Of a DNA stretch of 64,000 nt, positions 1 through 64,000 are shown piece by piece. A program made the position numbers and the translations under genes. The notes beneath the pieces are model-generated. The model was not told the origin of the DNA and did not search any database. It was given only the letters and a program-made list of their open reading frames with translations. Origin of the DNA: Deltaproteobacteria bacterium. GTDB taxonomy: Bacteria; Desulfobacterota_D; UBA1144; Nemesobacterales; UBA2774. Location of the stretch: NCBI GenBank assembly GCA_040223695.1, contig JAVKFU010000018.1, forward strand, positions 372,001 to 436,000, read 5' to 3'. The stretch's first letter is position 1. Every line of letters begins with the position of its first letter.

Positions 1-1039
1 CGCAGTTCTCAGAAAACAGAGCCTGCTGGGCGATGCGATGTCGCATGCAGCACTTCCCGGTATCGCGCTCGCCTTTCTACTCACCGGCAGCAAGATGTCC
101 ATTGTGCTGATTTTAGGAGCCGCAATCGCCGGATGGATCGCCACTATCTTTATCATGAGCATCGTAAACAGCACGAGGGTCAAATATGACTCGGCGCTTG
201 GAATGGTTTTATCCGTTTTTTTCGGGTTCGGACTCGTGCTTTTAACAATTATTCAGAAAAGACCCGATGCGACGCAGGCCGGTCTGGATAAATTCCTCTT
301 CGGTCAGGCGGCTGCCCTTCTCGAGCGAGATGTAATAACGATGGGTATTCTGGGAGCTGTCGCGATAACAATGGTCTTGATTTTCTGGAAGGAATTTAAG
401 CTGCTCAGTTTCGACCCGGATTTCGGAGCAACTCTCGGATTCCCTATCAGAATTCTCGACATATTACTCACGACTTTGATAGTAGTCGCAATAGTGCTCG
501 GGCTTCAAACGGTAGGGGTGGTTCTGATGAGCGCCATGATAGTGGCGCCCGCGGCTTCTGCAAGGCAGTGGACCGATAATCTCGGAATAATGATAATTCT
601 CTCTTCGTTTTTCGGGGCGCTGGCCGGTATCAGCGGAGCTGTTCTCAGCGCAAGCGTTCCGCGACTTCCGACAGGGCCTACTATTGTTCTCTCCGTGAGC
701 GCAATAGTGTTTGTCTCTTTTTTAACAGCTCCCCGAAGGGGGCTTCTATGGAAATGGTTCCGGGAGCGAAAGAACAGGGGCAGGCTCCGGCTCGAGGGAA
801 TACTGGAAGACCTCTATTCGCTCGCGCTGAGCCACGAAAATCCGGAACACGCGCATTCGGTTTCTGTGCTCAGGCTGATGAGCGGCGGGAAGGGAGGAGT
901 GGAAAAGAGCCTCGATATCTTGAGAGAAAGAGGCCTTGTGCGTCTGGTAAGACCCGGGGAATGGGCGCTTACGAAAACTGGTATCTCGGAAGCCGAAAAA
1001 ATGATCGAATTACGGAAGGGTGAAACAAGTGAATATTGA
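1..1039 (+). CDS. Metal ABC transporter permease (ZnuB/MntB, ABC-3 family), 5' truncated by window edge
   Basis: This is an inner-membrane permease subunit of a Zn/Mn-type ABC importer. The reading frame is already open at base 2 and encodes the family signature 'SLLGDAMSHAALPGIA', so the true start lies upstream of the window. Several hydrophobic segments follow, with the conserved 'GVVLMSAMIVAPAASARQ' stretch about residue 165 counted from the first in-window ATG at 38. The last ~80 residues are hydrophilic and resemble a DtxR-type winged helix (repeats of helix-turn-helix-like 'SLDILRERGLVRLV'); this extension is known on some MntB-like permeases. The gene overlaps the next permease by 20 bp, so the two are co-transcribed. 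The ATPase and binding protein are presumably upstream. The metal cannot be decided from sequence. Confidence 0.88.
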   Translation, partial: AVLRKQSLLGDAMSHAALPGIALAFLLTGSKMSIVLILGAAIAGWIATIFIMSIVNSTRVKYDSALGMVLSVFFGFGLVLLTIIQKRPDATQAGLDKFLFGQAAALLERDVITMGILGAVAITMVLIFWKEFKLLSFDPDFGATLGFPIRILDILLTTLIVVAIVLGLQTVGVVLMSAMIVAPAASARQWTDNLGIMIILSSFFGALAGISGAVLSASVPRLPTGPTIVLSVSAIVFVSFLTAPRRGLLWKWFRERKNRGRLRLEGILEDLYSLALSHENPEHAHSVSVLRLMSGGKGGVEKSLDILRERGLVRLVRPGEWALTKTGISEAEKMIELRKGETSEY

Positions 1040-2150
1040 GCAGTTTGAAGTTCAGATTATAGCGTCTCTAGTAGCGGTTACCTGCGCGATACCCGGAGTG
1101 TTTCTGGTTTTGCGCAGAATGGCTATGATGAGCGACGCTATAAGTCACGCTATTCTATTAGGTATAGTACTCGCATTCTTCGTCGTACAAGACATATCAT
1201 CCCCGATTCTTATCATAGGGGCGGCACTGAGCGGGGTTCTCACCGTGAGTCTGGTTGAGCTGCTTAACAAAACCGGGCTTGTGCGGGAAGATGCCTCGAT
1301 AGGTCTTGTCTTTCCCCTTTTATTTAGTATCGGAGTGATTCTGATCGCGCGCTACGCGTGGAACATACACTTGGACGTTCACGCAGTTTTACTGGGCGAG
1401 CTAGCCTTTGCGCCTTTTGACCGTTTAATTATCGGCGGCCACGATTTCGGGCCGAAATCGATGTACGTTATGGGATCGATACTGGCCCTTAACCTTGTTT
1501 TCATTACCCTGTTTTATAAAGAGCTTAAAGTCGCGACTTTCGACGCGGGACTAGCAGCCGCGCTCGGTTTTTATCCCGGACTCATACATTACGGACTCAT
1601 GGGCCTCGTGTCCGTCACTGCCGTCGGGGCGTTCGACGCTGTGGGTTCGATACTGGTCGTGGCTCTCATGATAGCGCCTCCGGCTGCTTCTTACCTCCTG
1701 ACCGACAAGCTGTCGAACATGATAATTTTTAGCGCGGTGATCGGGGTGATCAGTGCGGTCTCTGGATTCTGGGTTGCAATACTGCTCGATGCGAACATAG
1801 CGGGCTCGATGGCTACTATGTCGGGAGTTATATTTATTTTCGTATTTCTACTCGCTCCCGAAAGGGGACTGATCGCACTTGCAAGAAGGAGGTCGCGTCA
1901 GAGATGGGAATTTGCCGGGAGGGTGCTTGCGATACATCTCCTTAACCATGAAGGGACCCCCGAAGAAGACCGGGAATCGCGGATAGAGCATCTTGAGGAA
2001 ACTCTCAGATGGAATGAAAGGTTTGCTAGGGGCGTGATCGGACGTTCTGTAAAGCGGGGTATGATTCTTGCCCATGACGGGCGCTTGAAGCTTACTGATG
2101 AGGGCAGGGAATTCGCCGGTAAATCGGCGGCGGACGAGTATATTAATTAA
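1020..2150 (+). CDS. Metal ABC transporter permease (ZnuB/MntB, ABC-3 family), second subunit
   Basis: Second permease of the importer, 376 residues. The GTG at 1020 opens the frame; a second GTG at 1029 gives a start closer to relatives and cannot be excluded. The N-terminal part has the family motif 'RRMAMMSDAISHAILLG' near residues 32-48 and about eight hydrophobic segments, with 'VVALMIAPPAASYLLTD' around residue 213. As in the first permease, a C-terminal hydrophilic extension (about residues 290-376) looks like a winged helix. Two paralogous permeases probably form a heterodimer for Mn, Zn or Fe uptake. The stop lies 13 bp from the stop of the convergent TPR gene. Base composition matches the neighbours. 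Confidence 0.88.
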   Translation: MKQVNIEQFEVQIIASLVAVTCAIPGVFLVLRRMAMMSDAISHAILLGIVLAFFVVQDISSPILIIGAALSGVLTVSLVELLNKTGLVREDASIGLVFPLLFSIGVILIARYAWNIHLDVHAVLLGELAFAPFDRLIIGGHDFGPKSMYVMGSILALNLVFITLFYKELKVATFDAGLAAALGFYPGLIHYGLMGLVSVTAVGAFDAVGSILVVALMIAPPAASYLLTDKLSNMIIFSAVIGVISAVSGFWVAILLDANIAGSMATMSGVIFIFVFLLAPERGLIALARRRSRQRWEFAGRVLAIHLLNHEGTPEEDRESRIEHLEETLRWNERFARGVIGRSVKRGMILAHDGRLKLTDEGREFAGKSAADEYIN

Positions 2151-2163
2151 AAGCCTGCGGCGC

Positions 2164-3021
2164 CTAATCCGAAATGTTTTTCTTCTTTAGAAGCTGGAGT
2201 ATAAGGCTTAACAGTATTACACCCTTTGCCCCGTCATCATCTTCCTTCAAAGACTGGATATAATCCATATTATCTTTTACGGTTTCATCGTCGGGAGCTA
2301 TCTGTAAAGCGGTTCTGAGCACTTCCAGCGCCTCGTCGTACCAGCCTTTTTCCGCAAGCGAGAGAGCAAGGGCGTTGTAGGCGGGGATGAATTCGGGGGA
2401 GATTGAAATGATCTCCCTGAATTTCGCGGAAGACTCATCTATCCATCCGAAATCGAAGTAGCAGTTGCCGACCGATAGATGCGCCCACGTATCCGTAGGG
2501 CATATTTCGAGATGTTTCCTGAACTCGTATAGCGCCTCCTTCGTCCAGCCCATATCGAAGAAGCATAGTCCGGTCTGATAGTATATCTCGTCCTTTATGT
2601 AGTCGACATCCATTTCCGAGTTTTGACATTCCTCTAAATAATGAAGCGCGTCTTCATAAAGCCCGATTGATCTGTAGGTAAGAGCCATGTGCCATTTTGC
2701 AATCACGTAATCGGGATCGATTTCGAGAGCTTCCTGGAAAGCCCTGAGCGATTCATCGTGCCTGCTCATTCTTGAAAGAGTGATACCTAGCTGCGCCCAG
2801 ACATATGAGTCTCCCGGGTTAAGGTCCACGGCTTTTCTAAAATAAAATACGGAGGCGTTGAAATCCTCCATTGCGTCGTAAGTAAGCGCAAACGAGAGAT
2901 ATACATCCGGATCATGAGGCGCGATTTGTACGGCTTTAGTGAGTTCTTTCAGCGCGTCGTCGAAACGCCCTGCTTCCTTGAAATCGTCGGCCTTATTTAG
3001 TAGCCTGTCCAGCCTTCCCAT
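2164..3021 (-). CDS. TPR-repeat protein
   Basis: A 285-residue protein made of about seven tandem tetratricopeptide repeats; examples are 'AGRFDDALKELTKAVQIAPH' and 'KGWYDEALEVLRTALQIAPD', with the usual W/Y-G-A-P spacing. There is no signal peptide, so it is probably cytoplasmic and acts as a protein-interaction scaffold. A short hydrophobic patch near the C-terminus ('GVILLSLILQLL') could bind a membrane or another helix. The start codon at 3021 is followed by 'MGRLDRLLNKADDFKEAGR', which begins the first repeat directly. It is convergent with the permease gene and stands alone. The partner and pathway are not recognisable. Confidence 0.8.
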   Translation of the reverse strand: MGRLDRLLNKADDFKEAGRFDDALKELTKAVQIAPHDPDVYLSFALTYDAMEDFNASVFYFRKAVDLNPGDSYVWAQLGITLSRMSRHDESLRAFQEALEIDPDYVIAKWHMALTYRSIGLYEDALHYLEECQNSEMDVDYIKDEIYYQTGLCFFDMGWTKEALYEFRKHLEICPTDTWAHLSVGNCYFDFGWIDESSAKFREIISISPEFIPAYNALALSLAEKGWYDEALEVLRTALQIAPDDETVKDNMDYIQSLKEDDDGAKGVILLSLILQLLKKKNISD

Positions 3022-3485
3022 TATTTACTCCGTTTGGATGAGACATCCAAATTGATTAAAGCATATTTGCTGTGATACGAGTTGTCAACAGCCGAAACTT
3101 AATTTATTTATTTTAATTCCGGCTAAAATCGGCGGATTCTCGAATGTAGTCACTCGGTTTGAAAAATACGAAATGACTAAGGGACCTTAGAGCTCTTGCC
3201 TTATCCTCTACTTTAGGACATGAATAGGGCCTCCGTACAGGCCCTGATCTGATGATTAGGTAAATAGACAAATCACAAAATAGGAAGTTCGGCGAATAGG
3301 AATTCGAAAAAGTTTTATTAGCCTGAGTGTGCCGGCCAGAATAATGTGAAACGGTGGGCCGCAGCTGTCGGGAAGTCGGCAATTAATGCGCGTACAAGAG
3401 TTGAGATGAAATAATTGCTTTCAGAGCTCTGCAGCTGTTAATACCGTGCTTGTCTGTGCTTTGAATCGGACCTAGAATTAGGGTT
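3022..3485. other. Intergenic region without a supported gene
   Basis: About 460 bp between two divergently transcribed genes. I see no supported coding sequence; the 89-codon minus-strand frame inside it has no ribosome site and no family resemblance. A 7-bp inverted repeat (AGGGCCT, 6-nt loop, AGGCCCT) lies at 3226-3245 but lacks a T-run, so it is not a convincing terminator. Promoters for both flanking genes should be here, but none stands out. Confidence 0.5.
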
Positions 3486-4076
3486 ATGTGCGGGCGCTCG
3501 AATTCAGATCTGATAAAGAACAACAGAATGTATTCGCTTCTCGAAAGCGGTGAGTCCCTCGTGTGGTCGGGCCGTCCGCAAACCGCAAAGTTGCTGCTCG
3601 TAATAGCGCCTTTAATAATCTTCTCGGTATTCTGGACCGCTATGTCCGCAAGGTGGATATACTCGGCTGCGGGCGATAAAATTCCCGACTTCAGTAACCC
3701 GTCCGACTATTTCGCGCTCTTCGGCGTTCCGTTTGTTCTGATTGGCCTTGTACAGTTCCTGGGCGCATTCTGGTTCTTCGTGAGGATCAAGAGACTTCAT
3801 TACGCTGTGACGGATAAGAAGTTTTTCGTTCTGGACAGGGAAACGGTTCATTCGTTCACCCCTGATGAGCTCTCACGTATGAGGGGGAAGAAGAGTTTCC
3901 TGCGTCCGGGACTTTCCGAGACTTCGGAATATGTAAGCAGGCACTACCCGCACAGCGGGAAACCTAGGGTCAGCGGTATAACATTGGCCGCTTTAATAAT
4001 CGGGTTTTTTACTATTCCGCGATTCAGGGAGGTCAAGGACATGCTCGTAAAGATGAAGAAGAGCGGGCAGGCATGA
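3486..4076 (+). CDS. Membrane protein with bacterial PH-like (YdbS/YdbT-type) features
   Basis: A 196-residue protein with two central hydrophobic helices (about residues 36-57 and 80-103). The helices are followed by a basic segment 'IKRLHYAVTDKKFFVLDR', typical of bacterial pleckstrin-homology (bPH2) proteins. The N-terminal 'LLESGESLVWSGRPQ' is also typical of that family. The C-terminus has another hydrophobic stretch ('ITLAALIIGFFTI'). The function is unknown; relatives are inner-membrane proteins. The start at 3486 has only a weak AGGG upstream, and ATG 3528, just before the conserved part, is a possible alternative. It is a single gene ahead of priA, with 114 bp between them. Confidence 0.6.
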   Translation: MCGRSNSDLIKNNRMYSLLESGESLVWSGRPQTAKLLLVIAPLIIFSVFWTAMSARWIYSAAGDKIPDFSNPSDYFALFGVPFVLIGLVQFLGAFWFFVRIKRLHYAVTDKKFFVLDRETVHSFTPDELSRMRGKKSFLRPGLSETSEYVSRHYPHSGKPRVSGITLAALIIGFFTIPRFREVKDMLVKMKKSGQA

Positions 4077-4190
4077 CCCTTTGCATTTACAATAAGATTT
4101 TTTAATTGTCTTTATCCTGTTAAGATATTGTCTTTGCAAGGGCTTGGTGTTGCGCCGCTTTTCGAAACCAATTAGACTCTCCGAAGTAAA

Positions 4191-6605
4191 ATGAGTGAGA
4201 CAATTCAGGTCGCTGTCCCCATACCGGGGGAAGAGTTCTATCACTACAAATTACCCCTGCATTTGAGGGAGGGAGCCGCGCTGGGCAAGCGCGTGCTCGT
4301 GCCGTTCAGGAACAGGAGGTCCATCGGATTCATCGTCGGGACAGGCGAGCCGCCTCCGGATCTGGAGCTTAGGGAGGTGCTCGACATACTGGACGAGGAG
4401 CCTCTGTTCGATGAAAAAAGGCTCGAATTTCTGAAGTGGGTCGCAAGGTACTACATTTCTTCTCTCGGCATAGTGTTGAAGGCCGCCCACCCGGGGGGGC
4501 TCGGCGTGAGCCTGAAGCGTGTTATGAGGATCACCGGGAACGGCAAGAAAGCACTTCTCAAGGATACGCTTACAGGACACGAAGGCCTTGTGCTCAAGAC
4601 AATTCTGAATTCAGGGGAGATCACGTCTCAAAGACTGCTCAATCTGGTGGAGAATACCTCTAACGAGCTGCTCAACTCGCTCAGGAGACGAAATCTGGTC
4701 GAGTTCGGTTACGAGCTTAAATCGGACCCCAAGGTAAAAACAGAAAAAATCATAGTTGCCGAGAAAGGTATAAGCCTGGAGCATCCTTCGCTCAAGAGAA
4801 AGCACGCAAAGGCCGAGATTATGGAGTTTGTGATTAGCCACGGCAGGGTGCCTCTGGATGACTTGAAGGAGATATTCGGGAATGTGGGACAGCACCTGCC
4901 CTGGCTCGAGAAAAGCGGTTTCTTAAGGATTGAATATGAGGAAGTGACGAGAGACCCGTTTGAGGGTATGGAGATAACGAAGGACAAACCTCCGACGCTG
5001 ACAATAGATCAGGAGATCGCACATAAGAAGATAAATGAGGCTATCCAGGCAGGGGCCTACGCGCCGTTCCTGCTCCACGGGGTTACGGGAAGCGGAAAGA
5101 CAGAGGTTTACCTGCGTGCCATAGAAGAAGTGATGACTTCAGGCGGGGAGGCGATAGTGCTCGTGCCGGAGATATCCCTTACTCCTCTCCTGGTAAAAAG
5201 GTTCAGGGCCAGGTTCGGAAATAAGGTCGCGGTAATTCACAGCGCTCTTTCCGACGGGGAGCGCTTCGACGCATGGCGCATGGCCAGCCGTGGTGAAGTA
5301 AAGGTCATAATAGGCGCGCGCTCCGCTATATTCGCCCCGTTCGGAAATTTAGGGATGATTGTTATAGACGAAGAGCACGAGACTACCTATAAACAGGACG
5401 AGTCGCCGGCCTATAACGCACGGGATCTTGCTCTTGTGCTCGGGAAAATGACGGACTCGGTCGTGGTCCTGGGCTCGGCGACACCTTCTGCTGAATCCTA
5501 TTACAATTCGCTCAAGCATAAATTCGGCTATTTGTCCCTGCCCCTCAGGGTAGAGGACAGGGCTCTTCCGGCGGTGACGGTCGCGGATATGAAATATGAG
5601 GGGGGCGCTGTGTTCTCAGGAAAGCTGAAGGATTCTATGAGGGAGAATTTCGAGCGCGGCAAACAGACGATACTTTTTTTGAACAGGAGGGGTTTTTCCT
5701 CTCTCGTTATTTGCTCCGCGTGCGGCGATATACTCAAGTGCCCCAATTGCAGCGTTTCACTGACCTATCATGCGCGGGACAATTCGGTGAGGTGTCATTT
5801 GTGCGGTCTCTCGGAGAAGCTCGCCGGAAACTGCTCTAGCTGCGGGGAGCCGGTAAGGGGCCTGGGCATGGGGACGCAAAGGGTCGAGGACGAGATAAAG
5901 GCAATACTCCCTCAGGCCGGGGTAGCCCGTATGGACAGGGATACGGTAGCCGGCAAGACAAAGCTGCTCAGGCTCTACGGAAGGCTCGAAAGGGGGGAGA
6001 TAGATGTGCTTATCGGGACGCAGATGGTCGCAAAGGGACACGACCTCCCTGGTGTAACGCTCGTGGGTGTAGTCTTGGCCGATATATCACTGGGCATCCC
6101 GGACTTTCGCTCGGGGGAGAGAACCTTTCAGCTCGTGACGCAGGTTGCCGGAAGAGCGGGCCGTGGGGAGGGGCCGGGGAAGGTTATAGTGCAGACATAT
6201 AATCCTGATCATCCTAGCATCACCTTCGCGGTGAAGCAGGACAGCAAGGGCTTTCTTGAAGAAGAAATCAAACTGCGCGAAGAGCTCGATTATCCACCTT
6301 TCTCGAGACTTGTGAATATAAGATTTACGGGAAGACTCGAGAAGGATACGGGGGATGTTGCTAAAAAGTCGGCAGAGATTGCCAGAAAGCTCCTGTCGAA
6401 GCTAAAGCCAGGCGCTCTGGAGGTACTAGGCCCTTCTCCGTGTCCGGTGAGCAAGATAAGGAACAGGTACAGATTTCAGATGCTCCTGAAATCCTCGAAC
6501 ACGGGCATACTTCACAGTTTTTCGAGGCAGCTTATAAAACTGATTTCAAAGGAAGCGGGGCAGGTGAGGGTTTCCATAGACGTCGATCCGTATAATTTTA
6601 GCTGA
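4191..6605 (+). CDS. priA: Primosomal protein N' (PriA), replication-restart helicase
   Basis: 804 residues, the normal length for PriA, the superfamily 2 helicase that binds abandoned forks and reloads the replisome. The N-terminal 3'-end-binding domain begins 'QVAVPIPGEEFYHYKLP'. Walker A is 'GVTGSGKTEVYL' near residue 296, and the DExH box is 'VIDEEHETTYK' near 391. A zinc-binding insertion with cysteine pairs (CSAC, CPNC, CHLC, CSSC) lies around residues 506-553. Motifs V/VI include 'LIGTQMVAKGHD' and 'QVAGRAGRG'. All key residues are present. It is probably monocistronic: the upstream gap is 114 bp and the downstream gap about 280 bp, with no clear gene in either. Confidence 0.97.
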   Translation: MSETIQVAVPIPGEEFYHYKLPLHLREGAALGKRVLVPFRNRRSIGFIVGTGEPPPDLELREVLDILDEEPLFDEKRLEFLKWVARYYISSLGIVLKAAHPGGLGVSLKRVMRITGNGKKALLKDTLTGHEGLVLKTILNSGEITSQRLLNLVENTSNELLNSLRRRNLVEFGYELKSDPKVKTEKIIVAEKGISLEHPSLKRKHAKAEIMEFVISHGRVPLDDLKEIFGNVGQHLPWLEKSGFLRIEYEEVTRDPFEGMEITKDKPPTLTIDQEIAHKKINEAIQAGAYAPFLLHGVTGSGKTEVYLRAIEEVMTSGGEAIVLVPEISLTPLLVKRFRARFGNKVAVIHSALSDGERFDAWRMASRGEVKVIIGARSAIFAPFGNLGMIVIDEEHETTYKQDESPAYNARDLALVLGKMTDSVVVLGSATPSAESYYNSLKHKFGYLSLPLRVEDRALPAVTVADMKYEGGAVFSGKLKDSMRENFERGKQTILFLNRRGFSSLVICSACGDILKCPNCSVSLTYHARDNSVRCHLCGLSEKLAGNCSSCGEPVRGLGMGTQRVEDEIKAILPQAGVARMDRDTVAGKTKLLRLYGRLERGEIDVLIGTQMVAKGHDLPGVTLVGVVLADISLGIPDFRSGERTFQLVTQVAGRAGRGEGPGKVIVQTYNPDHPSITFAVKQDSKGFLEEEIKLREELDYPPFSRLVNIRFTGRLEKDTGDVAKKSAEIARKLLSKLKPGALEVLGPSPCPVSKIRNRYRFQMLLKSSNTGILHSFSRQLIKLISKEAGQVRVSIDVDPYNFS

Positions 6606-6887
6606 GGGCGGGATGTTCATTCAGCGGATGAGATTCGAGGGAATCATATAATCCTAATTCGTATGCGTGATGTCGGGAAAGGAAAAGGACAGGATTGCCG
6701 CGGTTGATTCTCAACCTGCAATGACGGCACAGGGTTGGACGAGCTACAGAGAGCTCGTAGATACACACTATATATACGAGTGCGAATTAGCTCTACTATA
6801 AACACCGGCCCGTCTTTCTGGTAAAATCTGGTATTCGGGTTTATTATCTTATTTAGATAGTAATAATTCGGACAGAGAGGCTGAATA

Positions 6888-7241
6888 ATGGTTACGAGGC
6901 AGCAAAAGAAAGGGACCGGGCGGCGGAAAGACGGCGGGGAGAAGAAAAGGGGCGGACAGCGGAAAGAGCCCGAGATAAATCTTGCCGACCTCGGAAAGGC
7001 GGGCGAGCATTTTATTGTCGGCGCTACCGAGATGGTTGTAGGCACCGGTTTTGCCATAAAGGGCGTGAAGGAACTTCTGGAGAAAGAAGAGGGGCGGAAA
7101 TTCGTCTGCGAACTGCCGTTTAAGGCCGTCAACAAAGGATTTGATCTGGTCAGGAGGGCCGGGGAGCAGGTTAGAGAGCGGAGAAAGAGCGGAGCCGCGG
7201 GGTCGAGCGGAAAAAGAAACAGGAAAATTGACGTTGAATAA
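6888..7241 (+). CDS. Small basic protein of unknown function, overlaps glnE start
   Basis: 117 residues, very rich in Lys, Arg and Gly at both ends. A central amphipathic helical stretch ('DLGKAGEHFIVGATEMVVG' and 'GVKELLEKEEGRKFVCELPF') resembles helical regulatory or phasin-like proteins, but I recognise no family. A GAGAGG lies 8 bases before the ATG. The stop codon overlaps the predicted TTG start of glnE by 8 bases, so the two genes are translationally coupled. This suggests a role near the glutamine synthetase adenylyltransferase, but that is inference only. The basic tails could bind nucleic acid or acidic partners. Confidence 0.6.
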   Translation: MVTRQQKKGTGRRKDGGEKKRGGQRKEPEINLADLGKAGEHFIVGATEMVVGTGFAIKGVKELLEKEEGRKFVCELPFKAVNKGFDLVRRAGEQVRERRKSGAAGSSGKRNRKIDVE

Positions 7242-10020
7242 GGCTTTGCCCGATCCGGATAACGCCCGGACCGCTTTAGAACGTTACAAAGAAATACACA
7301 GGCGCATACCCGTCTCTAAAAAAAATATCCTTGAGCTTCTTGCTTCATACAGCAGTTTCCTCGGAAGGGTAATACTCAAGGATCCCGAAATCCTCGACTA
7401 TCTGGACTCCGCAAAAAATGTAAAAACGAAGAAAGCGTCTTCCCGTTTTGTGGAAGAGGCAGACGGTATCAGGGAATCTTCCGAATCGTCTGCGGAGCTT
7501 GAGTCAGGCCTGAGGAACTATAAATACAGGGAGCTTGCCAGGATACTCTACCGGGATATTACGGGCCGCTCCCCCTTCTCGGATGTTATGGAAGAGCTCT
7601 CGGATCTGGCGAGCGGCATCCTGGAAGCTGCTATCGCTTTTTACCGCGCCGAGCTCCAAATGGACGGTGCCGGGGAGTTCGTGGTTCTCGGTATGGGCAA
7701 GCTCGGGGGGAGGGAGCTCAATCTCAGCTCCGATATAGATATTATCTATATTTACCGCGATGAAGGTGATCCGGACCCGTTTTTCAAGCTTGCGGAAAGG
7801 GTAACGAAATCGTTGAGCGCTGTTACTGAAGACGGGTTTCTCTACAGGGTGGATCTGGCTCTCAGGCCGGGAGGAGGAAAGAGCACCGTTGCCGTCCCTT
7901 TCGAAGGAGCGGTAGAACACTATTTTTACTGGGGTGACACCTGGGAAAGGGCGGCTATGATAAAGGCCAGAACAGTGGCCGGGGACATTGCTCTGGGGGA
8001 TGAGTTCATACGCGAAATCGAGCCTTTCGTATATAAGAAATTTCTCGACTATACTTCAATCGAAGGCCTGAAGGACATGAAGACAAAGCTCGACCAGCTG
8101 GAGAAGAAGCGGGACGTCAAGTTGGGTAAGGGGGGGATACGGGAGATCGAGTTTTTCACACAGGCTCTTCAGCTTATAAACGGAGGAGGTATTAAGGCTA
8201 TAAGGGACAACAATACACTCCGGGCTCTCGATAAATTAAATGAGAAAAGGATTATCGAAGATGAAGTCTGTGAGTCACTCGGCTCCTCTTATCTGTTTCT
8301 CAGGAGAGTAGAGCACAATATTCAGATAGTTGACGAGCGGCAGACTCACAGGATTCCCAAATCCCCTGAGGAGCTGGAAAAGCTTGCCAGGAGAGTGGGA
8401 CTTAGCGGTAAAGAGGAATTCGAGAGTGTATATGATGAAATGACAAATTCAGTTTCGCAAATTTACAAGAGTCTCTTTCATGAGCCTTCCCGGAAGACCG
8501 AAGAGGTTGGAAAAGAGTTTTGGAAAGTGGCCGATTTCCTGACCGAGGGAAATGTTGATGAAGAGGAAGCGGTCAAAAATCTGAGTAAGCTCGGTTTTAA
8601 GTACCCTGATAGCGCGATAGACCTGTTTTCCAAGCTGCTTGATCCGAGAAGGGGCGCTCTTACTGGGGAGGGAAAACTCGCAACCAGGAGAGTGATTCCC
8701 GCGTTTCTGGCAAGTATCTTGAAATCGCCTGAACCGGACTCAGCCCTAGTGAATCTCGAGCGTTTCATCTCGGGGATCGGCTGGAGGACATCTATATATG
8801 CCGTGCTGCTTGAAAATCCCGATATTATCGAGCTTCTGTCAAAGCTTTTCTCTACGAGCGGGTATCTTTCAAACTTTCTTATAAGGCATCCCGAATACCT
8901 GGACGTAATCACGCTCAGGGAGGTAAGGACGGAGTTCGGTTCGAAAGAGGACATGATAGCGGAGCTTGAAGCGGCGGTAAATGAGGAGGTTGATTATGAG
9001 GGCAAGCTCGACGCAATCAGGAGGTTCAGGCATGTGGAGACACTCAAGATATGCCTGAGGGACCTAAACGGAGAGGTGGACCCTTTTTATGTCGGAAGAT
9101 ATCTTTCCATGGTGGCCGAAGCGGTTCTGGAAGCCGGGCTGAAACTCGCCTGGCATGAGCTACGGGGAAAGCGGAAGGGAAAGATAAAGGACCCCGGTAT
9201 GCTTATACTCGGTATGGGCAAACTCGGCGGGAAGGAACTCAGTTATAATTCTGATCTCGATGTAATTTTTATCTATGACGGTAAGGAAGAAGAGCACGAA
9301 TTTTTCTCGAAGTTCGGACAAAAGGTAATCTCCGTGCTTTCAATACCGACGGGCGAGGGATTTGCGTATAAGATAGATATGGGCCTCAGGCCGTCCGGGC
9401 GCTCGGGGGCGCTCGTTACTTCGTTCGATTCTTTCAGGAAATACCATAAAGAAAGCGCCCAGATGTGGGAAAGGCAGGCTCTTGTCCGCGCCGCGCCGTC
9501 GGCGGGGGACAAGAAACTCGGCAAAAAGGTGATGAAATCGATAGAGGAATTCGTCTACGGAAGCCCGGTTCCTCAAAGTTTTCACAGGGAAATCAGTCAC
9601 CTGCGCGCGCGCATGGAAAAGGAGCTTGCGAAGGAAAGCGCAAAGAAGCTCAATATAAAGACGGGAAGGGGCGGTATAGTGGATATAGAGTTCCTCGTAC
9701 AGATGCTTCAGCTGCGGCACGGCGGTGAGTATAAGAAAGTCAGAGCACAGAACACCCTTCAGGCGCTTACGGGATTGAGGGATGAAAATCTGATCGAGGA
9801 GAAGGAATTCGAGGTATTAAGAGACGGGCTCCTTTTCTTGAGGAAAATCGAGAATCTGCTCAGGCTTCTCCATGACAGGTCAATAAATGAGCTGTATGAA
9901 AGCGATTTCGAGAAGCTGTCCTCGGAGCTGGATAAGAAATCGGAGGGGAAGATACTGAGAGAAATATACGTTTCCAGGACGGGTAAGATAAGGACTATAT
10001 ATGATAAATACTTTTCATAA
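7234..10020 (+). CDS. glnE: Bifunctional glutamine synthetase adenylyltransferase/deadenylase (GlnE)
   Basis: 928 residues from TTG 7234. This enzyme attaches and removes AMP on glutamine synthetase in response to nitrogen status. Two homologous nucleotidyltransferase domains are visible: 'GMGKLGGRELNLSSDIDIIY' near residue 151 (deadenylase half) and 'GMGKLGGKELSYNSDLDVIF' near residue 657 (adenylyltransferase half), both with intact SDxD metal-binding residues. Each is followed by the helical domain motifs 'GKGGIREIEFFTQ' and 'GRGGIVDIEFLVQ'. The frame is open to TTG 7141, but that start would lie deep within the upstream gene. TTG 7234, with AGGAAAA 6-10 bases upstream, is preferred (TTG 7228 is the alternative). 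No PII gene is in the window. Confidence 0.95.
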   Translation: MNKALPDPDNARTALERYKEIHRRIPVSKKNILELLASYSSFLGRVILKDPEILDYLDSAKNVKTKKASSRFVEEADGIRESSESSAELESGLRNYKYRELARILYRDITGRSPFSDVMEELSDLASGILEAAIAFYRAELQMDGAGEFVVLGMGKLGGRELNLSSDIDIIYIYRDEGDPDPFFKLAERVTKSLSAVTEDGFLYRVDLALRPGGGKSTVAVPFEGAVEHYFYWGDTWERAAMIKARTVAGDIALGDEFIREIEPFVYKKFLDYTSIEGLKDMKTKLDQLEKKRDVKLGKGGIREIEFFTQALQLINGGGIKAIRDNNTLRALDKLNEKRIIEDEVCESLGSSYLFLRRVEHNIQIVDERQTHRIPKSPEELEKLARRVGLSGKEEFESVYDEMTNSVSQIYKSLFHEPSRKTEEVGKEFWKVADFLTEGNVDEEEAVKNLSKLGFKYPDSAIDLFSKLLDPRRGALTGEGKLATRRVIPAFLASILKSPEPDSALVNLERFISGIGWRTSIYAVLLENPDIIELLSKLFSTSGYLSNFLIRHPEYLDVITLREVRTEFGSKEDMIAELEAAVNEEVDYEGKLDAIRRFRHVETLKICLRDLNGEVDPFYVGRYLSMVAEAVLEAGLKLAWHELRGKRKGKIKDPGMLILGMGKLGGKELSYNSDLDVIFIYDGKEEEHEFFSKFGQKVISVLSIPTGEGFAYKIDMGLRPSGRSGALVTSFDSFRKYHKESAQMWERQALVRAAPSAGDKKLGKKVMKSIEEFVYGSPVPQSFHREISHLRARMEKELAKESAKKLNIKTGRGGIVDIEFLVQMLQLRHGGEYKKVRAQNTLQALTGLRDENLIEEKEFEVLRDGLLFLRKIENLLRLLHDRSINELYESDFEKLSSELDKKSEGKILREIYVSRTGKIRTIYDKYFS

Positions 10021-10062
10021 GTCGAGTAAAGTGATCGGTTAATCCGGAAGGGGTCTAAATCT

Positions 10063-11481
10063 ATGACAAGTTTTAATAGCTGTATATTCATTATGGCAGA
10101 CGGGGCGAGGGCGGATGTTTTCTCCGAGCTTCTTGAGCAAGGCGAGCTTCCTAATATATCGAAATATATAATTGAAAAAGGCTCGTTCAGAAAAGCGGTA
10201 TCGGTTTTCCCCTCGACCACAGGGCCTGCCTATACCCCTTATATTCTTGGGAAGTACCCGGGCAGGTGCAACTTTCCGGGAATAAGATGGTTTGACAGGA
10301 GCCTGTATGCGGACAAAAGGAGGCTCTTTTCCTTTCACAGGTTCAGAAGCTACATAGGTCTCGAAACATACTTCATGAACAGCGACGTTTCTAATAACAA
10401 CAGAAGCCTCTTCGAAATTTTCCCGAGGAGCGGAAACATACTTAACGAGCTTTCGCGCGGAGTTAAAATCACAAACGATAAAACCCGTTTCTCCAAGCTC
10501 TATTACAAGGTAAAAAGCCACTTTACGGACAGGAGCGATGAGGTGGATATGGTTGCCCGCAGAATTCTGCTCCGGTCCTTGAAGGACCTGCACGATTTCA
10601 TTTTCGTGGTTTTTCTGGGTATCGATACTTACTCGCATATAAATCATCCGTTTCATAAAAAGGTCATCGACTCCTACAGGAGGATCGACGAAACGGTGGG
10701 TGTCGCGGCGGCGCAACTGAAGAGCGAAGGCAGACTCGATGAAACCCTGTTCATTATCGTAAGCGATCACGGCCTCACTCAGACCCATTCCCATTTTGAT
10801 TCGGTTGAGTTCATAAGGAAGCAGGGGTATAAGACGTTTTATTACCCCAACGTGTTCAAACACTTTACCGATGCCGAGGCGGCGAGCATGGTTTCGGGGA
10901 ACGCGATGAGCAATATATACGTGAAGCATCCTGATGGATGGAGGAGGAAATCCACGTTCGAAGAGCTGGGCCGGCTCGCGGACAACATTGTCGAAAGGCC
11001 CGAAGTCGATATAGTTGCGGGTCTTGATGAAATGGGCAGGTCCAGAATCAAGAGCGTACGGGGAGAGGCGGCAGCCTGGCTTGATGAGAAGGGTTTGATA
11101 AATTACGAAAAGATTTCGGGCGATCCATTCGGTTATAACGGTATGCCCGAAAAAATGAGCATGGGAGATGCCCTTAAGGAAAGTTATCATTCCGAATATC
11201 CGGACGCTTTGATGCAGATCATACAGCTGCTGGAAGCGCCGCGGTCGGGAGATCTGGTATTAAGCGCAAACCCGGGGTACGATCTCAGAGCCAGACATGA
11301 GAATCCAGAGCATTTTTCATCGCACGGCGCGCTCTTCAGGGACCATATGATGGTACCTCTGGCGATGAACGTAAAAATTAATAAAGAATGTGTACGCACC
11401 GTGGACATCTACCCGACTATTTTAACCCTTCTCGGACAATCCGTGACGGCTGATATAGACGGCGTAAATTTGACGGAATGA
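10063..11481 (+). CDS. Alkaline phosphatase superfamily protein (type I phosphodiesterase/nucleotide pyrophosphatase)
   Basis: 472 residues. The metal-binding aspartate and nucleophile region of the superfamily are seen in 'IMADGARADVF' (Asp13) and 'PSTTGPAYTPY' (Thr52/53). The second metal site is in 'GIDTYSHINHP' and 'IIVSDHGLTQTHSHF', and the last histidine is in 'SSHGALF' near the C-terminus. There is no signal peptide, so it is probably cytoplasmic. It hydrolyses a phosphodiester or phosphate monoester, but the substrate is not evident; relatives include phosphoglycerate mutase-like and phospholipid or nucleotide phosphodiesterases. GGAAGGGG precedes the ATG by 8 bases. It follows glnE by 42 bp and may share its transcript. 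A long antisense frame inside it is a shadow. Confidence 0.82.
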   Translation: MTSFNSCIFIMADGARADVFSELLEQGELPNISKYIIEKGSFRKAVSVFPSTTGPAYTPYILGKYPGRCNFPGIRWFDRSLYADKRRLFSFHRFRSYIGLETYFMNSDVSNNNRSLFEIFPRSGNILNELSRGVKITNDKTRFSKLYYKVKSHFTDRSDEVDMVARRILLRSLKDLHDFIFVVFLGIDTYSHINHPFHKKVIDSYRRIDETVGVAAAQLKSEGRLDETLFIIVSDHGLTQTHSHFDSVEFIRKQGYKTFYYPNVFKHFTDAEAASMVSGNAMSNIYVKHPDGWRRKSTFEELGRLADNIVERPEVDIVAGLDEMGRSRIKSVRGEAAAWLDEKGLINYEKISGDPFGYNGMPEKMSMGDALKESYHSEYPDALMQIIQLLEAPRSGDLVLSANPGYDLRARHENPEHFSSHGALFRDHMMVPLAMNVKINKECVRTVDIYPTILTLLGQSVTADIDGVNLTE

Positions 11482-11507
11482 AGAGTTTCGGAGCGCCTGT
11501 CAATAAT

Positions 11508-13463
11508 TCATGAAAAAGCGGCTCTCGCGATAGATTCCGATATGAATAAGGCAAGGGCGCCCCAGAGGAAATACTTCCATATTTCTCTGAAGACCTTTAC
11601 GAAACCTCCGGTGTTTTCAGGTTCCGCCTCGATTTCCTTGGCTGTAATCCTAGCCAGGTTCGATTCGGCGGGATCTATATTGACAGAGAATTTATAAGAG
11701 GTCTTGCCTCCCTCCGTTACGGTATAGATTCCGGGAATATAAGTTTTCGCGAACAGCGGGTTGTCCGCGCCCACCTCGAATTTATCTCCTGACGCATTGA
11801 TTATTTCCGCCGCGCCCTCGCCGGGAGAGATGTCGATTGCGACGGTTTCACCGATAATGTAATTTCTTCTTTCTGAGTTGGAATGACCGGAAAAATCCAT
11901 GAACTTCTTCACTACAGGCAGAAACACGGGTGTAATGGGGAAATTGTTCCAGCTTGCGTCCGCCGTAGATGTGAACAGGAAAACACTCCCCCTGCCTAAA
12001 TCTTTCGATATCAAAAACGGCTCTTCGGCGGATATGCTGAATATCACATCCGACCCCGGGGAGGGTATTGTGCCAACGTATCTGTTGACCCGTACCTGAT
12101 TAGTCTTATCTTTTATGTTATCTGCGAACATTCCGGCGCTGAGAGGGGATATTCTAAATTCGCCGTCCTTAACAGCTAAAAGCTCGCCCGGAAGTATATT
12201 CTTCAGAAGCGTGTTATACGAGCTGCTCCTGATCCTTTCACCTAAAAAAATAACAAGCGTTCCGCCTGATTCAATGAAACTCTCTAAATCTTCTGAATTC
12301 CGGGGCGTGATATCTCCCACGTTTGCCAGGAATATCAGGTCGTAGTTTGATAGGTCTTCATTGAGGAAGCTGTCGTTGTCTTTGACTGATATGTTTGAAC
12401 CTGAAAGCTCGGCGATTGTCTCAGCCGCCCTCGCAAGATAGTATGTTTCGCTGAGTCTCGAGTCCTCCCTCGGATCGCCGTCCACGATCAGGACCTTGAA
12501 ATCCTCCCTGTCCGAGAGGACAAAATATCTCGTATCGTCGATCTTGAGCCTGTCGTGAGTAATCTCCGCAAAACCTTCGAGGTTTTCCCGCGCCGTGAAT
12601 TTTTCTTTGGGAATAGTGAATTCCTTTGTCCCGCTCTCCCAGGGCTCAATATTGAAAAACCCTTTCATCTCCTCACCGCCGACGCTAATGTCGGCAAGTA
12701 GCTCTTTCGATGCGTCTTCAGAATAATTCGAGACCTCTACGGACAGCTTCAATGAGTTCCTGGCGTAAGATACGCCAGCGTCGGTTACGGCTCTGTTCTC
12801 AGGTTCGGGCTCTTTTGTTATGTCGATCAATTGAAGCCATGCTTTCTCGTATGCTTCATTCTTCCATCCGTTTTTCTGCATGTCTGTGATCAGTACGACC
12901 TGCTTTGTTTTGGTAGGAGCTTTCCCCAGCGCTGCGTAAACCTGCTCGAGTCTTTTTTCGTTGTCGGTGAATGACGACGATAATTCTATCTCATTAACCT
13001 CGTCCCTGAGCTTTCCGAGGTCCTGAGAGGAAGAGGGACGGCCGCTTTCTTCGGTAACCAGTGGGACAGCGAGACCGAAGCTTCCGTCAGGAAGAGTGTT
13101 TATTATATTGAGGGCCCTCTGTCTCGCACGCTTGAAGTTGCCGTCATATTCCATGCTGAAGGAATTGTCAATCACGATTGCGACCGAGCGCGGGTTTTCA
13201 TTGCCCGCCGGGACTAAGGAAAACACCGCGGGCTTTGCGAATACCAGCACTATTAGTACGACTATGATTGACCTCAGGATTAAAAGAACAAGGTCTTTCA
13301 ACCTGGATTTTGACGCCGTGTCGCCGCGTGAAGCCAGCAGGAATGTAACTGCGGGGAACTTTTTTTTGATGCCGCTTTTACGGGATATAATATGTGCTAT
13401 GATGGGCAGCGCAAGGGCCGTGACGCCGATTAAAAATAATGGGTTAAGGAAGGAAAAATTCAA
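11508..13463 (-). CDS. BatA-type membrane protein with VWA domain
   Basis: 651 residues. The N-terminus has the BatA double-transmembrane domain ('NPLFLIGVTALALPIIAHI' and a second helix around residues 58-82). A von Willebrand factor A domain follows, with a MIDAS motif 'VIDNSFSM' (D-x-S-x-S) near residue 91. The middle part contains 'VLIVDGDPREDSRLSETYYL', typical of the glutamine-amidotransferase-like fold in these proteins, and the C-terminus ends in a single transmembrane helix. Relatives work with MoxR ATPases and DUF58 proteins in cell-envelope maintenance. It lies 11 bp after the DUF58 gene in one operon. The matching MoxR and DUF4175 genes are 20 kb away in this window. Confidence 0.86.
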   Translation of the reverse strand: MNFSFLNPLFLIGVTALALPIIAHIISRKSGIKKKFPAVTFLLASRGDTASKSRLKDLVLLILRSIIVVLIVLVFAKPAVFSLVPAGNENPRSVAIVIDNSFSMEYDGNFKRARQRALNIINTLPDGSFGLAVPLVTEESGRPSSSQDLGKLRDEVNEIELSSSFTDNEKRLEQVYAALGKAPTKTKQVVLITDMQKNGWKNEAYEKAWLQLIDITKEPEPENRAVTDAGVSYARNSLKLSVEVSNYSEDASKELLADISVGGEEMKGFFNIEPWESGTKEFTIPKEKFTARENLEGFAEITHDRLKIDDTRYFVLSDREDFKVLIVDGDPREDSRLSETYYLARAAETIAELSGSNISVKDNDSFLNEDLSNYDLIFLANVGDITPRNSEDLESFIESGGTLVIFLGERIRSSSYNTLLKNILPGELLAVKDGEFRISPLSAGMFADNIKDKTNQVRVNRYVGTIPSPGSDVIFSISAEEPFLISKDLGRGSVFLFTSTADASWNNFPITPVFLPVVKKFMDFSGHSNSERRNYIIGETVAIDISPGEGAAEIINASGDKFEVGADNPLFAKTYIPGIYTVTEGGKTSYKFSVNIDPAESNLARITAKEIEAEPENTGGFVKVFREIWKYFLWGALALFISESIARAAFS

Positions 13464-13474
13464 AACCTCTCTCT

Positions 13475-14347
13475 CTATTTATCCGCAATTTCAATAAGGG
13501 ACTCTTCGATAGGTCTGCCGGAAGGAGAAAAAACATAACGCGATTCGTATTCGTGACAGGTTAGTTTTAATTTGTTTATGAATTCCCTTATCCTTTTCAT
13601 ATAAGTATCTCTGATGGTTCTAGTATCAACAACCACTCTCTCGTCCGTTTCCATATCCTGAAATTCGACGGACCCGCTGAAGTCGAATTCGAACTCGTCG
13701 GGGTGCAGAACATGAAACAGGGTCGTTTCCTTCCCGGATGCCCTGAGTAGCTGAAGGGTGTTTTCTATCTCTGCTTCTTCCGTGAGGAAGTCGGACAATA
13801 TTACGAAGGAGGCATCGGTCTTGAAGGTTTCCAGTGCCCGGAGCACGGGTTCTCTCAGTCCTGTCCTGCCCGAAGGCGTAAGTGATTCGAGGTGCTCAAG
13901 TAAGGGGGAAATGAATTTGTTGCCGGCTCTTGGCGGTATCAATTCGAAAACATCTTCTGAAAAGGATCCGGTCCCTACGGCGTCCCCTTGTCTCAAGAGG
14001 AGATATGCGAGCGTAGCCGCCAGTTTCTTCGAATGGTCGAGTTTCGTCTCAATTTCCTCACCGTAGCCCATTGAAGCGCTTGAGTCGATGAGTACGCACC
14101 AGTTGAGATTTACCTCATCTTCGAATTTTTTTACGTACAACCTGTCGTGCCGGCCGAAAAGCCTCCAGTCGACCTGTTTGAGCTCGTCGCCCCGGTTGTA
14201 TTCCTTATATTCCATGAAGTCAGGGCTTATGCCCTTGTAGTAGCTCTTGTGAATTCCGGATTTTCGCCCCCTTACTCGCGAAGGCGTGCGGAAGTAAAAT
14301 TGCTTGAGCCTGAGCGCGGTCTCTATGTCCAGGATACCGTTTGACAT
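13475..14347 (-). CDS. DUF58 family protein (VWA-like, MoxR partner)
   Basis: 290 residues with the DUF58 signature 'EYKEYNRGDELKQVDWRLF' near residues 45-63, followed by 'YVKKFEDEVNL' and a VWA-like MIDAS 'LIDSSASMGYG' near residue 87. There is no transmembrane helix. Members are adaptor or effector proteins of MoxR AAA+ ATPases and are normally encoded in the order moxR-DUF58-batA. Here the gene is first in a two-gene operon with the BatA-type gene, while moxR sits elsewhere in the window. The ATG at 14347 is well placed relative to the family. The precise target is unknown. Confidence 0.9.
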   Translation of the reverse strand: MSNGILDIETALRLKQFYFRTPSRVRGRKSGIHKSYYKGISPDFMEYKEYNRGDELKQVDWRLFGRHDRLYVKKFEDEVNLNWCVLIDSSASMGYGEEIETKLDHSKKLAATLAYLLLRQGDAVGTGSFSEDVFELIPPRAGNKFISPLLEHLESLTPSGRTGLREPVLRALETFKTDASFVILSDFLTEEAEIENTLQLLRASGKETTLFHVLHPDEFEFDFSGSVEFQDMETDERVVVDTRTIRDTYMKRIREFINKLKLTCHEYESRYVFSPSGRPIEESLIEIADK

Positions 14348-14401
14348 TGTAGTTGACTGTTGTTAGAAAGTATAACCCAGGGAGGGTAAAGATTCAGGTT
14401 C

Positions 14402-14893
14402 TTAGTCTAGAAGTTTTTCGATTTCTTTTGTTACCGAGTCTTCCCCCAGATTCTTGGCAATTGAAATTTCCTTAACCAAGAGTGTTCGCGCCGAGTCCAT
14501 TATTCTCTTTTCGCCGAAGGAAAGGTCTTTGCCTCTTTGCAAAAGATTGATATCTCTGAGCACATTGGCGACTTCGAATATATCCCCGCTCTTAAGCTTG
14601 TCGGAGTATTCGCGGTATCTTTTATTCCAGCTTTGATTGCCGTTTTGCTGTCCTGACTCTTTATCCTTTTCTTTAAGTATGTTGTATATTCTGCTGATTT
14701 GCTTTTTAGTAATTACGGGTCTTAATCCTACGGACTTGGCGTTATCGGTGGGGACCATAACGGTGACATCGCTGTCGATAACCTGAAGAATGTAAAAGTC
14801 TTTGGTAGTACCACAAATCTCTTTGGATTCTACCGCCTTTACCTGAACAACACCGTGAGCTGGATATACAGCTTTTTTCCCTACTTTAAACAT
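14402..14893 (-). CDS. carD: CarD family transcriptional regulator
   Basis: 163 residues. The N-terminal RNA-polymerase-interacting Tudor-like domain begins 'MFKVGKKAVYPAHGVVQVKA', exactly as in CarD/CdnL proteins, and the C-terminal helical DNA-binding region includes 'WNKRYREYSDKLKSGDIFE'. CarD binds the RNAP beta subunit and the upstream edge of the -10 element and stabilises open complexes, often at rRNA promoters. It is full length and on the same strand as the DUF58/BatA pair 54 bp downstream, with its own promoter candidate upstream. Confidence 0.95.
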   Translation of the reverse strand: MFKVGKKAVYPAHGVVQVKAVESKEICGTTKDFYILQVIDSDVTVMVPTDNAKSVGLRPVITKKQISRIYNILKEKDKESGQQNGNQSWNKRYREYSDKLKSGDIFEVANVLRDINLLQRGKDLSFGEKRIMDSARTLLVKEISIAKNLGEDSVTKEIEKLLD

Positions 14894-14939
14894 ATTTTCT
14901 TTGTGACTCCCCTTTGTTACAGGTGGCGCTGAAAACTAA

Positions 14940-14968
14940 AATCTATCATAATTTGGGACCAAGGTCAA
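14940..14968 (-). promoter_or_regulatory. Candidate sigma-70 promoter for carD
   Basis: On the minus strand, TTGACC (14968-14963) and TAGATT (14945-14940) are separated by exactly 17 bases, about 47 bases upstream of the carD start codon. The spacing is ideal and both hexamers are close to consensus. This is a pattern match only. Confidence 0.45.
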
Positions 14969-15463
14969 ATCTACCGATTTAACATGCGCCGGAGCAGATT
15001 TAATCCGATAGCACGCTTTCGGAGTCTTGAAGTGTAGTCCGGTTTTCGGATAAAACTATATTAAATAAATATAACATATATATTTATGCTTATATATATT
15101 CTTGAATTGTTCCCTTTTGTTCTGTTAAGGAGCTAAAAATTTATAGAAATAGGGATGGGTATCATCCGACGTAGGATTATATTTTTTAACCTTAAAATTA
15201 TCTTTTTTCAATTCGTTTTGCTGTATTTCCCGGCAGCTTTATGGTTCAATGCCTCAATGATCCGCTAATTATGGGCTTTTTTGCCAAAGAAGAATTATAC
15301 TTAATGGTTTAGGCGAACAGGGTTATAGTAACTCGAAGACTGTAGCGCCGCTGGGCCTGTCTTGATAAACACCGGTATGCTTGAAATCGGGTTGATGTTG
15401 AGATAGTATTCATATCTTTTTCCAATATAAGGTGGATGCAGAGAACAACGGAGGTAATTTTAA
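14969..15463. other. A+T-rich divergent intergenic region (carD/pckA)
   Basis: About 500 bp without a supported gene, very A+T rich around 15050-15130 (runs of 'atatatatttatgc'). It should contain the pckA promoter. The pckA ribosome site GGAGG is at 15450-15454, about 9 bases before the GTG start. No terminator, riboswitch or RNA gene is recognisable. Confidence 0.45.
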
Positions 15464-17017
15464 GTGCAGCAGCTAACCGAAAACGAACTTCAGCGACAGT
15501 ACGGAATAAAGAATCCCGGAAAAATCTACTATAATCTTTCCATACCCGCGCTCTATGAAGAGTTTGTAAGAAGGGGCGAAGGAGAGATTGCCGAAGCGGG
15601 GACTCTGGTCGCATATACCGCCCCTCATACAGGACGGTCGCCTCAGGACAGATTTATCGTAAAAGAGCCCGGTACTGAAAGTGAAATTGATTGGGGTAGT
15701 GTAAATAAACCGATCAAGCCCGAGCAATTTGATTCGCTCTACAATAAAATTCTCCAATATTACGAAGGCAAAGATCTGTTTGTAAGGGATTTGTACGTGT
15801 GCGCGCATCCTGAGTACCGTATGCCCGTCCGCGTGATAAACGAATTCGCCTGGCATAATGTTTTTGTAAACAACCTATTTATACGACCCCGACCCGAAGA
15901 GCTTCCGCACAAGTCGGTAGGTTTTACGGTTATAGCCGCGCCGGGACTTAAAGCCGACCCTGAAACGGACGGCACCAAGAGCGGGGCCTTTATCGTTCTT
16001 AATTTTGAAAAGCGCATGGCAATAATCGGCGGGACGCACTACGCAGGGGAGATGAAGAAATCCGTATTCTCAGCGCTTAATTTTCTTCTTCCGAGAGAGG
16101 GGGTTTTCCCCATGCACTGTTCGGCGAACATAGGTGCAGGCGGTGATGTCTCGCTTTTCTTCGGTCTTTCGGGTACGGGCAAGACGACGCTCTCGGCTGA
16201 CCCAGACCGCGCGCTCATTGGAGACGACGAGCACGGGTGGTTCGATAACGGCGTATTTAACTTCGAAGGAGGATGCTACGCCAAGGTGATAAAGCTGAAC
16301 CCTGAAACCGAGCCCGAAATTTACGACGCGTCTTTACATTTCGGTAGTGTTCTCGAGAACGTTGAGGTGGATTCGGAGTCTCGCAAGATTGATTTTGACA
16401 GCGACAAGCATACCGAGAATACGAGGAGCGCTTATCAGATCGACTTTCTTAAAAACATAGTTCCGGAGGGGGTGGGCGGCGTTCCGAAAACTATATTTAT
16501 GCTTACGTACGACGCGTTCGGCGTACTGCCGCCTATCTCGAAGCTCACGCCGGAGCAGGCTATGTATTACTTCACGCTCGGCTACACGGCGAAGGTGGCC
16601 GGGACCGAAAGGGGAGTGAGCGAGCCGCAGGCGACATTTAGCTCCTGTTTCGGCTCTCCGTTTCTACCGAGACCGCCGCTTTTTTACGCAGATATGCTGA
16701 AAAAGAAGCTGGAGGAGAGCGGCGCCAGCGTCTGGCTCCTCAATACCGGAGTAACAGGTGGTCCTTACGGGACGGGGAAAAGGATGCCACTCCCGCAGAC
16801 ACGAGCGCTCGTGACCGCAGCTGTAAGCGGCGAGCTTGATAAAGTATCTTTTAAAGAGGTGCCCATATTCGGGCTCATGGTTCCCGAATCGTGCCCCGGA
16901 GTGGACAGTAAGCTGCTCGAGCCGAGAAAGAGCTGGGACGACCCTGACTCTTACGATGAAAAGGCGAAGGGGCTTGCCGCTAAATTCGAGGAAGAGTTCG
17001 CCAGGCATAAAAGCTGA
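15464..17017 (+). CDS. pckA: Phosphoenolpyruvate carboxykinase (ATP)
   Basis: 517 residues. It converts oxaloacetate + ATP to PEP + CO2 + ADP, the first committed step of gluconeogenesis. The kinase-1a P-loop is 'GLSGTGKTTLSADP' near residue 236, the metal-binding kinase-2 motif is 'IGDDEHGWFDNG' just after, and 'RSAYQIDFL' and 'GTERGVSEPQATFSSCFG' match the ATP-dependent family rather than the GTP enzyme. The start is GTG with GGAGG about 9 bases upstream. The length is close to that of other bacterial ATP-PEPCKs. It is monocistronic; the stop codon runs straight into overlapping A/T hairpins. Confidence 0.97.
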   Translation: MQQLTENELQRQYGIKNPGKIYYNLSIPALYEEFVRRGEGEIAEAGTLVAYTAPHTGRSPQDRFIVKEPGTESEIDWGSVNKPIKPEQFDSLYNKILQYYEGKDLFVRDLYVCAHPEYRMPVRVINEFAWHNVFVNNLFIRPRPEELPHKSVGFTVIAAPGLKADPETDGTKSGAFIVLNFEKRMAIIGGTHYAGEMKKSVFSALNFLLPREGVFPMHCSANIGAGGDVSLFFGLSGTGKTTLSADPDRALIGDDEHGWFDNGVFNFEGGCYAKVIKLNPETEPEIYDASLHFGSVLENVEVDSESRKIDFDSDKHTENTRSAYQIDFLKNIVPEGVGGVPKTIFMLTYDAFGVLPPISKLTPEQAMYYFTLGYTAKVAGTERGVSEPQATFSSCFGSPFLPRPPLFYADMLKKKLEESGASVWLLNTGVTGGPYGTGKRMPLPQTRALVTAAVSGELDKVSFKEVPIFGLMVPESCPGVDSKLLEPRKSWDDPDSYDEKAKGLAAKFEEEFARHKS

Positions 17018-17078
17018 AAAGAAAAGCGAATATTTTCTTTTTCTTGATAAAAAGAAACACACACAATTAGCGTGTTTC
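17017..17078 (+). terminator. Overlapping A/T-rich hairpins after pckA (terminator-like)
   Basis: Three mutually overlapping inverted repeats follow the pckA stop: 17017-17041 (9-bp stem AAAAGAAAA, 7-nt loop), 17034-17057 (9-bp stem TTTCTTTTT, 6-nt loop) and 17054-17078 (7-bp stem GAAACAC). The first and second cannot form together. They are A/T rich with T-runs, so termination is plausible but weak. Confidence 0.4.
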
Positions 17079-17425
17079 CTGAAAAGATTCCGTGTGTTTC
17101 CTGAGAGGGCCATATTGTATTGTTTATAAAAGGATAGCGTCCTTCGATTGGACTCAGGACGAGCGGGTTGAAATGAAAAAAGATGCACGATTCAGGATTA
17201 ACGATGGAGGCTCATTTGCAATCGTTGCTCGCTCGAAATCGTCTTTGCAATGACTTCTTTTATTCGCAGCTGGGATGCCGCTCCTACAGTGGATGAGAAG
17301 CAGGAATTCGGAGAAACCGCCCTTCGACTGCACACTTCGTGTGCGCCCAGGATGAGCAGACAGCACCCACTGAAGGTATTCGCAGGAGTTTCGGAGAAAT
17401 TGTAGAGACACACAACGTGTGTGTC
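17072..17425. repeat. Cluster of dispersed-type palindromic repeats
   Basis: This non-coding spacer (17018-17615) contains two direct copies of GTGTTTCCTGA (17072-17082 and 17094-17104). It has two related units of the form CCTTCGAyTG...CAGGAyGAGC (17141-17164 and 17321-17357); the second carries a GCACAC-TTC-GTGTGC hairpin at 17330-17344. A unit at 17215-17253 is flanked by TTTGCAA repeats, and its complement resembles the 'GTCATTGCGAGCGAAGC...' elements scattered in many bacterial genomes. An 8-bp hairpin (GACACACA-ACG-TGTGTGTC) lies at 17407-17425. No gene is supported here. Confidence 0.6.
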
Positions 17426-17615
17426 GGAAATTTGATTCTGAACTATTATGTCGGAATTTTTCCGTGTCTGTTTCATTCTGCCCGACTCGTGCCTCGGATT
17501 GCCGGCGTTCGTTCTTCAGACCGTTTTTACGTCCTGTTACTGCGGCACTTTATAAATAGCGCGATGCGTAGTAATATGGTTAGAAGACCAGCTACCTTCT
17601 GGAAGGAGACAGATA

Positions 17616-18170
17616 ATGGATTTTCTAAAAAGGGAAGATACATCGCTCGTAGTGGTGGATATGCAGGAAAGGCTGATGTCGGCGATGCCTGAAATAAACA
17701 GCAGCAGCGCGGTTAAAAATGTGAAGATACTGCTTGAGTCCGCGCGCATTCTTGATATGCCGGTTAACATCACTGAGCAGTACCCCAAAGGGCTCGGCCC
17801 TACAATCGAGGATATAAAGGAATCGGTAGGAGACGGGTTCAATCCGATAGAGAAAGTCGTTTTCAGCTGCGCGAGGGTCGAGGAATTCAAATCCGCTTTA
17901 AATGACCTCGGAAGGAGCTCCGTTCTTCTGGCCGGGGTAGAAACGCATGTATGTGTCCTCCAGACGGCTATCGACCTCGTAAATGAAGGGTACGGCGTAT
18001 ATGTGCCCGCCGATGCTGTAGTATCGAGAAAAGAGCTCGACTGGCGGAAAGGTATTGAGCTGATGGAAAGAGCGGGCGCCGTCGTGGGCACCACCGAGGC
18101 TTTCCTTTTCCAGCTTCTCGAGCGCGCAGGCACAGACGAATTCAAACAGATATCGAGGCTTGTGAGGTAA
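17616..18170 (+). CDS. Isochorismatase-like cysteine hydrolase
   Basis: 184 residues of the isochorismatase/nicotinamidase superfamily. The catalytic triad is visible: Asp15 in 'LVVVDMQERL', Lys80 in 'PIEKVVFSC' and Cys113 in 'LLAGVETHVCVLQTA', with the characteristic cis-peptide region before the cysteine. It most resembles the YcaC-type hydrolases of unknown substrate rather than true isochorismatases, since no enterobactin-like genes are near. AGGAG lies 8-12 bases before the ATG. It is a single gene between a repeat-rich spacer and the tRNA pair. Confidence 0.88.
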   Translation: MDFLKREDTSLVVVDMQERLMSAMPEINSSSAVKNVKILLESARILDMPVNITEQYPKGLGPTIEDIKESVGDGFNPIEKVVFSCARVEEFKSALNDLGRSSVLLAGVETHVCVLQTAIDLVNEGYGVYVPADAVVSRKELDWRKGIELMERAGAVVGTTEAFLFQLLERAGTDEFKQISRLVR

Positions 18171-18258
18171 GCTTACACACTTGCTTGTTATGGATGTGAA
18201 AATTTACTCGTCCATCAGAAACCGAAATAAACGGGACGCCCCTGCTGAATACAATTTC

Positions 18259-18296
18259 TGTCAATTTACTTAGGAAGGTTAGCGCGTTCCCAAGGG
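18259..18296 (-). repeat. Partial duplicate of the tRNA-Glu 3' end and its flank (copy 1)
   Basis: This 38-bp stretch matches 18347-18384 at 35 of 38 positions, 88 bp away. The corresponding part of the other copy contains the last 12 nucleotides of tRNA-Glu and 26 bp of its downstream flank. Beyond this segment the similarity to the tRNA stops, so this is not a functional gene. It could be a recombination scar or an old integration footprint. Confidence 0.7.
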
Positions 18297-18346
18297 AACG
18301 GCGGTGAGCAAGTGAGCAGCCGGACGCCATTGGCTGATTGCAATAT

Positions 18347-18384
18347 TGTCACTATACTTAGGAAGGTTAGCGCGTCCCCAAGGG
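18347..18384 (-). repeat. tRNA-Glu 3' end and flank (copy 2 of the direct repeat)
   Basis: The intact partner of the repeat at 18259-18296. Bases 18373-18384 belong to tRNA-Glu; the remainder is downstream flank containing the shared 'acttaggaaggttagcgcg'. The interval between the copies is non-coding. Confidence 0.7.
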
Positions 18385-18447
18385 GATTTGAACCCCTGTT
18401 TTCGGCGTGAAAGGCCGATGTCCTGGGCCAGGCTAGACGATGGGGAC
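18373..18447 (-). tRNA. tRNA-Glu (anticodon TTC)
   Basis: The complement folds as a 75-nt cloverleaf. The acceptor arm is GTCCCCA/TGGGGAC, the anticodon loop CTTTCAC (anticodon TTC) is closed by CGGC/GCCG, and the T arm is 'AGGGGTTCAAATCCCCT' with the conserved GTTCAAAT. CCA is not encoded. It lies 11 bp from tRNA-Lys in the same orientation, so the two are probably one transcript with Lys first. Confidence 0.96.
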
Positions 18448-18458
18448 TGGGTCTGAAT

Positions 18459-18531
18459 TGAGCCGTACAGGATTCGAACCTGTGACCCACTGCTTAAAAG
18501 GCAGTTGCTCTACCAACTGAGCTAACGGCTC
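18459..18531 (-). tRNA. tRNA-Lys (anticodon TTT)
   Basis: The complement gives a 73-nt cloverleaf. The acceptor arm is GAGCCGT/ACGGCTC with discriminator A, the D arm is 'GCTCAGTTGGTAGAGC', the anticodon loop CTTTTAA (anticodon TTT) is closed by CTGC/GCAG, and the T arm is 'ACAGGTTCGAATCCTGT'. CCA is not encoded. Confidence 0.97.
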
Positions 18532-18663
18532 AGTTTTGAAGGCGTAAAATATATCACGCCATTACACATTGTCAAAGAAAGAGTGTATTATTTCTTCCTC
18601 GCGGCGTTTAAAGCCTACCGCTACTAATCTAAGCGCTTTTAGCCCGATTTTCAAGAAACAATC

Positions 18664-19821
18664 ATGGTTTCCGGATTTACTAAAACCCAGCTCAGGAATT
18701 TCACGCTCGCCACAGCTTCGAATTTCTTCTTTTTCTGCAACTTCTCTTCCTTTTTCCTGCTTCCCTTATATATAAAGAGCCTCGGAGGGGATGAGGCTCA
18801 AATCGGCTATATAATGGGCTCATTCGGCATCACTTCTCTCGGGGCCATACCATTTGTGGTATTTTTCGTTGATAAATACGGCAGAAGGCGCTTCATGCTG
18901 CTCGGATACGCGGTAATGTTCCTGGCTTCGCTCTCCTATACCCTGATATCCGGTCTATCACCTTTTATATACGCGCTCCGGTTGATTCAGGGAATATCTT
19001 TTGCGTTCTCCTTTACCGCAGCGGGGACTTTCGTCGCGGATTATGTTCCCCCTGCAAGGAGAGCCGAGGGCCTCGGAATATTCAGCGCATTCACCATAGC
19101 TTCCTATGCGATAGGGCCTTCTCTCGGGGAGTTTGTAATTGAGCTGTTCGGTTTTCATTCGTTTTTCCTCTATACGTCATTTTTCAGCCTCATTGCCGTG
19201 GTGCTTACGGTTTTTATGAGGGACGGTCAATTCGAGCACTCTTCAGACCCTTACGGATTCGGTTTCTTTCGTCTCATTTCGTCCCGAAAATATTCGCTTC
19301 TTCTTATCTCAAATCTCATACTGGCGGGCGGGCTCGGAGCCGTGCTCAACTTCATTGCGGCGTTTTTCAGGTCCAAGGAGCTCCACGCCTATTATTTCTT
19401 CCTCACATATACCGTTACGGTAACCGCGGTGAGGATATTCGGCGGGAGGATATCCGACACGTGGGGCAGGAAGATAATAGCTTCTCCGGGTCTGCTCGTG
19501 GTCTCGCTATCACTCGCCTCGATGTATTTCGTTGATTCCGCCTTCACGGCTGTGCTCATATCATTTATTTTCAGCTTCGGCTACGGATTCCTGTATCCGA
19601 CCCTGAGCGCACTTGTCATAGATAAAGCGGGACCCGACGAAAGGGGGAAAGCCATGGGGGCTTTCAACGCGAGCTACAGCATGGGGATAAATTTTCTCGC
19701 CTTCCCTTTCGGCGTAATTGCCAGGGATTACGGGTACGAGGGAATGTACCTTGTAGCGGGCTGCGCGGTGTTTCTGGGGTTTCTGCTGTTTACCTCTCTC
19801 GAATCGGACAGGGTTTCTTGA
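18664..19821 (+). CDS. Major facilitator superfamily transporter
   Basis: 385 residues with about twelve hydrophobic helices. The loop 2-3 MFS signature appears as 'FVDKYGRRRFMLLGYAV' near residues 70-86, and its second-half counterpart is 'FGGRISDTWGRKIIASPG' near 260-277. The substrate is unknown; drug and sugar transporters both share this arrangement. The ATG at 18664 has no strong ribosome site, so a nearby start is possible. It is followed after 34 bp by the tRNA methyltransferase gene and may be in the same operon. Confidence 0.85.
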   Translation: MVSGFTKTQLRNFTLATASNFFFFCNFSSFFLLPLYIKSLGGDEAQIGYIMGSFGITSLGAIPFVVFFVDKYGRRRFMLLGYAVMFLASLSYTLISGLSPFIYALRLIQGISFAFSFTAAGTFVADYVPPARRAEGLGIFSAFTIASYAIGPSLGEFVIELFGFHSFFLYTSFFSLIAVVLTVFMRDGQFEHSSDPYGFGFFRLISSRKYSLLLISNLILAGGLGAVLNFIAAFFRSKELHAYYFFLTYTVTVTAVRIFGGRISDTWGRKIIASPGLLVVSLSLASMYFVDSAFTAVLISFIFSFGYGFLYPTLSALVIDKAGPDERGKAMGAFNASYSMGINFLAFPFGVIARDYGYEGMYLVAGCAVFLGFLLFTSLESDRVS

Positions 19822-19855
19822 AAACAGGAGGATTATTATTTAGTCTAGCGAATAA

Positions 19856-20665
19856 ATGAGTATAAAACGCGGTGATTCCGTTCTCGTAATATCCCCTGAT
19901 GAAAAGACATTTCTCGTAACAGTGGATGAAGGAAAGCGCATGGGCACCCATCTGGGTGAGATAAATCTGGGAGACGCCATAGGACTGGATTATGGCGGGA
20001 CGATATACTCAAACCTTGAGCATCCGTTTCTACTCCTCGAGCCGACTGTAGAGGATAAGATGATGAAGGTCAGGCGTTTTACGCAGATAATTTATCCTAA
20101 GGATGCCGGCCTCATTCTGCTTAAAACCGGTATCAAGAACGGAATGAGGGTTATAGAGTGTGGCTCAGGCTCGGGTGCGCTTACGATTGCACTCGCGACC
20201 GCCGTGGCGCCTGACGGAAAAGTCTTCACATACGACAGGAGCGAAAAGTTCCTGGAGAACGCCGGGAGGAATATTGAGAACGCCGGATATTCGGAATTTG
20301 TCGAGTTCAAACTGCGGGAAGCTCAGGAAGGTTTCGATGAGAAAGAAGTGGATGTAGTGATTCTGGACCTGCCCTCGCCCTGGCACGGTATCCCTTCAGC
20401 CGCAAGGGCGCTTAGAGGCGGCGGGCGGATAGCGAGCCTGTCGCCGACATACAATCAGGTTGAGAAGTGCGTCGAGACTCTCATGGAAGAAGGCTTCGTT
20501 TTCATCGAGACTCTGGAGGTGCTGGTCCGGTATATCAGGGTCAGCACCGGTAAAACGAGGCCGGTTGACCGTATGGTAAGCCATACGGGATTCCTGACTT
20601 TCGGCAGAAAAGCGCTCATAAAGAGTCCTTTGCCGGGGAACTTGACGGATACGGACGCTGAGTAA
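19856..20665 (+). CDS. trmI: tRNA (adenine-58-N1)-methyltransferase, TrmI type
   Basis: 269 residues. It methylates A58 in the T loop of tRNAs using S-adenosylmethionine. The N-terminal small beta domain ('KRGDSVLVISPDEKTFLVTV') precedes a Rossmann fold with the SAM motif 'VIECGSGSGALTIALATAVA' near residues 100-119. The acidic ribose-binding residue is in 'VFTYDRSEKF', and the TrmI motif 'VILDLPSPW' is near 168. A TAA directly precedes the ATG in frame, which fixes 19856 as the earliest start; an AGGAGG lies 25 bases upstream, too far for an ideal ribosome site. Confidence 0.93.
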   Translation: MSIKRGDSVLVISPDEKTFLVTVDEGKRMGTHLGEINLGDAIGLDYGGTIYSNLEHPFLLLEPTVEDKMMKVRRFTQIIYPKDAGLILLKTGIKNGMRVIECGSGSGALTIALATAVAPDGKVFTYDRSEKFLENAGRNIENAGYSEFVEFKLREAQEGFDEKEVDVVILDLPSPWHGIPSAARALRGGGRIASLSPTYNQVEKCVETLMEEGFVFIETLEVLVRYIRVSTGKTRPVDRMVSHTGFLTFGRKALIKSPLPGNLTDTDAE

Positions 20666-20715
20666 AGTGCAATGATTGCCTTGAATTACAAACTTACCAT
20701 TAGCCTGTAAACACA

Positions 20716-21525
20716 ATGAAGCCGGGAAGAGACCCAATAGTAGTATTGATTTTTATTGCCCTCGCCCTCGGATTTTATTTCTTTTCCGGTGAGGACGACG
20801 GGAAAGGTGACGGGGTCTCTTTCAGGGTTGTCGAAGTTGTTGACGGCGATACCGTGATAATAGACGACGAAAAGAATTCCAGAGTCAGATATCTAGGTCT
20901 GGACAGCCCGGAAATAGCTGTTCAGGACTCCCCCGGGGATCCGCTCTCCGAGGAGGCTCGCGACTTCAACGCCGCGCTTGTGGAGGGGAAGCGGGTCAGA
21001 CTTGAGTTCGATAAAGAGAAGTACGACGTTTACGGGAGACTTCTTGCTTATGTTTATGCAGACAGCCTTTTCGTGAACTTGGAAATCCTACGTGGCGGGC
21101 TTGCGATTCCTCTCATCATAGAGCCTAACGGCAGGTACTCGGATTTGATTTACGAAGCAACCGAAGAGGCCCGTAGATTGAGGAAGGGAATGTGGAGCGA
21201 GTTGAATTCTTTTGACACGCCGCCGGGGAACCTCGATTTCACGATAGATATTCAGAACGCTCCACGGTACGAGGGGAAGAGAGTGCTGGTCTCGGGGCTG
21301 GTTACGGGAGCAAAAAAATCGGAGAAGGCTACTGTGATTAGCATAGAGGACAGCTTCGATATAGTGATATTTTCAGACGATTGGGGCAATTTCAAGTTCT
21401 TCGGCATTGATCCCGGGATCTATTATAAGGGGAGACGGGTGGAGGTTACGGGCAGGGTCAGGATGTACAGAGGGACCCCCGGAATGATAGTCGATCATCC
21501 GATGCTGATCAGGGTGGTAGAATGA
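20716..21525 (+). CDS. Membrane-anchored thermonuclease (SNase-like) with C-terminal OB-type domain
   Basis: 269 residues. A single hydrophobic helix (residues 8-24, 'IVVLIFIALALGFYFF') anchors the protein with its nuclease outside. The SNase domain shows 'VVDGDTVII', then 'RVRYLGLDSPE' and 'YDVYGRLLAYVY', which hold the Arg/Glu/Arg catalytic residues, ending near residue 155. The last ~90 residues ('KRVLVSGLVTGAKKSEKATV') look like an OB-fold nucleic-acid-binding domain. It overlaps rsmG by 4 bp (ATGA), so the two are coupled. Its likely role is degradation of external or periplasmic nucleic acid. Confidence 0.85.
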   Translation: MKPGRDPIVVLIFIALALGFYFFSGEDDGKGDGVSFRVVEVVDGDTVIIDDEKNSRVRYLGLDSPEIAVQDSPGDPLSEEARDFNAALVEGKRVRLEFDKEKYDVYGRLLAYVYADSLFVNLEILRGGLAIPLIIEPNGRYSDLIYEATEEARRLRKGMWSELNSFDTPPGNLDFTIDIQNAPRYEGKRVLVSGLVTGAKKSEKATVISIEDSFDIVIFSDDWGNFKFFGIDPGIYYKGRRVEVTGRVRMYRGTPGMIVDHPMLIRVVE

Positions 21526-22184
21526 GAAGCGAGGAAATGCTTACACGGGGCGCTTTGGAGCTGGGGATTGAGCTCACGGAGGAGGAGACACGGCTTTTTA
21601 TGCGTTACCTCGACATGATCAAGCTCTGGAACAGGAAAGTAAACCTGACCGGTCTCAAGGATGAGAAAGATATCATTATTTCACACTTTCTTGATTCAAT
21701 CTCGGCCTCATCTTTTATAGAGCCCGGATCGAGAGTGCTCGATATAGGGTCGGGCGCGGGATTCCCCGGTATACCGGTCAAAATCGTATACCGCGGAGTA
21801 CGGCTGACGCTTATTGATTCGGTGCAGAAGAAGGTTGTTTTCATTAAAGAACTGATCAGGGAGCTCCGGCTCCGGGAGACCGCCGCCGTGTGGGGCAGGG
21901 CGGAGGATGAGGATAACGGTATAAAGAGAGAAAGCTTCGACTGCGTCATATCGAGGGCGGTCGGAGGGCTTTCCGATATGCTTGACTTGAGCGCGCCCTA
22001 TCTGGCTACGGGAGGAAAGATTGTCCTAATGAGGGGCAGGAGGGGGGAGAAAGAACTGGAAACGGCGGACGAGGGAATAAAAAAAAGATTCAGAATTGCC
22101 GAATGTAAGACGCTGAAACTTCCTTACGGCGGACAGACGAGGGTTATCTTTGCGATCGAGCCTTTGGACGCAGGGACTGATTAA
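21522..22184 (+). CDS. rsmG: 16S rRNA (guanine-527-N7)-methyltransferase RsmG (GidB)
   Basis: 220 residues, the standard length. The N-terminal helical part has 'MIKLWNRKVNLTGLKD', as in GidB. The SAM site is 'VLDIGSGAGFPGIPVKIVY' near residues 71-89, and 'SRAVGGLSDMLDLSAPYL' is near 145. It modifies G527 of 16S rRNA in the 530 loop. Unusually, it is not next to gidA/mnmG or parAB but follows a nuclease gene with a 4-bp overlap. Confidence 0.95.
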   Translation: MRSEEMLTRGALELGIELTEEETRLFMRYLDMIKLWNRKVNLTGLKDEKDIIISHFLDSISASSFIEPGSRVLDIGSGAGFPGIPVKIVYRGVRLTLIDSVQKKVVFIKELIRELRLRETAAVWGRAEDEDNGIKRESFDCVISRAVGGLSDMLDLSAPYLATGGKIVLMRGRRGEKELETADEGIKKRFRIAECKTLKLPYGGQTRVIFAIEPLDAGTD

Positions 22185-22343
22185 AGTTGTATCGTGGAAG
22201 AATTGCGCTAATAATACTTTATGAGCGGGTGATAGGCGCGGCCTTAATTTGCCGCGAGCCTTTCAAGAGTGTGCGCTTCTTTAAAGAGTTGTTCTTAAAT
22301 GTTAAAATCTTAGGCTTCTGCATTATACCGAATGGAGGATTCG

Positions 22344-23306
22344 ATGGTCTTATTTCTGGGAGAGGACGATGTAAGGCAGATTCTTACAATGAAAGACGCC
22401 GTAACAGTCCTCGAAGAGACATTCAGGCAGCAGGGATTAAAGAATATCATTAACCATCCCAGGCAGAGGATCAGGACCCAGAACAGTATGCTGCACTACC
22501 TTGCCGGAGCTCTTCCCCATCTAGGGGTAATGGGCTATAAGGCCTACTCATCCTACAAGGGGGGGCTCAAGTTCAGGGTTTTTCTTCATGATATAGAAAC
22601 GGGCGAGCTACTATCGATAATGGACGGAAATTATATGGGAATGATGCGTACCGGAGCCGTTTCCGCTGTTGCGACCAGGTATATGGCGAGAGAGGATCTG
22701 AACAGCGTAGGCATATACGGCTCGGGGTGGCAGGCTCAGGGGCAGTTGCTCGGGGTTTGCGCCGTCAGAAGCGTGAAGAGGATAAATGTTTACAGCCGTA
22801 ATACCGAGAATAGAGAGGCTTTCAGCGGGGATATGGAGAAGCGACTGGGCGTTGAGGTTGTCCCGGTGGAAAGGCCGGAGGATGCTATCGCTGATGTCGG
22901 TTGTGTCATCACCTCCACTTCGTCGTTCGAGCCTGTTTTCAAGGGAGAATGGCTAACGAGCGGGATGCATATGAATGCGATCGGCGGAAATTTTTTGTTC
23001 AAAAGGGAGATTGACGGAAGGGCCGTGATGCGCTCGAATGTGATAGCTGTCGAGTCGGTCGAGCAGTGCCGCATCGAGGCCGGGGAGTTTATGCCGCTCG
23101 TCGGAAAGGGCAGGCTTCAGTGGTCTGACCTCCTGGAGTTAGGGGATATAGTTGCCGGTAAGGCAAAGGGCAGGGAGTCGGAGGATGACATTACGTTATT
23201 TAAATCTCTGGGCATAGCGGTCGAGGATATTGCGGTGGCTGCTCATATCTATAAGATCGCAACCGGCGCCGGCATCGGCAGTAAACTCGATATACCTTCT
23301 TTATAA
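22344..23306 (+). CDS. Ornithine cyclodeaminase / alanine dehydrogenase (mu-crystallin family)
   Basis: 320 residues from ATG 22344. GGAGG at 22334-22338 sits 5 bases before it and would lie inside the coding region of an earlier ATG at 22332, so 22344 is chosen. Family signatures are 'MRTGAVSAVATRYMARED' near residue 95-112 and the NAD-binding 'VGIYGSGWQAQGQL' near 119. Members convert ornithine to proline + NH3 or reduce pyruvate/imines; specificity cannot be assigned. It is a single gene after a 160-bp spacer. Confidence 0.88.
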   Translation: MVLFLGEDDVRQILTMKDAVTVLEETFRQQGLKNIINHPRQRIRTQNSMLHYLAGALPHLGVMGYKAYSSYKGGLKFRVFLHDIETGELLSIMDGNYMGMMRTGAVSAVATRYMAREDLNSVGIYGSGWQAQGQLLGVCAVRSVKRINVYSRNTENREAFSGDMEKRLGVEVVPVERPEDAIADVGCVITSTSSFEPVFKGEWLTSGMHMNAIGGNFLFKREIDGRAVMRSNVIAVESVEQCRIEAGEFMPLVGKGRLQWSDLLELGDIVAGKAKGRESEDDITLFKSLGIAVEDIAVAAHIYKIATGAGIGSKLDIPSL

Positions 23307-23378
23307 ATAATTCGAAGTTTATATTGATGGGAAAGCCACAAATCTAATTCAGTTCAAAATCACGTAAAAGAGGATATT

Positions 23379-24233
23379 ATGAAAACAGTGGGAATAATAG
23401 GGGGGAGCGGACTTTATGCCCTGGAGGGTTTGACCGGCGTCACTACCGTAAGCGTGGATACCCCCTGGGGCAAACCTTCAGATGATTTTAGTGTGGGGAA
23501 TCTGGGTGACGCAAAGCTCATATTTCTACCCAGGCACGGAAGGGGGCATAAGCTTACGCCTTCTGAAATCAATTACAGGGCAAATATCTTCGCGATGAAA
23601 AAGCTCGGGGTCGATCGAATCATATCGGTGAGCGCTGTCGGAAGCATGAAAGAGGAGATTGAGCCCGGTCATATCGTAATACCCTCCCAGTTCTACGATC
23701 ATACGAAGTCCAGGATCTCAACATTCTTCGGGGACGGTATTGCCGCGCATGTCTCGATGGCAGACCCTGTTTGTCCGGATTTAGCCGGGGCGCTCTACCA
23801 ATCTTCTGTAGACGCGGGCGCCACAGTGCATAAAGACGCTTCATATATATGTATGGAAGGGCCGCAGTTCTCTTCGCGGGCCGAAAGCAACATATACAGG
23901 AAATGGGGAGTGGACGTAATAGGCATGACGAATATGCCCGAGGCCAAGCTTGCGCGTGAAGCCGAGATTTGCTATTCTACTCTTGCATTATCGACTGACT
24001 ATGATTGCTGGCATGAGCATCATGAGAACGTAACTGTCGATGATATAATCGAAACCCTTACAAGAAACGTTGAGCTTGCAAAGAAGGTCATTGCCAAAGT
24101 TTTGCCGCAGATCAGTGAATCTAGGGATTGTCATTGCCGGAACGCGCTTGAAAACGCAATCATCACTTCCAGAGACGCCATCTCGGAGGAAGTAAAACAG
24201 AGGCTCGGAATACTTATAGAGAGGTACATCTAA
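23379..24233 (+). CDS. mtnP: S-methyl-5'-thioadenosine phosphorylase
   Basis: 284 residues. It splits methylthioadenosine, a by-product of polyamine and other SAM-dependent pathways, to adenine and methylthioribose-1-phosphate. Diagnostic motifs: 'IGGSGLYALEG', phosphate-binding 'PRHGRGHKLTPSEINYRAN', 'MEGPQFSSRAESNIYR' and 'GMTNMPEAKLAREAEICY', where Asn-Met-Pro matches MTAP rather than purine nucleoside phosphorylase. It shares 1 bp with the pfkB-type gene downstream (TAATG), so the two are coupled and the kinase may act on the same salvage route. Confidence 0.94.
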   Translation: MKTVGIIGGSGLYALEGLTGVTTVSVDTPWGKPSDDFSVGNLGDAKLIFLPRHGRGHKLTPSEINYRANIFAMKKLGVDRIISVSAVGSMKEEIEPGHIVIPSQFYDHTKSRISTFFGDGIAAHVSMADPVCPDLAGALYQSSVDAGATVHKDASYICMEGPQFSSRAESNIYRKWGVDVIGMTNMPEAKLAREAEICYSTLALSTDYDCWHEHHENVTVDDIIETLTRNVELAKKVIAKVLPQISESRDCHCRNALENAIITSRDAISEEVKQRLGILIERYI

Positions 24234-25135
24234 TGAAACTGCTCGTTGTCGGATCCATGGCGCTTGATACTATCGAAACCCCGTTCGGAAAGGAGGAAAA
24301 CGTGCTTGGTGGGTCGGCCTCCTATTTTTCTCTCGCGGCCAGCATGTTTACGGACGTATCCGTTGTGGCGGTAGTCGGGGAAGATTTCCCAGAGGAGCAT
24401 CTCGAACTATTCAGGTCAAAGGGAATAAAGCTTGAGGGGGTAAAGAGGGAGTCGGGGGACACCTTCAGATGGGAGGGAAGGTATGGTTACGATCTGGGCG
24501 ATCCCGAGACGCTCGGAACGTACCTTAACGTATTCGAGAACTTCAACCCGGTTATTCCCGAAAGCTACCGTAATATGGAGTACGTGTTTCTTGCGAATAT
24601 AGATCCCGAGCTACAATTAAGCGTGCTAAATCAGGTGAATGATCCAAAGCTTGTCGCCTGTGATACGATGAATTACTGGATAAGCAACAAGCCGGACGAG
24701 CTTAAAAAGGTGCTCAAGCACGTAGATATACTCATGCTTAACGATTCGGAAACGAGGGCTCTTGCCGGGGAGCCGAGGATTACACAGGCGGCGCGGGTTG
24801 TCCGCGATATGGGGCCTAAAGTGCTGATCGTCAAAAGGGGGGAGTACGGCGCTCTCATGTTCTCGGATGACGGCATATTCTGGGCTCCGAGTTATCCGCT
24901 CGAAGAAGTAATAGACCCTACAGGAGCGGGAGACACTTTTGCGGGGGGATTCATGGGTTTTATCGCGGGTAACGACATTATGGATCATACCGGCTTTAAA
25001 ACAGCGGTGGTTTACGGAAGTGTGGCCGCTTCTTTTACTGTTGAGAATTACAGTGTGAGAAGAATCTCCCGGTTGAAGCCTGCGGAGATTGACCAAAGAT
25101 TTACCGCGTTTCTGCAGCTCTCAAAACTGGACTAA
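24233..25135 (+). CDS. PfkB family sugar/nucleoside kinase
   Basis: 300 residues with the ribokinase fold. The N-terminal 'VLGGSASYFSLAASMF' is near residue 24, and the C-terminal PfkB signature 'VIDPTGAGDTFAGGFMGFIA' lies near residues 223-242, with the catalytic Asp in GAGD. The substrate is unknown; translational coupling to mtnP suggests a nucleoside, adenosine or (methylthio)ribose-type substrate. It ends one base before the ATG of the next gene, so mtnP, this gene and the TPR lipoprotein form one operon. Confidence 0.88.
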   Translation: MKLLVVGSMALDTIETPFGKEENVLGGSASYFSLAASMFTDVSVVAVVGEDFPEEHLELFRSKGIKLEGVKRESGDTFRWEGRYGYDLGDPETLGTYLNVFENFNPVIPESYRNMEYVFLANIDPELQLSVLNQVNDPKLVACDTMNYWISNKPDELKKVLKHVDILMLNDSETRALAGEPRITQAARVVRDMGPKVLIVKRGEYGALMFSDDGIFWAPSYPLEEVIDPTGAGDTFAGGFMGFIAGNDIMDHTGFKTAVVYGSVAASFTVENYSVRRISRLKPAEIDQRFTAFLQLSKLD

Positions 25136-25136
25136 A

Positions 25137-25904
25137 ATGAAAAATATATTCTTAAGCTCAATTATGATTTTTGTACTCCTTCTTTCCTGTGGCGGCGGAA
25201 GTAAAAATAGCGAATTCGCCATGGACAAAGAAGAAGAATTCACTAATCAAAAGGCGCTCGCTGCCGCTTCATCATGGCGGGGAAATTTTCAGCAGGCTTT
25301 AAAGGAGATAAACGAAGCTGAGAAGATCAATGACAAGGACCCCGAGGTTTATGCCATTAAAGGTGCTATATTCTTCGGGCTTAGGGATTACGCGAAGGCG
25401 GAGCAGTTTTATAAACAGGCGATCGGGCTGAATCCGAACTATACGCCCGCCCACTTTAATCTTTGCGGCCTTTATCTCGAGCAAAACAATTTCGACGGCG
25501 TCATAGCCGAGTGCTCCGAGGTCGTAGCGGATCCGACCTATAAGGCCAGGGCGAACGCATACACTAATATCGGACTTGCTTACTTCAATAAAGGAGACAT
25601 GACGAGGGCAAGGGAAAATTACGATAAGGCTCTTGAGATCAATCCCGCGTTTGTCTATGCTCATAACGAGATCGGGAAGCTTTATATGGCCACGGGGAGG
25701 TACGGGGAGGCGATATTTGAGTTTCAGCAGGCTATTTCGGGGTATAATGCTTACGAGGAAGCCTACTACAATCTCGGACTTGCTTACCTGAAGACAGATG
25801 ATAATTACAATGCCTGCGAGTCTTTCAGGAAGGTCGTTGAAATCGCTCCCGCATCCGAATTCGGTGTGAATTCCAACCGTTACCTGAATTCCGTATGTCA
25901 GTGA
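25137..25904 (+). CDS. TPR-repeat lipoprotein
   Basis: 255 residues from ATG 25137. The frame extends upstream into pfkB, but only this start gives a lipoprotein signal 'KNIFLSSIMIFVLLLSCGGG', with Cys19 as the lipidation site. The rest is about six tetratricopeptide repeats, such as 'RDYAKAEQFYKQAIGLNPNY' and 'KGDMTRARENYDKALEINPA'. It is probably anchored in the periplasm, similar in plan to PilF-type pilotins, but no pilus genes are nearby. It follows pfkB by one base and is likely co-transcribed. Confidence 0.85.
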   Translation: MKNIFLSSIMIFVLLLSCGGGSKNSEFAMDKEEEFTNQKALAAASSWRGNFQQALKEINEAEKINDKDPEVYAIKGAIFFGLRDYAKAEQFYKQAIGLNPNYTPAHFNLCGLYLEQNNFDGVIAECSEVVADPTYKARANAYTNIGLAYFNKGDMTRARENYDKALEINPAFVYAHNEIGKLYMATGRYGEAIFEFQQAISGYNAYEEAYYNLGLAYLKTDDNYNACESFRKVVEIAPASEFGVNSNRYLNSVCQ

Positions 25905-25976
25905 AGGGCCGAGATTTAGAGCGGTCTTGGTCGGGATTTTTCTCTCGACGTCTCATGCCCGAGCGCATTTAGAAAT

Positions 25977-27440
25977 TTACTCTCCGCTGTTTTTTATCCT
26001 TTCCGCCAGAGAAGATGTGGAAATGCCGTCGATAAGGGGAATAATTTTGACCTCGCCTCCACGGTTCTCGATAAACTCTTTGCCGACTACTTCTTCGGGC
26101 GAGTAATCGCCGCCTTTTACGATTACGTCGGGCTTGAGCTCTTTTATGATCTCAAGCGGGGTATCCTCTTCGAATACGGCCAGAAAATCCACGCAGTCAA
26201 TAGCGGTAAGCAGATTCGCCCTGTCGGTCTCGGATATGTAAGGACGGCCTTCGCCTTTGAGCCTTTTTACGGAATCATCACTGTTAATAGCTACGACAAG
26301 CGAGTCCCCGAGCTTCCGCGCCTCTCTCAATAGCTTGAGATGACCTGTGTGAAAGAGATCGAAGCAGCCGTTCGTGAATATAACTTTTTTCCCTTTCGCT
26401 CTAAGGCCGGAGAGAACTCCGGAAAGCTCTTTGCGCTTGTATATTTTCGACCTTTCCTTCTCGGCTTCCTTCAGGAAATGCGCCGTAAGATCGCTCACAG
26501 AGATGCTTGCCGCCCCTATGCGGCTTACGACTATTCCGGCCGCTGCGTTTGCTATGCCGGCGGACTCTTCGAGCAGGTACGATGAGATGAAGGAGAGGGT
26601 GAAAACGCTTACGACCGTATCGCCGGCCCCGGTGACGTCGAATACCTCGACAGCCTGCGAGGGGATTGTTCCGGCGTCGCCCTTTTTGGAGAAATAACTT
26701 ATGCCTTCTTTCCCTCTCGTTACCAGCACGAAATCCGCCTCGGTAATCCGTATGAGCGTATTAGCTGCCTCCTTGAGCGACTCCTCGTCAACAATTTTAA
26801 CACCGGAGGCGGCCCCGGCTTCTTTCTCGTTGGGAGTGATTGCGCTTGCGCCTGAGTATTTGGTGAAATTATCTCCTTTGGGATCGACAGTTATAAAAAT
26901 ACCGGCTTCCTTCGCGAGCTTCATCGTTTTGGAAGCGACATTCTCGGTCACCACCCCTTTTGCGTAATCTGAAATTATTATCGCTTTGGGTTTAAAATTG
27001 TTCACGGAGCTTTTTATTGCGTCTATAAGCGTTTTTTCCACACTCATAGATACCGATGTGTTCGTTTCCTTGTCGATACGCGCGATTTGCTGGTTTCCGG
27101 CGATAAGTCTTGTTTTGCTCGTAGTGGGTTTTGTTTTATCCCGAACGATTCCGCCGGTTCTGATCCCGTTATGCGCCAGCGCCTCAATGAGCTCTTTGCC
27201 CTCTCTATCTTTACCCACAGTGCCGACGAGCTCGACTGAAGCGCCCAGGGTCCTCAAATTGAGGGCCACATTCCCTGCGCCTCCCGGGGTCTCGATCTCC
27301 TCCCTGACTTTTAAAACCGGGACCGGCCCTTCGGGAGATATCCTCTCCACTCCGCCCAGCACGTAACGGTCAAGCATGATATCCCCAACGACCAGGATTT
27401 TCTGATTTTTAAAACGATTTAATATTTCGTCAACACGCAT
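25977..27440 (-). CDS. hldE: Bifunctional heptose-7-phosphate kinase / heptose-1-phosphate adenylyltransferase
   Basis: 487 residues. It makes ADP-heptose for the LPS inner core. The N-terminal ribokinase-type domain (about 1-320) has 'ETPGGAGNVALNLRTLGA' and 'VFDVTGAGDTVVSVF' near residues 266-280. The C-terminal nucleotidyltransferase domain (about 345-487) has 'VIFTNGCFDLFHTGHLKLL' with the HxGH motif, and 'VKGGDYSPEEVVG'. Both active sites are intact. It implies an LPS-bearing outer membrane. It is divergent from the CpsB-like gene, with two palindromes in between. Confidence 0.95.
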   Translation of the reverse strand: MRVDEILNRFKNQKILVVGDIMLDRYVLGGVERISPEGPVPVLKVREEIETPGGAGNVALNLRTLGASVELVGTVGKDREGKELIEALAHNGIRTGGIVRDKTKPTTSKTRLIAGNQQIARIDKETNTSVSMSVEKTLIDAIKSSVNNFKPKAIIISDYAKGVVTENVASKTMKLAKEAGIFITVDPKGDNFTKYSGASAITPNEKEAGAASGVKIVDEESLKEAANTLIRITEADFVLVTRGKEGISYFSKKGDAGTIPSQAVEVFDVTGAGDTVVSVFTLSFISSYLLEESAGIANAAAGIVVSRIGAASISVSDLTAHFLKEAEKERSKIYKRKELSGVLSGLRAKGKKVIFTNGCFDLFHTGHLKLLREARKLGDSLVVAINSDDSVKRLKGEGRPYISETDRANLLTAIDCVDFLAVFEEDTPLEIIKELKPDVIVKGGDYSPEEVVGKEFIENRGGEVKIIPLIDGISTSSLAERIKNSGE

Positions 27441-27563
27441 TATATTTACCTTTAAATGCGCAGGCTAATTGAACCGGGCGAGACGGCTCTCCTTTGATAT
27501 TGGCAACGTGGTGTTTTTGCAATGTGCCTCCAAATACAAGCAACCCAGGAGCGTCCCGGTCTC

Positions 27564-27577
27564 TGTGTGATCACACA
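27564..27577. promoter_or_regulatory. Perfect 14-bp palindrome (CRP/FNR-like operator candidate)
   Basis: TGTGTGATCACACA is self-complementary over 14 bp and sits in the divergent hldE/CpsB-like intergenic region. It resembles the TGTGA...TCACA half-sites of CRP-family regulators, but with a shorter centre than the classical N6 spacing. Confidence 0.4.
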
Positions 27578-27578
27578 A

Positions 27579-27590
27579 CAATTATAATTG
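27579..27590. promoter_or_regulatory. Second perfect palindrome next to the first
   Basis: CAATTATAATTG is self-complementary over 12 bp and lies one base after the 14-bp palindrome. Two adjacent perfect palindromes in a divergent promoter region suggest an operator pair. Confidence 0.35.
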
Positions 27591-27618
27591 AATTAAGATT
27601 TTGTGTAAATTAAAGCGG

Positions 27619-27646
27619 TTTACGGCACCGGATAGTTATATATAAT
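27619..27646 (+). promoter_or_regulatory. Candidate promoter for the CpsB-like gene (short leader)
   Basis: TTTACG (27619-27624) and a perfect TATAAT (27641-27646) are 16 bases apart. Transcription would begin around 27652-27654, at or just before the ATG at 27654. No ribosome site precedes that ATG, which fits a leaderless transcript. Confidence 0.4.
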
Positions 27647-27653
27647 TAATGCG

Positions 27654-28379
27654 ATGATTGATATACACTGCCACCTTCTTCCCAACATCGATGACGGTCC
27701 CAAGAGCTGGGACGAGAGTCTGGAAATGGTTAGAATCGCTTCGGGGGACGGTATTACCGGGGCGGTTACAACTCCCCACTGGATACAGGGTACTAACTGG
27801 CAGCCGAGCGCCGATACTGTGAGGATACTGGTTGAGGAGATGAATGCCCGGATTGGGGAGCTCGGCATGGATTTCAGGGTGTATCCGGGAATGGAGATAG
27901 GAATTATCGCCGATCTTGCGAGAGTTGTGTCTTCTGGGGAGGTGCTGCCGCTCGCGGAGGGAGACTTCGTTCTGATAGAGATTCCCTTTTATTCCCTTCC
28001 GCTCGGAATAGAGGAGGTGATTTTCGGCCTCGAATCGATGGGTAAAAAAACGGTGCTCGCACACCCCGAGAGAAACAGGGAATTCCAGGCGACGCCAAAG
28101 AGGATAATCGAGCTTGTTAATTTAGGCCCTATGGTGCAGGTGACCGCCGGGAGTCTGTGCGGGAATTTCGGCGATTCTGCCAGGAGGTGCGCCATAGAGT
28201 TCGCCAATCTGGGCGCGGTTCATTTCGTGTCCTCAGACGCCCATTCCGTAAAACACAGGAGCCCTGTAGTGTCAAGGGGTCTTGCGGTTCTGGAGAAGGA
28301 GATAGGAGCCGAGAAAACTACTGAGATAATTACTAATAGCTACAAGGTCATAAACGGAAACCGGGCGGCAGATAAATAA
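27654..28379 (+). CDS. CpsB/CapC-type protein-tyrosine phosphatase (PHP domain)
   Basis: 241 residues with the metal-binding PHP motifs of the YwqE/CpsB phosphatases: 'MIDIHCHLLPNIDDGP' at the N-terminus, 'TTPHW' near residue 40, 'LAHPERNREF' near 135, and 'VSSDAHSVKHRSP' near 193. These Mn-dependent enzymes dephosphorylate BY-kinases that control capsule or exopolysaccharide export. No BY-kinase or polysaccharide cluster is in the window; only hldE is adjacent, divergently. The start lacks a ribosome site (see the promoter entry). Confidence 0.88.
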   Translation: MIDIHCHLLPNIDDGPKSWDESLEMVRIASGDGITGAVTTPHWIQGTNWQPSADTVRILVEEMNARIGELGMDFRVYPGMEIGIIADLARVVSSGEVLPLAEGDFVLIEIPFYSLPLGIEEVIFGLESMGKKTVLAHPERNREFQATPKRIIELVNLGPMVQVTAGSLCGNFGDSARRCAIEFANLGAVHFVSSDAHSVKHRSPVVSRGLAVLEKEIGAEKTTEIITNSYKVINGNRAADK

Positions 28380-28406
28380 CGTTTGCTCAGTTCTATCCCG
28401 ATATTG

Positions 28407-28685
28407 TTATTTCGAATACTGCAGATATTTCAGCCTGAGATTGTATAGTATGTCATCGAGAAGTTTGTCTTCGTCTTCGTCCAGGTTGCCCACTGTCTTC
28501 TCTTTTAAAATCTCGAGTATCTCAATAGTGTGTTTGGCGGCGGGGATATTGACGCTTCTCTCCCTTGACTGAGGATCGGGGATCTCTCCCAAATGGATCA
28601 GGGATGAGGCGTTTAGCGAAAGGATAAAGGCCGAGAAATCCATAGTGAATGCTCCCGACCCTTTGGGTTTCTGTTCGTCGCTCAT
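28407..28685 (-). CDS. DUF1844 domain protein
   Basis: 92 residues with the DUF1844 pattern 'DFSAFILSLNASSLIHLGEI' in the first half and 'LDDILYNLRLKYL' at the end. There is no transmembrane segment. The function is unknown in the family. It sits downstream of the DnaJ-like gene (93 bp gap) on the same strand, apparently as the last gene of the Hsp20 block, which hints at a role with chaperones but proves nothing. Confidence 0.8.
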   Translation of the reverse strand: MSDEQKPKGSGAFTMDFSAFILSLNASSLIHLGEIPDPQSRERSVNIPAAKHTIEILEILKEKTVGNLDEDEDKLLDDILYNLRLKYLQYSK

Positions 28686-28778
28686 TTTTCTTCTCCTCCA
28701 TGATTTAATAATTCCAATCGTTTACTTACGGTTGCCGGTCGCGGTCACCGGGATGTATTGAAGCGTTAGCTTCCGAAC

Positions 28779-29768
28779 TCAGCCCATATATCTGCTGAAT
28801 TTCGCCCTCGGGTTGTATGGATGCGATTTAGCCAGGTCTTCGTATCTTTTACGATCGCTTTCGTTTATCTTGTCGGGCATTACAATCTTAACTTCCACGT
28901 ACTGGTCTCCCCGCGCTTTGGTTTTCAGGTTAGGAACGCCCTTGCCCTTGAGTCTGAGTTTTGTGCCGTTCTGCACGCCTGCCGGTATTGTAATTTCGGC
29001 GCGTCCGTCAACCGTGGGGATTTCTATGTTCTTGCCCAAAGCGGCTTCATAGAAAGTAACGGGGACTTCCAGGTGGATATCATCTCCCTTTCTCCTGAAT
29101 ATGGGGTGGGGCTTTACCTTTATTCTGAGATATAGGTCCCCCCCCTTGGCTCCGCTTCCGGCCTCGCCCTTTCCCTGAACCCTGATACGCGATCCGGTAT
29201 CGACCCCCGCCGGTATCTTGACCGAAAGTTTTTCCGTATCGATATTATTTCTTCTCTGCCTGCTGATGGATATGTCCCTGACGCCACCCCTGATCGCGGT
29301 GTTGAAGTCTATCTCTATCTCGGACTCGAGATCCCTGCCGCGAGAAGTCCTTTCAGCGGCGTAATTGAGTATGTCACGGAACGCGTCTCCCCTGCTTTTG
29401 CCGGCTCTCCCTTCGCTCGCAAATCCGAAAATATCCTTGAAAATATCTTCAAACCCCGGGAAGTCATTGGCGCTATAGCTGTACTCGAATCCTCCCTGCT
29501 CCGCGCCCGCGCGTCTCCATGTGGTTCTTCCGCCGGGCCTGAACTCCGCGCTCCCGAACATGTCGTAGGTCTTCCTTTTCTCTTCGTTGGACAGAACCTC
29601 GTGCGCTTCCTGCACCTCTTTGAATTTTTCCTCGGCCTCCTTGTTGTCCGGATTGAGGTCAGGATGGTATTTACGAGCAAGGCTGCGGTAAGCCTTTTTT
29701 ATCTCATCTTTTGTGGCGTTCTTGGAGATGCCGAGGATCTTGTAATAGTCTTTTGTGGTAGTCGCCAT
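28779..29768 (-). CDS. DnaJ-type co-chaperone without zinc finger (CbpA class)
   Basis: 329 residues. The J domain at the N-terminus has '[20 protein letters not shown]' and the invariant HPD in '[12 protein letters not shown]'. A Gly/Phe-poor linker follows, then two substrate-binding beta domains ('[20 protein letters not shown]', '[19 protein letters not shown]'). The four CxxCxGxG zinc repeats of true DnaJ are absent, which places it with CbpA. It would stimulate DnaK. The Hsp20 gene lies 68 bp upstream on the same strand, so the two are probably co-expressed in stress. Confidence 0.93.
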
Positions 29769-29836
29769 TTATTCTTGTAAAAGGGCTATTCCGCCCTGAT
29801 CTTTACTGACGTGTTCAGGACAGAATAGCCAGAATA

Positions 29837-30289
29837 TTATTTTACGTCAATTGTTATCTGCCTTGGTTTAGCCTCTTCTTTCTTGGGAATGCTGAGCTCA
29901 AGCGTCCCGTTCTTAAAGGTAGCTTTAATTTTCTCCGAGTCAATATTGTTCGGGAGCGAGAAGCTGCGGATGAATTTCCCGTAAGACCTCTCTATTCTGA
30001 TGTAACTCTCCTTCGGGGCTTTCTCCTCGAACTTCTTTTCACCCTTTATTGTGAGAGTGCTGTCTTTGAGGTCGATCTCTATATCTTCCTTCTTTACGCC
30101 CGGCAGATCAGCAGTGACCATGAAACCGTCATCGGTTTCGTGAATATCGACGGCGGGGGCCCAAGCCCCTCTCATAAGTTCCTCATCCCCTTCGGACGAT
30201 GCTCTCATAGTATCGTCAAAGAGCCTGTTGATACGCTCCTGAAGGGAACCGAAATCTCTCGAAGGATCGAAAGTTCTTAAATTTCTCAT
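29837..30289 (-). CDS. Small heat-shock protein, Hsp20/alpha-crystallin family
   Basis: 150 residues. The alpha-crystallin domain occupies about residues 45-140: 'AVDIHETDDGFMVTADLPGV', 'IEIDLKDSTLTIKGEKK' and the 'FKNGTLELSIPK' strand, followed by a C-terminal I-x-I-like tail 'QITID'. It is an ATP-independent holdase that keeps unfolded proteins soluble. GGAGGGAG is just upstream of the ATG, and a sigma-70-like promoter lies about 40 bases further up. First gene of the hsp20-cbpA-DUF1844 block. Confidence 0.94.
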   Translation of the reverse strand: MRNLRTFDPSRDFGSLQERINRLFDDTMRASSEGDEELMRGAWAPAVDIHETDDGFMVTADLPGVKKEDIEIDLKDSTLTIKGEKKFEEKAPKESYIRIERSYGKFIRSFSLPNNIDSEKIKATFKNGTLELSIPKKEEAKPRQITIDVK

Positions 30290-30325
30290 TTTAACTCCCT
30301 CCTTGATGTATTGGTTTATGTTTTT

Positions 30326-30353
30326 AAAATAATCATCGGATGGATTGAGTCAA
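30326..30353 (-). promoter_or_regulatory. Candidate sigma-70 promoter for hsp20
   Basis: On the minus strand, TTGACT (30353-30348) and TATTTT (30331-30326) are 16 bases apart, 37 bases upstream of the hsp20 start. No CIRCE element or sigma-32 -10 (CCCCAT) is seen. Confidence 0.35.
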
Positions 30354-30394
30354 GACATGGCTTGAGGGGTTTTAAGCCGTGTAAGAGCCCCAGG

Positions 30395-31456
30395 TTACTG
30401 GGGATTTTCTATTGATTCGAGCACGATGTCGGCAAGGTCCAGAAACGCCTTTCCGGCTTTGCTCTCAGGGTGGGATTCGACTATCGGAACGCCCGAGTCC
30501 CCGCCTTTTCTTATCCGGGGGTCGATGGGTATCTCTCCCAGGAACGGGACTTCGAATTTCTCGGCCATTCTCCTCCCGCCTCCTCTGCCGAATATGTCGA
30601 TGGGCTCTCCCCCTTCGGGGGATTCGAGGTAACTCATATTCTCAACGATGCCGAGTATCGGGACGTTTAGCTTTCTGAACATCTGTATGCCCCTTTTTAC
30701 GTCTATAAGCGCTACTTCCTGGGGCGTAGTAACAATAAGGCCCCCGCTCAGGGGCGCCGTCTGAACGAGCGAAAGCTGGGCGTCTCCGGTGCCGGGGGGG
30801 AGGTCTATAACAAGATAGTCTGTTTCCTTCCACTCCACGTCCTCGATAAACTGTTTTATAGCTCCGTGCACCATGGGGCCGCGCCAGATTACGGTTTCGT
30901 CCTCGTTGACGAGAAACCCTATGGACATGAGCTCGAGTCCGTATTTCTTGAGGGGAATGATTTTATTTTCCTCGGTTGCGTGAGGGCGGTCTTTTATGCC
31001 CAGCATAGTGGGAGTGCTCGGTCCCCATATGTCCGCGTCCATCAGGCCGACCTTATCTCGCTTCCTGGCCATCGCGACTGCCAGATTAACGGCCACGGTT
31101 GATTTTCCCACCCCTCCTTTGCCGCTCGCAACGGCTATGTAGTACTTGATATCGGGAAGCTTCGGAGAAGGGGCGGCCTTGGCCTGTCCCTGTCCCGCAG
31201 CGGCTTTCGGCTGTCTCGCGGATATACGCACGTCCACGTTATCGACGCCCGGGGTCTCCAGTATGCTGTTCCTTACCGAATCGCTTATTTCGGATTCAAG
31301 TTTTTTGTCGGGTTTGGGAAGAATCAGCGAAACCTGAACGTTGTTACCTTCAATTTTTATGTCTTTTACTATGCCGAATGATACTATATCTCTTGTGAAT
31401 CCGGGGTACTTTACATTCTTGAGCACGTTCCGGATACCGTCAGGGTTAAGCTCCAT
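30395..31456 (-). CDS. mrp: Mrp/ApbC-type P-loop ATPase (Fe-S cluster carrier family), CxxC absent
   Basis: 353 residues. An N-terminal MIP18 (DUF59) domain is followed by the deviant Walker A 'VASGKGGVGKSTVAVNLAVA' near residue 113 and 'VIDLPPGTGDAQLSLVQ'. Mrp/ApbC carries and transfers Fe-S clusters. In characterised ApbC the segment after 'VENMSY' holds a CxxC that binds the cluster; here it reads 'VENMSYLESPEGGEPIDIFG' with no cysteines. Cluster handling may therefore differ. The separate MIP18 gene lies 20 bp upstream on the same strand, so the two are co-transcribed. Confidence 0.92.
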   Translation of the reverse strand: MELNPDGIRNVLKNVKYPGFTRDIVSFGIVKDIKIEGNNVQVSLILPKPDKKLESEISDSVRNSILETPGVDNVDVRISARQPKAAAGQGQAKAAPSPKLPDIKYYIAVASGKGGVGKSTVAVNLAVAMARKRDKVGLMDADIWGPSTPTMLGIKDRPHATEENKIIPLKKYGLELMSIGFLVNEDETVIWRGPMVHGAIKQFIEDVEWKETDYLVIDLPPGTGDAQLSLVQTAPLSGGLIVTTPQEVALIDVKRGIQMFRKLNVPILGIVENMSYLESPEGGEPIDIFGRGGGRRMAEKFEVPFLGEIPIDPRIRKGGDSGVPIVESHPESKAGKAFLDLADIVLESIENPQ

Positions 31457-31476
31457 GTTGTATCAGGTCTCCTTAT

Positions 31477-31887
31477 CTAGGTGATGCCCAGCTTCTCTTT
31501 GGCTTCATCGGAAATCATATCCGGGTTCCATGGCGGATCCCAGACTACTTCCACGAGGACGTTGTTCGCGCCTATGTCCCTTACCGCCGTTTCCGCCTGG
31601 TTCGCGATCATCGCTCCCATCCCGCATCCCGGCGTGGTAAGCGACATTTTGATGTTGACGTTATTACCCGAAGAAATTTTCACATCATAAATAAGCCCGA
31701 GGTCAACAATGCTGACCGGTATCTCCGGATCGTAAACCGTCTTAAGCGCCTCGTAGATGTTCTCTTCAGTGAGCTGAACATTCTTGTGTTCTTTATCGGA
31801 TTTGTCGAATTTCTTGAATGAAACGTTTTTATCGCCTGTACCTTCAGGCGCATCCTTTTTTATAGTGATTATCTTTTTCATACCCAT
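31477..31887 (-). CDS. MIP18/DUF59 family Fe-S assembly factor (SufT/PaaD-like)
   Basis: 136 residues. The C-terminal ~95 residues form the MIP18 domain with 'VYDPEIPVSIVDLGLIYDV' and the conserved cysteine in 'LTTPGCGMGAMIANQ', followed by 'VWDPPWNPDMISDEA'. The first ~35 residues are a charged tail. Such proteins help mature Fe-S proteins. GGGAG precedes the ATG at 31887 by 9 bases; the in-frame ATG two codons on is an alternative. It is directly upstream of the Mrp gene, itself a MIP18-ATPase fusion. Confidence 0.9.
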   Translation of the reverse strand: MGMKKIITIKKDAPEGTGDKNVSFKKFDKSDKEHKNVQLTEENIYEALKTVYDPEIPVSIVDLGLIYDVKISSGNNVNIKMSLTTPGCGMGAMIANQAETAVRDIGANNVLVEVVWDPPWNPDMISDEAKEKLGIT

Positions 31888-32240
31888 AATTTATCGCTCC
31901 CTGTTTTTATTAAGCACCCGTACATACGAATTGGCACTGGTTAATTATTTATTATACCGAATGAGGAGAGCCGACGGTAATCGCCGGAGATTTTCCCCGG
32001 TCTCTCTCTTGCGTGAACCGGCCATCAATTTAACACCCGTGCCTATGAGATGTCAAACCCTTCGGCATTCGGGCCGTCTTTTCGTCTGTTACTTACATTC
32101 AGCACAATTAAACGTCAGCCCGCCTTTTTTAGCTAGATATTGAACGCTATAGACTGATAAAAAATATTAATTGATAATAAGTCCTATTTAGAATAATGTT
32201 GCATTTACAAGGGTCTTACCTGGTGGTATCATATTTATAT
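31888..32240. other. Divergent intergenic region, no supported gene
   Basis: About 350 bp between the MIP18 gene and the Fur-family gene. The frames that cross it have no ribosome site and no family resemblance. An A/T-rich stretch around 32160-32195 could hold a Fur/PerR operator, but I could not align it convincingly to a known box. TTACAA and TATCAT 16 bases apart just before 32241 could form a promoter with almost no leader. Confidence 0.4.
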
Positions 32241-32672
32241 ATGAATGAGAGCGCCTTAAAGCTGGAAAAATTCCTTTCGAAGTCAAGAGAAAAGGGACTC
32301 AAGCTTACTCCCCAGAGGATGGTTATATTCAATATCCTCGCGGAGTCGAACCGCCATATGACCGTGGACGAGATATATACGAAGGCCAAGGTTCAGTACC
32401 CCATGCTCTCGCCCGCTACCGTTTACAGGAATATGGAGCAGATGGTTGACGCGGGCTTGCTTACGCATCTGGACCTGGGCGGGGCTTCGGTGAAGTACGA
32501 CACTAACCTCGACGAACACCATCACTTCGTCTGTAATGAGTGCGGCAAGGTCGTTGATCTCTATCTGAAAGACTTCAACTATGACATCGACAACGACAAA
32601 TCCCCCCTCGGTAATATGAGAGTCGATTCAACACAGTTGTACCTGCACGGCGTATGCGGGGAGTGTGGGTGA
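32241..32672 (+). CDS. Fur/PerR family metalloregulator
   Basis: 143 residues from ATG 32241; an in-frame ATG at 32196 would add 15 hydrophobic residues unlike the family. The N-terminal winged helix has 'KLTPQRMVIFNILAESNRHM' and recognition helix 'LSPATVYRNMEQMVDAGLL'. Metal sites: 'DEHHHFVCNECGKVVDL' with one CxxC, and a C-terminal 'GVCGECG' CxxC for structural zinc. The residue before the HHH cluster fits either Fur or PerR. It probably senses iron or peroxide. Divergent from the Fe-S assembly genes, which is a plausible regulatory link. Confidence 0.92.
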   Translation: MNESALKLEKFLSKSREKGLKLTPQRMVIFNILAESNRHMTVDEIYTKAKVQYPMLSPATVYRNMEQMVDAGLLTHLDLGGASVKYDTNLDEHHHFVCNECGKVVDLYLKDFNYDIDNDKSPLGNMRVDSTQLYLHGVCGECG

Positions 32673-32769
32673 GCTGAGTTAGAAGTCAACGTGGGCTCAC
32701 TCTTTAGAAAATCTGCAAAATAATATATTCTGAGATAGTATGTTATCAGAGAACATACAGGAGCTTAGT

Positions 32770-32961
32770 ATGCCACAAAGTTCAAACAAGGTTACTTTTA
32801 CAACAGTGATAGATAAGCAAAAACGCCTCGAGCATGAAGTTGGACTTCTCGAGTGGCAGCTCGCCCATATTGAGAAAGGGGTGGAAGCCGCCCGCCGGGG
32901 AGATATTGCAACGGAATCCGAAGTCGAAGAGTTTGTTGGTAAATACGGCAGGTTTTCATAA
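32770..32961 (+). CDS. Small antitoxin-like protein, no toxin partner seen
   Basis: 63 residues from ATG 32770, chosen because AGGAG at 32759-32763 lies 6 bases before it; an upstream in-frame ATG (32740) has no ribosome site. The second half, 'AHIEKGVEAARRGDIATESE' followed by 'VEEFVGKYG', resembles the C-terminal tail of Phd/RHH-like antitoxins. No plausible toxin frame follows before nuoM at 33133. It could be a solitary antitoxin or an unrelated small regulator. I do not recognise a named family. Confidence 0.55.
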   Translation: MPQSSNKVTFTTVIDKQKRLEHEVGLLEWQLAHIEKGVEAARRGDIATESEVEEFVGKYGRFS

Positions 32962-33132
32962 AATCGGTATGGACGTATGTCCGCAATCTGTAAAGGCGGA
33001 GCACGGAGTCTTTGAGCCACGCGGATAATTCTCCATACGTGGTCTTTCATTCTTGAAACATCCTATCCCTCAAGTATATTTAGTCCCGTTATTTTTGACT
33101 TCTACACTTTCTATCTGAGGAATCAATCTTAA

Positions 33133-34716
33133 ATGGAATCGATGCTGGGCGGCAATCTGTCACTGATTATATTTTCCCCTCTGATAGGGATTCCGCTCGT
33201 CGTTCTCCTTTCCTACTTTTACAAAGACTCGGAAGAGCCGATGAAGATCGGCGCGCTTATCGTATCGACTATAGTATTCCTGCTTTCGATCCCTCTATTC
33301 ACATCATTCGAGTCCGGGTTCGCCGGGATGCAGTTCGTGACGAAAATCCCCTGGATAGAGAGCCTGGGCGTGAGCTATCACGTCGGGGTTGACGGGATAA
33401 GCCTGCTTTTAGTGCTGCTTACGACTTTCATGATGCCCATCACTATATTGAGCTCCTGGCGTTCCATACATAAGGGCGTAAGGGAGTTTCTGATACTGAT
33501 GCTCCTTCTGGAGACAGCGCTTATCGGGACGTTCGTAGCGCTCGATATGATCCTGTTCTTTGTATTCTGGGAAGCCGTGCTGATACCGATGTACTTCATA
33601 ATCGGCATCTGGGGTACGGAGAGAAGGATATACGCTGCGGTTAAATTTTTCCTCTACACCGCTTTCGGAAGCGCGCTCATGCTTATAGCGATCTTTTACC
33701 TATTTTTTCTTCATGTCCAGCAGTTCGGCGCGCCCTCGATGGACGTCCTTGATTTCTATAAGCTGAGTATTCCGTTCTCGGGCATATTTAGCCCGCAGGG
33801 GCTGGCGTTCCTTGCGTTTTTCCTCGCGTTCGCGATCAAGGTGCCGATGTTCCCGTTCCATACGTGGCTTCCGGACGCGCACGTGGAGGCCCCTACCGCA
33901 GGGAGCGTAATTCTCGCGGGAGTGCTGCTTAAGATGGGGACGTACGGTTTTGTACGTTTTTTAATGCCTTTCTTCCCGCAGGCTACGGAGAAGTATCTGC
34001 CAGTGCTGATAGCTATAGCGATTATCGGAATTATTTACGGCGCCTTCGTGGCGTTCGCCCAGAAAGACCTCAAGAAGCTCGTCGCTTACTCGAGCGTGAG
34101 CCACCTCGGTATGGTGATGCTGGGAGTATTCGTGCTCAACATACAGGGTGTCCAGGGCGGCATCTATCAGATGGTTAACCACGGTCTGTCCACAGGGGCG
34201 CTCTTCCTCATCGTGGGAATGATATACGAGAGGCGGCATACGAAGAAGATCGCCGAGTTCGGCGGTATAGCGAAGGTGATGCCCATTTTCGCGGCGTTTT
34301 TCATGCTAGCAACACTCTCCTCTATCGGGCTTCCGCTCCTAAACGGGTTCGTGGGTGAATTCCTCATACTGCTCGGGGCTTTCGAGTTCAACTATATTTA
34401 CGCGGCTCTCGGGGCGACCGGGATCATACTGGGCGCGGTTTACATGCTATGGGCATATCAAAAAGTCATGTTCGGGCCGCTTGACAAGGCCGCGAACAAG
34501 GTGCTCAAGGATATAAACGCGAGAGAGATATTCGTGCTTCTTCCGATTGCCATAATGATGTTCGTTATGGGGATTTACCCGAAGCCATTCCTTTCCAAGA
34601 TGGAGCCTTCGGTGCAGGCGCTGCTCGAGTCAAAGTTTCCCAGTACCGCAGTCGTGATTAAACTTGAAGACGAGGATTCTCGCGAGGGTCTGTCTTATCC
34701 AGAATCTCCTGAATAA
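33133..34716 (+). CDS. nuoM: NADH-quinone oxidoreductase subunit M-like protein (NuoM), isolated
   Basis: 527 residues with about 14 hydrophobic helices. Conserved proton-channel residues occur in 'FFVFWEAVLIPMYFIIGIWG', 'AFAIKVPMFPFHTWLPDAHV' followed by the 'EAPTAGSVILAG' motif, and 'QKDLKKLVAYSSVSHLG'. It is closest to complex I subunit M, with MrpD/HyfF-type antiporter subunits as relatives. No other nuo or mrp gene is in the window, so this is either a detached complex I gene or part of another ion-pumping complex. The 3' end overlaps the convergent moxR by 59 bp. Confidence 0.88.
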   Translation: MESMLGGNLSLIIFSPLIGIPLVVLLSYFYKDSEEPMKIGALIVSTIVFLLSIPLFTSFESGFAGMQFVTKIPWIESLGVSYHVGVDGISLLLVLLTTFMMPITILSSWRSIHKGVREFLILMLLLETALIGTFVALDMILFFVFWEAVLIPMYFIIGIWGTERRIYAAVKFFLYTAFGSALMLIAIFYLFFLHVQQFGAPSMDVLDFYKLSIPFSGIFSPQGLAFLAFFLAFAIKVPMFPFHTWLPDAHVEAPTAGSVILAGVLLKMGTYGFVRFLMPFFPQATEKYLPVLIAIAIIGIIYGAFVAFAQKDLKKLVAYSSVSHLGMVMLGVFVLNIQGVQGGIYQMVNHGLSTGALFLIVGMIYERRHTKKIAEFGGIAKVMPIFAAFFMLATLSSIGLPLLNGFVGEFLILLGAFEFNYIYAALGATGIILGAVYMLWAYQKVMFGPLDKAANKVLKDINAREIFVLLPIAIMMFVMGIYPKPFLSKMEPSVQALLESKFPSTAVVIKLEDEDSREGLSYPESPE

Positions 34717-35686
34717 TATCGTCCTGCCTCACCCCTTCCGCTTCGGCGCGGAAGTTCAGTACTACTCTGTGTTTGAGCACGGCGGGGGCTATTGCCTTTA
34801 CGTCCTCGGTGGAGGGCGTGAATCTTCCCTGAAGGACCGCACGGGCCTTGCTTCCGAGAATCAGGTACTGAGAGGCCCTGGGCCCGACGCCCCACGAGAC
34901 TCCCTGCCTGACCGATTCGGGCGTTGCCGGGTCGTCGGGTCTGGTAGCCCTGGCGACCCTTACGGCGTAGGCGGCCACCGTGTCCGAAACGGGCACCCGG
35001 TGCACCAGCTGCTGGTATTCGAGTATTTTCTGAGAGTCCAGTATTTTTCTCAGCTCCGGATTATATGTGCCTGTCGTGGTTTTTACTATCTCGACCTCTT
35101 CTTCATAGCTCGGGTAGGCAACATCTATCTGAAACATAAACCTGTCCAGCTCGGCCTCCGGAAGGGGATACGTGCCCTCCTGCTCTATGGGGTTCTGGGT
35201 CGCGAATACCAGGAAGGGAAAAGCTATGGGGTAGGTCTCACCGCCAACGGTCACTTTCTTCTCCTGCATAGCCTGAAGCAGCGCCGCCTGGGTTTTGGGG
35301 GATGCCCTGTTTATCTCGTCCGCAAGGAGAATATTGCAGAATATGGGGCCGTGTATGAATCTGAAAAACCGTTTTTCAGTGTCCGGGTCCTTTTCCAGGA
35401 CTTCCGAGCCTGTGATGTCGGAAGGCATAAGATCGGGCGTGAACTGGACCCTGTTGAATTTGAGATTCAGGACTTCGGACAGGGTGCTTACAAGAAGAGT
35501 CTTCGCAAGCCCGGGGACTCCGACGAAAAGCGAGTGGCCTGAGGACATGAGTGATATGAGGAGGAGCTCGATTACCTTTTCCTGCCCGACTATTACCTTT
35601 CCTATTTCCTTTACTATTTCGCTTCTGATTGCGGAAAGCTCTTTTACCGCCTCCACGTCTTCTCTATTTTCGAATTCACTGTTCAT
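34658..35686 (-). CDS. MoxR family AAA+ ATPase
   Basis: 342 residues. Walker A is 'GVPGLAKTLLVSTLSEVL', Walker B is 'LLADEINRASPKTQAALLQA' and sensor 1 is 'FATQNPIEQEGTYPLPEAEL', all typical of MoxR chaperone-like ATPases that activate proteins with VWA domains. It is the last gene of a tightly packed minus-strand operon (11-bp overlap with the peptidase-MA gene). Its usual neighbours, DUF58 and BatA, are at 11.5-14.3 kb instead. The last 19 codons overlap the nuoM 3' end in antisense. Confidence 0.94.
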   Translation of the reverse strand: MNSEFENREDVEAVKELSAIRSEIVKEIGKVIVGQEKVIELLLISLMSSGHSLFVGVPGLAKTLLVSTLSEVLNLKFNRVQFTPDLMPSDITGSEVLEKDPDTEKRFFRFIHGPIFCNILLADEINRASPKTQAALLQAMQEKKVTVGGETYPIAFPFLVFATQNPIEQEGTYPLPEAELDRFMFQIDVAYPSYEEEVEIVKTTTGTYNPELRKILDSQKILEYQQLVHRVPVSDTVAAYAVRVARATRPDDPATPESVRQGVSWGVGPRASQYLILGSKARAVLQGRFTPSTEDVKAIAPAVLKHRVVLNFRAEAEGVRQDDIIQEILDKTDPRENPRLQV

Positions 35687-37298
35687 GCTGCGGTTCCTCG
35701 CTTAAAAGTATATTGAGTGCCTTTCTTGCTCTGAGAGCGTCTTCCGTACGTCCTTCTTTCTCATAAATAGACGCGAGAACACTGTGTATTTCCGGGTCGA
35801 AGGGGTTAATGCTGATTGCTTTCATATAAGAATCTTCCGCCTTCTTTATATTTTCCTTTTCCAGGTATATTCTTCCGAGGATCATGTGGATTTGTATCTG
35901 GTCGGGATAAAAATTCAGAAGGGGCGTCAATATCCCGAGCGCCTTGTCCGGCTCACCCGAGCCGTGGAGGGCGGACGCGAGCCTTGTGGATATAAGGGGC
36001 GAGCCCGGGTCATAACCGAGCGCTTTTTCGTACTCGTACGAGGCCGAGCGGAGTCTTCCCCTCGTCCTGAGCAGGTCTCCGAGCCTGGCGTGATCCCGCG
36101 CCTTGCGGTTGTCGATATCTACGAGATCTTCGCTTCCGTCTGAAGATTCCTCGTTGTTGTCTCTTATCCTGACGCCCTTTACTTTAACGCCGGGAATTTT
36201 TTCGCTAAGCCCCTTGCCTTCAAGGTCGGCTTTCCAGGACGCGTAATAGTCGGCGAATTCCATTCCGGTTACTTTTTGTAAAGCGACTTTAAAATCATCG
36301 CTTTCTTTCATGGACTCAAGCAGATTCACCAGACCCTCGTTGCCCCATCTTTCCACGAGGTAGCTGATATTGGTACCCGCTTGGGCGAACGCCAGTTGCG
36401 CCTCCCGCGCGCTGTCGAGCATGGCCAGCGACGGGTGCATCTTCTCTACAGGCACGAGTTCGTCTTTTTTCAGGGCCTCGGCAAGTATAGTTTCATAGAA
36501 AGGACTGAGAACGTCTCTTTTCTTCTCTCTCCATCTCTCCTCCTGAAACTTCGCGATTCCCTCATGGAGCCATACGGGCACCGTGTTCTCGCTCTTGAGA
36601 AAAACGAGATAGTGGGTGTATTCGTGCGCAAGGGTGTCTGCCCACGGATAACCCCTCGGCAGCAGCCTCGGAGAGAGGACCATTATACGGTTGAATTTGC
36701 ATATACCTACCACGCCCGTGGTCTCCACGTTCTCAGGAGGGAGTGTGGATGCCAGGGTGAAGCTTTCCAGATCGGGATATATTTCCACAATTACCGGTTC
36801 CGCGGGATATGTCTCCAGATCGAGTCCAATCTCGAAGCGGGATTTTTCGAGTACATCCTTTCCGTAATCCGCAATTATGAAATCCTTCGGGTGTGCGTAT
36901 CTGATTATGAAGTGCTCGGATTTTACCTCCGAGAACCGGGGACTCTTTTCAGAAGCCCTGGCTATAAAATTAACGAAACTTTTTTCCCTGTCTTCATCAG
37001 TGGCCGTGCTCAGTACCTTCTGGGCAAATTCACCGGCCTTCGCGTAATCTCCCTTGTAGAATTCCACTATGGACTTGACGTAATATGCCTGGAGCTTTTC
37101 CTCTTCAGTCGCCGCATCCGCAAGCGCCTCGTCCGCTTTACCGGAGGCCTCGGCCACCTTCCATTTTTTTATATCGTTCTCAGCGTTCAGAAGTAAAGAG
37201 GGGAGGTCGGGTGACCCTTTCTTCACAGCCGCAACCGAAACCGTAATCGGCATCAGAAGAATTATCAGTAATTTGATTAAGAATATTCTCGAAATCAT
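35676..37298 (-). CDS. Exported peptidase MA-family metalloprotease with TPR repeats
   Basis: 540 residues. A signal peptide ('FLIKLLIILLMPITVSVAAV') is followed by TPR-like helices and a gluzincin domain with the zinc site HEYTH in 'WADTLAHEYTHYLVF' near residue 224 and a downstream 'WLHEGIAKFQEERW'. The C-terminal ~130 residues are TPRs ('PDKALGILTPLLNFYPDQIQ', 'KKAEDSYMKAISINPFDPE'). It is probably periplasmic and proteolytically active. It overlaps the DUF4175 gene by 4 bp and moxR by 11 bp, so all three are co-translated. Confidence 0.85.
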   Translation of the reverse strand: MISRIFLIKLLIILLMPITVSVAAVKKGSPDLPSLLLNAENDIKKWKVAEASGKADEALADAATEEEKLQAYYVKSIVEFYKGDYAKAGEFAQKVLSTATDEDREKSFVNFIARASEKSPRFSEVKSEHFIIRYAHPKDFIIADYGKDVLEKSRFEIGLDLETYPAEPVIVEIYPDLESFTLASTLPPENVETTGVVGICKFNRIMVLSPRLLPRGYPWADTLAHEYTHYLVFLKSENTVPVWLHEGIAKFQEERWREKKRDVLSPFYETILAEALKKDELVPVEKMHPSLAMLDSAREAQLAFAQAGTNISYLVERWGNEGLVNLLESMKESDDFKVALQKVTGMEFADYYASWKADLEGKGLSEKIPGVKVKGVRIRDNNEESSDGSEDLVDIDNRKARDHARLGDLLRTRGRLRSASYEYEKALGYDPGSPLISTRLASALHGSGEPDKALGILTPLLNFYPDQIQIHMILGRIYLEKENIKKAEDSYMKAISINPFDPEIHSVLASIYEKEGRTEDALRARKALNILLSEEPQHEQ

Positions 37299-40200
37299 TT
37301 TATTATCCTGTCGTAGTATTTCCTGTTAAGTTCGCTGTAGCCCTCGGGGGAGCCGCCCTTCATTGCTTCAAGTATTCTCTCCTTAAACTCCTTCCCTATC
37401 TCGGATTCCCGGGCAGCGGGTATCTCCATGTATCTCGTATCAACTCCCCGGGTTCCGCTGCTGCGCTGTTTTTGTCCTATGATCATAGGTACGGGGGAGC
37501 CGCTGCCTCTCGCGCTGGCCTGCATTTCCTGCAGAAGCCCCTCGGCCTCCTCTCTGGCCTGACGGAGCGATTTTATCGCTTCGTCCTGATTCGATATCGC
37601 TTTCGATAATTCATTTCCGTCCAGACTCTCGGACGCCTTGCCCATATGGCCCTCAGCCTCGCTTATTTTTTCGCCTATCCCGGGGCTGAGCAAAATTTCT
37701 CCCGCAAGGCTCTCGGTATCGCCCGACAACTCCCCGGTCTCCTCTCTTATATCTTCCTGCCTCCGGGCAATCTCCTCGGACTGAGGCTCATTTTCTCCCG
37801 AGCGTATGAAACGGTCGAGGTCCTCACGAATTTCCCCCGCAAGTTCGGCGGAGTTTGCTATTTCGCGCCGGCTTTTCCTTAAGTTCCCGACTCCGGCATC
37901 CCCGAGTTCGACGAGGCCTCTTGAGGTCTCTTCGAGGTTTCTGGCAATCTTCCGGGATTCTTTGATGTCCATTGCGTCAAGCCAGTTCTTCAGCTCATCC
38001 GTCTTTTTAATGAGGTTATCGAGCAGGTAGGATCCGTCGGGGGTATCTTCCCGCATGTCCTGTTCGGATACTGTCGATTTGGCTCGCGACAGGTTTTTTT
38101 TGATCTCCGCGACCTTAACCTTCTGTTTATCGATGAAGGCGCGGATATTATCGCCCGTCGTGCCGGGGTTCTCAAGAAACGTCTCCTTCAAATTTTCAGT
38201 CCGGCCCTTGAGAGAGGCTTCCTCCCGTTCAAGTCCCTCGATTCTGGAAAGGAGTTCGCTCACTTTGGACATATCCTCCGACATCGACGACATGGTGAAT
38301 GACTGGAGGCCGCTTTCGAGCGAAGCCATCATGTTCCGCATGCTGTCCTGAAGCTCGGACAGCATCCGCATGGCCTGCTCTGTGTTGCCGTTCTCGATCT
38401 GGTCCATAATCTCGCTCAGCTTCTGTTGCATGTCCATTGATTTAAAGGCGTCCCTGTTGAGAAATCCCTCCTGTATCTCGCCGCTCATCGCGCTCATCTT
38501 CTGAGCGAGCTCGGACATAAGTCTTCTCAGCTCATCGAGCTTTTGCCTAATCTCCGCTTTGAGATTTTCATCTTGAGTCGTATTCAGTTCTTTCATCAGC
38601 TCGGACAGTTCCGCGTACCGGTCCAGCATCTCTTTGCCGGAAAGAAGCGAATCTCTTAACTTCTCGCCCTTTATCATCGAGTCCAAAAAGAGAATGTCAT
38701 CCTCAAACTCGGTTATCTCCCTATGCATCAGCCTGCCGAGCCTCGGCAGATCCACTGTTGCGAAGGAACCGAGCAGTTCCCGTCTTTGCTCTATCAGTTG
38801 GTCAATTCTCATGTCCATGTTGGAAAGCCCTACGAAGAAGGCGTATTCGGAATAGTCATCATCCATCATGGTTTGAAGAGCCTTGTTCAAAATGACCGAC
38901 GCGTTTTCGATCGCTGTAGTGAGCCGGTGCTGAGTGTCAAGTAATTCCTCCAAGTTCAGCGAATCGAGTGACAGCGGCTTTTGAGCGGAACCTTTTCCGC
39001 TCTCTCCGTCATGGCTTGAAACCGAGTTTGGGAAGCTGGTCGAAACTTCTATTTCGTCCGCCAGGAGGTCGATAAGCTCTTCCATTAAAAGCTCTGTATA
39101 ATTCATGAGCTCTCTGTGTTTTTGCCGGGCGTCTGTGAGCTTAACGGTTATAGCGTTGGAAATGCCCGGTTTCGGGCCCGAGACCGTATCGTTATCGTAT
39201 GCTTCGACGCGGAGCTTCACGGTTTCTCCCTTTCCTGGATCAACGCCTGCCAGGTCGAATGTATAGAGGTCCTTATAACTCCGGGGCGCTTCTTCGGGCT
39301 TTCCTATCAATTTGCCTTGCCTGCCTGCTTCGGTTTCCCAGGTGAGCTTCAATTCTGAAAGTCCGAAGTCGTCTTCGGATTCATAAAAAATTTCTACCCT
39401 GCCGTCCGTGCCGGCATCAATCTCATTACCTTGACTGCTTGTAATGCTTACCGCGGGTTCTTTGTCGTTAACTACGGTTATCTTGATTTTATCCGTTCTC
39501 CGCCCATCGGCTTCGACTATTTCGTAACTCCCGCTCTCAAGTACTGTGAATTCGGCCGATATTTTCCCGTCAATTTTGTTGACGGGATATGACGCGCCGC
39601 TTTCCGTAACCAGACTGCCGCTTTTAAACGGTCCCAGGGGCTTTCCTTCAAACCTGACGCGCGTTCCCTTGAGCGCTTTTATGTCCCCTGTGCTCCCTTT
39701 GATCGACTCGGGCGTCATCCCCGTATAACCGGGATAGGTCAGTTTTATCTCTATATCGGCTAGCTTGAGTGCCCGGGGGGATGCTGACGGATTGATTTCA
39801 GCACTGAATAGGTAGGATAAAAAGTTCGGCGGAGCGAATATGAGGAGAGTCGACGTAATGATTGCAGCACCGATCAGTGGGGGCGCGTATCTCTTTAGAC
39901 TCCTTACTGGGAAAATAGAGGATATGTCCACTGAGGCGAGTTTCGCGGCAACTTCCGTGATATAGGCCGAAGCAAGGGATTCCGATGTGCCTCTGAGTCT
40001 TGTTCTGTCTCCTGCCGAGGCGTTTAACTCCGAAGCGTTTAACGTGGCCTCACCCAGACCTGGCGAGCTGTTGTCAAGCTCGCGCAGAATTTCGTCCGAA
40101 TCTTTCTTTTTGACAAGGGGTATAAAAATGAATCTGTATGAAGCAAGAGCGAAAATCGATACCGCCAGTAACTTAAGAGCCAGGTAATAATACGAATTGC

Positions 40201-40354
40201 TACTAATAAATGAAAGGAGGCAAACTGCGCCTAGCGCCGATATTGACGCAAGAGCCGTAAGTGAAGCGCCTCTCAGAAAGAGGAATTCAAATCTCTTTCG
40301 CTGAAGACCCTCTATAATCGACTCTAGTCTTTTCCTGGAATCGGCACTTCTCAT
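37295..40354 (-). CDS. DUF4175 family large membrane/coiled-coil protein
   Basis: 1019 residues. The N-terminus has two transmembrane helices (about residues 30-50 and 55-75) and a third near 155-175. A beta-rich Ig-like region (about 190-400) follows, then more than 500 residues of charged coiled coil ('LMSELAQKMSAMSGEIQEGF' and similar heptads). It matches the DUF4175 proteins encoded beside moxR/batA in many Gram-negative bacteria. The function is unknown, probably envelope-related. First gene of the three-gene operon; its start at 40354 is 98 bp from the divergent PTPS gene. Confidence 0.85.
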   Translation of the reverse strand: MRSADSRKRLESIIEGLQRKRFEFLFLRGASLTALASISALGAVCLLSFISSNSYYYLALKLLAVSIFALASYRFIFIPLVKKKDSDEILRELDNSSPGLGEATLNASELNASAGDRTRLRGTSESLASAYITEVAAKLASVDISSIFPVRSLKRYAPPLIGAAIITSTLLIFAPPNFLSYLFSAEINPSASPRALKLADIEIKLTYPGYTGMTPESIKGSTGDIKALKGTRVRFEGKPLGPFKSGSLVTESGASYPVNKIDGKISAEFTVLESGSYEIVEADGRRTDKIKITVVNDKEPAVSITSSQGNEIDAGTDGRVEIFYESEDDFGLSELKLTWETEAGRQGKLIGKPEEAPRSYKDLYTFDLAGVDPGKGETVKLRVEAYDNDTVSGPKPGISNAITVKLTDARQKHRELMNYTELLMEELIDLLADEIEVSTSFPNSVSSHDGESGKGSAQKPLSLDSLNLEELLDTQHRLTTAIENASVILNKALQTMMDDDYSEYAFFVGLSNMDMRIDQLIEQRRELLGSFATVDLPRLGRLMHREITEFEDDILFLDSMIKGEKLRDSLLSGKEMLDRYAELSELMKELNTTQDENLKAEIRQKLDELRRLMSELAQKMSAMSGEIQEGFLNRDAFKSMDMQQKLSEIMDQIENGNTEQAMRMLSELQDSMRNMMASLESGLQSFTMSSMSEDMSKVSELLSRIEGLEREEASLKGRTENLKETFLENPGTTGDNIRAFIDKQKVKVAEIKKNLSRAKSTVSEQDMREDTPDGSYLLDNLIKKTDELKNWLDAMDIKESRKIARNLEETSRGLVELGDAGVGNLRKSRREIANSAELAGEIREDLDRFIRSGENEPQSEEIARRQEDIREETGELSGDTESLAGEILLSPGIGEKISEAEGHMGKASESLDGNELSKAISNQDEAIKSLRQAREEAEGLLQEMQASARGSGSPVPMIIGQKQRSSGTRGVDTRYMEIPAARESEIGKEFKERILEAMKGGSPEGYSELNRKYYDRIIK

Positions 40355-40451
40355 GCATCTAAAAGGTTACCTCACACATCCCTGCATAGGAAGTTGGTGC
40401 CGTTAATTAACTATGCTATCCTAATCGGTCTTGAGGAGTACGGGCCTGAAA

Positions 40452-40880
40452 ATGGGATACAGGAAGCTGCTCACAAAAAAAATGGGATTCTCGGCCTCGC
40501 ACAGCTACTGGAATGCAGAGTGGAGCGAGGAGAAAAACAGGGAGGTATTCGGCAAGGCTGCCGGACCCCACGGGCACGGCCATAACTATAATCTGGAGCT
40601 CACGGTGGAGGGGGAAGTTGACGAGGAGACCGGCATGATAATAAACCTTTATGAACTCAAGACCATTATGAAGGATGTGCTTGCGGATTTCGACCACAAG
40701 CACTTAAACGAGGATAATCCGCATTTTAAAGAGCTGATTCCTACCACGGAGAATATAGCCCGCGTCCTTTGGGATATTTTTGAAGACAGAATCAAGAAGA
40801 ATCCGCAATGCTCGCTCTACCGAATCAGGCTCTACGAGACTCCGGACATGTATGTGGACTACTGGAGGGAGAAGCCGTGA
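40452..40880 (+). CDS. 6-pyruvoyltetrahydropterin synthase/QueD-family protein lacking the catalytic Cys
   Basis: 142 residues from ATG 40452 (a TTG at 40431 is in frame). Zinc ligands are His17 in 'FSASHSYW' and His42/His44 in 'GPHGHGHNY'. The active-site cysteine that precedes this motif in PTPS/QueD is replaced by Ala36 ('GKAAGPHGHGHNY'), while the Asp-His pair of the triad is kept (Asp81-His82 in 'ADFDHKHLNED') and the C-terminal Glu is in 'RLYETPD'. It is not the PTPS-III variant, which has Glu there. It overlaps the second PTPS gene by 4 bp. On its own it should be catalytically impaired. Confidence 0.9.
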   Translation: MGYRKLLTKKMGFSASHSYWNAEWSEEKNREVFGKAAGPHGHGHNYNLELTVEGEVDEETGMIINLYELKTIMKDVLADFDHKHLNEDNPHFKELIPTTENIARVLWDIFEDRIKKNPQCSLYRIRLYETPDMYVDYWREKP

Positions 40881-41332
40881 GAGAGTTCGTCTCCCTGACA
40901 AAGAGATACCGTTTCTCCGCCGGGCACAGGCTTTACTTAAAAGGGCTTTCCGATGAGGAGAACATGAAGATCTTCGATACCTGTTCCAACCCTAACGGGC
41001 ATGGACACGACTACTATGTCGAGCTAAAGATAGGGGGTGATATTGACCCCGTCACAGGCATGGTCGTAGCGCCCGGAGAGCTCGATCGCGCCGTAATACC
41101 CGTGCTTGATAAACTCGATTACAAGCGGCTCGATATTGAAGTGCCCTACTTCCGGGAGCATCAGCCTACCGGGGAGAACATAGCCCGGTACATATGGGAA
41201 CGCTTGGAGCCCAGCCTGCGATGCAGGCTCATTCATATCCGTGTGAGTGAAACCGATAGCAGTTACTTTGAATACTTTGAGGAGGGGAGTTATCCGTATG
41301 AGTGTAAAAAAAGCCGTAAAGGAAATACTTAA
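40877..41332 (+). CDS. Second PTPS/QueD-family protein, catalytic Cys kept but His lost
   Basis: 151 residues from GTG 40877, the start that overlaps the previous stop as GTGA. Numbering is identical to the upstream paralogue without gaps: His17 in 'FSAGHRLY', Cys36 in 'FDTCSNPNGHGHDY', and His42/His44. The Asp-His pair is Asp81-Tyr82 ('VLDKLDYKRLD'), so the triad histidine is missing. Its substrate would be 7,8-dihydroneopterin triphosphate. The 3' end overlaps folE by 35 bp, which supplies that substrate from GTP. Confidence 0.9.
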   Translation: MREFVSLTKRYRFSAGHRLYLKGLSDEENMKIFDTCSNPNGHGHDYYVELKIGGDIDPVTGMVVAPGELDRAVIPVLDKLDYKRLDIEVPYFREHQPTGENIARYIWERLEPSLRCRLIHIRVSETDSSYFEYFEEGSYPYECKKSRKGNT

Positions 41333-41852
41333 ACAGATAGGCGAAGACCCCGACCGGGAGGGTCTTAAAGAGACACCGGACAGAATGGCCAGAATGTTTG
41401 AGGAACTCACAGCCGGTTATAAGGCGTCACCTCACGAGATAATTCGGGAAGCTCTCTTCAGTATAAAGTATGATGAGATGGTTGTTGTTAAGGACATAGA
41501 GTTTTACAGCCTTTGCGAGCATCATATGCTGCCCTTTTTCGGTCGGTGCAGCGTTGGATATATACCAAACGGCAAGATAGTCGGACTCAGCAAAATCCCC
41601 AGGATAGTAGAGGTTTTTTCCAGACGGCTTCAGGTGCAGGAAAGAATGACCGCTCAGATTGCCGATTTCCTCATGGAGGAGCTTGATCCTCTTGGCGTGG
41701 CGGTTGTGGCCGAGGCGCAGCATTTGTGCATGGCGATGAGGGGTATTATGAAGGCGGACGCAAGCATGCTGACAAGCTCAATGCGGGGGGCGTTTAAGAA
41801 GGATGAAAGGACGAGAAGCGAATTTCTTAGTTTCATAGGAAAATCGGGGTAA
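41298..41852 (+). CDS. folE: GTP cyclohydrolase I
   Basis: 184 residues from ATG 41298, preceded by GGAGGGGAG; an in-frame upstream ATG (41247) would add a non-family tail. Zinc ligands and active site are in 'SLCEHHMLPFFG' (Cys, His) and 'EAQHLCMAMRG' (Cys). 'EDPDREGLKETPDRMARM' is the FolE N-terminal signature. It converts GTP to dihydroneopterin triphosphate, the precursor of folate, queuosine and biopterin. It is last in a three-gene operon with two PTPS paralogues, which points to a queuosine or biopterin-like branch, though no queC/queE is here. Confidence 0.95.
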   Translation: MSVKKAVKEILKQIGEDPDREGLKETPDRMARMFEELTAGYKASPHEIIREALFSIKYDEMVVVKDIEFYSLCEHHMLPFFGRCSVGYIPNGKIVGLSKIPRIVEVFSRRLQVQERMTAQIADFLMEELDPLGVAVVAEAQHLCMAMRGIMKADASMLTSSMRGAFKKDERTRSEFLSFIGKSG

Positions 41853-41942
41853 ATAAGGTTGAAATTAAGATTGAGGGATGGTAATAATTGCCACTTAGTA
41901 TATAATTAAGTCCAAGATCATTCTATTACGGGATTGATATAG

Positions 41943-43268
41943 ATGCAGCGCATCGTAGTCGTTGGACTAAGTTACAAAACAGCCCCTGTAGAGATTAGAG
42001 AACGATTTTCATTCACCGCGGAGGAATTTGAATCCGCTCTTGAGGCTCTCTTCTCCAGGGATCACGTCGAAGAGTGCCTTATACTTTCCACCTGTAACCG
42101 TGTCGAAATTTACGCTGTTTCCGAAAATGCCGATATCTGCGTCAGCAATATCAAAAAATTTCTTTCAGAGTTTCATTCTGTGCCCGAAGACTCGTTTTCA
42201 CCCAGCTTATATTTTCATTTGGGACACATGGCTGTAAGGCATTTCTATAAGGTTGCCTCGGGTATTGATTCGATGGTTGTGGGGGAGCCTCAGATACTCG
42301 GACAGATTAAAGAGGCATATAAAATCGCTTCGATGAAGGGTACGGCGGGGCTTATACTGAACAGGCTCTGCCACTCTGCCTTTTTCGTAGCGAAGAAAGT
42401 GAGAACCGAAACCGGCATAGGCTCACGGGCAGTTTCAATAAGCTATGTGGCGGTCGAGCTGGCCAAAAGGATATTCGATGACCTCTCGCACAGGACTGTA
42501 ATGCTTATAGGGTCCGGGGAAATGGGCGAGCTTGCCGCAAGGAATCTCATTAAAGCCGGTATAGGAGAATTGATAATTGCCAGCAGAAGCCTTGACAACG
42601 CCTCCTCGCTCTCGGAAAAACTGAATGCGAAGCCTATAAGATACGAGGAGATTCTTTATAGTCTGAAGGATGTCGATATAGTTATAGCGGCAACAGGTTC
42701 GCCCGATTTTATTATAAAGGCGCATCATGTGAAGGAAGCGCTCAAACTCAGGAACAACGAGCCTATGTTTATGATAGACATAGCCGTTCCCCGCGATATT
42801 GACCCGCGTGTGGAGGAGCTTACCGATATATATCTGTACGACATAGACGATCTTAAGAACGTGCTCGACGAGAACATGAAGAACAGGCGGGAAAGCGCTG
42901 AAAAGGCTCAGGAAATAGTTTCAGAGGTGGAAAAGAGCTTTCAAGCCTGGATAAACAGCCTCAAAGTAGTACCTGCAATAGTGGATTTAAAGAAAAGGTT
43001 CGAACAAATACAGGAAAGCGAAGTTGAGAGGGCGCTAGCCAAACTCGAGAATTACTCGGACAGGGAAAGGGAAGTTATCGAGCTGATGGCATCGCGCATA
43101 ATAGGCAAAATACTCCACGGCCCGCTAACCAATCTGAAAAAGGAGGCTTCTACCTCCCGCGGCGCGCTATACGTGGATTCAGTCAAGAAGCTCTTCGAAC
43201 TCGAGACCGAGATCCTTCTGCTTGTGGAAGAGGAGGAAGATGAAGCGGCCATTCAGGATTGGAACTAG
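41943..43268 (+). CDS. hemA: Glutamyl-tRNA reductase
   Basis: 441 residues. It reduces glutamyl-tRNA to glutamate-1-semialdehyde, the first step of C5 haem synthesis. The catalytic cysteine is in 'ECLILSTCNRVEIYA' near residue 50. The NADPH-binding domain has 'VMLIGSGEMGELAARNLI', and the dimerisation domain is at the C-terminus. 'HFYKVASGIDSMVVGEPQIL' is also diagnostic. It overlaps hemC by 29 bp, so the two form an operon. Confidence 0.97.
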   Translation: MQRIVVVGLSYKTAPVEIRERFSFTAEEFESALEALFSRDHVEECLILSTCNRVEIYAVSENADICVSNIKKFLSEFHSVPEDSFSPSLYFHLGHMAVRHFYKVASGIDSMVVGEPQILGQIKEAYKIASMKGTAGLILNRLCHSAFFVAKKVRTETGIGSRAVSISYVAVELAKRIFDDLSHRTVMLIGSGEMGELAARNLIKAGIGELIIASRSLDNASSLSEKLNAKPIRYEEILYSLKDVDIVIAATGSPDFIIKAHHVKEALKLRNNEPMFMIDIAVPRDIDPRVEELTDIYLYDIDDLKNVLDENMKNRRESAEKAQEIVSEVEKSFQAWINSLKVVPAIVDLKKRFEQIQESEVERALAKLENYSDREREVIELMASRIIGKILHGPLTNLKKEASTSRGALYVDSVKKLFELETEILLLVEEEEDEAAIQDWN

Positions 43269-44169
43269 GGGGAGCGCGCTTGCGCTCTGGCAGGCAAATT
43301 ATATTAAAGATCTTTTATCGGACTCCTTCCCGGCCTTAAACCCTGAAATTTATATTATAAAAACTACCGGTGACAGAAACCTCGAATCCCCTCTCTCGGA
43401 GATAGGCGGTAAAGGCGTTTTTGTAAAGGAAATAGAGGAGTCACTTCTTTCGGAAAAGATAGATATAGCAGTACACAGTATGAAGGACCTTCCCGCGATA
43501 CTGCCGGAAGGGCTTGCTATAGGCGCCGTCGCCGAGAGGCAGGACCCAAGGGACGTACTCATCTCGAAAAGGGGTCTAAAACTCAACGAGCTTCCGGAGG
43601 GCTCCGGAGTGGGGACAGGCAGTCTGAGAAGGGCAGCGCAGCTACTCGCTCTACGCCCCGATCTAAGAGTGCTTCCTATAAGAGGGAACGTTGATACCAG
43701 ACTCAAAAAGCTCAAGGAAGGGGATGAATATGATGCGATTATCCTTGCGGCGGCGGGTGTCGAGCGGATGGGTCTCGCCGGTGACATTACCGAGAAAATC
43801 CCGCCGGATGTAATGATTCCCGCACCCGGTCAGGGAATAATTGCTATAGAGTGTAGAGAAAACGACACGAAGAGCGCCGGTATTATCTCAAAAATAAACC
43901 ATCATGAGACGTCCCTCGCCGCGGTATCGGAGAGGGCTTTTTTGAAGAAGCTGGCCGGTGACTGTAACGTGCCTGCCGGGTGCCACGCCAGAGTGGACCG
44001 GGGCTCCGTATCGATGTCGGGAATACTGGCCTCTCCGGACGGGCGCGTGATGGTCAGGGAAAAGCTTTCCGGGGGGATTGATAATACTGCCCTATTGGGA
44101 GAAAAGCTGGCGGACCTCATACTTGATAAAGGCGGCAGGGAAATACTGGACTCTCTTTCCTCTCCGTGA
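43240..44169 (+). CDS. hemC: Porphobilinogen deaminase (hydroxymethylbilane synthase)
   Basis: 309 residues from ATG 43240; AGGAGG is 3 bases upstream and the translation opens with the family motif 'RIGTRGSALALWQANYI'. It joins four porphobilinogens to hydroxymethylbilane. 'VHSMKDLPA' and 'GTGSLRRAAQLLALRPDL' are diagnostic, and the dipyrromethane cofactor cysteine is in 'LAGDCNVPAGCHA'. It overlaps hemA by 29 bp. hemD and hemB are not nearby. Confidence 0.97.
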   Translation: MKRPFRIGTRGSALALWQANYIKDLLSDSFPALNPEIYIIKTTGDRNLESPLSEIGGKGVFVKEIEESLLSEKIDIAVHSMKDLPAILPEGLAIGAVAERQDPRDVLISKRGLKLNELPEGSGVGTGSLRRAAQLLALRPDLRVLPIRGNVDTRLKKLKEGDEYDAIILAAAGVERMGLAGDITEKIPPDVMIPAPGQGIIAIECRENDTKSAGIISKINHHETSLAAVSERAFLKKLAGDCNVPAGCHARVDRGSVSMSGILASPDGRVMVREKLSGGIDNTALLGEKLADLILDKGGREILDSLSSP

Positions 44170-44267
44170 ACACCCCCGGCAAGGGTAGTCCTGTTTTCGA
44201 CAATTTCTTTCTATTCTTTCATCTTTAAGCCCTCTCGTGGTACTATTAAATTTGTAAGGAGTATGAA

Positions 44268-45098
44268 GTGCATTCCGATAACCCTTCCCAGGTGCCGTTT
44301 GTTTTCCTCGATGTGGAAACAACCGGCCTCGACCCGTTACAGGGCGATAAAATATGCGAAATAGCGGCATTGAAGACCGTAAACGGCCACGTGGTACACG
44401 AATTTTCCACGCTTGTGAACCCCGGCAGGACAATACCGCTGAGCGCCGTATCCGTGCATGGAATAACGGATATGATGGTGGGGCGCGCGCCGCTCTTCAG
44501 GGAAATCGCAAATGACCTGTCTGGTTTTATCGCGGATAGCGTAATTGTGGCTCATAACGCCAGATTCGACCTCGAGTTCCTGAACCTGGAATTCGGAAAC
44601 CTGAGACTCGCGCTTCCTGAAAACAGCGTGGTAGATACTCTCGGCATAGCCAGAAGGTATTACACTTTTCCCAGCAACAGCCTGGGGCAGATCGCCAAGT
44701 ATATCGGGCTTCCTGCGGAGAGCGAGCACAGGGCGCTCGCGGATGTCAGGACCACGAAGAACATATTCGAGTATTTCCTGATGGACCTCGGCAGGAGGGG
44801 GATAAGGCTCAAGAGGCTAAAGGACATCCTGAAATTACAGGGCAAATCGGTTGCGCCTCGGAATAGAAAGGAGCTAATACTGCCTGTAGAAATAGAGGAG
44901 GCGCTGAGAGTGAGGGGGAAGCTGCAGATAAAATATCTGTCGGCCTATAAAGAAGAAACCACAACCAGGATAATTGAGCCTCTTGAAATTAGTTTTAGCA
45001 GGCAGAGCACGTATATACACGCCTTTTGTCATTTAAGAAAAGAAAGATGTACTTTCAGGCTTGATAGAATCCTGGATATGAAGGCTGTAAGTACATGA
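44268..45098 (+). CDS. DnaQ-type 3'-5' exonuclease fused to a WYL domain
   Basis: 276 residues from GTG 44268 (AAGGAG about 6 bases upstream). The exonuclease domain (about 10-175) has ExoI 'FLDVETTGLDP' (Asp15, Glu17), ExoII 'AHNARFDLEFLN' and ExoIII 'EHRALADVRTTK'. After a short linker, about residues 205-272 read as a WYL-type ligand-sensing fold: 'LQIKYLSAYKEETTTRIIEP' followed by 'FCHLRKERCTFRLDRILDM'. The exonuclease half resembles PolC/epsilon proofreading modules; WYL domains usually bind nucleic-acid-related ligands in regulators. The fusion suggests nucleic-acid processing controlled by a ligand. It appears monocistronic. Confidence 0.85.
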   Translation: MHSDNPSQVPFVFLDVETTGLDPLQGDKICEIAALKTVNGHVVHEFSTLVNPGRTIPLSAVSVHGITDMMVGRAPLFREIANDLSGFIADSVIVAHNARFDLEFLNLEFGNLRLALPENSVVDTLGIARRYYTFPSNSLGQIAKYIGLPAESEHRALADVRTTKNIFEYFLMDLGRRGIRLKRLKDILKLQGKSVAPRNRKELILPVEIEEALRVRGKLQIKYLSAYKEETTTRIIEPLEISFSRQSTYIHAFCHLRKERCTFRLDRILDMKAVST

Positions 45099-45121
45099 GA
45101 TAATTCGTTTAGTCAATTGCG

Positions 45122-45526
45122 TTATTTCTGACTCGCTTCGGAAGCATCGGCATCCTGACCGGTACTGTTTTTCCCAGGCTGCTTCGTTGGCGAGACATCT
45201 CTATCGAGCACCTCTTTGGAGTCGGCATCGGGTATTTGACCCAGCTCCAGTCTGAGGTCAATGATTTCTGCCTCAAGTCTCTTTGATTCGGCTATTAGCT
45301 TCTGGTTTTCTATCTTAAGATTGTTTATCTCCGTTTTCATGTCGGCGATATATTTGTCCAGCTGGGTGCTGTCCTTTTTAATCTGCTCGAGTTCCATCTG
45401 GGCTTTCTCAAGCTCAGTTTTATTCTGTTTTAATTCCTGTGTTTTATCCTGATTTTCACACCCCGCCAGTACTGAAATCGACAGTATCAGCGTAACCGCG
45501 ACGAAAAATGTACTTAACCTTCTCAT
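45122..45526 (-). CDS. Coiled-coil lipoprotein
   Basis: 134 residues. The N-terminal lipoprotein signal ends in the lipobox 'ISVLAGC' (Cys23). Residues about 30-95 are an uninterrupted coiled coil ('ELEKAQMELEQIKKDSTQLD'). The tail is short and low-complexity, Ser/Ala/Asp rich. The plan is like Lpp or other envelope tethers, but no named family is recognised. Convergent with the exonuclease gene, 23 bp apart. Confidence 0.75.
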   Translation of the reverse strand: MRRLSTFFVAVTLILSISVLAGCENQDKTQELKQNKTELEKAQMELEQIKKDSTQLDKYIADMKTEINNLKIENQKLIAESKRLEAEIIDLRLELGQIPDADSKEVLDRDVSPTKQPGKNSTGQDADASEASQK

Positions 45527-45634
45527 CTTTTATTCTCCTCCTCGGGAAATCTCATTTGTGCTAATTTAATCTATATTTATTAAGCTGACTTGTCAATAAA
45601 CATTCTGGAACCTGAACGTCTTAATGAGGGAAAC

Positions 45635-45663
45635 TTGACAGGGCTATGAATATCCAATAGGCT
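45635..45663 (+). promoter_or_regulatory. Promoter for the initiator tRNA
   Basis: A perfect -35 TTGACA (45635-45640), a 17-base spacer and TAGGCT (45658-45663), 19 bases before the tRNA 5' end. The -10 is weak but the spacing is ideal. Confidence 0.5.
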
Positions 45664-45681
45664 TATCTGTCCTAACTCAGA

Positions 45682-45758
<77 letters not shown>

Positions 45759-45814
45759 TTATTTCAAATCCGCGGCAGCTAAATCCATGCTTGTAAATTC
45801 GTTAGAAGTCTTAC

Positions 45815-45976
45815 CTAATGCGCGTCTGTCGTGTCATCGGTGAGCTTTTCTTCCATACGGCCGGATGCTGTAGATGGACTATCCTTAGTGTCTATACCGT
45901 CATGGAGTTTGTTATTGTTAATCAATTCAGAAAGGTAGTAATCCATTAGTCTGATATCTATATCTGCCTCCCTCAT
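45815..45976 (-). CDS. Small acidic protein (53 residues), unknown function
   Basis: The translation begins 'MREADIDIRLMDYYLSELIN' and is helical and acidic, ending in '...DDTTDAH'. AGGGGGTGAT, nearly a full complement of the 16S 3' end, lies 4 bases before the ATG, which strongly supports translation. A sigma-70-like promoter (TTGAAT, 18 bases, TAAAAT) is 32 bases further upstream. No family is recognised. It is divergent from the acidic lipoprotein gene of the stress island. Confidence 0.6.
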   Translation of the reverse strand: MREADIDIRLMDYYLSELINNNKLHDGIDTKDSPSTASGRMEEKLTDDTTDAH

Positions 45977-46008
45977 TTATATCACCCCCTGCAATGATGT
46001 ATATAATA

Positions 46009-46038
46009 ATTTTAACACAGCAGGGGAGATAAATTCAA
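46009..46038 (-). promoter_or_regulatory. Candidate promoter for the 53-residue protein
   Basis: On the minus strand, TTGAAT (46038-46033), an 18-base spacer and TAAAAT (46014-46009), about 32 bases before the ATG at 45976. Pattern match only. Confidence 0.4.
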
Positions 46039-46275
46039 AGACTTTTTCAGAGAATTGCAGATGGCGCAAGTTCGCTACTATGATTTACTTCCTGCACCCG
46101 CCAGCGAATCACCTTAAATAATTCCCTTCTTATCCCACATCAGTATTTTTGTAAGTTTCTCGGAATAGTCGTCAGTTCTCACGACCTTCGTTGGCATCCC
46201 GGTTTTTACATCTGGCTAAACATAAAATTTAATTATTCGGGGCAATAAACTTGATAAACTGACTACAGTGAATGC

Positions 46276-46291
46276 TGTTGAATATTCAACA
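46276..46291. promoter_or_regulatory. Perfect 16-bp palindrome, candidate enhancer (UAS) site
   Basis: TGTTGAATATTCAACA is fully self-complementary. Its centre lies about 120 bp upstream of the transcription start expected from the sigma-54 promoter at 46378-46393, the usual distance for an enhancer-binding-protein dimer site. Confidence 0.5.
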
Positions 46292-46377
46292 ATTAAGTAA
46301 GCCCATTCATCCTCCCTATCTCGGAATATCTATCTAACTAACTGTGATTGAATAAATAATGCCAACATTTTCTTCAT

Positions 46378-46393
46378 TGGTATGGAGATTGCA
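46378..46393 (+). promoter_or_regulatory. Sigma-54 (-24/-12) promoter for the acidic lipoprotein
   Basis: TGGTATG-GAGA-TTGCA matches the sigma-54 consensus TGGCACG-N4-TTGC with GG and GC exactly 10 bases apart. The expected start is near 46404, about 50 bases before the gene at 46457. Confidence 0.6.
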
Positions 46394-46456
46394 TTGTTTA
46401 AGTGTAAAGAGCGCTGCTCTAAAATTACACATTGATCAAGGAGGTCAGATTTAAAA

Positions 46457-47272
46457 ATGTACAAGGTTAAAAGGAGTTATAGCAAATTGTCGGAAATTAA
46501 GTTTTTTATGCTTCTTTCGATTTTCGCGTTCACCATGGGGTTGGTTGGGTGCAATATTGAGAAAGAGGAAGAAGGTGAATTGCCGGATGTAGATGTTGAG
46601 GCGGATTCAGGAAACCTGCCGGACTATGAAGTAGTTAAAAAAGAAGAAGGCGAGCTGCCTGACGTGGATGTAGATGTTGATGAGGGTACGCTTCCTGACT
46701 ACGATGTCGAACTGCCGGATGTGGATGTCGGGGTTACAAAAAGAACGGTTAAAGTGCCTAAAGTGATTGTTGTTATGGAAGAGGAAGAAGTACAAGTACC
46801 GTACATAGATATTGATATGCCCGGCGATAATGATGCCGACGATATCGATGACTATAATGATGAAATAGATGATGATAATGTTACGGACGATGATTATGAC
46901 AACACTGATGACGTTAATGTTGGAGAGGATGATGATAAGAGGGATGATAACGATAAGACCGAAAAAACTCTTGTAGTTGAAGTAGAGGTCCCCTCTCCGA
47001 ATTACGATGTCGAAATTGATAAAATTTATCTTGTAAAGGATAGATATATTGTGCTGGCGCAGCTTGAAAAAGGCGATGACGCGGATGAGGAAATACAAAA
47101 AACGGTGAGGATATCCGACCGTGTGGTTTTAAGAGGACCGGATTTAGACGTTCGGTACTATGTAATAGGCGGCAGACCTGAAGGAAGCCACAACGAGCAG
47201 TATAGTTTCATTGAAAGTGAAGACGAAATAGAGGGTAAACTGGAAAACGGCAAGGTTTTATGGGAAGACTAA
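46457..47272 (+). CDS. Acidic repeat lipoprotein of unknown function
   Basis: 271 residues. The signal ends in the lipobox 'GLVGC' with Cys32. Then come imperfect repeats of 'EEGELPDVDV' and 'LPDYEV/LPDYDV' (residues 36-92), a strongly acidic segment (about 122-168, mostly Asp and Asn), and a C-terminal beta-rich region ('IDKIYLVKDRYIVLAQLEKG', 'RISDRVVLRGPDLDVRYYVI'). Such Asp-rich runs often bind calcium or other cations, but no EF-hand loop is clear. I recognise no family. It has its own sigma-54 promoter and a strong terminator downstream, so it is a single unit. Confidence 0.75.
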   Translation: MYKVKRSYSKLSEIKFFMLLSIFAFTMGLVGCNIEKEEEGELPDVDVEADSGNLPDYEVVKKEEGELPDVDVDVDEGTLPDYDVELPDVDVGVTKRTVKVPKVIVVMEEEEVQVPYIDIDMPGDNDADDIDDYNDEIDDDNVTDDDYDNTDDVNVGEDDDKRDDNDKTEKTLVVEVEVPSPNYDVEIDKIYLVKDRYIVLAQLEKGDDADEEIQKTVRISDRVVLRGPDLDVRYYVIGGRPEGSHNEQYSFIESEDEIEGKLENGKVLWED

Positions 47273-47344
47273 ACATACCAACATATTACGTATTTAAATT
47301 GTAATAGCAGCTAATTTTATCACTCTTTGTTTTGGTCAGTCTAT

Positions 47345-47380
47345 AAGAAAGCCCGCTAATACGGGCTTTCTTATTTTAAT
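47345..47380. terminator. Rho-independent terminator (bidirectional)
   Basis: A perfect 11-bp stem (AAGAAAGCCCG / CGGGCTTTCTT) with a 6-nt loop at 47345-47372, followed by ATTTTAAT. It ends the acidic lipoprotein unit and has A/T runs on both sides. Confidence 0.88.
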
Positions 47381-47449
47381 CAGAAAGGGGCTGCCGATGT
47401 ATAAGTTTCGGTGAGCTCTGGAAATTAAATAAGAAGACGAGGAGAAATT

Positions 47450-47779
47450 ATGAGCAAAAAAAGTGATCTCAATAAAGAAATTGAAACCCTGAGGGAAGAC
47501 GTGGCAAAGCTGCGCACAGATCTGGCCAGCACCTCTAAAAAACTTGTAGATGTAGGGAAAGATCAAACGGCGTCTGTTACTACCGCCGCAAAAGCGAAAC
47601 TGCAGGCGGAGGCAGCTCATCTTATCACCGAATTGAATTCTGCTTTGGATAGCACACGCCACAGCAGTAAGAGAGCCGTTAATACAATAGAAAACAGGTT
47701 AACGGAAAGACCTTTTATGAGTGTTGCAGTAGCCCTTGTAGCCGGACTTATATGTGGGAAACTGACGGATAGAAATTAA
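47450..47779 (+). CDS. DUF883 (ElaB/YqjD-like) membrane-anchored protein
   Basis: 109 residues. A long amphipathic N-terminal coiled coil ('LNKEIETLREDVAKLRTDLA') is followed by a C-terminal transmembrane segment 'FMSVAVALVAGLICGKLTDR', the DUF883 plan. E. coli YqjD/ElaB are inner-membrane proteins that bind ribosomes in stationary phase. GAGGAG lies 6 bases before the ATG. It is a separate unit after the terminator, within the stress island. Confidence 0.8.
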   Translation: MSKKSDLNKEIETLREDVAKLRTDLASTSKKLVDVGKDQTASVTTAAKAKLQAEAAHLITELNSALDSTRHSSKRAVNTIENRLTERPFMSVAVALVAGLICGKLTDRN

Positions 47780-48065
47780 TATCACTACAGAAATATGGAA
47801 ATACGGCTGCAAGTCGATCTGATAATTTCCGGAAAAGGTCCCGGACAATTAGCAAATAGTCGTCTGGCGCGCTAAATTGGAGAAGGGATAATCTACGACT
47901 TAATCCGATTTCGGCTGCTTCTATCGAGCAATATTTGCCGTACTTGTTTGAATAATAGAGAGGCTAAACAATTCGCGAAAGCCCCTCCTCATAAAAAATT
48001 ATTCACAGAATAAGCATTTTTTGATTGCTGCATAAAAATTAAATAACTACAACGAGGTCGTGCCG

Positions 48066-48884
48066 ATGAACAGCACCCCGGTTTTAAAGAAGTTCTGGAT
48101 TGAGATCGTAGGCGGAATCGGATACGCGGCAAAAGGAATAGTGTACGGTCTGTTGGGTTTTTTGGTATTCCAAGCCGCATATCGCGGAGGAGGCGGCGAG
48201 GTTGGCGGTAAAGAAATGGTGTTGGATTATTTATCAAGTCTGCCGCTGGGGGAATTACTGCTGCTGATTATTACAATTGGATTGATATCCTATGTGCTGT
48301 GGAGGTTGATACAGGCCGTATTGAACCCGGGAAATGATGATAGTGGCGCGAAGAGTGTTATACAGAGAATCGGATATGTGTTAAGCGCCCTGACGTATTC
48401 CGGACTTGCATTCATTTGCTTCAAATTCGTTATTGGCTCGGGGAGCGGAGACAGTGATACTTCTAAAAAGCAGAGTGCAGCCTGGTTGATGGAGCAGCCC
48501 TACGGTCGAACGGCCGTTGTGCTAATCGGAGCTATTATTATTTGCGTAGGGCTCTTTTACCTCTACAGATCATATAAAGCTACTTTTGTGAAGAAGCTTG
48601 CGGTTGAAAAGATGAGCGGAGCGGAGAGGACCTGGATAGTGCGGTTTGGCAGGACAGGTATTGCGGCGCGGGCGATAATTTTCGGTATAATAGGGTTTTT
48701 AATAGTAAAAAGCGGCTTGCAAAGTAGTACCGGTGAAGTAGGGGGATACGGAAACGCGCTTCGGGAGTTAGCACAGCAATCCTACGGGCCATGGCTTTTA
48801 GGCGCGGTTGCCGGGGGTCTGATACTCTACGGTATTTATTGCTTATTCCTGGCTAGATACCTGAAATTACGCAGCACTGGATGA
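48066..48884 (+). CDS. DUF1206 membrane protein
   Basis: 272 residues from ATG 48066; the GTG at 48060 is only 2 bases from GAGG, while 48066 has an 8-base spacing. Six transmembrane helices are arranged as three repeats of a two-helix unit: 'VGGIGYAAKGIVYGLLGFLV', 'IGYVLSALTYSGLAFICF' and 'FGRTGIAARAIIFGIIGFLI', the DUF1206 architecture. The function is unknown. It overlaps the App1-type gene by 4 bp (ATGA), so they are co-translated, and the next membrane gene probably belongs to the same unit. Confidence 0.85.
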   Translation: MNSTPVLKKFWIEIVGGIGYAAKGIVYGLLGFLVFQAAYRGGGGEVGGKEMVLDYLSSLPLGELLLLIITIGLISYVLWRLIQAVLNPGNDDSGAKSVIQRIGYVLSALTYSGLAFICFKFVIGSGSGDSDTSKKQSAAWLMEQPYGRTAVVLIGAIIICVGLFYLYRSYKATFVKKLAVEKMSGAERTWIVRFGRTGIAARAIIFGIIGFLIVKSGLQSSTGEVGGYGNALRELAQQSYGPWLLGAVAGGLILYGIYCLFLARYLKLRSTG

Positions 48885-49963
48885 TACATAAGATAAAAAA
48901 GTTTTTTGCCCGCACTCTTCATCTGCTGGAAGATTCCATTGACTCGCTCAAACATAAATACATCCGGAAGTACGATAAAACTAGCTCGGTTTTAATCCAC
49001 GCTTATAGGGGATACGGAACCGAAGCCCGCTTTCATATAATTGGCAGAGTGCTTGAAGATAGCGGAATTGTCAAAGCGGCAAAAACTGATTCCGTATGGC
49101 GGAACCTCAGATCGATGTATAAACGGTTTGAATCCGACGAGATTCCAGGCGCAAAGGTTCGGGCTGAGTTCCAGGGTGAGGCAAAAGATGTATCAACTGA
49201 TGAGGAGGGATACTTCGATATTATCTTAGAGCCCGTGAATCCGCTTAGAACCGATAGGATATGGCATGAGGTGCGGCTTAAGCTGGTCAGCATGTCAGGC
49301 ACTGACGGGAAAGCCGTGGAAACCGAAGCCGAGGTTTTTGTGCCGCCACTTAGAGCTGAGTATGGAGTGATTAGTGATATCGATGATACGGTCATTAAAA
49401 CCGATGTTTCGAATTTGGCAATGATGCTGCGTCATACCTTACTTTCCAATTCCATCACTCGCCTTCCTTTTGACGGGGTGGCGTCATTTTACCGCGCACT
49501 ATTTAATGGTGTAAAGGGAGCCTCCAATAATCCGATTTTTTATGTATCCAACGGTCCCTGGAACCTGTACGACATGCTGGTCGATTTCATGGAGCTGCAC
49601 GGGATCCCCAAAGGCCCGTTATTTTTAAGAGATTGGGGCGTAGATAAGAAATTATATGTAAATTCATCCCCGTACAGTCACAAACTAGATACGATAAACG
49701 GAATACTTGAAACCTATCCTAATCTTAATTTTATTTTGATCGGAGACAGCGGGGAGAAAGATCCGGAGATTTACGAACAGGTAGTGACTGAGCATCCCGG
49801 TCGTGTTCATGCGATCTATATCCGTGATATCTCACAGCCCTCTCGGGCGGCCGCGGTTAGGGAAATTAAGAAAAATATTGAGAATAAAGGAGTTGACGTG
49901 CTATTAGTTAAAGATACTTCTGAAGCACAGAATCATGCGTTATCCAAAGATTTTATAGAATGA
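48881..49963 (+). CDS. App1/DUF2183 family phosphatase (phosphatidate phosphatase-like)
   Basis: 360 residues. The HAD-like catalytic motif DxDxT appears as 'GVISDIDDTVIKTDVS' near residues 162-177, followed by 'NPIFYVSNGPWNLYDML' and 'NFILIGDSGEKDPEIYEQV', all diagnostic of DUF2183. Yeast App1 is a phosphatidate phosphatase; bacterial members are uncharacterised. The first ~150 residues are a beta-rich domain ('FHIIGRVLEDSGIVKAAKTD'). It is coupled to the DUF1206 gene. A lipid-remodelling role in envelope stress is inference. Confidence 0.88.
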   Translation: MIHKIKKFFARTLHLLEDSIDSLKHKYIRKYDKTSSVLIHAYRGYGTEARFHIIGRVLEDSGIVKAAKTDSVWRNLRSMYKRFESDEIPGAKVRAEFQGEAKDVSTDEEGYFDIILEPVNPLRTDRIWHEVRLKLVSMSGTDGKAVETEAEVFVPPLRAEYGVISDIDDTVIKTDVSNLAMMLRHTLLSNSITRLPFDGVASFYRALFNGVKGASNNPIFYVSNGPWNLYDMLVDFMELHGIPKGPLFLRDWGVDKKLYVNSSPYSHKLDTINGILETYPNLNFILIGDSGEKDPEIYEQVVTEHPGRVHAIYIRDISQPSRAAAVREIKKNIENKGVDVLLVKDTSEAQNHALSKDFIE

Positions 49964-50006
49964 TCCGAAAGGAATAACAGAAAAATGCAAAAAGGAGGCA
50001 GGACTG

Positions 50007-50585
50007 GTGAGTGAAGAAACCGAAAATAATAAAAGTAAAGAGAAAGACGAGTCTAAAGATGAGTCCGCTAAGCGGTCAAGTGATTTAACTAATGCAATCA
50101 TCGGAGGCGTTATTGTCGTTATCATAGGAATCACCGGCATACTTCTCGTGGGTCACGCAAGCAGGTGGGAAGCATTGAAGCTGCTGGAGGCCCTGTTGCC
50201 CACCACCAGATTTTTATCATCGGCAGTCATGACGGCGACCGCAACAATTCTCGCATTAATGCTAACCCTTCTCAGCTTAAGTACGAGCAGCGATAGCAAG
50301 TTAAAAGCTGATCATTATAAACGTATTATGCAAATAGCTTTTCTGGACACTGCAGGGCTTATTGTATCCACTGTATTTCTTATTTTACACTGTGTCCCGC
50401 TCGAGAAAACTGATCAGGTTCCCAGCTCATGGTTTACCTACATATATTATACTGTGCTTATTACGTCAGCGTTTCTTGGAGGACTCTTGGTTACCGTTGT
50501 GCTTATGCTTTACAATGCTCTCAGGGATATGGTCGATGTAATCGGTCTCGGAAAGACGGACCACTTCATGATCGACGGAGATTGA
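50007..50585 (+). CDS. Four-helix inner-membrane protein (DUF2254-like topology)
   Basis: 192 residues from GTG 50007 with AAGGAGG about 10 bases upstream. A charged N-terminal tail rich in Glu/Lys/Asp (residues 1-28) precedes four hydrophobic helices, for example 'AIIGGVIVVIIGITGILLVG' and 'FLSSAVMTATATILALMLTL'. It is followed by 'LLSLSTSSDSKLKADHYKRI', reminiscent of DUF2254-like proteins. The function is unknown. It starts 43 bp after the App1-type gene and is likely in the same operon. Confidence 0.65.
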   Translation: MSEETENNKSKEKDESKDESAKRSSDLTNAIIGGVIVVIIGITGILLVGHASRWEALKLLEALLPTTRFLSSAVMTATATILALMLTLLSLSTSSDSKLKADHYKRIMQIAFLDTAGLIVSTVFLILHCVPLEKTDQVPSSWFTYIYYTVLITSAFLGGLLVTVVLMLYNALRDMVDVIGLGKTDHFMIDGD

Positions 50586-50808
50586 AGCACTGATTATAGA
50601 GGATAGACATTAATCTGAATCTCAACGATTAGGACCATGAAGACTTAGTCCGGAACCATCTGAACTCCGCTATCGTTCCACTGGACATGGTAATAGGGAA
50701 AAACTTATACAATATTTACAGTTTAATAGTTTACATCTCATGTATATATCGCTTTTATAACAAGCCTCCCAATACACAAGTTGTTATTAATATTGCAAAT
50801 TTCACTTG

Positions 50809-50818
50809 TTGATATCAA
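50809..50818. promoter_or_regulatory. 10-bp palindrome abutting the -24 element
   Basis: TTGATATCAA is self-complementary and immediately precedes the sigma-54 promoter. It may be fortuitous, because A+T-rich sequence forms such palindromes easily. Confidence 0.25.
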
Positions 50819-50834
50819 TGGCATGAATATTGCA
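50819..50834 (+). promoter_or_regulatory. Sigma-54 (-24/-12) promoter for the PA2169-type gene
   Basis: TGGCATG-AATA-TTGCA is one base off the sigma-54 consensus in the -24 box and exact in the -12 box, with GG and GC 10 bases apart. The predicted start near 50845 is about 34 bases upstream of the gene at 50879. A second AATATTGCA lies 38 bp upstream without its own GG. Confidence 0.65.
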
Positions 50835-50878
50835 CTTTTGGGAGATAAAAATCTAAAAAGTAAAAAGGAGATATAACA

Positions 50879-51328
50879 ATGGCTATGAATAATGACGAAG
50901 TAATTTCGACGCTCAATGAGTTGATCGAAACCTGTAAAGACGGTGAGAATGGTTATCAAACCGCAGCGGAAAATATAGAGAACGGTGAGTATAAACAATT
51001 ATTCAATCAGTATTCGCAGCAACGCGCAAAGTTTGCTAACGAGCTTAAAGCGGAGGTTAGCCGTCTTGGAGGGGATCCTGAGGACTCCGGTAGTGTGGCC
51101 GGTTCTCTTCACAGGGGTTGGATGAATATTAAGTCGGCTGTATCGAGTAATGATTTGAGTGCCATTATATCGGAATGTGAAGAGGGCGAAGATGTTGCGC
51201 TAAAGAATTATGATGAGGCCTTAGAGAAGGGTTTGCCGGCCGATGTGCGCTCGGTAGTAAACACCCAGTATATCGAAGTCAAAAAAGCACATGACCATAT
51301 TCGTTCCCTGGAGAAAAAACTAGATTAA
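50879..51328 (+). CDS. PA2169-family four-helix-bundle (DUF2383/ferritin-like) protein
   Basis: 149 residues, almost all helical, without transmembrane segments: 'NDEVISTLNELIETCKDGEN', 'ENGEYKQLFNQYSQQRAKFA' and 'ISECEEGEDVALKNYDEALE' match the PA2169/DUF2383 ferritin-like fold. Such proteins are often induced under stress or in stationary phase, with unknown biochemistry. AAGGAGAT precedes the ATG. It has its own sigma-54 promoter, one of two in this island. Confidence 0.85.
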   Translation: MAMNNDEVISTLNELIETCKDGENGYQTAAENIENGEYKQLFNQYSQQRAKFANELKAEVSRLGGDPEDSGSVAGSLHRGWMNIKSAVSSNDLSAIISECEEGEDVALKNYDEALEKGLPADVRSVVNTQYIEVKKAHDHIRSLEKKLD

Positions 51329-51383
51329 CCTCAGACGCTGTCTGAGACATTAGTGGTAATTTTATAAGCAAGGGGTAAGAAAC

Positions 51384-51926
51384 ATGAGCGGGGCATTACA
51401 GAGCAAAAGCATTGCTATACTCGTTGCGGACGGCTTCGAGCAGGTGGAATTGACCGAACCCAAAAAAGCTCTTGAAGACGCGGGAGCAAAGACTGAAATC
51501 ATTTCTCCCGCGGAAGGAAAGGTCAAGGGCTGGAATCATGATGAGTGGGGGGATCAGTTTGAGGTGGACTTGAAACTCGCCTATGCGAGTGCGGAGGATT
51601 ATGACGCTCTTCTGCTTCCGGGCGGAGTGATGAACCCGGACAATCTCAGACGAAACCCGCAGGCTCTAAGTTTTGTTAAATCCTTTTTTGATTCCAATAA
51701 GCCGGTAGCAGCCATATGCCACGGTCCGTGGACCTTGATTGACTCAGGAGTGGTAAAAGGGAGAACTATGACCTCCTATCATTCCATACAGACTGATCTC
51801 AAAAACGCGGGTGCGGAATGGGTGGACGAGGAAGTCGTAGTGGACGGTAATTTAGTTACAAGCCGTAACCCTGACGATATACCCGCATTTAACAGTAAAA
51901 CTATTGAAGTGTTTTCTAAAAGATAA
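51384..51926 (+). CDS. DJ-1/PfpI family general stress protein
   Basis: 180 residues. The nucleophile elbow is 'VAAICHGPWTLID' with the conserved cysteine, preceded by 'ALLLPGGVMNPDNLRRNPQA', matching the PfpI/YraA/GSP18 branch. Members act as glyoxalases, deglycases or chaperones under stress; which one applies here is not decidable. AAGGGG lies 9 bases before the ATG. It follows the four-helix gene by 55 bp and may be transcribed from the same sigma-54 promoter. Last gene of the island. Confidence 0.92.
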   Translation: MSGALQSKSIAILVADGFEQVELTEPKKALEDAGAKTEIISPAEGKVKGWNHDEWGDQFEVDLKLAYASAEDYDALLLPGGVMNPDNLRRNPQALSFVKSFFDSNKPVAAICHGPWTLIDSGVVKGRTMTSYHSIQTDLKNAGAEWVDEEVVVDGNLVTSRNPDDIPAFNSKTIEVFSKR

Positions 51927-52098
51927 AAGTTGAATCACAAAAATCTGATGCGTCACTTTTATATAAAAGCACCAAATGAGTCTTCTGACATTAACTTTTT
52001 TAAAACTTTACTCATCTAAAGTATAAGTTAGTTGCTGGACGGATTTTCTTAATTTATTATAGAACCCCTATATCTTGTCGATCAGTTGCGGAGGCATT

Positions 52099-53193
52099 AT
52101 GTCAGAAGACTTCTGGCCTGACCAAACAAATAAGCTTCGCGATTTTCTGGGGGTAGAGCATCCAATACTACAGGCGCCTATGGCGGGCGGGCCGACTACG
52201 CCCGAGCTTGTGGCCGCCGTATCTAACACGGGGGCGCTCGGCTCACTCGGCGCGGGCTATATGTCTCCTGAGGATATCGAATCGGATATTAAGAAGATAC
52301 GTGAGTTCACCGAAAAGCCCTTCGCCGTAAACCTGTTCGTCCCCGCAGAGAGCCCGAGTATCGTTCCCTCCGAAAAGGTGATGAAGAAGCTGGGGAACGT
52401 GTCTGAAAAAGTCGGCGCCGAAGTACCGCATGAATTCCCGTCCCTGAAGTTCACTTTCGAAGACCAGTTCCGGGTGATACTCGAAAACCGGGTCCCCGTA
52501 TTCAGCTTTACATTCGGGATACCGGAAGAGAAGTACATTGAGAAGCTACTCGCACGTGAGGTCGCCGTTATCGGTACGGCCACCTCTGTCGAGGAGGGGG
52601 TTCGACTGGAAGAGGCGGGATGCAGCGCTGTCATAGCTCAGGGTAGCGAGGCGGGCGGACACCGGGCAAGTTTCGGCATGGACGGGGAAGTGCCTATGAT
52701 TGGCAGTATCTCTCTCGTGCCGCAGCTGGCGGATAAAGTCGGAGTGCCGGTTATATCTTCGGGAGGAATAATGGACGGCCGGGGTATTGCGGCCGCTCTT
52801 GCGCTCGGGGCTTCGGCGGTTCAGATGGGGACCGCGTTCCTATCCTGTAAAGAGGCGTCTCTTAACAGCGCGTGGCAGGACGCTCTTCTGAAATCCACCG
52901 ATACCAGCACTGTTTTAACCAATGTGTTTACCGGTAAATATGCAAGAGGAATAAAAAATACTTTTATAGAAGAATTCAAAGGGCTTGAGAATGAAATCCC
53001 TGCCTATCCGATCCAGCAAGGTCTCACGACCCCACTAAGGGCTGCGGCGAAATCGAAAGGTGACGCTGAGTACATGTCCCTCTGGGCGGGACAGGGCTCG
53101 GCAATGTCCAGGAAGTGCTCGGCGGCAGAGCTCATAGAATTGCTCGTATCCGAGAGCCGGGAAGCGCTTCAGCGGATAAGCTCGAAGTCGTAA
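52099..53193 (+). CDS. Nitronate monooxygenase / 2-nitropropane dioxygenase-like flavoprotein
   Basis: 364 residues from ATG 52099; GGAGG sits 6 bases upstream and the translation begins close to the family start. TIM-barrel FMN-binding motifs: 'HPILQAPMAGGPTTPELVAA', 'VIAQGSEAGGHRASF' (catalytic His) and 'VISSGGIMDGRGIAAALALG'. Members oxidise nitronates or act as enoyl-ACP reductase-like FabK enzymes; the latter cannot be excluded. Single gene, transcribed away from the island. Confidence 0.86.
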   Translation: MSEDFWPDQTNKLRDFLGVEHPILQAPMAGGPTTPELVAAVSNTGALGSLGAGYMSPEDIESDIKKIREFTEKPFAVNLFVPAESPSIVPSEKVMKKLGNVSEKVGAEVPHEFPSLKFTFEDQFRVILENRVPVFSFTFGIPEEKYIEKLLAREVAVIGTATSVEEGVRLEEAGCSAVIAQGSEAGGHRASFGMDGEVPMIGSISLVPQLADKVGVPVISSGGIMDGRGIAAALALGASAVQMGTAFLSCKEASLNSAWQDALLKSTDTSTVLTNVFTGKYARGIKNTFIEEFKGLENEIPAYPIQQGLTTPLRAAAKSKGDAEYMSLWAGQGSAMSRKCSAAELIELLVSESREALQRISSKS

Positions 53194-53285
53194 TGTGCTA
53201 GCGGCTTGGCCGCCTCGGTGGAAGGATTGCATTTTGTGTCGAATAATGATAAAAGAAGGGATAATTCAAGGCGAGGATGGTTAGA

Positions 53286-54668
53286 ATGATTTACATATCA
53301 AAAGTAAATTTCGCTTCAGCTTTGATTTTGTTTTCGTTGCTACTTTCCCCTACACATTCTAATGCTCAATCCGACAGTGAGCAGATAGAGGCGCTTAAGA
53401 AGCAGATCAAGGAGGTCGAGCGGAAAAACCGGGAGCAGATAGAGGAGCTTAAGAGGAAGATTGAGCGGCTTGAGGCGGGAAGAGCGGCTGACGATGAGAA
53501 AGTGAAAGAGGTAGTCGTCAAGCAGGAGGAGAGCGGCGACGCATGGTACGACAAGCTCAGGGCACAGTACAAGAAGGGGCTAACTTTCGAATCGGACGAC
53601 GGGAACTTCATGATGAGGATGAGAATTTTCGGCCAGTTTCAGCTTTCGGTTGACGATACGGACGGCGAGGATACGGCGACCAATTTTGACGTTAGAAGAC
53701 TGAGGATAAAATGGGACGGACACGCGTTCAGGCCCTGGTTTCTCTATACGGTTCAGATAGAAACGGTAGAAGATCCGATATTGCTGGATGCTTATTTCGA
53801 TGTCGCATATTACACGAAATTCGTTCCCAGAGTCGGTCAGTTTAAGGTGCCGTTCAACAGAGAGGAGCTAACCTCCTCTGCCAGCCTTCAGTTTCCCGAA
53901 AGGTCCATAGTCAACAGTGAGTTTACTTATGGCCGCGACAGGGGGGCTACGCTCAACGGCGTTCTGGGGAATTACGTTACATACGGCGCCGGCATATTTA
54001 ACGGAGACGGAATAAACGGGACGAGCGTGGACTCCAATCTACTTTACGCGGGAAGGGTGCAGTTCGGCTACGGCGGGGAGCTCGAATACAGCGGCGACGA
54101 GTTTCCCTCGGGCGGGGCTTATGCCATTGCGCCCAACTTCGGCGGAAGAACGCCTGTTTTTGTTTTTGGAGGGGCTCTGGCCGGGATACCCGGACTAAAT
54201 ATTGATAAAAAGATCCCGAACGGAGATATTGAAACGAGGTTTGCTCAGCTCGGCATAACCACTGCTGATGTGGTTTCGGTAACCGCGGACGCGAATTTTA
54301 AACTCTATATGTTAAATGTAGAAGCGGAATATGACGGAAGATGGATAAGTCCTGATGAAGGGGGTTTGGATACGGCTTACGACCAGGGATTCAGAGTACA
54401 GGGCGGGGTGTTTCTCCTTCCTAAAACGATTGAAATCGCCGGGCGGTGGGCGTTCGTGGATTACGACACCAACCCCGGCATATTCGCCGAGCCCGGCGGG
54501 GACGCGCCTGATAGAGAATATGAGCTTACGCCGGGGCTGAACTTTTATCTATCTAAAAACCAGGCCTGGAAGATACAACTCAGCTATTCATTTATAAGGA
54601 ACGCTTTCACCGAGTCGGACGACATAGACGAGAATATTTTCAGAACTCAGCTTCAGGCATACTTTTAA
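53286..54668 (+). CDS. OprP/OprO-type phosphate-selective porin
   Basis: 460 residues from ATG 53286 (an ATG at 53277 is also in frame, but its ribosome site is too close). A signal peptide ends near 'LLSPTHSNAQS'. A short coiled coil (about 30-65) follows, which in OprP-like proteins trimerises the periplasmic part. The rest is antiparallel beta strands with aromatic girdles, such as 'FDVRRLRIKWDGHAFRPWFL' and 'AWKIQLSYSFIRNAF', and it ends in Phe as outer-membrane porins do. Proposed role: uptake of phosphate or other anions. Confidence 0.88.
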   Translation: MIYISKVNFASALILFSLLLSPTHSNAQSDSEQIEALKKQIKEVERKNREQIEELKRKIERLEAGRAADDEKVKEVVVKQEESGDAWYDKLRAQYKKGLTFESDDGNFMMRMRIFGQFQLSVDDTDGEDTATNFDVRRLRIKWDGHAFRPWFLYTVQIETVEDPILLDAYFDVAYYTKFVPRVGQFKVPFNREELTSSASLQFPERSIVNSEFTYGRDRGATLNGVLGNYVTYGAGIFNGDGINGTSVDSNLLYAGRVQFGYGGELEYSGDEFPSGGAYAIAPNFGGRTPVFVFGGALAGIPGLNIDKKIPNGDIETRFAQLGITTADVVSVTADANFKLYMLNVEAEYDGRWISPDEGGLDTAYDQGFRVQGGVFLLPKTIEIAGRWAFVDYDTNPGIFAEPGGDAPDREYELTPGLNFYLSKNQAWKIQLSYSFIRNAFTESDDIDENIFRTQLQAYF

Positions 54669-54878
54669 GCGTGTATAAATTTCTGATCTCTCCTAAAGTA
54701 TTAATTTAAAAACGCCGTTCATCTTGTTATAACCATTCATTATTCCTTCAAACTTTTGACCCGTTCGCCGATTTGACGCATCGTGCATGGATTAACGCAT
54801 AATACAGGAATCAGAAAAAACCGCTTTGCCCGAAGAAATAATTGGTTATTATCGTAAAAAATAGACGGGGGGTAAATA

Positions 54879-56108
54879 ATGCACAATCATAAGCGCTTAG
54901 GAGTGGTTTATCTGATCTTGATAGTCGCTTTCTCGTTCGGCACTGGCGATCGTGCTGTGGGTCACGGCTCTATGGAAACACCTGTTAGCCGTATATACAA
55001 CTGCTTCCTCGAAGGGCCCGAGAACCCGAAATCCAACGCTTGTATAGCGGCTGTGCAGGCGGGAGGCAAGCAGGCGCTCTATGACTGGAACGGGGTCAAT
55101 CAGGGGAACGCGAACGATATGCATCGCGAGATAATCCCGGACGGAAAACTTTGTAGTGCGGGTAAGGAGCTCTTCAAGGGTATGGACCTTGCGAGGGATG
55201 ACTGGCATACAACCGCTATTGCGCCCGACGGCGATGGTGATTTCGAATTCGTTTTTATCGCTACAGCCCCCCACAGCACGGAATATTTCAAGTTCTACGT
55301 CACAAGAGAAGGCTATGACCCGCTCAGCCCGTTGAAATGGTCGGATTTGGAAGACTCGCCTTTCTGCACCATAAACGATGTAAACCTTGAAAACGGCAGA
55401 TACAGGATGACTTGCCCGTTTCCTCAGGGGAAGACAGGCAATCATGTTATATATAGTATCTGGCAGAGGGACGACAGCCCGGAGGCGTTTTATACCTGTA
55501 TGGATGTGAGTTTCACAGGCGGTACTCCTGTTACGTGGAGGTCGCTCGGTCAGTTAAGGGCGCATCAGGACCTGGCTCCCGGCGATAAGGTCACCTTCAG
55601 ACTGTTCGACGATCAGTCGGGGGATGTGGAGTCTCATACGCTTGAGCTTACCCAGGGGCAGACGGGCGCAAACGAATGGCCGTTTTATCTTGCGGAGGAG
55701 GTGAATGCCGGCTCCTCTGTCGTCAGTATCGGAGTCCTGGATTCTGACGGAGCTATAAACCCTGTTATAAGCTCTCAGGACAATAACGTGTACGTCTCTT
55801 CGGACCTCGAGTTCTCGTTTCAGGTGGATATAGAGATGATGGACAACGGCGGGGGAGATGGAGATAACGGGGAATGCGACTGCGGCGCTCCCGGACCCGG
55901 ACCGGACCCAGGCCCTGATGCGGAGGCGGATTTCGTTTACCCCGACGGTATCGGGACTTACAGTGCCGGGACTGTGGTACTGGGGACTGACGGGAGCCGC
56001 TACGAGTGCAGGCCGTTTCCCAATTCGGGCTGGTGCAACCAGAGCGAGCTGTACTACGCGCCCGGGACGGGGCTTGCGTGGCAGGACGCGTGGATCGGGC
56101 TCGATTGA
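54879..56108 (+). CDS. Secreted chitin-active lytic polysaccharide monooxygenase (AA10) with GbpA-like and CBM modules
   Basis: 409 residues. The signal peptide ends before His29 ('DRAVG|HGSMETP'), giving the N-terminal histidine required for copper. The second histidine of the brace is His132 in 'TAPHSTEYFKFYVT'. The AA10 domain runs to about 215 ('YTCMDVSFTGG'). A GbpA-domain-2-like module follows (about 217-325), then a Pro/Gly/Asp linker, then a C-terminal chitin-binding module (about 345-409) with 'DGSRYECRPFPNSGWCN' and several tryptophans. The enzyme cleaves crystalline chitin oxidatively. It is monocistronic, with GGGGGG before the ATG. Confidence 0.93.
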   Translation: MHNHKRLGVVYLILIVAFSFGTGDRAVGHGSMETPVSRIYNCFLEGPENPKSNACIAAVQAGGKQALYDWNGVNQGNANDMHREIIPDGKLCSAGKELFKGMDLARDDWHTTAIAPDGDGDFEFVFIATAPHSTEYFKFYVTREGYDPLSPLKWSDLEDSPFCTINDVNLENGRYRMTCPFPQGKTGNHVIYSIWQRDDSPEAFYTCMDVSFTGGTPVTWRSLGQLRAHQDLAPGDKVTFRLFDDQSGDVESHTLELTQGQTGANEWPFYLAEEVNAGSSVVSIGVLDSDGAINPVISSQDNNVYVSSDLEFSFQVDIEMMDNGGGDGDNGECDCGAPGPGPDPGPDAEADFVYPDGIGTYSAGTVVLGTDGSRYECRPFPNSGWCNQSELYYAPGTGLAWQDAWIGLD

Positions 56109-56342
56109 TCGCAGTTCTTCGATAATCATTTTTGTTCGGGAGGGGCGGAATTTTTTAATCCCCCGAACTGCTTTACACCTTGAAGTTGAAGTTCATGCTA
56201 ACTTTTTCATCGCTCAATCCAGGGTTCTAGCTATGCGGCCAGAACCGAATGAACGGATAAAGACATGCGCCGCTTAATTTAAATCAGGCATAATAATGGG
56301 CGGTTTACTATGTTGACAGGTTGGATTCAGGGAGAGGATAGT

Positions 56343-57740
56343 GTGCCGGGCTTGATGCTTGAGAACAAGACTTTCGACGAGATAAAGATAGGCGATACCG
56401 CGAGCATCACCAAGACGCTGACCAGGGCGGATATAGAAAAGTTCGCCGCCTTGACAGGGGACCTCGACCCTAGTCATCTAAACATGGGTTTCGCGACGAA
56501 ATATAATTCGGGAAATCTCATGGCTCAGAGCATATGGAGCGGTCTTTTGGCGTCGACACTGCTGGGCTCGGAGCTTCCCGGGCCTGGTACGGTTTACGTC
56601 TCACAACATCTCGATTTTATTGAGACATTAAAGCTGGGGGATACGATTATCTTGACTATCAAGGTCAAAGATAAAAAACCCGGGACGAGGGTGGTCGAGT
56701 TCGACTGCCTGTGCCAGAATCAAGACGGCGAGACCGTGATGACGGGAAGCGCGTCCGTCTTGGCGCCTGTCGAAAAGGTTTCCATACCGCGTACCGAGGG
56801 CCCTGAAATAATTGTTAAAACGTATAATAAGTACCAGGACTTTATTGAGAAGTGCGGCGAGCTGAAATCTCCCCTTACTGCCGTCTGTCATCCCTGTGAT
56901 GAATCATCGCTGAAAGCCGCTATTGTTGGATTGGCGGAGGATCTTATCGTCCCTGTTCTGGTGGGGCCGGAAGAGAGAATAAGGAAGGTGGCCGAAGAAT
57001 ATTCCCTCGATATATCTCAACTGGAAATAGTGGGTACACCCCACAGCCACGCCTCGGCCTCAGAAGCCGTAAGGCTAGTAAGGGAAGGCGACTGTGAGGC
57101 GCTCATGAAGGGAAGCCTTCATACGGATGAGCTGATGACGGAGGTAGTGAAGCGCGATACCGGACTCAGGACGGAGCGGAGGGTAAGCCATGCTTACGTA
57201 ATGGATATCCCCACCTATCACAAGACTCTCATAATCTCGGACGCGGCTATTAACATATACCCCGGCCTGGACGAGAAGGTTGATATATGTCAGAACGCGA
57301 TCGACCTCGCTCATATCCTGGGTATAGAAATGCCTAAGGTCGCCATACTATCTGCTATTGAAACCGTAACTTCAGGCATCAAGTCCACGCTGGAGGCCGC
57401 GGCGTTATGCAAAATGGCTGACAGGGGACAGATAACGGGCGCTTTACTGGACGGGCCGCTGGCGTTCGACAACGCTATAAGCAGGAAAGCGGCCGAAGTG
57501 AAAGGGATTCGGTCGGATGTCGCGGGTGACCCGGATATCATAATAGTTCCCGATCTCGAAGCGGGGAATATGCTCGCAAAGCAGCTTACTTTCATGGCCC
57601 GGGCTGAGGCCGCCGGTATAGTTCTGGGGGCGCGGGTTCCTATAGTGCTCACGAGCAGGGCGGATTCACTGCGCACAAAGCTTGCTTCCTGCGCAGTGGC
57701 GGCGCTTATGGCAAATTCGTACAGGACTTCCAGCAGTTAA
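56343..57740 (+). CDS. Bifunctional MaoC enoyl-CoA hydratase - phosphate acetyl/butyryltransferase
   Basis: About 465 residues. The N-terminal MaoC hot-dog domain (~15-140) has the hydratase signature 'FAALTGDLDPSHLNMG' (Asp/His). The C-terminal Pta-like domain (~150-465) has 'SHASASEAVRLVREGDCEAL' and 'DGPLAFDNAISRKAAEVKGI'. The start is uncertain: GTG 56343 follows GGAGAGGA at 56331-56338, ATG 56355 fits homologues but lacks a ribosome site at good distance, and ATG 56310 is a third choice. It would convert acyl-CoA to acyl phosphate for the kinase downstream. Confidence 0.88.
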   Translation: MPGLMLENKTFDEIKIGDTASITKTLTRADIEKFAALTGDLDPSHLNMGFATKYNSGNLMAQSIWSGLLASTLLGSELPGPGTVYVSQHLDFIETLKLGDTIILTIKVKDKKPGTRVVEFDCLCQNQDGETVMTGSASVLAPVEKVSIPRTEGPEIIVKTYNKYQDFIEKCGELKSPLTAVCHPCDESSLKAAIVGLAEDLIVPVLVGPEERIRKVAEEYSLDISQLEIVGTPHSHASASEAVRLVREGDCEALMKGSLHTDELMTEVVKRDTGLRTERRVSHAYVMDIPTYHKTLIISDAAINIYPGLDEKVDICQNAIDLAHILGIEMPKVAILSAIETVTSGIKSTLEAAALCKMADRGQITGALLDGPLAFDNAISRKAAEVKGIRSDVAGDPDIIIVPDLEAGNMLAKQLTFMARAEAAGIVLGARVPIVLTSRADSLRTKLASCAVAALMANSYRTSSS

Positions 57741-57761
57741 ATAAAAAACGGTCTGAATGAA

Positions 57762-58937
57762 ATGATACTGGTAATCAATTCGGGGTCTTCGAGTGTAAAG
57801 TTCGCGGTCTACGGAATATCCGATTCGGGAGCCGTAAGCCCGGTTTGCCGCGGGGAAGTGGGGGATATCGGGTCGTCTCCGAAATTCACGCTCAGAGATG
57901 GAAATGACATAGTCATCGAGGGTAAAGAATTGGACCTGGAAACTGTGTCCGGCCATGAGGACTCGGTTAAATGGATCGAGGGCTGGATTGAATCTAACCT
58001 TCCGGATTTGAGGTTCACCGCTGTCGGCCACCGGGTAGTTCACGGAGGAGCGGTATTTAGGTCACCGGCCATAATTGATGTAGGCGTTATGGCGAAGCTC
58101 GCGGAATTGGAAAAGCTCGCGCCGCTCCACCAGCCATACAACCTGGCTGGAATAAGGGCTGTGATGAGCGCACACCCGGAGATTCCTCAGGTAGCCTGCT
58201 TCGACACCTCTTTTCACCGCACTCAGCCGAAGGTGGCTCAAATGTTCGGTCTTCCCCGGGAATTTTTCGAATCCGGCGTGCTCAGGTACGGATTTCACGG
58301 CCTGTCTTACGAGTATATTGTTAAAAAGATGCGTGAGGTCGCTCCCGCTGTTGCAGACGGGCGCCTGATAGCGGCTCATCTGGGCAACGGCGCAAGTATG
58401 TGCGCGATCGAAGGAGGCAGGAGTGTTGCGACAACAATGGGATTTACCGCGGTGGACGGTCTTCCTATGGGAACACGGAGCGGAAGCATAGATCCGGGGG
58501 TGATTTTTTATCTGGTGCGTGAAAGAGGGTATGAACTCGATAAGGTCGAGGAGCTTCTTTACAGAAATTCCGGGCTTTTGGGAATTTCCGGAATCACAAA
58601 CGATATGAAAGCGCTTGAGTCAAGCGTCGAACCGGACGCCCGTCTGGCGGTTGAGTATTTCGTTTACAGGTCCGTCCGTGAGGTTGGTTCCCTCGCAGGC
58701 GCATTAGGCGGGCTGGATGCTCTGGTTTTTACAGGAGGGATAGGTGAAAACAGCGCTTTCATAAGAGGCGGTATCAGTAGAGGCCTGAAGTGGCTCGGCA
58801 TTGAAATTGATGAGGAGACAAACGCCGGTGGTAAGGTGCTAATTTCAAAACCGGAAAATTCTCCCGCCGTTTATGTAATCCCGACTAATGAAGAATTGAT
58901 GATAGCGCATCATACGGCCAAAACATTTAATAGATAA
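57762..58937 (+). CDS. ackA: Acetate kinase (or butyrate kinase)
   Basis: 391 residues of the ASKHA kinase fold. Motifs: 'NSGSSSVKFAVYG', 'VGHRVVHGG', 'DTSFHRTQP', 'FHGLSYEYI', 'AHLGNGASMCAIEGG' and 'FTGGIGENSAF', all as in AckA. It makes ATP from acetyl phosphate. It lies 21 bp after the Pta fusion, so the two form a substrate-level phosphorylation pair. The MaoC fusion partner and the divergence from the standard Pta leave butyrate or propionate as possible substrates. Confidence 0.93.
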   Translation: MILVINSGSSSVKFAVYGISDSGAVSPVCRGEVGDIGSSPKFTLRDGNDIVIEGKELDLETVSGHEDSVKWIEGWIESNLPDLRFTAVGHRVVHGGAVFRSPAIIDVGVMAKLAELEKLAPLHQPYNLAGIRAVMSAHPEIPQVACFDTSFHRTQPKVAQMFGLPREFFESGVLRYGFHGLSYEYIVKKMREVAPAVADGRLIAAHLGNGASMCAIEGGRSVATTMGFTAVDGLPMGTRSGSIDPGVIFYLVRERGYELDKVEELLYRNSGLLGISGITNDMKALESSVEPDARLAVEYFVYRSVREVGSLAGALGGLDALVFTGGIGENSAFIRGGISRGLKWLGIEIDEETNAGGKVLISKPENSPAVYVIPTNEELMIAHHTAKTFNR

Positions 58938-59007
58938 TTAACGTTGTTCGGTTTGTGAAAAGCCTCTGAATCAAAAAAGACTTGAGAACTTTTCGTCGTC
59001 TATCTCG

Positions 59008-59601
59008 TTAAATGGTTTTCAGCTTCTCCCTTGCAGTCTCGGCCTCGCGGGAGTTCGGATATTTATCTATGAGCGTATTGAGAAAAAACCTGGCTTCTTT
59101 TTTCCTTCCCAGATTTATCAGCGCAAGCCCCTGCTTCAGGTAGGCTTCGGGAACCTTTTTGTCTCTGGGGTAAGCGTCAATCAGTTTTTGATATTCAAGT
59201 ATCGCGTCCTCAAACCTCCCATCGTTATAGCTTGCCACAGCTCTGGAATAAATATTTTCCGGAGTGTTTTTTGAGGGCTTGGCCGCCGCCGGAGGATTTT
59301 TGGGTTTGGTCTTCTTACCCGCTACCTTGTCTATCTTTCTTTTCAAGGTAACGTTTTTTTCCCGCATATTCTGAATTTCCGCAGCGAGCTTGAGCTGGTT
59401 GCTTTCTACCCTGTCGATATTGCGGTCTATTTTCGACATCCCGTTTTCCAGATCTTCGGAGAGTTTGTCTATTTTGGCTTCGAGAGTAGCTTGCCTCTCA
59501 TAAAGCTCGTCTAATCCCTCGGTCTTTGGGTAACAGCCGGTCAAAAGGATGAGAATTGCTGGAATTCCCATGTAAATCGGTTTTAAACGCTTTATTTTCA
59601 T
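59008..59601 (-). CDS. CpoB/YbgF-like lipoprotein with TPRs
   Basis: 197 residues. A lipoprotein signal ends in 'ILLTGC' (Cys22). An N-terminal coiled coil (about 30-90, 'RQATLEAKIDKLSEDLENGM') that trimerises in YbgF is followed by a basic linker and three TPRs in the last ~90 residues ('DGRFEDAILEYQKLIDAYPR'). This is the CpoB/YbgF plan, but it is a lipoprotein rather than a soluble periplasmic protein, and tolB/pal are not adjacent. Likely in the envelope, coordinating peptidoglycan and outer-membrane processes. Confidence 0.82.
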   Translation of the reverse strand: MKIKRLKPIYMGIPAILILLTGCYPKTEGLDELYERQATLEAKIDKLSEDLENGMSKIDRNIDRVESNQLKLAAEIQNMREKNVTLKRKIDKVAGKKTKPKNPPAAAKPSKNTPENIYSRAVASYNDGRFEDAILEYQKLIDAYPRDKKVPEAYLKQGLALINLGRKKEARFFLNTLIDKYPNSREAETAREKLKTI

Positions 59602-60006
59602 TTTACGGATTTTAAATAACCACCTACGCGCTTAAAATCTACCAGATTCCGCGAAACTTTCTACTAATTTTTTTATACTGAGTGACTTTTTTTGCCGGAG
59701 TTTGATCAGATTTATTTAATCCCCGAAGGATCATTTCTAAAGGCTTTTTCATACTGTTTCGAATTTATTTAATTAAATGATATGCTGCGGTTCCTGTGTA
59801 ATCGCTCGGATAGTATCCGCGCAGAATTTAATCCTTTCACTGACAAGTCTCGCCAACCTTATCTAAGGTAGTTTCTATAAATTTTATTTTACCCGGCTGT
59901 AATTACATACTGTGCAGCTTAAGGAAATTCCGATATGAGTTGGAAATAATAACGGGTAGAATTTCTAGAGTAATACTGTATGAGGGAAATTACGGGGAGA
60001 TAGGAA
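59602..60006. other. Intergenic region, no supported gene
   Basis: About 400 bp between divergently transcribed genes. I saw no supported coding sequence, RNA gene or clear promoter. The histidine kinase start (TTG) is preceded by GGGGAGATAGGA, which supplies its ribosome site. Confidence 0.4.
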
Positions 60007-61281
60007 TTGAACCTGAGTAAGCAGATAACGCTCGGCTACGCTTTAATGTTCTTTTTTATGATTCTAATAAGCGGTTTATCTATATATAGCATATACAATC
60101 TTGATAATACTGCCTCTAATATAACGGGCAGGTATAACACATTGTCAAGACTCCTTTCGGCTAAGGAAGAGGGGAAGCAGGGCATATTCGCAAACGAAAT
60201 GCTGCTTGAGTCGATAAGGATATCCGATAAGCAGATTCAGTATTCATATGTAATGATTTTTACCGTAGTCGGCGTCACTCTCCTGTTCGGCATTGTGCTC
60301 ACGGTGTTTATCCCCCGGATGATTACAAAACCTGTCCAGAAGCTTTTTAATGCGGCGGAATCGGTGAGTACCGGGGACTATTCCGTGCGGCTCCGGGATA
60401 TAAAAACGAGCAGTGAGATAAATACCCTTGTCAGAGCTTTCAATAATATGATGGATAACATAGACAGGAATAACCGCGAGCTTCAGGAAAAGAACGAGGA
60501 GATATTGAAGCTTCTCGAGACGACAAAGAGATTCAATGAGCGTCTGGAAACGGAAATAGCTCAGGCGACACGGGAGATTGAGGAAAAACACAAAGAGCTT
60601 GTGAAATCCGAAAAGCTCGCTACGATCGGCGAACTCGCTACAGGTGTGGCGCATGAAGTGAGGAATCCCCTTTCCGGTATCGGGCTTGCGCTCGAGCTTA
60701 TGAGGGATGAGACTAAAAATGAAGAGCACAGGCAGACAATGTCGGATATACTTCAGGAAATATCAAGGCTTGAGCGTATAGTTAAAGGACTCTTTCAGCT
60801 GGGCCACCCCAAGAGTCTCCAGCTTATTGAATGCACTCCGAATGATATAGTGGAACGGGCGCTTACCCTGATTAGTATGAAAGCGAAGGAAAAGGGAGTA
60901 TTGATAAAAAAAGAGCTCATGTGCGATAAGCATTTTTATGTGGACCATGAGCAGATAGAACAGGTCGTTTTAAATTTGCTTATAAACGGAATTGACGCAA
61001 CCGGGAGCTTCGGGGAAGTGAAAGTAATGACAAAAGGCCGTAACAGTTCTGTGCAAATTGTGGTTTCAGATACCGGATGCGGTTTTTCAGAGGAGGAGAT
61101 GGGAAAGATTCTTCAGCCGTTTTATTCGACCAAGGAGGCGGGCACAGGTCTCGGGCTTGCCATATCCAACAGGATAATTGAGGCTCACAGGGGTGTGCTT
61201 CGTATTTCAAGCCGGGTAGGGAAAGGCTCAACGTTTATTGTGGAGATTCCCAACAATCTGGAGAACGAGACTCAAGTATAG
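60007..61281 (+). CDS. Sensor histidine kinase (NtrB/ZraS-type)
   Basis: 424 residues from TTG 60007. Two transmembrane helices (about 10-32 and 78-103) enclose an unusually short periplasmic region of about 45 residues. A HAMP domain (~104-156) and a coiled coil follow, then the HisKA H box 'VAHEVRNPLSGIGLALELM' (His near 219), the N box 'EQVVLNLLINGIDAT', 'DTGCGFSEEEMGKILQPFYS' and the G2 box 'KEAGTGLGLAISNRIIEAH'. The sensed signal is unknown. It is 74 bp upstream of its likely cognate response regulator and the cstA gene. Confidence 0.94.
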   Translation: MNLSKQITLGYALMFFFMILISGLSIYSIYNLDNTASNITGRYNTLSRLLSAKEEGKQGIFANEMLLESIRISDKQIQYSYVMIFTVVGVTLLFGIVLTVFIPRMITKPVQKLFNAAESVSTGDYSVRLRDIKTSSEINTLVRAFNNMMDNIDRNNRELQEKNEEILKLLETTKRFNERLETEIAQATREIEEKHKELVKSEKLATIGELATGVAHEVRNPLSGIGLALELMRDETKNEEHRQTMSDILQEISRLERIVKGLFQLGHPKSLQLIECTPNDIVERALTLISMKAKEKGVLIKKELMCDKHFYVDHEQIEQVVLNLLINGIDATGSFGEVKVMTKGRNSSVQIVVSDTGCGFSEEEMGKILQPFYSTKEAGTGLGLAISNRIIEAHRGVLRISSRVGKGSTFIVEIPNNLENETQV

Positions 61282-61355
61282 TGCTTTCTAATGAAAAACC
61301 ACTATATATTAAAAACCTGTTTTTTGTGGAAATATAATATTATATAAAGGACTAA

Positions 61356-62729
61356 ATGAGCTCACTGATACTAATAATCGAAGATGAAAGGCTTCTTTGT
61401 AAGCAGCTGCGCAAGGCGCTTACTCAGGAGGGGTATTCTGTAATTACTTCTTTTGAGGGTGGCGAAGGGATCGAGATAGCCAAAAGGGAGAATCCCGATC
61501 TTGTTCTCCTGGACCTGAAACTGCCCGATACGGACGGCTTGAATGTGCTGAGAATTTTCTCGAACCTTGAACAGTCCCCGACAACCATAATGATGACTGC
61601 CCACGGAAGCGTAGAAGTTGCGGTAACCGCTATCAGAGTGGGGGCTTACGACTTCATTGAGAAACCCTTTCCACTGGATAAGCTCAAAGTAATGGTCAGG
61701 AATGCCCTCAGGACAAATATGCTGAAAAACAGTCTGAGCGCTGCTGCAATGAGAGCGCAGGAGAAGTACGGTTTTGATTCCCTAATAGGGGAGAGCACCT
61801 CAATAAAAGAAATAATCGGCCTTTTCAGGAAACTTACGGAGAGTGACCCGCGTACGATCTTGATTACCGGTGAGAGCGGGACGGGAAAGGGGCTTGCTTC
61901 AAAGGTGCTCCACTACAACGGTGCGAGAAGCCAGAGACCGTTCATCGAGATCAACTGTGCGGCGATTCCGGAAACTCTGCTGGAAAGCGAGTTGTTCGGC
62001 CATGAAGCGGGAGCGTTCACGGACGCGAAGAAGCTGAAGAAAGGAATACTTGAGCAGGCTGACGGCGGAACTGTGTTTCTCGATGAGATAGGAGACATGA
62101 GTCTTGCGCTCCAGGCAAAGCTTGTAAAGGCGGTTGAGGAGAGGTCTTTCAGAAGACTCGGGGGAACCAGGGATATAAAGGTCGACCTTTGCGTGATAGC
62201 GGCTACGAACCGCGACCTGAAGGTTTTGGTTAAACACGGCGAATTCCGGGAGGACCTGTATCACAGGTTAAACGTGATTAGCTTCGAGATGCCTGCTCTC
62301 AGAGACAGGAAGGAGGATCTCCCGCTTCTCACCGACTATTTTGTTTCCTACTTCAATACAGATTTGAACAAGAATATTTCCGAGATTCCGGAAGAAGTGA
62401 GGACGACTCTGTCAAATTACGACTGGCCGGGAAATGTCCGGGAACTAAGGAGTGCCATAGAACGGGCGATACTGCTCGGTGAAAACGGCGTGCTAAACCC
62501 GAAATATATAATGCTTGAAGACGGGGAAACCCTTCAGGTTCAGAACTCTGATGAAAAGATGATAATAGATGTCCCAATCGAGGACGCCTCTCTTTACAAA
62601 ATAGAAAAGAAGGTTATAACTAAGGCCTTGGATTTAAACGACTGGAACCAGACGAGAACAGCCGATATGCTTGGAATTACCCGGGAGGTTCTCCGTTACA
62701 GGATGAAGAAATGGGGGCTCTTGAGCTGA
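61356..62729 (+). CDS. Sigma-54-dependent response regulator (NtrC family)
   Basis: 457 residues. The receiver domain phospho-acceptor Asp is in 'DLVLLDLKLPDTDGLNVL' near residue 52. The AAA+ domain has Walker A 'ITGESGTGKGLASKVLHYNG', the sigma-54 contact loop 'AGAFTDAKKLKKG' (GAFTDA instead of GAFTGA) and 'ADGGTVFLDEIGDM'. The Fis-type HTH is at the end ('NQTRTADMLGITREVLRYRM'). It would activate sigma-54 promoters when phosphorylated by the kinase upstream; it is the only such activator in the window and cstA follows it. Confidence 0.95.
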   Translation: MSSLILIIEDERLLCKQLRKALTQEGYSVITSFEGGEGIEIAKRENPDLVLLDLKLPDTDGLNVLRIFSNLEQSPTTIMMTAHGSVEVAVTAIRVGAYDFIEKPFPLDKLKVMVRNALRTNMLKNSLSAAAMRAQEKYGFDSLIGESTSIKEIIGLFRKLTESDPRTILITGESGTGKGLASKVLHYNGARSQRPFIEINCAAIPETLLESELFGHEAGAFTDAKKLKKGILEQADGGTVFLDEIGDMSLALQAKLVKAVEERSFRRLGGTRDIKVDLCVIAATNRDLKVLVKHGEFREDLYHRLNVISFEMPALRDRKEDLPLLTDYFVSYFNTDLNKNISEIPEEVRTTLSNYDWPGNVRELRSAIERAILLGENGVLNPKYIMLEDGETLQVQNSDEKMIIDVPIEDASLYKIEKKVITKALDLNDWNQTRTADMLGITREVLRYRMKKWGLLS

Positions 62730-62742
62730 ATGGAGGTTACGT

Positions 62743-64000
62743 GTGAACGCCGCTCTTATAGCAGTCTTAGTTTTAATTCTGTATTTTCTAGGTTACCGCT
62801 ATTATTCAAAATTTATTGCTCAGAAGATTTTCCGTATTTCGGACGATGAGGTAACACCCGCCCATTTGAGAAATGACGGAGTTGATTACGTCCCGACCAA
62901 TAAACACGTTCTTTTCGGCCACCACTTCGCCTCAATCGCGGGCGCAGCGCCTATAATCGGCCCTGCGATAGCGGTATTCTGGGGATGGGTGCCGGCTATT
63001 ATATGGGTCGTTTTGGGGACCATATTTATGGGCGCCGTGCAGGATTTCAGCGCGCTCGTCATCTCCGTAAGGGAAAAGGGGAGGTCTGTAGGTGACCTTG
63101 CCGGAACCCTGGTCAACCAACGGGCGAGGACGCTTTTTCTGCTCATTGTCTATTTTCTCATTTTCTTTGTAATTGCAGTTTTTGCATATGCGATCGCGAG
63201 TCTCTTCGTTAATTTTCCTTCAAGTGTTCTGCCTGTAAACTTTCAGATTCTTGTAGCAGTGGCGATAGGATTTCTTTTCTATAAAAAGGGCGTTCCGATT
63301 CTCTGGCCATCCATATTCGCGTTGATCACCCTTTACGTCATGATATGGGTGGGAACGATGGTGCCGATCGAGATACCCGCTGTTATGGGGAGCCAAGTCG
63401 TAACCTGGATTATCCTGCTCATTATCTATTCATTTATTGCCTCGGTGCTGCCGGTATGGACGCTTCTTCAGCCTCGTGATTACATCAACGGGCATCAGCT
63501 CTTTCTCGGCCTCGGCCTGCTCTTCGTCGGTCTTCTCGTCGCGAATCCCCAAATGCAGGCTCCCGCCTATAACCATCATGCCGAAGGAGGCGTACCGATA
63601 TTTCCGTTTATCTTCGTTACGATAGCGTGCGGGGCCATAAGCGGGTTCCACGCACTCGTATCGAGCGGCACTTCGTCCAAGCAATTGAACAGGATGAGCG
63701 ACGCGAGGTTTATAGGATACGGCGGGATGCTGGGAGAAGGAACTCTCGCGATGATTGCCACGTTAGCCGTAGCGGCGGGGATTACAAAGGGGGATTGGCT
63801 CTCTCACTACGAAACGTGGGATATGGCGGCCCAAGGGGGCATAAGCAATTTTGTGATCGGGGCTTCCACTTTTCTCGAGGCGATCAAAATCCCGGACGCA
63901 TTCGCCGACACAATGATAAGCGTAATAGTAATCAGCTTTGCCGCCACCTCGCTAGATACCGCATCAAGGATTCAGAGGCTCATAATCGGGGAGCTCGGCT
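62743..64000 (+). CDS. cstA: Carbon starvation protein CstA (pyruvate/peptide transporter), truncated by window end
   Basis: 419 residues in the window, continuing past the edge. GTG 62743 has GGAGG 6 bases upstream and the stop of the response regulator lies 13 bases before it. The translation begins 'MNAALIAVLVLILYFLGYRY' and carries CstA signatures 'NKHVLFGHHFASIAGAAPII', 'GAVQDFSALVISVREKGRSV' and 'DTASRIQRLIIGELG' at the edge. CstA/BtsT transport pyruvate or peptides under carbon limitation. Grouping with a two-component system mirrors BtsSR-BtsT, although the regulator here is of NtrC type. Confidence 0.95.
   Translation, partial: MNAALIAVLVLILYFLGYRYYSKFIAQKIFRISDDEVTPAHLRNDGVDYVPTNKHVLFGHHFASIAGAAPIIGPAIAVFWGWVPAIIWVVLGTIFMGAVQDFSALVISVREKGRSVGDLAGTLVNQRARTLFLLIVYFLIFFVIAVFAYAIASLFVNFPSSVLPVNFQILVAVAIGFLFYKKGVPILWPSIFALITLYVMIWVGTMVPIEIPAVMGSQVVTWIILLIIYSFIASVLPVWTLLQPRDYINGHQLFLGLGLLFVGLLVANPQMQAPAYNHHAEGGVPIFPFIFVTIACGAISGFHALVSSGTSSKQLNRMSDARFIGYGGMLGEGTLAMIATLAVAAGITKGDWLSHYETWDMAAQGGISNFVIGASTFLEAIKIPDAFADTMISVIVISFAATSLDTASRIQRLIIGELG

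Follow-up and report, generated by a model that had tools for sequence, protein, structure and literature searches.

The perfect 16-bp palindrome TGTTGAATATTCAACA upstream of an acidic lipoprotein gene in an uncultured Candidatus Dadabacteria genome in all likelihood serves as a docking site for a sigma-54 activator. The genome has some twenty to thirty predicted sites of this kind, which appear to co-activate cell-envelope and general-stress genes. We consider it quite likely that the palindrome is the UAS of a response-regulator-type activator of paralog group A, with the tandem binding, DNA looping and regulon of about 20-30 promoters that are proposed below.

The window, i.e. the whole 64-kb stretch of DNA that was analysed, belongs to a genome (G000) of 3.03 Mb in 23 contigs, which is 95.6% complete. 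Its features are listed in Table 1. The palindrome claimed by the sequence-only reading is indeed present, 102 bp 5' of the -24/-12 element TGGTATGGAGATTGCA. A transcription start is expected near 46404, some 12 bp beyond the GC of the -12 element. This places the palindrome centre about 120 bp upstream of the start, and the distance given in that reading thus stands. TGGTATGGAGATTGCA has GG and GC at the correct spacing and departs from TGGCACG-N4-TTGCW at two positions, both C to T. Its sigma-54 score ranks second in the window, behind that of the promoter TGGCATGAATATTGCA, which has only weak UAS-like sites upstream. A search for an IHF-like site between the UAS and the promoter gave only a match with two mismatches. 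Separately, a GTGTAA...TTACAC inverted repeat (46402-46432) lies about at the predicted start and is a possible 5' leader hairpin or operator.

The mature lipoprotein has a pI of about 4.05 and consists of 33% Asp and Glu. It has no match in Pfam or NCBIfam, and its description as an acidic lipoprotein without a recognised family therefore holds. The structure prediction has a pLDDT of 43. Elsewhere in the window, positions 54879-56108 encode a GbpA-like lytic polysaccharide monooxygenase (LPMO_10) with a GbpA_2 domain.

Table 1. Features of the window, in window coordinates.
Feature	Position	Strand	Basis
Weak upstream UAS half of the tandem, TGATAAACTGACTACA	46252..46267	.	Half-site match, pitch
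Main UAS, predicted activator-binding palindrome TGTTGAATATTCAACA	46276..46291	.	Sequence and genome-wide scan
Sigma-54 -24/-12 promoter TGGTATGGAGATTGCA	46378..46393	+	Pattern class with 64 genome matches vs 2 in reversed control
Shine-Dalgarno region AAGGAGGT	46440..46447	+	Read from sequence
Acidic lipoprotein gene, 271 aa, lipobox LVGC	46457..47272	+	ATG at 46457
Intrinsic-terminator-like hairpin closing the lipoprotein unit	47343..47374	+	13-bp stem, 6-nt loop, -19.8 kcal/mol, then TTTTAA
ElaB/YqjD-like (DUF883-type) gene	47450..47779	+	Weak NCBIfam PRK10132 and ElaB matches below cut-off; synteny with G035
Second sigma-54 promoter TGGCATGAATATTGCA, same gene cluster	50819..50834	+	Top sigma-54 score in window
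DUF2383 gene under promoter TGGCATGAATATTGCA	50879..51328	+	Pfam
DJ-1/PfpI gene, after the DUF2383 gene	51384..51926		Pfam
Histidine kinase (60007-61281) and sigma-54 activator (61356-62729), paralog group B	60007..62729	+	Profile searches, activator tree

TGTTGAATATTCAACA has no second copy in the window, even if three mismatches are allowed. Taken in isolation, without the genome context, a perfect 16-bp palindrome is not significant: 0.96 are expected per 64 kb and one was observed. The palindrome gains its significance from its genome-wide co-occurrence with sigma-54 promoters and from its conservation in relatives. The genome contains one copy of rpoN, and the pattern TGGYAYN5TTGCW has 64 matches as compared to two for the reversed pattern. 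Several near-copies of the palindrome (up to three mismatches) are located about 100-132 bp 5' of sigma-54 promoters. A genome scan for co-occurrence with -24/-12 promoters, which had been suggested as a check on the sequence-only reading, turned out to be clearly positive. TGT-N10-ACA is found at 20 of the 64 promoters (26 sites), whereas 300 dinucleotide shuffles gave a mean of 1.9 and a maximum of 8. The other half-site spacings in the range of 2 to 21 yielded 0-8 sites each.

The TGT-N10-ACA sites are positioned at -145 to -89, counted from the first base of the -24 element. Each of the six pairs that share a promoter has a pitch of exactly 24 bp. TGTTGAATATTCAACA has the second highest PWM score among all sigma-54 promoters of the genome. 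Exactly 24 bp 5' of it lies TGATAAACTGACTACA, which retains five of the six half-site bases of TGT-N10-ACA and has a PWM score of -0.5. A helical-phase signal in the UAS positions (period 11-11.5) was dropped as independent evidence because it is partly a product of the 24-bp pairs. At about two thirds of the sigma-54 promoters no full TGT-N10-ACA site is present, which implies that other activators operate in this genome, where 14 strong PF00158 sigma-54 activators are found. Also of note are the near-identical sigma-54 promoters TGGCACATTAGTTGCA at the end of contig C12 (L029) and the start of contig C15 (L034). They precede short repeated ORFs (...VVLPDGGDSLDIAGGKFIHKV...), possibly one repeated small-peptide gene split by the assembly.

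The arrangement is conserved beyond this genome. Among named relatives, Candidatus Dadabacteria SJ427 (G041) is the closest; it belongs to the same family, and its activator is 73% identical. In G035, which represents another genus of that family, a partial lipoprotein ortholog (57% identity over 71 aa) retains its ElaB-like neighbour. The ortholog's promoter TGGTATACATTTTGCA is preceded by TGTTGAATCGGAAACA at -123 and TGTATATTTTTCAACA at -99. This is a perfect 24-bp tandem, with a full TGT-N10-ACA site where our genome has the weak TGATAAACTGACTACA. A strict single-UAS pattern proved too narrow across the phylum (four matches in three genomes). The tandem pattern TGTN10ACA-N8-TGTN10ACA gave 27 sites in 58 genomes vs five control matches. 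Nearly all of the 27 sites are in families f1 and f2. The activator family is present in 23 of the 58 genomes, including nearly all f1 and f2 genomes. Some exact tandem matches (e.g. the G014 match, L187, and L197) lack an adjacent sigma-54 promoter and may be due to chance. As a separate observation, the genomes G015-G028 (family f7, genus g17) retain rpoN, and their sigma-54 promoter matches are no commoner than in the control.

A dyad-symmetric enhancer 80-150 bp upstream is thus recurrent in the genome and conserved in relatives. With both elements in place, the motif repeated genome-wide and the arrangement kept at the ortholog of another genus, the UAS/-24/-12 layout of an enhancer-dependent promoter read from this sequence is well founded. 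The palindrome could instead be a chance occurrence or the operator of an unrelated repressor that is adjacent to a sigma-54 promoter by coincidence, since about one such palindrome is expected in any 64 kb. However, the whole-genome excess at the right distance and the conservation in G035 make this explanation extremely improbable.

Three related kinase/activator pairs of our genome are candidates for binding the site: group A on contig C15 (C15:105070-107800), group B in the window and group C on contig C19. The window activator combines a PF00158 AAA+ sigma-54 interaction domain with a PF02954 Fis HTH. In the activator tree, A (together with its G035 and G041 counterparts), C, the f2 clade and B are separate. 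UAS-bearing sigma-54 promoters are found at the kinase/activator operons of our genome, SJ427, G035, G014 and six f2 genomes. They belong to group A, the f2 clade and G014, but not to group B, and are often shared with a divergent gene, e.g. a cupredoxin gene. In our genome, the third-ranked UAS precedes the group A kinase gene itself, whereas neither a sigma-54 promoter nor a UAS was found in front of the window pair.

Hence, the group A protein is the likeliest activator of the lipoprotein promoter, and the group B pair in the window is probably not responsible. Group A is the best candidate because A-type, but not B-type, operons carry the UAS and because TGTTGAAT-type sites occur near group A (C15:112857). 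Furthermore, the G035 lipoprotein ortholog is about 2.3 kb from a group A pair, whose promoter carries the motif. A real UAS and sigma-54 promoter served by the group B (61356-62729) or group C protein would be the main alternative. All three belong to the same overall family and resemble each other in their HTH regions, so the site could also be bound by B or C; LRYRMKK is present in the C-terminal HTH of both A and B. They also have the same type of sigma-54 contact loop, and a related tandem UAS (TGTGTA..TACACA) serves the sister of group B in f2. However, the group B operons have no UAS in any f1 genome examined, and the sites beside group C are different (TGTACGGATTCATACA, TGTTTCGTTTGATACA). 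Together with the TGTTGAAT-type sites and the position of the G035 lipoprotein, this makes control by B or C rather unlikely.

In all Dadabacterial A, B, C and f2 members examined, the sigma-54 contact loop is GAFTDA or GSFTDA, not GAFTGA. The loop-variant paralogs in our genome are 61356-62729 and the C15 and C19 copies (L098, L099, L100), and the remaining 11 activators have GAFTGA or GSFTGA. The same change in NorR (G266D) results in constitutive activity (PMC2941729), and GAFTDA occurs naturally in a Desulfovibrio activator (PMC4641369). As GAFTDA is naturally tolerated elsewhere, the missing canonical GAFTGA is compatible with membership in the bEBPs.

The genes behind the UAS-bearing promoters encode a Rieske/FAD reductase, BON and YHS proteins, a CsbD-DUF1328-DUF892 group, a cupredoxin with ChaB, LysM and OmpA proteins and a cytochrome c lipoprotein. 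Sensor kinases and small secreted acidic proteins are also among the products. The OsmC gene and an RpoD-like sigma factor gene have weaker UAS sites in front. Judged by annotation, this suggests a role in envelope or general stress. The C15:634880 gene, which has a strong tandem UAS, was taken for a lipoprotein paralog from its N-terminus; it actually encodes a cytochrome c lipoprotein. The genome has an unusually large number of sigma factors (27 PF04542 matches), about 11 of RpoD-like length and many ECF-like, and sigma-54 may therefore not be the only stress regulator. A sigma-54 promoter precedes the RpoD-like gene L028 (C9) and apparently also L016 (C2).

The following mechanism is proposed. 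A dimer of the response-regulator-type activator, presumably under phosphorylation control, would bind TGTTGAATATTCAACA via its Fis-type HTH, and a second dimer would occupy the weaker site 24 bp upstream, allowing the AAA+ ring to assemble. The DNA would then loop over about 100 bp toward the sigma-54 polymerase waiting at the promoter, and ATP hydrolysis would open this polymerase and switch on the lipoprotein gene. Besides the operon that encodes it, the group A activator would control about 20-30 further promoters, with an enrichment of envelope and general-stress genes.

A broader proposition, which we make tentatively and would not call probable, is that several Dadabacterial lineages run their general or envelope stress response through a sigma-54 cascade. 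GAFTDA/GSFTDA kinase-activator pairs would act on 24-bp tandem TGT-N10-ACA enhancers before CsbD, BON, ChaB, DUF892, OsmC-type and lipoprotein genes and at least one RpoD-like sigma factor gene, and would take the role that RpoS, SigB or EcfG has elsewhere. This would be a possible control route for Dadabacterial stress genes of the kind that are usually under those regulators. One palindrome thus leads to a testable regulon, with a likely activator and a site geometry, in a phylum that is mostly known through metagenome data. How activators assemble and contact sigma-54 could be tested directly on the 24-bp tandem enhancer and on the fixed GAFTDA/GSFTDA loop.

The mechanism is classical and the type of switch is well known. 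No paper on Dadabacteria and sigma-54 together was found in the literature searched, which was mostly without subscription papers, and the predicted Dadabacterial regulon is not described there. TGT-N10-ACA is the recognition sequence of NifA (PMC2820453; PMC6296734), and the NifA enhancer at nif promoters likewise precedes a -24/-12 promoter by about 100 bp. A NifA-type enhancer would therefore explain both the half-sites and their spacing. However, nifH has no match above cut-off in this 95.6% complete genome, and the genes behind the UAS-bearing promoters are of the envelope/stress type rather than nif genes. Activators A and B, the two that were run against the NifA model, have a receiver domain in place of the GAF domain and score only about 312-319 of 529 bits, far below the cut-off; the genome has activators of GAF/PAS type besides. 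With the fixed 24-bp tandem as a further difference, there is hardly any likelihood of a NifA system.

The sites of the QseEF/GlrR two-component system are TGTC-N10-GACA, and its targets (glmY, rpoE) are envelope-linked. That system also pairs a kinase with a receiver-domain sigma-54 activator and has TGT...ACA half-sites 10 bp apart. The Dadabacterial system differs in its targets and its loop motif, and the A/B activators score 291-306 of 763 bits with the GlrR model, far below the NCBIfam cut-off. The A and B activators have the receiver - AAA+ - Fis HTH architecture of the AtoC, NtrC and PEP-CTERM response regulators, which are among their top-scoring NCBIfam models. Neither reaches the cut-off of any NCBIfam equivalog (AtoC 413-430 of 714, NtrC 354-373 of 559, PEP 360-374 of 503). 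The sigma-54 regulome of Desulfovibrio vulgaris resembles the Dadabacterial one in that TGT/ACA motifs go with many of its activators, in its stress and envelope targets and in the presence of a GAFTDA activator (PMC4641369). The half-site spacings reported for it are 9, 11 or 12 bp, however, and the phylum, the activators and the regulon are different.
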